A DNA stretch of 21,936 nucleotides from a virus, in the IMG/VR virus record IMGVR_UViG_3300038786_000457, positions 1 through 21,936 of that record; one strand, written 5' to 3'. This document shows positions 1 to 21,936 of this stretch, in pieces (within the stretch, counting starts at the first letter, position 1; each line of letters opens with the position of its first letter). Under the pieces are notes generated by a model. It saw nothing but the letters and a program-made list of their open reading frames with translations. It was not told where the DNA came from and did not search any database. The position numbers and the translations under genes are program-made.

Positions 1-60
1 GGGTGGTCAAGATCTGACATAAATGAAATGGCAAACTTTGTAATAAAAAACGAAAAATAG
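1..60 (+). CDS. 3' end of an unidentified upstream gene
   Basis: The first frame is open from base 1 to a TAG at 58-60 and would encode the last 19 residues of a protein ending in NFVIKNEK. The next start codon follows five bases later, a spacing like that between the small genes elsewhere in the window. Too little is present to assign a function. Confidence 0.5.
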   Translation, partial: GWSRSDINEMANFVIKNEK

Positions 61-65
61 AAATC

Positions 66-302
66 ATGAAACATCAAAATTTAGTAAAAAATAAAGTTTA
101 TGCAAACGTTCTTGACCCTTATATACCCCTAAAATTCACAGGTAAAAAGACAGTTGAAAACGATATGAACAGTATTTATACACTCGCATATTTCACACCT
201 GTAAAAACAGAAAAAAATAAATTTTGGTATAATAGCATGAAAGTGCATTCAAAAAACTTTGATGATACTACAGGCAACATGTACATAAGAGAAATAAAAT
301 AA
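66..302 (+). CDS. small hypothetical protein, 78 aa
   Basis: A 78-residue, lysine-rich, soluble protein with no recognised domain. The start ATG lies in the context AAATAGAAATCATGAA, which recurs almost exactly before the gene at 9655, so the start is probably right and this gene belongs to the same class of small phage genes as the 8.4-13.2 kb island. It seems to be the last gene of an upstream transcription unit, since a promoter-like element follows at 327-365. Function unknown. Confidence 0.6.
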   Translation: MKHQNLVKNKVYANVLDPYIPLKFTGKKTVENDMNSIYTLAYFTPVKTEKNKFWYNSMKVHSKNFDDTTGNMYIREIK

Positions 303-326
303 CCAATACTAACATAATTAAAACCC

Positions 327-365
327 TACAAAATAACAATTATAATGAATTATTTTGTATATTTG
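327..365 (+). promoter_or_regulatory. promoter with a 10-bp inverted repeat overlapping the -7 box
   Basis: A Bacteroidota-type -7 box TATATTTG lies at 358-365, only 13 bases before the ATG at 379, so the leader is very short. A perfect 10-bp inverted repeat, TACAAAATAA (327-336) and TTATTTTGTA (350-359), has a 13-base spacer and overlaps the -7 box. The arms and the spacer length match the operators of the 8.6-12.2 kb promoters, but the right arm begins 4 bases before the -7 box rather than 4 bases inside it. No clear TTG is seen near -33. A protein bound here would be expected to block or help polymerase directly. Confidence 0.65.
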
Positions 366-378
366 ATGTAATAAGCGT

Positions 379-846
379 ATGAAACAAACAAAAGAAAATA
401 CTTTGTATTTGCCAATTAAGCAGGTGCATTTTGATGCTATTTTAGCAGGTGAAAAAGTCAAAGAATTTAGAGAAATAAAAGACACAACGTTTCAAAAGTA
501 TCTGAAAACGTGGAAAAATGCAGATGGTTCAGTAGACCTAGATTTTTTTGATCATTTAACCACGCATGAAATAATAGCTGAAAGCGGCAATGATTTGCTA
601 GTTTACAATAATGGCGTTTACCCTTACATGCCCAAAGAAATAAAGTTTCTTAATTTGGCTGTAGGGTACGCAAAAGATCGAGATAAGGCAACAATTGAAG
701 TAAAAAACATTACTTTTGAACCAGTACTGAAAAAAGACGGTACAAATGCGATATTTATAGCAGGTGAAGAAGACATAATTTTTGATGACAATGGCAATTT
801 ATGTTTTTGGCAAATCGTTTATCATTTAGGTAAGAAAGTAGCATAA
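379..846 (+). CDS. ASCH domain-containing protein
   Basis: A 155-residue protein whose N-terminus (about residues 9-45) has the ASCH/PUA-like pattern: a strand-forming LYLPIKQ, the run FDAILAGEKVKEFRE in which the lysines and the ERE-like FRE close the strand, then aromatic residues. ASCH domains are compact beta-barrels thought to bind RNA or nucleotides and are common in phages. The substrate here cannot be told. The C-terminal half (residues 90-150) looks like the remaining beta strands. It has its own promoter at 327-365 and is followed by a terminator-like element at 893-943, so it is probably a single-gene unit. Confidence 0.72.
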   Translation: MKQTKENTLYLPIKQVHFDAILAGEKVKEFREIKDTTFQKYLKTWKNADGSVDLDFFDHLTTHEIIAESGNDLLVYNNGVYPYMPKEIKFLNLAVGYAKDRDKATIEVKNITFEPVLKKDGTNAIFIAGEEDIIFDDNGNLCFWQIVYHLGKKVA

Positions 847-892
847 GAAAATAGCAGGTTTTAAAGAGCCTGAAAGACATAATAAGAGTGTA

Positions 893-943
893 AACCTATA
901 AAGAGGTTACGAGCAATTTAAACGGCTTGTGACCTCTTTTTTT
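893..943 (+). terminator. hairpin terminator with overlapping short upstream hairpin (attenuator-like), copy 1
   Basis: The stem AAGAGGTTACGAGC (901-914) pairs over its full 14 positions, allowing G-U, with 925-938 and is followed by a T-tract to 943, so it is a factor-independent terminator. Just upstream AACCT (893-897) can pair with AGGTT (904-908) across the loop ATAAAG. That small hairpin uses the 5' arm of the terminator, so the two folds exclude each other. The same design recurs at 13583, 13650 and 18833. It ends 41 bases before the next start codon and no promoter is seen between them. Confidence 0.75.
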
Positions 944-984
944 GTGATCAATAAAATAAATGTTTAACTAAAAAAAACTTTAAA

Positions 985-1143
985 ATGGCAAGAGTAACAT
1001 TGAATGCTTCGAGCAATTACAAAGGTGGGCGGCAAGCTGCTAGCGTTTCATCAGGTGGTAAACTTGGTAGGGGTGGTAGATATATTTCTAGACGGCAACG
1101 TTATGGCGATATGAGAAAAGCCTTTGGTTTGTCAGGTGGATAA
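985..1143 (+). CDS. small basic Gly/Arg-rich protein, 52 aa
   Basis: An ATG at 985 opens a 52-residue frame ending with TAA at 1141-1143. The product is unusually rich in Gly, Arg and Ser, with several GG, GGR and SGG steps and a cluster RRQR near residue 37, and has no acidic residue except one Asp. Such composition suggests an unstructured nucleic-acid- or protein-binding peptide; no family is recognised. Its stop lies inside the 5' end of the following PAPS-reductase-like gene, so translation is probably coupled. It is the first gene after the attenuator-like hairpin at 893-943. Confidence 0.55.
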   Translation: MARVTLNASSNYKGGRQAASVSSGGKLGRGGRYISRRQRYGDMRKAFGLSGG

Positions 1144-1876
1144 GATTCAACACACAAAGCAAGTATTAAGCACGATTGGACAAAAAACTAATCGTGCAAT
1201 ACTGTTTTATAGTGCTGGCAAAGATAGCATTGTATCGCTCGACCTCATGTATGAACATTTTGATGAAATAATTTGTGTATTCATGTATTTTGTAAAAGAT
1301 CTAGATCACATAAATAAGTATCTTAAATGGGCAAAAATTAAATACCCAAAAATTACAGTAGTTCAAGTGCCACATTGGAATTTAAGCTACATTTTAAGAG
1401 GTGGGGTTTATTGCGTTGAAAACACAAAAGTAAAGCCTTTCAAGGTGGCTAAAGTAGACGAGGCAATGAGATTGAAGTATGGAACAGATCAAACGTTTTA
1501 CGGCATGAAGAAAGCAGACAGCATGAACCGCAGATTAATGTTAAATACATATATCGATTGCCAAAGTAATACAAACAAAGTTTACCCTTTAACTGAATGG
1601 TCAAATAAAGAAGTTATAGCATACATGAAGGCAAAAAAGTTGCCAACTCCTGTAAGATATTCTAGTAATGCTTCAGGTGGTGTAGGTTTTAATATCGATT
1701 GTTATTTATGGTTAAGAAACAACAACAAAAAAGATCTTGAAAAAATGCTTCGAGTGTTTCCCATGAGTGAAAAAGTATTATTTGACTATGACATGTTCAA
1801 AGAAAGTGAAGAAAAGAAAGCAAAAGAAAAATTAACAGACAAAGAGGTTTTGAGACTTTACAAAAGAAAGAAATGA
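1124..1876 (+). CDS. PAPS reductase-like (N-type ATP pyrophosphatase) protein
   Basis: A protein of about 250 residues with the PP-loop motif SAGKDS (residues 30-35 from the TTG at 1124), the nucleotide-binding signature of the phosphoadenosine phosphosulfate reductase/adenylyl-transferring superfamily. A further cue is the LTEWSNKEVIAYM segment, typical of this family near the C-terminal half. There is no ATG near the N-terminus: the frame can begin at TTG 1124 or GTG 1136, both overlapping the preceding gene. It overlaps the ParB-like gene by ATGA, implying translational coupling. Paired PAPS-reductase-like and ParB-like genes resemble the IbrA/IbrB pair known from enterobacterial prophages. 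In a phage it might modify DNA, an RNA or a small metabolite; the substrate is not evident, and a sulfate-assimilation role is unlikely. Confidence 0.8.
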   Translation: MVCQVDKIQHTKQVLSTIGQKTNRAILFYSAGKDSIVSLDLMYEHFDEIICVFMYFVKDLDHINKYLKWAKIKYPKITVVQVPHWNLSYILRGGVYCVENTKVKPFKVAKVDEAMRLKYGTDQTFYGMKKADSMNRRLMLNTYIDCQSNTNKVYPLTEWSNKEVIAYMKAKKLPTPVRYSSNASGGVGFNIDCYLWLRNNNKKDLEKMLRVFPMSEKVLFDYDMFKESEEKKAKEKLTDKEVLRLYKRKK

Positions 1877-2592
1877 GCGACTTAAATAAATACTTTAGAA
1901 GTGAAACAATTGAGTTAATGCGTACTGAAATAACACCAGCACCGTACAACCCTAGAGTAATTGAAGAATCACACAGAAAGAGCCTGAAAAGAAGCGTGAA
2001 AGCGTTTGGAATAGTTGGCGGCATGGTATGGAACGCAACCACAAGCAACTTAGTTTCAGGGCATCAAAAATTGAGCATATTGGATGAATTAAGCAAGTAT
2101 GACCCAAAGAACAAAGAAACAGATTACAAGCTTAAAGTAGAAAAAATTGAAGTAGATGTTAAGACAGAAAAAGAACTAAATATTTTCTTTAATAATCCTA
2201 ATTCACAGGGAACATGGGATTATGACGCACTTAGGGAAATGATACCTGATATTGATTATAAAGATGCAGGACTTACAGATGAAGATCTTTCTTTAATCGG
2301 TATTGATTTTGAGTTTCAAACAGAAGACGAAATAGATTTAGCTGGGGAACTTGAAGCCATGACAATGCCTGTTCAAGAACAAAAAGAAGCAAAGAAGGCA
2401 GCAGTCAAAGAAATGAAAGCAAAGATCAAGGAGGATGCCGAAGAAAAGATTCAGCACATGGAAAGTTATATCATGCTAAACTTTAAAACATACGAAGCGA
2501 AAACAAACTTCATGCGCAAGTTTGGGTATGACGATGCGGACAAGTTTATCAAGGGGGAACACTTGACAGAATTAATAGATAATCTTTCTTAA
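1873..2592 (+). CDS. ParB N-terminal domain-containing protein
   Basis: A 239-residue protein. Residues 20-75 have the ParB-like N-terminal (Srx-fold) pattern: PYNPR, a Leu/Ser helix, GIVGGMVWN, then LVSGHQKL in place of the GERR box of chromosomal ParB. The GHQK/GHQR form is typical of phage ParB-like proteins. Residues 110-135 (FFNNPNSQGTWDYDAL) are also characteristic of these. A charged, probably helical stretch follows at residues 165-200 and then a small C-terminal region. It begins within the stop of the PAPS-reductase-like gene and ends 1 base before the terminase small subunit gene. ParB-like domains can bind DNA, hydrolyse nucleotides or act as nucleases; the role here, whether with the PAPS-like partner or in packaging, is inferred only from position. 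Confidence 0.8.
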   Translation: MSDLNKYFRSETIELMRTEITPAPYNPRVIEESHRKSLKRSVKAFGIVGGMVWNATTSNLVSGHQKLSILDELSKYDPKNKETDYKLKVEKIEVDVKTEKELNIFFNNPNSQGTWDYDALREMIPDIDYKDAGLTDEDLSLIGIDFEFQTEDEIDLAGELEAMTMPVQEQKEAKKAAVKEMKAKIKEDAEEKIQHMESYIMLNFKTYEAKTNFMRKFGYDDADKFIKGEHLTELIDNLS

Positions 2593-2593
2593 C

Positions 2594-3145
2594 ATGTCAG
2601 GAAAACCCAAATTCAATTACGATGATGATGCTTTTTACATGGAAATCATGGCAAACGCAATGAAGGGATTGACAGACAGTCAAATCTCATTTGCATTAGA
2701 AGACAAATTCAATCAAACACTAACAGCTGAAGTTTTCAGTAAGATGAAAAACGGAAAGTATGAAGGTTGGGATGAAGAGCAGAATAAGGTGCGTGGTGGC
2801 AGATTATCGCAAGCCTTAGCGCATGGAAGGGAAAAAATCAACTCAATCATAAGGGGATCTTATTTGAAGGCTGCATTAGGCGGTAAAATGATTCATTCAA
2901 AGTCTACAGTAGTTAGACGTATCAGGTTAAGTGATGGAACAGAAACCGATAATCAAGAAGTTCAAGAAACAAATTCAGAACAAGAACTTGCACCAAACTT
3001 GCAAGCATTATCAACATGGTTATTTAATCATGACCTAGAGTGGAAAAAGGCAGTTATTGAAGGTAAGAAATTAGATATTACAACAGATGGGGATGCAATA
3101 AGTCAAGTCACCGTTTTTCAGTTACCTGATAATGGCAGAGACTAA
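2594..3145 (+). CDS. putative terminase small subunit
   Basis: A 183-residue protein directly before the large terminase, overlapping it by 14 bases. The N-terminal part (residues 10-60) has a predicted helix-turn-helix-like pattern (GLTDSQISFALEDKF then a second helix) suited to recognising the packaging site. The middle (residues 80-105) is basic with a KSTVVRRIR stretch, and the C-terminus is acidic and likely contacts the large subunit. Small subunits vary greatly, so the call rests on position, size and the likely HTH rather than on a diagnostic motif. Confidence 0.65.
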   Translation: MSGKPKFNYDDDAFYMEIMANAMKGLTDSQISFALEDKFNQTLTAEVFSKMKNGKYEGWDEEQNKVRGGRLSQALAHGREKINSIIRGSYLKAALGGKMIHSKSTVVRRIRLSDGTETDNQEVQETNSEQELAPNLQALSTWLFNHDLEWKKAVIEGKKLDITTDGDAISQVTVFQLPDNGRD

Positions 3146-4655
3146 AATAAAAATAGTTAGACCACAAGAAGGCTATCAAATGATGGCGTTGCAATCCAAA
3201 GCTGATATTGTTATTGGTGGAGGTGCTGCAGGTGTGGGTAAAACTTTTGCTTTATTAATCGAAGCTTTGCGGCATAAAGATGTTCAGGGTTTTGGTTCTG
3301 TTTTTTTTAGGCGTACATACACTCAAATAAAATCTGAAGGTGGTTTATGGGATGCTTCAGTAAAAATATTTAATGCTGTAAAAGATGCAAGACCAAGGGG
3401 ATCAAGTTATGAATGGTTCTTTGGCAATACTTCAAAGCTGAAGATGTCACACATGGAATATGAAAAAAATGTTTATGATTGGCAAGGTTCAGAATTACCA
3501 TTGATTTGCTTTGATGAATTAACACACTTTTCTAAAAACATGTTCTTTTACTTGTTATCACGAAACAGATCAACGTGCGGCATTAAACCATATGTAAGAG
3601 CAACATGTAACCCTGATCCTGACAGTTGGGTGGCTGAATTTATAAGCTGGTGGATTGATCAAGATACAGGTTTTCCAGTACCCGAAAGACAGGGTGTTGT
3701 TCGGTTCTTTGTTCGTGATGGTGACAGCTTCATTTGGGCGGCTACAATACCTGAATTAATAGAAAAATCAAAATACTATTTAGAACCGTTGGTAAAAAGT
3801 TCAAAGGGTACGACAACCTATGAGAATTATATAAAATCAGTCACTTTTATTGGTGGTTCTATCTATGACAACCAAGAACTTTTGAAGGTGAACCCTGATT
3901 ATTTGGGAAATTTAGCATCGCAATCAGAAGAAGAAAAAGCGAGATTATTAGAAGGAAATTGGAAAACTGTAGTAAGTGCAAATGATGTTTATGAATACCA
4001 TTCTTTTCGTGATATGTTCACTAATACTTTTGTAGAAAAAGGCACAAAAAGAATTGTTGTTGATGTTGCAATGGACGGTAAAGATAAGTTGATCATTGGC
4101 TATTTCGAAGGGCATAGATTGGAAGATCTCATGATCATTTCAAAATCTTCAGGCAAAGATGTTGTGGATTCCATTCAAGTATTTCAGCAAATTTATGGCG
4201 TTAAAAATTCAAGCGTAATGTTTGATGCTGATGGTGTAGGTGCTTTTATTGGTGGCGAAGATAACGGATTTGTGAAGGGTTCTGTTCCGTTTAAAAATGG
4301 TAGCAGAATGATTGATACAGGTGATAATCGAAGTTTTTCAAATTTAAAAACACAATGCTATTACTATTCAGGTGAAAGAGTTTTAAGAGGTGAAGCCTAC
4401 ATAAGCGACAAAGTGGCAAACATGATGTATGACAACAAAATGACGGTTAAACAGCGTTTTATGTCAGAACGTAAAGCGATCAAAAAAAGACCAAAAACAG
4501 ATGAAGAGCCTAGTGCTTTAATCTCTAAAGACGAAATGAAACATAAGTATTTGAATGGAAGCAGTCCTGATTTAACAGATATGTTAATGATGAATGAACT
4601 TTTTACAATAAAACCAGCAAGAATAAAACAAAACAAAACAGGGGTATTTTATTAA
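3132..4655 (+). CDS. terminase large subunit
   Basis: A 507-residue packaging motor. The N-terminal ATPase has a Walker A GGGAAGVGKT (residues 29-38) and a Walker B LICFDE with catalytic D128 and E129. The ATPase coupling region is suggested by YVRATCNPDP near residue 157. The C-terminal RNase H-like nuclease is indicated by VDVAMDG (D311), VMFDADGVG (D365) and the acidic SPDLTDM near the end, which together supply the metal-binding aspartates. Length and order fit a Terminase_6-type large subunit. It converts ATP hydrolysis into DNA translocation through the portal and cuts the concatemer. Portal follows after 12 bases. Confidence 0.95.
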   Translation: MAETKIKIVRPQEGYQMMALQSKADIVIGGGAAGVGKTFALLIEALRHKDVQGFGSVFFRRTYTQIKSEGGLWDASVKIFNAVKDARPRGSSYEWFFGNTSKLKMSHMEYEKNVYDWQGSELPLICFDELTHFSKNMFFYLLSRNRSTCGIKPYVRATCNPDPDSWVAEFISWWIDQDTGFPVPERQGVVRFFVRDGDSFIWAATIPELIEKSKYYLEPLVKSSKGTTTYENYIKSVTFIGGSIYDNQELLKVNPDYLGNLASQSEEEKARLLEGNWKTVVSANDVYEYHSFRDMFTNTFVEKGTKRIVVDVAMDGKDKLIIGYFEGHRLEDLMIISKSSGKDVVDSIQVFQQIYGVKNSSVMFDADGVGAFIGGEDNGFVKGSVPFKNGSRMIDTGDNRSFSNLKTQCYYYSGERVLRGEAYISDKVANMMYDNKMTVKQRFMSERKAIKKRPKTDEEPSALISKDEMKHKYLNGSSPDLTDMLMMNELFTIKPARIKQNKTGVFY

Positions 4656-4667
4656 AATAAACGAATT

Positions 4668-6098
4668 ATGAAAATAGAAGAAATTAATCTGATAGCAGAT
4701 ATTGGCGAACGCATTGCAGAACTAAAAAAACGTGTAACGAATGAACCCGAAACACAGGAAAATTTCAAAGATTGGGATTTCACAAAACATGATGTTTTCA
4801 ATACAGAAATTCGAAAGAAAAAGAAGGTTTTAGTTAAAGAACCAGTACTAAATATAGACGGATCAACAAAACATCCAGCAGTTTACAAAGATGAAGAGGT
4901 GAATAGAATCGCTTTGCCATTAGAACAAGATATTGTAAACATTCATACAGCGTTTACAGTTGGCGAAGAACCCACTTTAGAAAGTGAAACCGAAACTGAA
5001 GAAGAAGAACAATTTTTAAAGATCATAAAGAACATTTACCAAAGAAATAAACTAAAATACGCAAACAAAAAAATAGTGCGTTCATGGTTATCAGAATGTG
5101 AAGTTGTAGAATATTGGTACACAACAGAAGATGCAAGCTGGTGGAAAAGAATATTGAAATCGTTAAGTGTTAGCACACAACCAAAAAGAAAGCTAAAATC
5201 TACCATCTTTTCACCGTTCCGTAACGATAAGTTGTTTCCATATTTTGATGAATATGGCGATTTAACAGCTATTTCAAGAGAATACAAAGCAAAAGATGCT
5301 GAAGATAATGAAGTGGTTAAATTCATGTCTATTGATGCCAAAAACGTGACAATTTACACAGGCAACAAAGTTGAAAAGAGTTTTGCACATGGTTTCAGCA
5401 AAATACCTGCAATTTACATGTATCGTGAAAAACCATACTGCAGTAAAATTAAGACACTCCGCAATAGATTAGAGGTTTTACTATCTAATTTTGCTGATTG
5501 TTTAGATTATAACTTTTACCCTAAACTGGTTTCAGTTGGTGAACTAGAAGGCGTTCAGAACAGGGGTACAACTTCAGAAATAATTGAACTTGCTGATGGT
5601 GGTCAAGTTTCCTATTTAACATGGGATCAATCACCTGATATGGCAAAATTAGAATTTGACAACCTAACAGAAAAAACCTACCATTTGACAAACACGCCTT
5701 TAATCAGTTTTGAAAAGCTGCAGGGAATGGGAAATGCCCCAAGTGGGAAAGCGTTTGAATTTATGTTCATGGGCACACACATGGCGGTTTCAAATCATGC
5801 TGAAGTAGTTGAAGAATTTCTGCAAAGAAGATTGAACTTTTTAATTTCTGCAGTTGGTACTTTATACCCAAAGATGAAAAACACATCTGAATCTATAATT
5901 ATCGATACAGCTATAGTTCCGTACACAATCGACAATCAAACCGAAAAAATAAATGATGCTGTTAATGCGGTTTCAGGCGGTGTTGCTTCATTAAAAACTG
6001 GTATTATTTTGGCTGGCTTAACTGATCAGGTGAAAGAAGAATTAGAGCAATTGGAATTACAAAAGACAAAAGAACTTTTTGAACCAACAGAATTATGA
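4668..6098 (+). CDS. portal protein (SPP1 gp6-like)
   Basis: A 476-residue protein in the usual portal position between large terminase and minor head protein. Family cues are VNRIALPLEQDIVNIHTAF (residues 78-98), the early segment holding the clip and wing start, an acidic run ETETEEEEQ near residue 105, a basic KYANKKIVRSWL helix, and SPFRNDKLFPYFDEYGDL near residue 183. The C-terminal half contains LRNRLEVLLSNFADCLDYN, typical of SPP1-type portals, and a Gly/Ala-rich region near 355-370. It forms the dodecameric DNA entry vertex and contacts terminase and the head completion proteins. Its stop overlaps the next start (ATGA). Confidence 0.88.
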   Translation: MKIEEINLIADIGERIAELKKRVTNEPETQENFKDWDFTKHDVFNTEIRKKKKVLVKEPVLNIDGSTKHPAVYKDEEVNRIALPLEQDIVNIHTAFTVGEEPTLESETETEEEEQFLKIIKNIYQRNKLKYANKKIVRSWLSECEVVEYWYTTEDASWWKRILKSLSVSTQPKRKLKSTIFSPFRNDKLFPYFDEYGDLTAISREYKAKDAEDNEVVKFMSIDAKNVTIYTGNKVEKSFAHGFSKIPAIYMYREKPYCSKIKTLRNRLEVLLSNFADCLDYNFYPKLVSVGELEGVQNRGTTSEIIELADGGQVSYLTWDQSPDMAKLEFDNLTEKTYHLTNTPLISFEKLQGMGNAPSGKAFEFMFMGTHMAVSNHAEVVEEFLQRRLNFLISAVGTLYPKMKNTSESIIIDTAIVPYTIDNQTEKINDAVNAVSGGVASLKTGIILAGLTDQVKEELEQLELQKTKELFEPTEL

Positions 6099-7879
6099 TA
6101 CCTTTTGACAAGTGGAACATTCAACATAACAATGAAGCAGAATTAGATGTTTCTGAAGTTATGAAATTATATAGTGATCTAATATTACAGGCTGGGGCAT
6201 TCGCTTCATCTGTAGTATTGGATTTCGATATATTCAAATTTAAGAAGTTTCCAGCACTTGAAAAGAAAATTGATGCATTGCTAAGCAAACATGCTTTTAG
6301 CGTACAGGCACGCATTGAAAGCGGCATAAATAAGCATTGGGAAATATCACAGACAAAGAATGATTTATTTACTAAAAAGGCATTTAAAAAGTACCAAATA
6401 AAAACAGATCCAATTGCAACAAGAAATGCTGAAGGTTTAACAGCCTACAGAAATAGAAGAAACAGAAAATTAAGTAGTAGGGTTTGGAATTTAAACAAAC
6501 AGTTTAGAAATGAAATTGAAATGTCAATTGATACAGCTATTAAAAGCGGCAAACCAGCGAATCAATTAGCAACAGAATTAAAAAAATATTTAAACGAACC
6601 TGAAAAATTATTTCGCAAATACAAAGACAATAATGGCTTAATGCAATTGTCTAAAAATGCAAAGGCGTACAGGTCGGGTCAAGGGGTTTACAAAAGTAGT
6701 TTCAAAAATGCTCAAAGATTAGCACGTACAGAAATTAATATGGCTTACAGACTTTCTGATCTTGATAGGTGGAGCAGATTAGACTTCATAATCGGTTATG
6801 AGATCAAAAGGAGCAATAACCCCTTCCCCTGTCCTACTTGCGAAATGATGAAAGGAAATTATCCTAAAGATTTTGTATGGTCGGGAAATCACCCCAGCTG
6901 CAGGTGCTATTTAGTGCCAATAATGAAGAAAGAAGAAGACTTTATTAAAAGCATGCAAACAGGCGAATCAATGCCATTTGAAACCACGCCAATAAATCCA
7001 AAGTTTACCAAATTTATAAGCGATAACCAAAACAAGCTACAGACTGCAAAATCACTACCTTATTTTATAAAAGACAATACAAAATACGTAAAATTCAAGA
7101 AACCAGCATCTTTAAAAAGGGCAAGTATTGAAGAAGCTTTAAGCAACGGCAGCATTACAGAAAATATATTTATGGTAGATAATAAGTATTCACCTGAAAG
7201 GCAGCTTTTACACAATAAAATAATTTCAGAATATTTAAACGTTAAAAAGGTAAGTTCCGACAAGATATATATGTTAGGCGGTGCAACAGCAAACGGCAAA
7301 TCAACGGTTATAAATAGCGGAAAACTACCACATAAAAAAGGCAGTTTAGTATTAGACCCTGACAAGATCAAAGAAATGATACCTGAATACAACATTATGT
7401 TAAAATCAGGCGATGCAGCCATGATAAAAGGTGCGGCAAACTTTGTGCATGAAGAAAGTAGTTATTTGGGTAAAATCATAAGCAAACGAGCCTTAACAGA
7501 AAATTACGGTGTTGTTGTAGATGGCGTAAATGATGGAGCATTTGAAAAAGTTGCGAGCAAAGTAAAAGAGTACAAAAAATTATCAGGCAAAAAAATACGT
7601 GCAGATTATGTTTCCCTAGATACTGATTTGAGCATTAAACTAGCTAAAATGAGATCTGACAAAACAGGGCGTGAAGTTCCTATAAAATTCATCAAAGATG
7701 TAAATATCGAAGTGAGTTTATTAGTGCCAAAACTTCTTAAAAATAACACATTTGATGAATTATACCTTTGGGACACCAATATTAATGGAGTGCCAAGACT
7801 GATTTTAAAACAAATTGAAGGCAAATTGACCATGTATGACAATGCACTATATCAGCGATTTTTAAAGAAAGCTAATTAA
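6095..7879 (+). CDS. minor head (Mu F / SPP1 gp7-like) protein fused to a C-terminal zeta toxin-like kinase
   Basis: A 594-residue two-part protein. Residues 1-275 are a phage head morphogenesis domain: ARTEINMAYRLSDLDRW near residue 210, then CPTC (246-249) and HPSCRC (266-271), whose cysteines and histidine could bind zinc, as in Mu gpF-type minor head proteins. Residues about 365-590 form a zeta toxin-like P-loop kinase: a lead-in with YSPERQLLH, Walker A GGATANGKST (395-404, K402), DPDK (D421, D423), HEESS (452-456), and RSDKTGREVP with R520 and R526. Zeta toxins phosphorylate UDP-N-acetylglucosamine, and these residues match their ATP and substrate sites. No epsilon-type antitoxin is visible nearby. 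The kinase may enter the cell with the head contents, or be a dispensable effector; this is inference. Fusions of virion proteins to effector domains are a known theme in phage polyvalent proteins. Confidence 0.85.
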   Translation: MIPFDKWNIQHNNEAELDVSEVMKLYSDLILQAGAFASSVVLDFDIFKFKKFPALEKKIDALLSKHAFSVQARIESGINKHWEISQTKNDLFTKKAFKKYQIKTDPIATRNAEGLTAYRNRRNRKLSSRVWNLNKQFRNEIEMSIDTAIKSGKPANQLATELKKYLNEPEKLFRKYKDNNGLMQLSKNAKAYRSGQGVYKSSFKNAQRLARTEINMAYRLSDLDRWSRLDFIIGYEIKRSNNPFPCPTCEMMKGNYPKDFVWSGNHPSCRCYLVPIMKKEEDFIKSMQTGESMPFETTPINPKFTKFISDNQNKLQTAKSLPYFIKDNTKYVKFKKPASLKRASIEEALSNGSITENIFMVDNKYSPERQLLHNKIISEYLNVKKVSSDKIYMLGGATANGKSTVINSGKLPHKKGSLVLDPDKIKEMIPEYNIMLKSGDAAMIKGAANFVHEESSYLGKIISKRALTENYGVVVDGVNDGAFEKVASKVKEYKKLSGKKIRADYVSLDTDLSIKLAKMRSDKTGREVPIKFIKDVNIEVSLLVPKLLKNNTFDELYLWDTNINGVPRLILKQIEGKLTMYDNALYQRFLKKAN

Positions 7880-8078
7880 AAGAAATATTATAGCCGCCTT
7901 TTTTGATCAACCGCTTGCCTTCCTCCTGCAGTTCTTCTTCTTTTTTGTTTTGGGGTGTTCGTTTACCCCTAGCAAGATAATTGTAGATTGTATCAGGATC
8001 TAAATAAGGTGAATTACAATATTCTAAATAAGTATTGTATTCATTGCCAAGATCATCTATGAATTTGTTTTTGCTCAA
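7872..8078 (-). CDS. small hypothetical protein, possible moron gene, 68 aa
   Basis: A 68-residue charged protein on the opposite strand to all its neighbours. It starts 3 bases after the lipoprotein gene stops, so the two form one minus-strand operon, and its 3' end overlaps the end of the minor head gene by 8 bases tail to tail. The central part, LDPDTIYNYLARGKRTPQNK, reads like a helix-turn-helix followed by a basic loop, and the C-terminus is a charged helix EEELQEEGKRLIKK. DNA binding is possible but unproven. Its tidy N-terminus and operon spacing argue against a shadow frame. Confidence 0.65.
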   Translation of the reverse strand: MSKNKFIDDLGNEYNTYLEYCNSPYLDPDTIYNYLARGKRTPQNKKEEELQEEGKRLIKKGGYNISFN

Positions 8079-8081
8079 AAT

Positions 8082-8378
8082 TTAACGTATTTGTTCACCA
8101 TCAGCATAAAGTTTGTAACCATAAAATTCAAACTTTGTTGTGGATCTGACAGATGCACCGTAACTATTATTTGCCCCATAGCTAACTACAACAGTAGCAC
8201 TAAATGCTTTATCATTAGTTACAGTTTCGCTGTAGATCTTTAGGGAACTAGGATCTTTTAATGTTTTGCGCAAATACTCTTTATACTTCATTTTGCAAAG
8301 TCTTACAGAATTACTATCACATGACATCAAGGTAATTGAAGCTAAAAAAAGCACTAATATCATTCCTTTAATTTTCAT
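8082..8378 (-). CDS. small lipoprotein, probable moron
   Basis: A 98-residue protein with a clear type II signal peptide: MKIKG, a hydrophobic core, then the lipobox LMSC with the lipidated cysteine at residue 20 followed by DSNS. The mature part contains KMKYKEYLRKTLKDPSSLKIYSE and beta-rich repeats SYGANNSYGAS. DPSS-containing short lipoproteins of this kind occur widely in Bacteroidota. It is transcribed against the structural genes and carries its own upstream region, so it may be expressed from a prophage. Surface lipoproteins of phages often block superinfection or alter the host envelope; that role is inferred. Confidence 0.75.
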   Translation of the reverse strand: MKIKGMILVLFLASITLMSCDSNSVRLCKMKYKEYLRKTLKDPSSLKIYSETVTNDKAFSATVVVSYGANNSYGASVRSTTKFEFYGYKLYADGEQIR

Positions 8379-8440
8379 AACAATTTTATTAATTGGTTTA
8401 TAATGGTCGAATGTACGAATTTTTTGATTAAATTCGATTT
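8379..8440. promoter_or_regulatory. divergent intergenic promoter region
   Basis: This 62-base gap separates the minus-strand lipoprotein gene from the plus-strand gene at 8441. Promoter-like -7 boxes are TAAATTCG at 8429-8436 for the plus strand and TACATTCG (reverse of 8408-8415) for the minus strand, both one mismatch from TAnnTTTG. They sit in an inverted repeat TCGAAT (8407-8412) and ATTCGA (8432-8437). The plus-strand box ends only 4 bases before the ATG, so that transcript would be nearly leaderless. GTACGAATTTTT recurs before the Com-like gene at 13311. Confidence 0.4.
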
Positions 8441-8632
8441 ATGGAAAAAGAGATTTTTCGCCTAAACATTCCTTCAAAAGAGGAATTATATAAAAACCTT
8501 GAAGTCTACAAAAGGACTGAAAACACCTTCTACCTGCGCAACGAGTGGGTGAATTTTCATATTGAATTAACAGGAAAAGAACTTTTTGATTTTGTTGATC
8601 ACTACAATGTAGGCGATTTCATAAACCTGTAA
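8441..8632 (+). CDS. small hypothetical protein, 63 aa
   Basis: A 63-residue acidic protein with alternating charged and aromatic residues and the segment LTGKELFDFVDHYNVGDFINL at its end. No domain is recognised. It is the first gene of the accessory island and lies divergent to the lipoprotein gene. Its start is immediately downstream of a possible -7 box. Confidence 0.55.
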   Translation: MEKEIFRLNIPSKEELYKNLEVYKRTENTFYLRNEWVNFHIELTGKELFDFVDHYNVGDFINL

Positions 8633-8646
8633 CACTTTCCTACACT

Positions 8647-8714
8647 TTACAAAAATAATTAGGTAAATTGTATTTTAATAGTCGTTTGTACTATTATAAG
8701 TTATATATTTGCAC
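8647..8714 (+). promoter_or_regulatory. island promoter with paired operators, copy A
   Basis: The -7 box TATATTTG is at 8704-8711, with the ATG at 8738. Operator O1 is TTACAAA (8647-8653) and ATTGTAT (8667-8673) with a 13-base spacer. O2 is a weak copy, GTACTAT (8688-8694) and TTTGCAC (8708-8714), also with a 13-base spacer. The -33 region has no TTG at the usual distance. It is the most diverged of the six copies. Confidence 0.65.
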
Positions 8715-8737
8715 TTTAACGAAAAAAGACACGAAAT

Positions 8738-8944
8738 ATGGATTGGCTTAACAGCAGAAAAAAACCAAGATTTAAACATTTATCAAATGTTCAGCTGGTA
8801 GAGCGCATAAATAATGCACCTGAATTTGAATGGAATTTTGAAGGGTACGAACTAGAAAGAAGAGTTAAAAAATCTGCAGGCAATTTTAAATGCAGCATGC
8901 AGAACAGTATTATTGTGATCTTAAAAAACAACAATACAAATTAA
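8738..8944 (+). CDS. small hypothetical protein, 68 aa
   Basis: A basic 68-residue protein with the segment NNAPEFEWNFEGYELERRVKK, a pattern of tryptophan and acidic residues followed by a basic helix. No family is recognised. It is expressed from island promoter A. The last codons and the stop TAA (8942-8944) lie inside the first operator of promoter B, so gene end and operator sequence are constrained together. Confidence 0.6.
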   Translation: MDWLNSRKKPRFKHLSNVQLVERINNAPEFEWNFEGYELERRVKKSAGNFKCSMQNSIIVILKNNNTN

Positions 8945-9000
8945 TTAAAAATAATTGTATTTTTATAGTAATTATACCAAATGATATTGTATATTTGTAT
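8934..9000 (+). promoter_or_regulatory. island promoter with paired operators, copy B
   Basis: The -7 box TATATTTG is at 8990-8997. O1 is ATACAAA (8934-8940) and ATTGTAT (8954-8960). O2 is ATACCAA (8974-8980) and TTTGTAT (8994-9000), whose right arm covers the end of the -7 box. Both have 13-base spacers, and 13 bases separate O1 from O2. The leader continues TATAAGAAATAACAACAACC as in copies C to F. Confidence 0.75.
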
Positions 9001-9036
9001 AAGAAATAACAACAACCATTAAAACACTATAAAATT

Positions 9037-9285
9037 ATGAAAACTTACTTAAAAAATTTAATTACAGAAAAAGGTTTTAGCTTAGAAGATGAAATTACGA
9101 TTAAAGGGCATTTTGGGGTTACTTATCAAATGCTAGTTGATTTTATTGTAGAAGCAAAACAATACCACAAAGAGATCAGAAAAACGCTTGTTTACATTGA
9201 TTTTAAAGATGGCAATGTTTTTCATTATCTAGATCATTTAGCAGTTGGCATGATTAAATCATTAGGCTATGAAGTAGAAGCATAA
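9037..9285 (+). CDS. small hypothetical protein, 82 aa
   Basis: An 82-residue soluble protein with helix and strand alternation, for example FVEAKQYHKEIRKTLVYIDFKDGNVFHYLDHL. It starts 39 bases after the -7 box of promoter B and is followed by a strong terminator at 9308-9339, so it forms a single-gene unit. Function unknown. Confidence 0.65.
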   Translation: MKTYLKNLITEKGFSLEDEITIKGHFGVTYQMLVDFIVEAKQYHKEIRKTLVYIDFKDGNVFHYLDHLAVGMIKSLGYEVEA

Positions 9286-9307
9286 ACAAGCAAAAAACAT
9301 GAATTTT

Positions 9308-9339
9308 AAAAGAACGTATTTAATACGTTCTTTTTTTTT
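9308..9339 (+). terminator. factor-independent terminator
   Basis: AAAAGAACGTA (9308-9318) pairs perfectly with TACGTTCTTTT (9324-9334) across a 5-base loop and runs into nine T residues. It closes the unit of the gene at 9037 and sits just before promoter C. Unlike the attenuator-like terminators it has no overlapping short upstream hairpin. Confidence 0.85.
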
Positions 9340-9346
9340 ACCTAAA

Positions 9347-9413
9347 ATACAAATTAATTAAAATAGTTTGTATGATTACTTGTGTAATACATATATGTTA
9401 TGTATATTTGTAT
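9347..9413 (+). promoter_or_regulatory. island promoter with paired operators, copy C
   Basis: The -7 box TATATTTG is at 9403-9410, and a TTG at 9380-9382 lies 20 bases upstream, fitting a -33 element. O1 is ATACAAA (9347-9353) and TTTGTAT (9367-9373). O2 is ATACATA (9387-9393) and TTTGTAT (9407-9413). Spacers and the gap between operators are all 13 bases. Confidence 0.8.
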
Positions 9414-9447
9414 AAGAAATAACAAAACAACCTAAAAAAACAAGATC

Positions 9448-9642
9448 ATGAAAAACGAATTTAACATAGTATCATTTGCAAAGACTTTAGAAATTGCTGA
9501 AAACATCATAGCAGGTAGAAAAATTCAGTCTTTAGATGGCAGCAAAAGTGAATTTAAAATTGAATCACTAGACAACATTTTTGTTGTAAAAGTGAAAACG
9601 GTTCTTACAGCAGAACTACAAAAAGAAGTAAATAACAGATAA
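9448..9642 (+). CDS. small hypothetical protein, 64 aa
   Basis: A 64-residue protein with a helical N-terminal half (SFAKTLEIAENIIAGRKIQS) and a beta-like second half (FKIESLDNIFVVKVKTVL). No family is recognised. The start follows the conserved leader ending in AAGATCATGA, and the next gene starts 12 bases after the stop, so the two are co-transcribed from promoter C. Confidence 0.6.
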   Translation: MKNEFNIVSFAKTLEIAENIIAGRKIQSLDGSKSEFKIESLDNIFVVKVKTVLTAELQKEVNNR

Positions 9643-9654
9643 AAAATAGAAATC

Positions 9655-9909
9655 ATGAACACTATTTCAACTATTGAAAACGCATTAAAAAATACAGGTT
9701 TTGCAAAATATAAAGCATCAATAATTTTAGAATCAAACGTACTAGACGGCTGGTTTATGGATAAAGCAAATACAACATTTGTAGACAATTTGAGTGAGTT
9801 AATATATGATCTTAACGACTTACAGATTAATATTGATTATGATCTTCAGATTCAAAAAACAGTTCTTTTAAAGGGCGTTTTTGAAGGCTACCTGAATAAA
9901 ATCAGCTAA
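9655..9909 (+). CDS. small hypothetical protein, 84 aa
   Basis: An 84-residue acidic protein beginning MNTI, like the MTTI and MNTI starts of the genes at 10010, 10203 and 10756. It has the hydrophobic-acidic run FVDNLSELIYDLNDLQINIDYDLQI. The context AAATAGAAATCATGAA before the ATG repeats that of the gene at 66. Its stop TAA is directly followed by the first operator of promoter D. Function unknown. Confidence 0.62.
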   Translation: MNTISTIENALKNTGFAKYKASIILESNVLDGWFMDKANTTFVDNLSELIYDLNDLQINIDYDLQIQKTVLLKGVFEGYLNKIS

Positions 9910-9977
9910 ATACAAAATAATTAAAAAAATTTGTATTTTTGTGACTGATAATACAATTTAATATATTATATTTGTAC
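9910..9977 (+). promoter_or_regulatory. island promoter with paired operators, copy D
   Basis: The -7 box TATATTTG is at 9967-9974. O1 is ATACAAA (9910-9916) and TTTGTAT (9930-9936), a perfect 7-bp inverted repeat. O2 is ATACAAT (9951-9957) and TTTGTAC (9971-9977). Spacers are 13 bases and the gap between operators is 14. The -33 position has CTG in place of TTG. Copy E at 10653 is nearly identical over promoter, leader and the first coding bases. Confidence 0.8.
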
Positions 9978-10009
9978 AAGAAATAAAAACAACCCTAAAA
10001 AATCATATC

Positions 10010-10186
10010 ATGACCACTATCTCAAATTCAACAGGCAGCAAGAAAGTAAATATCTTCAAAGACGGCACAGGCATGATTAGGGCGCTTTATGTTCAAGTTT
10101 ATAATGGACAAGAGCAAGTTCTAAACAGTAAATCTTATCAATCTCTTAAAATGGCTGAAAAATGGGCAAACGCTCAATTAAAATAA
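10010..10186 (+). CDS. small hypothetical protein, 58 aa
   Basis: An ATG at 10010 opens a 58-residue frame ending at TAA 10184-10186. The protein is basic, starts MTTISNSTGSKK and has a beta-like middle (MIRALYVQVYNGQEQVL) and a helical end (SLKMAEKWANAQL). It follows promoter D after the conserved leader, and the next gene starts 16 bases after its stop. Function unknown. Confidence 0.6.
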   Translation: MTTISNSTGSKKVNIFKDGTGMIRALYVQVYNGQEQVLNSKSYQSLKMAEKWANAQLK

Positions 10187-10202
10187 TCTAAAAACGCAAA
10201 TC

Positions 10203-10547
10203 ATGAATACCATTATCGAAGTAGATCAAATTAATTATTCTGAAAATATAATCGTAACAAAAGAAAATTTGTTAGAGGTGTCTAATTTTATAAAATCTTT
10301 AAAATGGTCTTATATCGTAAAAGGTGAAGTGCTAATTAAAAATACATATAGAATTTTAGACATAGTAAGAAAAAGAAATATCAATTCATTATGCCCTTGG
10401 GAAAATGTAGTGACCACCTACAAAGCCTGCACGCTTGCAAGAAGAATAGATGGCTATATAACCTTCATAGAAATGCCACTAAGAGAAACTTATATCACAA
10501 ATATGAAGATAAAAGATTTGACATGGGGTTTAAAAAAGATCAAATAA
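10203..10547 (+). CDS. hypothetical protein, 114 aa
   Basis: A 114-residue basic protein, the second gene of the promoter D unit, beginning MNTIIEVDQ. It contains two cysteines (in LCPWE and KACTLA) and a central KNTYRILDIVRKRNINSL stretch. No domain is recognised. The stop is 4 bases before the small membrane peptide gene, suggesting one transcript with 10010 and 10552. Confidence 0.62.
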   Translation: MNTIIEVDQINYSENIIVTKENLLEVSNFIKSLKWSYIVKGEVLIKNTYRILDIVRKRNINSLCPWENVVTTYKACTLARRIDGYITFIEMPLRETYITNMKIKDLTWGLKKIK

Positions 10548-10551
10548 AAAC

Positions 10552-10650
10552 ATGAAAATTCTAATTTTAAAAATCATTTCAGGCGTTTTTTTCGCTTACA
10601 TCATTACAGCTTTACTAATTGACGTTTTCAAAAATGGTTCAAGAATGTAA
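10552..10650 (+). CDS. single-pass membrane micropeptide, 32 aa
   Basis: An ATG at 10552 opens a 32-residue frame ending at TAA 10648-10650. Residues 3-24 are almost wholly hydrophobic (LILKIISGVFFAYIITALLI), followed by a short charged tail DVFKNGSRM, so it is expected to span the inner membrane once. It lies 4 bases after the preceding gene and 2 bases before the first operator of promoter E. Function unknown. Confidence 0.5.
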   Translation: MKILILKIISGVFFAYIITALLIDVFKNGSRM

Positions 10651-10652
10651 TT

Positions 10653-10720
10653 ATACAAAATAATTAAAAAAATTTGTATTTTTATGATTGATAATACAAT
10701 TTAATATATTATATTTGTAT
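10653..10720 (+). promoter_or_regulatory. island promoter with paired operators, copy E
   Basis: The -7 box TATATTTG is at 10710-10717 and a TTG at 10688-10690 lies 19 bases upstream. O1 is ATACAAA (10653-10659) and TTTGTAT (10673-10679). O2 is ATACAAT (10694-10700) and TTTGTAT (10714-10720). Spacers are 13 bases and the operator gap is 14. It has the closest match to the full consensus. Confidence 0.82.
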
Positions 10721-10755
10721 AAGAAATAACAAAACAACCCTAAAAATACAAGATC

Positions 10756-10971
10756 ATGACCACTATTCTAAATAAAATTGAAACATTAAGAACTAAAGCT
10801 AACAAAACTAAATCTGTGAAAACTTATAATGCATATGGTGTTGAAATGACATCTTTACAGATTATGAACTTTAATAAATATCTTGACAATAATAGAATTT
10901 CTATGAATACTTTTTACAAGCAAGAAAGAACAGTAGTAGCAAAAAATTGGATAAACCAGTTAAACAAATAA
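10756..10971 (+). CDS. small hypothetical protein, 71 aa
   Basis: A 71-residue, strongly basic, mostly helical protein starting MTTILNKIETLRTKANKTK. It shares its promoter, leader and first eleven coding bases with the gene at 10010, but the rest of the protein differs, so the two 5' regions were duplicated or exchanged. It ends just before a G4-N8-C4 hairpin. Function unknown. Confidence 0.6.
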   Translation: MTTILNKIETLRTKANKTKSVKTYNAYGVEMTSLQIMNFNKYLDNNRISMNTFYKQERTVVAKNWINQLNK

Positions 10972-10979
10972 AAAACAAA

Positions 10980-10995
10980 GGGGCGTAAAAACCCC
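10980..10995 (+). promoter_or_regulatory. leader hairpin G4-N8-C4, copy 1
   Basis: GGGGCGTAAAAACCCC can fold into a 4-bp G-C stem with an 8-base loop. It is 16 bases before the ATG at 11012. A near-identical copy (one loop difference) stands exactly 16 bases before the ATG at 12449, and the bases before each copy (AACAAAG) also match. No T-tract follows, so it is not a terminator; a translational or processing signal is likely. Confidence 0.5.
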
Positions 10996-11011
10996 TATTA
11001 AAAAAAAACAA

Positions 11012-11131
11012 ATGGAAGATTTAATTGGATTGACAGAATTTGTGAAAACTGAAAAAGGTATCACAAAAATTAGTTTAGAAGAATTAATGGAATTTATACC
11101 TGAATACAATCTTTGGTTAAGAAGAAACTAA
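11012..11131 (+). CDS. small acidic protein, 39 aa
   Basis: An ATG at 11012 opens a 39-residue frame ending at TAA 11129-11131. The product has a helical, acidic middle (SLEELMEFIPEYNLW) and ends in LRRN. It follows the conserved G4-N8-C4 hairpin with the same 16-base spacing seen at 12449, which supports it as a real gene. Function unknown. Confidence 0.5.
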   Translation: MEDLIGLTEFVKTEKGITKISLEELMEFIPEYNLWLRRN

Positions 11132-11148
11132 AAATTATTTTAAAAAAA

Positions 11149-11502
11149 ATGGAAATAGAAAGACTTTTGCAATTAGAAACTACAGAAAAAGATAAAATTG
11201 AAATGATCATAAGCAATAATTTTGATTTGATTTATAAAGGTAAGGCGGCTGTAACAATCGATAAATGGGATAAACTAAGTGATGAAATTTTAGCGTGGAA
11301 AAATTACGAATCTGAAAAATTAGTTTTGCCTATTCTCAATCAATCATATTCAATAATTGAAAATGAAAAACGTCTTTTTGGAAAAGTGATAAGCGTGCAA
11401 GTGAATACAGGTAAGTTTTGGGTAAAATGGAGTGATGGGGATTTAACACTAGAAAGCAATATAGACAATTGCATGCTAAGTTTAGGCGCGCAACCATCTT
11501 AA
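11149..11502 (+). CDS. hypothetical protein with possible SH3/Tudor-like C-terminus, 117 aa
   Basis: I place the start at ATG 11149, after an A-rich stretch and 17 bases after the preceding stop; a longer frame from TTG 11113 overlaps the previous gene and is less likely. The N-terminal half is helical and charged. The C-terminal 40 residues, with RLFGKVISVQVNTGKFWVKW followed by SDGDLTLE, look like a small five-stranded barrel of SH3 or Tudor type. That fold guess is weak. Function unknown. Confidence 0.6.
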   Translation: MEIERLLQLETTEKDKIEMIISNNFDLIYKGKAAVTIDKWDKLSDEILAWKNYESEKLVLPILNQSYSIIENEKRLFGKVISVQVNTGKFWVKWSDGDLTLESNIDNCMLSLGAQPS

Positions 11503-11524
11503 AAACCCCTTAGATAAATAGATT

Positions 11525-11803
11525 ATGAAAATACAAGAAGAAGTTAATCAAATGATTTTAGAACTAAAAAAAGATTCAAGAATAAATACCCTTGACGCTT
11601 TCATTCCAAATACTACTTTATTTTATAGTTTTTACGCATCTATTACTGGTTTTTTAGACGGTAATTATTTTAGTATTTATATAAAATCAACAAATAATTG
11701 TTCTAAAATAAGAGCAACAGTTTGCAGAACGACTGACCAAAAACGAAAATTAAATGAGTATTTAAAGACAGTTTTTAGCTATAAGTTTATAACCAAAATA
11801 TAA
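11525..11803 (+). CDS. hypothetical protein, 92 aa
   Basis: A 92-residue protein with a helical N-terminus (IQEEVNQMILELKK), an aromatic middle (LFYSFYASITGFLDG) and a basic C-terminus. It starts 22 bases after the preceding stop and 9 bases separate it from the next gene, so it sits in the middle of the promoter E unit. No domain is recognised. Confidence 0.6.
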   Translation: MKIQEEVNQMILELKKDSRINTLDAFIPNTTLFYSFYASITGFLDGNYFSIYIKSTNNCSKIRATVCRTTDQKRKLNEYLKTVFSYKFITKI

Positions 11804-11812
11804 AAAAAATAA

Positions 11813-12100
11813 ATGAATTCACATCAAAAGTTAGAGTTACACAATTATTATAAAGAATTAGTTCAGAACGGTACAATTAAAACAATTAATGAAGCTTTAG
11901 TTTTTAAGCTAAGCTATGAAAAAGCATTTTCTTTTGCTGGTGTTGTGAAGCCATTAAAGGATAGACAGGAATTAACTTTTGAAGAATGGACAGTTGTTAA
12001 AGATTATGTGAAAAAAAATAATTACTATTTAAAAAATGAAAAAAAAATCACAGAAAAAGAAGTGTTACGCAGGTACACTTTTGGCTTAAAAACCCTTTAA
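11813..12100 (+). CDS. hypothetical protein, 95 aa
   Basis: A 95-residue, lysine- and tyrosine-rich, mostly helical protein, the last gene of the promoter E unit. It contains ELTFEEWTVVKDYVKKNNYY and a C-terminal EKEVLRRYTFGLKTL. The ATG follows an A-rich stretch without a Shine-Dalgarno sequence. Function unknown. Confidence 0.6.
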   Translation: MNSHQKLELHNYYKELVQNGTIKTINEALVFKLSYEKAFSFAGVVKPLKDRQELTFEEWTVVKDYVKKNNYYLKNEKKITEKEVLRRYTFGLKTL

Positions 12101-12150
12101 TTGTTGCCAACTATGATATAACAACACCCCTATGAATGAAGAAATAAAAA

Positions 12151-12217
12151 ATACAAAATAATTGAAATTAATTGTATTTTTATGTTATTTATACTAAATG
12201 ATATTGTATATTTGTAT
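12151..12217 (+). promoter_or_regulatory. island promoter with paired operators, copy F
   Basis: The -7 box TATATTTG is at 12207-12214. O1 is ATACAAA (12151-12157) and ATTGTAT (12171-12177). O2 is ATACTAA (12191-12197) and TTTGTAT (12211-12217). Spacers and the operator gap are 13 bases. The leader TATAAGAAATAACAAAAAAAC matches the other copies. Confidence 0.78.
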
Positions 12218-12245
12218 AAGAAATAACAAAAAAACTTAAATCGCC

Positions 12246-12386
12246 ATGCTAACATCAACTTTAACACTTATGTTTAACAGAATTGCAGAATTAGAAAAAA
12301 AACAAGATGATCAAACCATCACAATGAACGAAGAAAGCATTTTATGCAATCTAATTGAAGCAGCTGAAACCGCTATGTATGCTTAA
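12246..12386 (+). CDS. small hypothetical protein, 46 aa
   Basis: An ATG at 12246 opens a 46-residue frame ending at TAA 12384-12386. The product is helical and acidic in its second half (ITMNEESILCNLIEAAETAM). It is the first gene after promoter F, at a leader distance similar to the genes after promoters C and E, which supports it as real. Function unknown. Confidence 0.5.
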   Translation: MLTSTLTLMFNRIAELEKKQDDQTITMNEESILCNLIEAAETAMYA

Positions 12387-12416
12387 AGAGAAACCAGCTA
12401 AACAACTAATAACAAA

Positions 12417-12432
12417 GGGGCGTGAAAACCCC
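12417..12432 (+). promoter_or_regulatory. leader hairpin G4-N8-C4, copy 2
   Basis: GGGGCGTGAAAACCCC differs by one loop base from the element at 10980 and again ends exactly 16 bases before an ATG (12449). The conserved stem, loop and spacing point to a signal acting on translation start or mRNA stability. Confidence 0.5.
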
Positions 12433-12448
12433 ATTAAAACGAAAAAAA

Positions 12449-12604
12449 ATGAGCAGATTAAATTCAAGAGCGAACATAGTAAAAAGTGAAAAAGGGCATG
12501 ATGTTTTTATAGATAATGAATTTATTCTTTGGGTCACAGGTTCAAGAAGACAAGCAACGAAAGAATTAGAATTGCATTTAAAAAAGTATTCAATTATTCT
12601 CTAA
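12449..12604 (+). CDS. small basic protein, 51 aa
   Basis: I choose ATG 12449 because it keeps the 16-base spacing from the conserved hairpin; a GTG at 12422 would extend the frame into the hairpin itself. The 51-residue product is basic and has a pattern of short strands (KGHDVFIDNEFILWVTG) followed by a helix (RRQATKELELHLKK), which resembles small nucleic-acid-binding phage peptides, without a recognised family. Confidence 0.55.
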   Translation: MSRLNSRANIVKSEKGHDVFIDNEFILWVTGSRRQATKELELHLKKYSIIL

Positions 12605-12632
12605 TTATTAAAAAAAAGATTTACTGATAAAA

Positions 12633-12899
12633 ATGAAGAAGAAACAAGACCCTAAGCAGCTTCAAAGATGCTTTATATTAATAGACTTACTAATACAAGA
12701 ACTAGACACAGTTACAGAAAAGCACACGCCAATCACAAAGGTGCTAAGGGCGCAACTGGGATCTGTTCAAGACACTTTGATAAAATTATATGAAGATGTG
12801 TATATCAAGGGAAATATAGGTAGAACAGCCTTTTTTCAAATTCTGCAAAATAAATTTAATTACAATATTGAAATGTTAGAAAAAAAATTGCAAAAATAA
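12633..12899 (+). CDS. hypothetical protein, 88 aa
   Basis: An 88-residue, mostly helical protein with LILIQELD-like hydrophobic heptads (FILIDLLIQELDTVTEK) and a basic C-terminal helix. It could form a small coiled-coil dimer. It lies 28 bases after the preceding stop with no promoter between, so it is probably in the promoter F unit. Function unknown. Confidence 0.62.
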   Translation: MKKKQDPKQLQRCFILIDLLIQELDTVTEKHTPITKVLRAQLGSVQDTLIKLYEDVYIKGNIGRTAFFQILQNKFNYNIEMLEKKLQK

Positions 12900-12957
12900 A
12901 AATCTATTCAAATTACTATTTAAAAGAAAAAATATAAATTGACAAAAAAATAAAATT

Positions 12958-13167
12958 ATGGCATTTTGGTTATTAAACAAAGAAACAAACGAAGCAAGAA
13001 TTTTTGGTAGTGTTTCAAAATTATGCGAAGAAACAACTTTAGGAACAGACAACATGTACCGCCATTTTGGTCGTAACAAAGAAAAAGAATATAATAATCC
13101 TTCTTACAGAATTGTATCTACAGAAATCGAAAAATCTAAACGAACAATTAAAGACATGAAAGGCTAA
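12958..13167 (+). CDS. small putative DNA-binding protein, 69 aa
   Basis: A 69-residue protein, MAFWLLNKETNEARIFGSVSK at its start, in which FGSVSKLCEETTLGTDNMYRHF reads as a helix-turn-helix like the modular DNA-binding segments of homing endonucleases (NUMOD type), followed by a basic RNKEKEYNNPSYRIV strand. No catalytic domain is attached, so it would act as a DNA-binding or adaptor protein. The family match is by eye and uncertain. It is the last gene of the island. Confidence 0.6.
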   Translation: MAFWLLNKETNEARIFGSVSKLCEETTLGTDNMYRHFGRNKEKEYNNPSYRIVSTEIEKSKRTIKDMKG

Positions 13168-13307
13168 TGTACCAGCAAGTTAGAAAGACAATAATATTTT
13201 AATTTCATGCATAAAACCTAATATTGCATGCGTTTTCTGATTATCTTTTTGCTGTAAAAATAAAATATTTAAGGAATAACTGAAGTGTTTGAATGTAAAA
13301 ATAACTA

Positions 13308-13373
13308 TTTGTACGAATTTTTATAAGTATTTGTACCATCAATACAACATAATAGAATATTTTAGTATATTTA
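13308..13373 (+). promoter_or_regulatory. possible degenerate promoter with operator-like sites before the Com-like gene
   Basis: The gap 13168-13394 holds no gene that I can support. Near its end TATATTTA (13366-13373) resembles a -7 box 21 bases before the ATG at 13395. ATACAAC (13342-13348) and TTAGTAT (13362-13368) form an imperfect inverted repeat with a 13-base spacer, whose right arm starts 4 bases before the -7 box as at 354. TTTGTAC occurs twice upstream (13308-13314 and 13330-13336). This could drive the Com-like gene and, if read through, the capsid genes. Confidence 0.4.
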
Positions 13374-13394
13374 CAGGACATTTTAAGATGTTTT

Positions 13395-13565
13395 ATGCCA
13401 CAGCTGAAAGAATTTAAGTTTATAATTGATGAAGACGATAAAACAAGAATTAAATGCCCAAAGTGCTACAGTTTTATTTGTGAAATAAAGCCAATACTTT
13501 TGAAGGGTCAAGAGATCGTAACAAGATGCAGAAAGTGCGCCACAAACGTTATGATTAAGAGATAG
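13395..13565 (+). CDS. Com-like zinc ribbon protein, 56 aa
   Basis: An ATG at 13395 opens a 56-residue frame ending at TAG 13563-13565. It contains two Cys pairs, CPKC (residues 21-24) and CRKC (residues 45-48), spaced as in a zinc ribbon, with a basic RIKCPKC lead and an MIKR tail. Size and pattern match the Com family; Com of phage Mu is a zinc-binding protein that activates translation of mom mRNA by binding near its start. The role here is unknown, and other zinc ribbons are possible. It stands alone between the island and the tandem hairpins before the scaffold gene. Confidence 0.7.
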   Translation: MPQLKEFKFIIDEDDKTRIKCPKCYSFICEIKPILLKGQEIVTRCRKCATNVMIKR

Positions 13566-13582
13566 TAATTTTTAAGGGATCA

Positions 13583-13639
13583 ACTCATATAGGAGTATTT
13601 AAGCGGTAATATGTACTGTTTTTGTACTCTTTTTTTTTT
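13583..13639 (+). terminator. hairpin terminator with overlapping short upstream hairpin, copy 2
   Basis: GAGTAT (13593-13598) plus AAGCGGTA (13601-13608) pair with TACTGTTT (13614-13621) plus GTACTC (13624-13629) around a 5-base loop, with a TT/TT internal bulge, and ten T residues follow. Upstream ACTC (13583-13586) can pair with GAGT (13593-13596) across the loop ATATAG, using the terminator's 5' arm. It is the first of two tandem copies. Confidence 0.7.
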
Positions 13640-13649
13640 GACATGAATA

Positions 13650-13704
13650 ACTCATAAAGGAGTGTATAATCGGTAAAACAACCGATTGTATGCTCTTTTT
13701 TTTT
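13650..13704 (+). terminator. hairpin terminator with overlapping short upstream hairpin, copy 3
   Basis: A stem of 15 pairs (13660-13674 with 13681-13695, including G-U pairs) around a 6-base loop is followed by nine T residues. ACTC (13650-13653) can pair with GAGT (13660-13663) across ATAAAG. The start of this element repeats that of copy 2, 67 bases upstream. It ends 18 bases before the scaffold gene, and no promoter is visible in between. Confidence 0.78.
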
Positions 13705-13722
13705 AACTATAAATAAATAAAA

Positions 13723-14388
13723 ATGAAAACAAAAATCTTTGAAGCATTGAAAACTAAATATTCAAATTTGGGGTTCAATAAAGATGTATTAGAGGGCGTT
13801 GCAACGCAATTGAGTGCATTTGTAACAGAAGAAGGTGGAATAGCAAACGCAGTTGTGGGTGCTGAAGCAATGCTAAAGACATTTCAATCATTCTCTGATA
13901 GTAGAGTTAATTCCTTTCAAACAGAAAGCGCAAAAGACAAAGCAGAAACAGAAGCATTGAAATTGAGATTGGCAGCATTTGAGAAGCCAGCCGTTTCAAA
14001 ACCAGTTGAAGATGTTCCGCAGTACGTGTTAGACATGCAAGCAACAATGGAACAAATGAAACAAACTTTAACAGGTTATCAAACAACTAAAGTTTCTCAA
14101 AACTTAACAGAAGATTTTATTGCTCAAATGGGTAATAAAAAAGTACCTGCAAGCTTTTATAAGGCTAATTTAATCGGTAGGGAATTTAAAGATGAAACTG
14201 AAATGAATGCGTTTGCTGGTTCTGTAGCTTCAGGGTATGAAGCACATGAACAAGAATTAACCAATTTAGGATTCAGTTACACTCAACCGCCTGAAGGTGG
14301 CAAACCCAATCTTGAAAAAGAAAGCGAAGAAATGGCGAATATGATCGCAGCAGGTACAAAACAAATTGTAGAACAATCTAAAAATTAA
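13723..14388 (+). CDS. putative capsid scaffolding protein
   Basis: A 221-residue protein just before the decoration and capsid genes. It is acidic and mostly helical, with a likely coiled coil around residues 70-125 (SAKDKAETEALKLRLAAFEK, then QATMEQMKQTLTGYQ), no cysteines, and a charged C-terminal end. This composition and position fit an internal scaffold that guides shell assembly and leaves before packaging. No protease gene is seen nearby, so removal would be by exit or by self-cleavage elsewhere. It follows the tandem hairpins directly. Confidence 0.75.
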   Translation: MKTKIFEALKTKYSNLGFNKDVLEGVATQLSAFVTEEGGIANAVVGAEAMLKTFQSFSDSRVNSFQTESAKDKAETEALKLRLAAFEKPAVSKPVEDVPQYVLDMQATMEQMKQTLTGYQTTKVSQNLTEDFIAQMGNKKVPASFYKANLIGREFKDETEMNAFAGSVASGYEAHEQELTNLGFSYTQPPEGGKPNLEKESEEMANMIAAGTKQIVEQSKN

Positions 14389-14393
14389 AAATT

Positions 14394-14975
14394 ATGCCAG
14401 CAGGAATTAAGTATGATTTAGCAGGTTTAGAAGTGGAACGTGAATTGTGTAATCAAAAGACAATTTACAGATTAGCAGGGGGAACAAACCTTGCTGATGC
14501 AGATGTGCCTGATGGTACTATGATTCCGCATCTTGCACCTTTAGCTTTAAACAAAGCGACAAATCAAGCAAAATTAGTAAAAGCCGTAAAAGTATTTGCA
14601 GACATCGTGAATGGTGCAGTTCTTTTACAGGTTGAAAAGGGTTCTTTTATCAAAGCAGGAATGCATATTGGATTAGGAACAAAAGGGGGAACAGTTTCGT
14701 CTATAGACAAATCGAATGCTACTTATGACACATTAACTTTAGCTGCAACAATTGCAGCATTGAAAGAAGGTGATGTATTGTTCGAAGCAACAACTGCAGC
14801 TGGAACAGTTCAGAAAAACGTTGCTAATTTTTTAAATTATGCAGCTGTAAAATTAGAGGCAGGAGCGACAGCAACACTTGTTGGTCAAGCTTTTGAAATT
14901 CAAGAAAATAAATTATATGTACCTGTTTCGTTGAAAGACAAAGCAAGTTTAGGTGCATTATTTATGTTCGTTTAA
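14394..14975 (+). CDS. putative head decoration or head-fibre protein
   Basis: A 193-residue protein lying between scaffold and major capsid. It is rich in Ala, Gly, Val and Thr and beta-strand-like throughout. The start (ERELCNQKTIYRLAGG) and VPDGTMIPHLAPLALN, then GSFIKAGMHIGLG, resemble decoration or head-fibre proteins of Bacteroidota phages. It is preceded by a 5-base gap and followed by 19 bases before the major capsid gene. The product probably sits on the shell surface; assignment rests on composition and position. Confidence 0.6.
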   Translation: MPAGIKYDLAGLEVERELCNQKTIYRLAGGTNLADADVPDGTMIPHLAPLALNKATNQAKLVKAVKVFADIVNGAVLLQVEKGSFIKAGMHIGLGTKGGTVSSIDKSNATYDTLTLAATIAALKEGDVLFEATTAAGTVQKNVANFLNYAAVKLEAGATATLVGQAFEIQENKLYVPVSLKDKASLGALFMFV

Positions 14976-14994
14976 CAATTAAAAATACAAAGAA

Positions 14995-16068
14995 ATGATT
15001 TTAACATTAAACGCATTATTTAACGATGCAGTCATTGTTTCTGCGATTATCGATAGAGTTAATCAGACAGAAAAAGATACTATTTACTGGAAAAAGTACC
15101 TAAAATTTGAACAGTCAAAAAGTCGTTTGTTCAAGACTTATTTAGGAACTATTACAGGTGTTACCATGGGTTCTGTTATAGACAGAAATTCAGGCAAACC
15201 AACTAGAGAACGTAAAACATTAGGTTCAGGAGTTGGTGAAGTTGCATTTATGGGTAACTCTTTCCAATTAGATAACGACAGACTAGACACTCTAAACGAA
15301 CTTATCAGTAAGTTTAACGGTGCAGGAAACGGTCAAGCGGTTGTTATGACTGAAATCATCGAGTACATTGCTGATGATATTAGACAGGCAACATTAGCAC
15401 CACATAAAAGAATGGATTTCATTTTAGGTCAATTACGATCTACTGGAACTGCATCCGTAAAAGTTGGTGATAATGCACAGGGCGTTGAATTATTGGATAT
15501 GGTTCTTCCTGTTATTCATTTGAAGCCTGAAGCTGGTGTGAAAAGCAATTTGATCAATTATATCAAGGAAAAAGTTGAGGAATTGAGATATACTGTAGGG
15601 GTATTTTCAGTTATGGAAATGAACCGTAAGACGTTCAATAACAGAATTGCAAACACTTCTTCTTTTCAGAACGCCTACAAGATGATTTTAGGTAGTGCTG
15701 AAATTGCAGTTAGCGGTGGTTTAATTACTGATGCAATGGCAAATTCTTTGCTTATCGGTATTGGTCTTCCTGCTATTCAAATAGTAGAAGAGTATGTAAC
15801 CAAAGAAGATGGTAGTGTAGTATGTACGTTTGCAGATGATCGTATTTCTTTACTTCCTAGTCAGGATTTAGGAAAAATGATGTGGCATACACCGTATGAA
15901 TCTACAGACCCAATACCTACAAAAAGCTACACTACTTTAGAAGGTGGTCAATTCATCAGTACACAAAGAACTGAAGAAGGTAGATTTGTTGAGTACGGTT
16001 GCGAATGGATTCCAAACTTAACGAATCCAAACAAGATTGTTATTATTGACACTTCTTTGCTAGTCTAA
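14995..16068 (+). CDS. major capsid protein
   Basis: A 357-residue protein in the canonical position after scaffold. It starts with a helix LTLNALFNDAVIVSAIIDRVN and has WKKYLKFEQSKSRLFKTYLG, the GSVIDRNSGKPTRERKTLGS loop, likely an E-loop, and LLPSQDLGKMMW near the C-terminus. Order and size suggest an HK97-fold capsid protein of the gpE-like type. It should be the most abundant virion protein. The following gene begins 4 bases after its stop. Confidence 0.83.
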   Translation: MILTLNALFNDAVIVSAIIDRVNQTEKDTIYWKKYLKFEQSKSRLFKTYLGTITGVTMGSVIDRNSGKPTRERKTLGSGVGEVAFMGNSFQLDNDRLDTLNELISKFNGAGNGQAVVMTEIIEYIADDIRQATLAPHKRMDFILGQLRSTGTASVKVGDNAQGVELLDMVLPVIHLKPEAGVKSNLINYIKEKVEELRYTVGVFSVMEMNRKTFNNRIANTSSFQNAYKMILGSAEIAVSGGLITDAMANSLLIGIGLPAIQIVEEYVTKEDGSVVCTFADDRISLLPSQDLGKMMWHTPYESTDPIPTKSYTTLEGGQFISTQRTEEGRFVEYGCEWIPNLTNPNKIVIIDTSLLV

Positions 16069-16072
16069 TTGA

Positions 16073-16378
16073 ATGACTAAAAAAAACTATATATCACAAA
16101 GATTTTCTTCAGTAGGTTTACGACTTACTGAAGCAGATCTTATTGATTTGAATATTACAGATATTGATGCAGATGTAAATTCTGAAAATCAAAACGAGTT
16201 GTATGCATTGTTTGTTTCAAAGATTCCGCAAATGTTATTAAGACCTGCTTCTATTTCAGAAGGTGGCATTTCAATTACAAGAGCGAACAAAACAGATATT
16301 GAAGCTTTTTATTCAAGCGAATGCAATAGATTGGGATTGAAAAATGAATTAGTAAAACCTAAAGTACGTTTTAGATAA
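16073..16378 (+). CDS. putative head-tail connector (adaptor) protein
   Basis: A 101-residue protein right after the capsid gene. It has the pattern of a small helical adaptor: LRLTEADLIDLNI, an acidic link, FVSKIPQMLLRPASISEGGISITR, then a C-terminal tail. The serine- and glycine-rich SISEGGISI segment is typical of small helical adaptors (DUF6706-like) in Bacteroidota phages. Its stop shares a base with the next start (TAATG), indicating coupled translation. Confidence 0.65.
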   Translation: MTKKNYISQRFSSVGLRLTEADLIDLNITDIDADVNSENQNELYALFVSKIPQMLLRPASISEGGISITRANKTDIEAFYSSECNRLGLKNELVKPKVRFR

Positions 16379-16692
16379 TGGAGTTTGAAAACGGATATAT
16401 ACAGATAAAAACCACAATTGGAGGTGGTTTGATTGACGGTATGCCTGTTGCAGCTTCAGAAAGTTGGGGTGTTAAAATAGCTTGTCATATTCAAAAAAAC
16501 ATGCAAAACAATAAAGGAAATTATAAAGATGGAACGTTTACACAATTCGCTTTTACTATTTTTCTTGAAATGCAGGTTTTTGAAGCGAAAAGAATAAAAT
16601 TAACGAACAATAGAAACGAACTTATAAAGGAGTTTGAAGTACAAAGTATTGAATTTCTAGATTTAGTTCAGCGTGTAAAAATAATTGTTTAA
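16378..16692 (+). CDS. putative head closure protein
   Basis: A 104-residue, beta-rich protein following the adaptor. The pattern of strands (YIQIKTTIGGGL, SWGVKIACHIQ, FTQFAFTIFLEMQVF, LTNNRNELIKEFEVQSIEFL) suits a small beta-barrel stopper that seals the head after packaging. It starts within the previous stop (TAATG) and its own stop overlaps the next start in the same way. The function is inferred from position and fold pattern. Confidence 0.6.
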   Translation: MEFENGYIQIKTTIGGGLIDGMPVAASESWGVKIACHIQKNMQNNKGNYKDGTFTQFAFTIFLEMQVFEAKRIKLTNNRNELIKEFEVQSIEFLDLVQRVKIIV

Positions 16693-17129
16693 TGAGTTCA
16701 GTAATAAAAATAAACTTTAGTGTTCAAAATATCTTGAAAAATAAAGTCGATGATATTGTCTTTGGAATGATTAGAACTTTTATTTATGTAGGCGAGGCAT
16801 GTGTAAAAAGAGCAAGAAGAAGAGGATCTAAAAAAAGCGCTTCTAATGGCAGCTACATGGATCAAACAGGTAATTTAAGAGCATCTGTAGGATATGTAGT
16901 GTTATATAATGGAACGGTTCAAGGAAAATCAAACATTGCGGCAGAGGGTCAAAAACTAATTGAAGAATTAATGCCAAAATATAGAACTGGTTTAATTTTA
17001 ATAGTGGTTGCAGGCATGAATTATGCAGCGCATGTAGAAGCTAGAAATTATGATGTGCTTACTTCAGCTGAATTAAAAGCAGAAGAATTAATTCCTAAAA
17101 TGTTAAAGAAAATAGGATTCACACAATGA
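16692..17129 (+). CDS. HK97 gp10-like neck/tail completion protein
   Basis: A 145-residue basic protein with the features of HK97 gp10-type proteins: a helical start, an RARRRGSKKS basic run, then DQTGNLRASVGYVV and MNYAAHVEARNYDVL, the last being the characteristic GxxYAxxxE-like segment. Such proteins join the tail to the head. It starts in the previous stop (TAATG) and overlaps the next gene by ATGA, so the connector genes are translated as a chain. Confidence 0.75.
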   Translation: MSSVIKINFSVQNILKNKVDDIVFGMIRTFIYVGEACVKRARRRGSKKSASNGSYMDQTGNLRASVGYVVLYNGTVQGKSNIAAEGQKLIEELMPKYRTGLILIVVAGMNYAAHVEARNYDVLTSAELKAEELIPKMLKKIGFTQ

Positions 17130-17533
17130 AAAAAACAGGCGGTCAAATAGAATATGATGTTTACACTCTTTTAAAAGATGTAATAAAATCTGAAATCAGC
17201 GGAACAGTCTATTTAAGGGGCACAAGACCTTTAAATTCAGACACAGAAGATGCCGTTATTTCTTTCATGACTGGTCTAGACAACCAAATTCAAACAGGAG
17301 CGTTAAACGTTAATATTTACGTTTCTGATATTTGCATAGGTGGTGAAGATTTTGTAAAAAACATTTCACGTTGCAACATTATCGAAGCCTTTATGTTAAA
17401 AGTTGTTGAACAAATCAGGGTTGAATCTGAATATTCTTTCACACTAGGGCAAACTATAAATACTTTTTCAGAAGATGAAATAAATCAGCATTTTGTAAAT
17501 GTAAAATTAAAGTATAAAAGATTAACCATTTAA
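17126..17533 (+). CDS. putative tail terminator / tail completion protein
   Basis: A 135-residue protein directly before the tail tube gene. It begins with a helix (QIEYDVYTLLKDVIKSEI), then GTVYLRGTRPLNSDTEDAVI and beta strands (LNVNIYVSDI), which is the order seen in tail terminator proteins that cap the tail tube at the head end. It starts in ATGA overlap with the preceding gene. The function is inferred from position and length. Confidence 0.65.
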   Translation: MKKTGGQIEYDVYTLLKDVIKSEISGTVYLRGTRPLNSDTEDAVISFMTGLDNQIQTGALNVNIYVSDICIGGEDFVKNISRCNIIEAFMLKVVEQIRVESEYSFTLGQTINTFSEDEINQHFVNVKLKYKRLTI

Positions 17534-17544
17534 AAAAAATAATT

Positions 17545-17997
17545 ATGGCAGTATTAAGTTGGGGAAAACCTAAATTAGAAATTTTATTGTTAGTTGATGG
17601 AAAAATTCCAGCAACTCCTGTATGGGTGGCATTAGATGTGCCAGTAGAAAACACCACAAAACTTACACCTGAAAAGGGAACACGTAGAGAAGCAAAAGAA
17701 GAAGGTGGAGGTATCATAGATATTAAGACTGAAAAGAGCAAATACATGCTTGAATTTGAGTTATTTGCTAAAAAAGGAGCGTCTAAACCTATTGTTGATA
17801 ACGATGGTATTATCATTGGTAATTATGCAATACGTTTGACACCTGAAGATGTTTCAATGGCAGGTTTTTTGATTGAAAAGGGTTCAGTTTCAGTTGAAGA
17901 TACATGGGATTCTGAAAACGGTGGAAAATGGAAATATGCATTTGAAGCAATGAAACCAGTTTCAGGCAATATGGTAAAACCATACACACAGGCTTAA
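17545..17997 (+). CDS. major tail tube protein
   Basis: A 150-residue, mainly beta protein between the tail terminator and the tail assembly chaperone. It begins MAVLSWGKPKLEILL, and its KGTRREAKEEGGGIIDIK, with a flexible charged loop, and its C-terminal VSVEDTWDSENGGKWKY fit a short siphovirus tube subunit. There is no sheath-sized gene nearby, which supports a non-contractile tail. As a high-copy protein, it is followed by a strong terminator at 18023-18058 that would lower expression of downstream low-copy genes. Confidence 0.75.
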   Translation: MAVLSWGKPKLEILLLVDGKIPATPVWVALDVPVENTTKLTPEKGTRREAKEEGGGIIDIKTEKSKYMLEFELFAKKGASKPIVDNDGIIIGNYAIRLTPEDVSMAGFLIEKGSVSVEDTWDSENGGKWKYAFEAMKPVSGNMVKPYTQA

Positions 17998-18022
17998 AAA
18001 AGAATGTAATTTACAAATTTAT

Positions 18023-18058
18023 AAAAGCCATAACGATTGACGTTATGGCTTTTTTTTT
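18023..18058 (+). terminator. factor-independent terminator between tail tube and chaperone genes
   Basis: AAAAGCCATAACG (18023-18035) pairs perfectly with 18041-18053 around a 5-base loop and runs into nine T residues (18050-18058). It ends 38 bases before the ATG of the chaperone gene and no promoter is visible after it, so the tail genes must be reached by read-through. GGCTT at 17991-17995, at the end of the tube gene, could compete for the 5' arm. Confidence 0.85.
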
Positions 18059-18096
18059 CAATCAAAACCTAAAAAACAAAAGAAAGCTAAAAAACC

Positions 18097-18564
18097 ATGA
18101 TAGAAGAAAAAACGGCAAAAGTAATTCTGCAGAAAAAAGAAAAGGTGACAATTAACAATAATACCTATGAAGTAGAGCAGCCAACAACAGCAACCTTGAT
18201 TTTAATATCCGAACAATTAGCCAAATTACCTAATGAAGATCTAGACAAAGAAAACATTATTGGTTCAGTTTTAAGTAATGTACAGCATGGTGAAAACATA
18301 GCACGTTCATTTGCTATTATGATTTTAGGGGCAAAACAAATTGAAAAAACAAGCATCATAGATAAGCTTTTCAAAACAAGCAAACTTGAAAGACTTACTA
18401 AAGAAATATTGCATTTTGAGATCAAAAAATATGTGAGTGAATATGTTCGTGTAATGTCATCAATGCAGGTACAGGATTTTTTTATGCTTATCACTTTCCT
18501 AAAAGAAGTAAATCTGACGAAGGAAACGAGGAAGGTGATCAAAACGACAGTACATGGTCAATAA
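18097..18564 (+). CDS. tail assembly chaperone, short form (gpG-like)
   Basis: A 155-residue helical protein between tail tube and tape measure genes, the usual place for the tail assembly chaperone. Residues 1-30 carry basic strands (VILQKKEKVTINNNTYEV), followed by helices (TATLILISEQLAKL) and a hydrophobic C-terminal end (MQVQDFFMLITFLKEVNL). The chaperone binds tape measure protein and is absent from the virion. It reads through a T7 slippery run at 18477-18483, giving the longer product in the -1 frame. Confidence 0.8.
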   Translation: MIEEKTAKVILQKKEKVTINNNTYEVEQPTTATLILISEQLAKLPNEDLDKENIIGSVLSNVQHGENIARSFAIMILGAKQIEKTSIIDKLFKTSKLERLTKEILHFEIKKYVSEYVRVMSSMQVQDFFMLITFLKEVNLTKETRKVIKTTVHGQ

Positions 18565-18761
18565 TTGGTGGATTTGTAAAACAATATCCAGCAATCACAT
18601 TTAAGCAAGCTTTGTATGATATTAGTTACGCTAATATTATCCTTTACAGTAGTGTCATACCCTCTTATGGTGGTAAAGACAAAGAAGAGGGCGGCAATGA
18701 AGAAATAAACGCAGACGACCCAGCAAATGCAGACAAAATAAATGCTGCAATTTTTGGTTAA
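18097..18761 (+). CDS. tail assembly chaperone, long form by -1 frameshift (gpGT-like)
   Basis: The zero frame stops at 18562-18564, but the -1 frame is open from before the slippery site to TAA 18759-18761. Its downstream part encodes a coherent sequence, TWSIIGGFVKQYPAITFKQA then LYDISYANIILYS, with an acidic, Gly-rich tail. A slip at T TTT TTT (18477-18483) would join 129 residues of the short form to 92 new residues, 221 in all. This is the gpG/gpGT arrangement of lambda-like phages, in which the extension binds tube and tape measure. The predicted join is VQDFF followed by YAYHFPK. Confidence 0.8.
18477..18483 (+). other. -1 ribosomal frameshift site, T TTT TTT
   Basis: Seven T residues lie in the zero-frame phase GAT TTT TTT ATG, which is the canonical X XXY YYZ arrangement with X and Y both T. 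Slipping one base back moves the ribosome into the long open -1 frame that ends at 18761. I did not find a clear stimulatory structure by eye. Confidence 0.78.
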
Positions 18762-18832
18762 ATTAAACATTCAATAATCTAATTAATAATTGATTTTATT
18801 GTAAATTTACGTACAATATTAGAGGATTTTAA

Positions 18833-18880
18833 ACCTAAAAAGAGGTACAGCGCAGAAATGTGTTGTACCTCTTTTTTTTT
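18833..18880 (+). terminator. hairpin terminator with overlapping short upstream hairpin, copy 4
   Basis: AAGAGGTACAGCGCA (18840-18854) pairs across a GAAA tetraloop with 18859-18873, all 15 positions matching with G-U allowed, and T residues continue to 18880. Upstream ACCT (18833-18836... last base 18836) can pair with AGGT (18843-18846) across AAAAAG. The gap 18762-18894 holds no gene. The element ends 14 bases before the tape measure start codon. Confidence 0.8.
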
Positions 18881-18894
18881 GACACACATTCAAG

Positions 18895-21800
18895 ATGGAA
18901 AACACTAACGGATCTTTAAACTTTCAAGCTACCATTGATATTAAGCAGTTGCAGCGAGATATGTCTAGAATGAAGCAGGAGTTTGTCAGTATGAGTGCTT
19001 CAGCACAAAAAGAAGGTGGAAAAACTCAAAATATAATGAGCAACCTAATGAAAGGTGCAGCCGCTTACTTTTCCATAAGACAGGCGGCACAGTTTGCAAG
19101 TCAAATTGTATCAGTTAGGGGTGAATTTCAACAGCTTGCAGTTGCATTTGAAACGATGCTAGGCAGTAAAGAAAAAGCAGATACTTTGATGGCGCAGGTT
19201 GTAGATTTTGCAGCTAAAACGCCTTTTCAATTGACTGAAGTTGCACAGGGAACAAAGCAATTATTAGCCTACAGAATAGAAAGCGAAAACATCATTCCAA
19301 CCTTGAAAGCGCTGGGTGATGTTTCGGCAGGTTTGAGCGTGCCGATAGGTCGTTTGATCTTAAATTATGGACAAGTAAAAACAGCTGCAAAGCTTACAGG
19401 TCGTGAATTAAGAGATTTTAATATGGCTGGTGTTCCGTTACTTTCAGAGTTGGCTAAAAATTTAGGCACAACTGAAAAAGCCGTTGGTGAAATGGTTTCA
19501 GCTGGTAAAATCGGTTTTAAAGATGTTGAACAAGCATTTAGAACAATGTCTAGTGAAGGTGGAAGATTTGCTGATTTAATGGACAAGCAAAGTGCAACTA
19601 TTACAGGTCGTATTTCCAATTTACAGGATAGTGTAGAAAAAATGATGAATGATATAGGTCAATCAAGTGAAGGCGTGATAAACACTTCTATTGATGCAGC
19701 TGGTTATTTAGTTGAAAATTATGAAGAAATAGGCAGGCAAATAGGCGGTTTAATTGTTTTATATGGTTCATATCGTGCCGCATTAATGGTTACTTCAGCG
19801 GTGCAATTTGCTGTTACAGCTTCTACAATCGGGATGACAAACGCAGAAATTGCGCATTATTCTTGGCTTGTTTTAAGCCAAAAAGCACAGAAAGCATTAA
19901 ACGCAACAGCATTATTAAATCCTTATGTGGCTGTAGCCGCTGCACTTGCTGGTTTGGTTTATGTAATGTATCAGTTTGCAACATCACAAACAATTTCTGA
20001 AGTATCAACAACTAAATTTAATAAAAAAATGCAAGATAGAATAGATCTTGCAGCAAAAGAAGAAGCGGCATTAAGGGAAAATATGAAAACCTTAAAAAGC
20101 GCTACCATTTCACGCACACAGCAGCAGGATGCATTAGAAAAACTGCAAAGAAAATACCCTAAATACTTTTCAAACTTAGATATTGAAAAAGCAAAACTTA
20201 TTGACGTTTCAGAAGTTTTACAAGAGGTAAACGAAAGGATGGAAACAAAAAATAATCTATCTGATGCAGAAAAATTAAAATCTTTAAAAAATGAACTAGC
20301 GCTTACAAAATCAGATCCAAATAGAGTAAATAAGTTAAACAATGTAACAACTAAAAATAAACTAGCAAACGGAAATTTAGGTGGTGGAATTGCTAGTATG
20401 TTCGGTATTGGTGACGTTACACAAGATGAATATCTAGATAAATTAAATGAAGATATAAAATTATACGAAGACAAACTTACAAAGGTTGAAAAATTAAAAT
20501 TTAATGCGCTTAGCGCCCCTGAAAAATCTAGCGCAAAGAATGTTGAAAACGTTGCATTAAAGGCAGAATTACTTCTATTAGGCGAATCTAAAGGAGCATT
20601 TGACATTATAAACAATGCTAGGCGTGAAGGCTTAAAAGATCTTATCATTCAAAATGAGCAACTAATCAGAGGGTATAACGAGGTTATAAATAAAAATGAA
20701 GCTATCAGATCTCAATTGATGGTTTCAAAAGAAATTTCAGAAAAAGAAGCAGAAATAAAAAAACTTCAATTAAAATCTGTCAAAGGAATTACAGCAAAAG
20801 AGAAAGAAGAACTAACAGAAGCGAAAGAAGCTTTAAGCACTTTAAATTCTGAACTAGAACTTTTAAGCGGTAAAAAACCTAAAAAAACACCAAATGAAAA
20901 ATATGATGTTAATGATATTTTGCAGGTTGAAAAACAGAATAAAAGAAACATTGAAGATCTTGTGTATTCAAGTGAATTAAGAAAAATACAAATTCAAGAA
21001 GATGGTACTGCAAAATCATTAGCGCTTTTAAAATTTGACGGTGATCAAAAATTAATCATGTTACAACGGCAAAAAGATGATGCTGTTTTAAACATGGAAA
21101 ATGACGCTGAAAAAGACAAAAAGTTAAACCCAAATTATAATGCAGGTACATGGCAAAAACAAATAACAGAATACAAGAAAGCTTGGGATTCCGCTATGAT
21201 AAGCCAAACAGAATTGAACGCAAGTAATAACAGCGCATTTTTAAAAGATAAATATGCAAGCGATCTAAACCAATATTCTGCATTTTTAACATCTTACATT
21301 TCTAAAAAAGGTGAATTTGATCAAGAACTAAAAAATCTAGAAGCAAAGGGGTACACTCCTGATGTTGTTGCTTCAGCTAAAAAAGTTCAAGATTCTATTT
21401 TAGAAAAAATGGCGGTTGAAATGGACATTAAAGAAATAGCTATTGTTGAAATGGCAAAAAGTTTAATTGGTCTAGGGGTTGAAGATATTTTAAAACAATT
21501 TGAATTAGCCAGCGAATTACTAAAAACAGAATTAGCCAAAGGGGATGGCGAAGCAAATAAAAGTACAATTACAGCATTACAAGCAAAAATAAAAGCACTA
21601 GAAACAAGCCTGAAATCCAAAACTAATGAAGAAGTAAAGGCAACCAACTTACAGGATTTTAAAGCTACAATAGGCTTGTTAAATGACGTTAGACAGGCAA
21701 CGACTGCAGTTATTGAAAGCTTCAGCGGATTGAGTGACGAGACAAAGGAAGTATTGTCTTCAATGATGAATGTTACAGGTTCAGTATTGCAAATGATTAG

Positions 21801-21936
21801 CGGAATTGCGCAATTAGCCAATTTTTCAACTACATCTGTAAAGCTTTCAAGTGAAGGAGCATCTGCAGCTATTATAGCAGTTGAAAAAGCTTCAGTTATT
21901 CTAGCTATTATTTCTGCAGCACTTCAAATTACCATG
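18895..21936 (+). CDS. tape measure protein (5' part, runs off the window)
   Basis: The frame opens at ATG 18895 and is still open at the last base, giving 1014 residues so far. Residues 1-50 are polar with QATIDIKQLQRDMSRMKQEF, followed by the conserved tape measure N-terminal region at about 60-250: FQQLAVAFETMLGSKEKADT, then DFAAKTPFQLTEVAQGTKQL and AKLTGRELRDFNMAGVPLL. A hydrophobic region (about residues 285-360, with AAALAGLVYVMYQF) may insert in the membrane. Long helical, charged segments follow, as expected for a rod that sets tail length. It is preceded by an attenuator-like terminator with no promoter. Confidence 0.92.
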   Translation, partial: MENTNGSLNFQATIDIKQLQRDMSRMKQEFVSMSASAQKEGGKTQNIMSNLMKGAAAYFSIRQAAQFASQIVSVRGEFQQLAVAFETMLGSKEKADTLMAQVVDFAAKTPFQLTEVAQGTKQLLAYRIESENIIPTLKALGDVSAGLSVPIGRLILNYGQVKTAAKLTGRELRDFNMAGVPLLSELAKNLGTTEKAVGEMVSAGKIGFKDVEQAFRTMSSEGGRFADLMDKQSATITGRISNLQDSVEKMMNDIGQSSEGVINTSIDAAGYLVENYEEIGRQIGGLIVLYGSYRAALMVTSAVQFAVTASTIGMTNAEIAHYSWLVLSQKAQKALNATALLNPYVAVAAALAGLVYVMYQFATSQTISEVSTTKFNKKMQDRIDLAAKEEAALRENMKTLKSATISRTQQQDALEKLQRKYPKYFSNLDIEKAKLIDVSEVLQEVNERMETKNNLSDAEKLKSLKNELALTKSDPNRVNKLNNVTTKNKLANGNLGGGIASMFGIGDVTQDEYLDKLNEDIKLYEDKLTKVEKLKFNALSAPEKSSAKNVENVALKAELLLLGESKGAFDIINNARREGLKDLIIQNEQLIRGYNEVINKNEAIRSQLMVSKEISEKEAEIKKLQLKSVKGITAKEKEELTEAKEALSTLNSELELLSGKKPKKTPNEKYDVNDILQVEKQNKRNIEDLVYSSELRKIQIQEDGTAKSLALLKFDGDQKLIMLQRQKDDAVLNMENDAEKDKKLNPNYNAGTWQKQITEYKKAWDSAMISQTELNASNNSAFLKDKYASDLNQYSAFLTSYISKKGEFDQELKNLEAKGYTPDVVASAKKVQDSILEKMAVEMDIKEIAIVEMAKSLIGLGVEDILKQFELASELLKTELAKGDGEANKSTITALQAKIKALETSLKSKTNEEVKATNLQDFKATIGLLNDVRQATTAVIESFSGLSDETKEVLSSMMNVTGSVLQMISGIAQLANFSTTSVKLSSEGASAAIIAVEKASVILAIISAALQITM

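Follow-up and report, generated by a model that had tools for sequence, protein, structure and literature searches.

What do six copies of one promoter, each overlaid with two 27-bp palindromes, do in front of the small genes of a tailed phage, and which protein reads them? The window analyzed here (the whole stretch of DNA, 21,936 bp) is an IMG/VR record in full. Its tailed-phage structural set comprises terminase-like, portal-like and MuF-like genes, a zeta-toxin domain, a capsid gene and a tape-measure-like gene. Small genes, mostly orphans, fill the stretch from the MuF-zeta gene to the structural gene at 13723, and the six promoters lie in front of them (Table 1). Whole-window megablast against INPHARED returned no match. 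One relative (L005) encodes a capsid protein with 82% identity, has another gene set at the cassette position and lacks the promoter elements, so it could not be used to compare them.

Table 1. Promoter copies, genes and hairpins of the small-gene region, in window coordinates
Feature	Position	Strand	O1	O2	-33 TTG	-7 box	Remarks
Promoter copy A	8647..8714	+	8647-8673	8688-8714	absent	8704-8711	
Small orphan gene	8738..8944	+					Downstream of copy A; 68 aa
Promoter copy B	8934..9000	+	8934-8960	8974-9000	absent	8990-8997	
Small gene	9037..9285	+					Downstream of copy B; 82 aa; PHROG 6004, function unknown
Terminator-like hairpin (intrinsic)	9308..9334	+					U tract; junction of operon B and promoter C
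Promoter copy C	9347..9413	+	9347-9373	9387-9413	9380-9382 (N20)	9403-9410	
Two small genes	9448..9909	+					Downstream of copy C; 64 and 84 aa
Promoter copy D	9910..9977	+	9910-9936	9951-9977	absent	9967-9974	
Two small genes	10010..10547	+					Downstream of copy D; 58 and 114 aa; the latter PHROG 36750, function unknown
Promoter copy E	10653..10720	+	10653-10679	10694-10720	10688-10690 (N19)	10710-10717	
Small-gene run	10756..12100	+					3' of copy E
Promoter copy F	12151..12217	+	12151-12177	12191-12217	absent	12207-12214	Operon includes candidate regulator
Small genes	12246..12899	+					Promoter F to candidate regulator; 46, about 50 and 88 aa
Candidate regulator	12958-13167	+					Downstream of promoter F, same operon; 69 aa; family I
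Strong terminator-like hairpin	13656..13699	+					End of cassette region, before the 13723 structural gene

Architecture of the six promoters

The sequence-only reading had described an upstream inverted repeat (O1) and a second one (O2) at each promoter, and this layout was verified in the window. The motif TATATTTG begins at the first base of the -7 box in all six copies, O1 measures 27 bp in 6/6, and O2 is likewise 27 bp, with its right arm overlapping the -7 box. Half-site starts measured in the six copies lie 20, 20-21 and 20 bp apart, which puts the four arms on almost the same side of the helix. The consensus half-site is WTACAAA; copy A is the most degenerate (O2 arms GTACTAT and GTGCAAA). 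The gap between O1 and O2 had been said to be 13 or 14 bases and never anything else. This is true of copies A to F (14, 13, 13, 14, 14 and 13) but not of relatives, where the gap ranges over 12-14, O2 is sometimes 26 bp, and one contig (L011) has a spacing about one helical turn longer.

The flavobacterial sigma-A -7 consensus is TAnnTTTG (PMC9723704), and TATATTTG matches it in 6/6 copies. For the -33 element, the criterion for a Bacteroidota sigma-A promoter was a TTG about 19-21 nt upstream. Such a TTG (N19-20) is found in C and E, the copies where it had been called good; it is absent from A and B, where it had been called degraded, and also from D and F. Over all elements collected here, TTG at N18-20 is present in 49/63, versus 2/6 in the window. 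Sigma-70 scans added no useful information. Because O2 is embedded in a Bacteroidota sigma-A promoter of the ordinary kind, the -7 box itself makes up part of its right arm.

Shuffled sequence does not reproduce the pattern, apart from the weakest copy. The four-arm pattern gave 5 matches in the real sequence versus 0 in 100 shuffles, and ATAC-N17-TTGTAT occurs as 16 exact matches versus 0.13 expected. On the four-arm scale (maximum 28), copies C and E scored 27, copies B, D and F 26, and copy A 21. Across 500 dinucleotide shuffles of the region, the 95th percentile was 18 and the maximum 22, and promoter segments shuffled at equal AT content scored 19 or less. Copy A, taken alone, scores 21 against a maximum of 22 in the regional shuffles, which puts it inside their far tail and not clearly beyond chance. 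Copies D and E are 95% identical and B and F about 84%, so these copies are not independent within the window, and function cannot be separated from recent duplication using the window alone.

The element in other phages

A wide scan of IMG/VR and 84,980 genomes for the O1 arms plus the -7 box, with the distance between them left free from 24 to 54 nt, produced chance matches spread across gap sizes and a distinct group at 28-30 nt, with one member at 40 nt, about one helical turn more. Members of this group can be aligned along the entire element. The promoter-only scan of IMG/VR and the genomes yielded 18 true contigs. Further carriers, from INPHARED, are the cultivated, virulent Muminvirus phages that infect Flavobacterium LMO6/LMO9; these phages are lytic (PMC7077304). 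Most genomes carry one copy, L039 carries three and the window six. The four-arm element is thus widespread in unrelated flavobacterial phages and usually single-copy, and the six copies here represent an expansion.

Had relatives kept only the -7 box, the operator proposed from the sequence alone would have fallen; instead, the left arms are conserved in unrelated phages. The O2 left arm reads TAC in 42/63 elements versus 3/59 other TAnnTTTGTA sites of the same loci. O2 is also retained in four loci where O1 has decayed (L110, L112, L123 and L145). In the near-identical L007 and L009, O1 is exactly inverted in one relative to the other, and L102/L113 likewise contain inverted forms; a symmetric site is expected to occur in either orientation where the surroundings are otherwise the same.

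A small candidate regulator gene accompanies the promoter

Comparing the gene content of element-bearing contigs identified two families of small proteins whose genes follow the element on the same strand: family I (60-69 aa) and family II (55-56 aa). Starting from the promoter, 18/18 promoter-found contigs encode a 55-80 aa protein downstream on the same strand, including two (L034 and L054) in which a family protein at first appeared to be missing and was present on closer look. These comprise five family I contigs, ten family II contigs and three with a weakly similar protein (L018, L028 and L041), whose assignment to a third type, family III, is weak. Starting from the protein, 47/61 protein-found loci carry a same-strand promoter 159-1232 nt upstream, as do 34/48 loci outside the profile training set; one additional genome locus (L168) also has the promoter upstream of the protein. 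Promoter and candidate regulator are retained while the first genes after the promoter vary between phages. Families I and II are linked by profile comparison, which gave an E value of 1.8e-4 with a probability of only 49%, and by sharing one predicted fold; tblastn of INPHARED with family I proteins as query found no match. The candidate regulator proteins are rare among flavobacterial genomes, at 4 and 5 of 349, and on this rarity and the scan counts a host regulon was rejected. In the window, the 69-aa family I protein is probably the binder of the operator, although no binding data exist.

The half-sites change in concert

In divergent members the O1 left arm, O1 right arm, O2 left arm and -7 overlap are altered together, with TGTAAA, TATAAA or TGCAAA replacing TACAAA. 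Examples are two GT-type elements, L162 (arms AAGTAAA/ATGTAAT/TTGTAAT/ATGTAAA) and L160 (AAGTAAA/ATGTAAT/TTGTAAT/AAGTGAA), the AT-type L156 (ATATAAG/TTATAAT/ATATAAA/TTATAAA) and, except for its O2 left arm, the GC-type L084 (ATGCAAA/ATGCAAT/ATGTTTA/ATGCTAA). L153/L157 are of mixed type, with TAGAAA in the left arms and TGTAA in the right arms. The -33 TTG is retained in L162, L156, L153 and L084, and the G of TAnnTTTG is lost or shifted. Permutation of arm columns gave P values of 5e-5 to 8e-3; this ignores shared descent, and about four lineages contribute. A scan for divergent sites that prescribed no half-site sequence gave scores of 27-33 against a null with 95% at 24 and a maximum of 28 in 300; L162 and L156 lie beyond the null, and L153 and L160 are individually at its edge. 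Exceptions are L158 and copy A, whose arms have not changed in concert. Because the arms change together, -7 overlap included, while the -33 TTG stays constant, recognition of all four half-sites most likely falls to a single protein, as far as aligned sites can indicate.

Predicted fold of the candidate regulator

AlphaFold models of both families have a beta-beta-alpha-alpha-beta-beta topology (pLDDT 89-90). The top VIA match for both was I-HmuI residues 115/121-174, the C-terminal DNA-binding module, in alignments spanning almost the whole protein. Scores for the two family models were modest, with Z below 5 (Z 4.9, 3.4 Å, 56 aligned; Z 4.7, 3.0 Å, 53 aligned). Foldseek matched family II to the same module (prob 0.97, TMq 0.67); the Foldseek E values of 0.45 and 2.2 again indicate modest fold similarity, and sequence identity of families I and II to the module is 11-15%. 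DNA binding by the candidate regulator is an inference.

No family member passed the curated Pfam cut-off for NUMOD1; 4/15 family I members were sub-threshold (best E 0.0047), and the window regulator had no NUMOD1 match. No GIY-YIG, HNH or EDxHD nuclease domain was found in these proteins of 55-70 aa, which consist of one small domain. Pfam searches for an XRE/CI-type helix-turn-helix found no HTH_3 in the families and sub-threshold matches only (HTH_26, E 0.07; HTH_36, E 0.0048), and sequence profiles of both families retrieved no convincing relative with a solved structure. A protein of 55-69 aa spanning half-sites two turns apart would require an oligomer, for which there is no model, and this counts against the explanation preferred below.

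A putative autoregulatory operator

The sequence-only reading envisaged a phage regulon in which one multimeric protein binds O1 and O2 together, and left-arm conservation, concerted half-sites and the co-occurring regulator gene all support it. Sequence comparison establishes the architecture and shows that many phages conserve it, that promoter and gene are linked, and that the half-sites change in concert. In the absence of binding or expression data, we consider it probable that these are sigma-A promoters on which a four-half-site operator is superimposed, and that the 12958-13167 protein binds this operator cooperatively as an autoregulator, probably a repressor. Subunits on O1 and O2 would lie on one helix face and touch across the 13-14 bp gap. 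O2 covers the -7 box and the -33/-7 spacer, and a bound protein should therefore exclude RNA polymerase; that an occupied O2 blocks polymerase is less certain than binding itself. O1 may serve as an auxiliary site that adds cooperativity and raises occupancy. Besides the operon in which it is encoded, the regulator would repress the five other small-gene operons of this phage, a negative feedback that could limit a surge in early or accessory gene expression.

The main rival is activation, since four window promoters have no -33 element. The same small protein would occupy the four half-sites, with O1 near -55 beside RNA polymerase offsetting the missing -33. Copies A, B, D and F fit this, the position of O1 upstream of -33 is activator-like, and the -7 box lacks the consensus G in several relatives, which would suit an activator and runs against our preferred explanation. 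Activation remains unlikely, however: O2 lies across the -33/-7 spacer with its right arm in the -7 box, O2 persists where O1 is lost, and the -33/-7 promoter is complete in most relatives. With the -33 TTG kept in 49/63, the promoters look active unaided. We favor autorepression over activation because O2 lies over the -7 box and spacer and is retained where O1 has decayed, a direction of control inferred from geometry.

It is less plausible still that promoter and protein merely travel together as a mobile cassette, the protein having its target elsewhere. The promoter always lies within about 1.4 kb of the gene, and cassettes do move, as the wholly different gene set at the same place in L005 attests; but intervening genes vary between phages, lineages whose proteins have diverged show coordinated arm changes, and the predicted fold is a DNA-binding one. 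Very doubtful is a reading by the host, through a host-encoded regulator or through host RNA polymerase alone on an AT-rich UP element plus sigma-A promoter. The -7 box is the flavobacterial sigma-A consensus (PMC9723704) and O1 is AT-rich and at the UP-element position, but O1 was no commoner than a reversed-pattern control in two flavobacterial genomes, almost all genome-scan matches were scattered chance ones, and two 27-bp palindromes changing in concert are more than an UP element needs. Barely credible, despite the inverted forms of O1, is the idea that it serves recombination (inversion) and is no operator, given its fixed distance to the -7 box (28-30 nt, with the single case about a turn further), the lack of any recombinase seen, and the tolerance of a symmetric operator for spacer inversion.

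Relation to known systems

A literature search found no description of the element or the protein, with most subscription papers outside its scope. We know of no described operator of such geometry, nor of this protein family as transcription factors. Lambda-type CI/Cro systems also combine several operators per promoter, cooperative binding and autoregulation, but their half-sites are about 10 bp apart, versus 20 bp here, and no XRE/CI domain passed the Pfam cut-off. Activator sites of Mu C/Mor likewise have short arms and a long spacer 5' of a phage promoter; their arms differ, and we know of no second, O2-like operator over the -10 region in Mu.

The nearest functional precedent, by analogy, is I-TevI, whose operator overlaps its late promoter, one of the phage homing endonucleases that act as transcriptional autorepressors (PMC2988022). 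That class is also phage-encoded, with a modular DNA-binding part and an operator over its own promoter where binding blocks RNA polymerase, whereas the window system has no nuclease domain (55-69 aa only), four symmetric half-sites and six operator copies. The NUMOD1/I-HmuI C-terminal module shares the predicted topology and is the best solved-structure match for both families, but the candidate regulator stands alone and is not a nuclease appendage. In cluster K mycobacteriophages, the SAS is a 13-bp repeat at translation starts (GGGATAGGAGCCC) and the ESAS has 17-bp arms with a variable spacer (PMC3203893). Those are also repeated, start-associated elements with an inverted repeat before a subset of small phage genes; the window element differs in being a rigidly spaced promoter-operator with a linked regulator, and GGGATAGGAGCCC is absent from all six copies. 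The words promoter and repressor are absent from the Muminvirus paper (PMC7077304).

With only a slight preference over doubt, we propose a new stand-alone phage transcription-factor family derived from homing-endonuclease DNA-binding modules. It would read four half-sites, spaced by two helical turns, on one face of the helix in a code (TACAAA, TGTAAA, TATAAA, TGCAAA) switched in concert, bases shared with the -7 box included, and amplification in this phage would have produced a six-operon regulon. An unexplained repeat thereby becomes a testable switch, a 55-69 aa protein with a defined operator, and the cultivated Muminvirus phages (gp009 and its promoter) provide a test system. The natural operator-regulator pairs of differing specificity are useful for recognition studies and for building switches in Bacteroidota. 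If the proposal is true, it would add to the small number of regulators put forward for phages of flavobacteria, and nuclease-type DNA-binding modules would have been reused as transcription factors.

Operator orientation, leader sequence and family II-like proteins

At two otherwise near-identical loci (L007:9467-9549 and L009:4213-4294), the 27-bp O1 of one is the exact reverse complement of the other, and O1 is also present in inverted form in the compared sequences L102 and L113. The leader downstream of the element, TATATTTGTATAAGAAATAACA, or a close variant of it, occurs without O1 at three further loci (L008:7777, L010:2760 and L089:2467), indicating that the leader is conserved separately.

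Family II-like proteins of 71 aa are encoded by the flavobacterial (host) genomes L163, L164, L165 and L166. The short region separating this gene from a divergent gene in L163 contains several TACAAA half-sites and resembles a bidirectional switch region. OP947161 (L084), labelled Rhodobacteraceae phage LS06-2018-MD05, has an element of the Bacteroidota type and also encodes a family II-like protein; its host label may be wrong.

Other features of the window and exchange of the small-gene region

The MuF-like protein has a zeta-toxin domain at its C-terminal end (Pfam E 1.5e-14). One of the two opposed genes encodes a small lipoprotein-like protein, and the other a 68-aa protein faintly similar to the regulator family. 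The repeated 44-nt stretch precedes small genes and is terminator-like on the minus strand. The half-site-like sequences clustered 3' of the candidate regulator gene may constitute a seventh, divergent control site.

Additional features of the window
Feature	Position	Strand	Details
MuF-like protein	6095-7879		
Two genes	7872-8378	minus	opposed to direction of remaining genes
44-nt repeat	10971-11014; 12408-12451		AACAAAGGGGCGTRAAAACCCC
Half-site-like cluster	13280-13395		two TATTTGTAC; ATACAACATAATAGAATATTTTAGTAT at 13342-13368; TATATTTAC next

In L005, a close relative of the window phage, the small-gene region (L005:5611-8554) is wholly different from that of the window, with a gene set that includes a Cro/CI-like HTH protein. 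On the basis of this difference in gene content, we conclude that the small-gene region is a site of cassette exchange.
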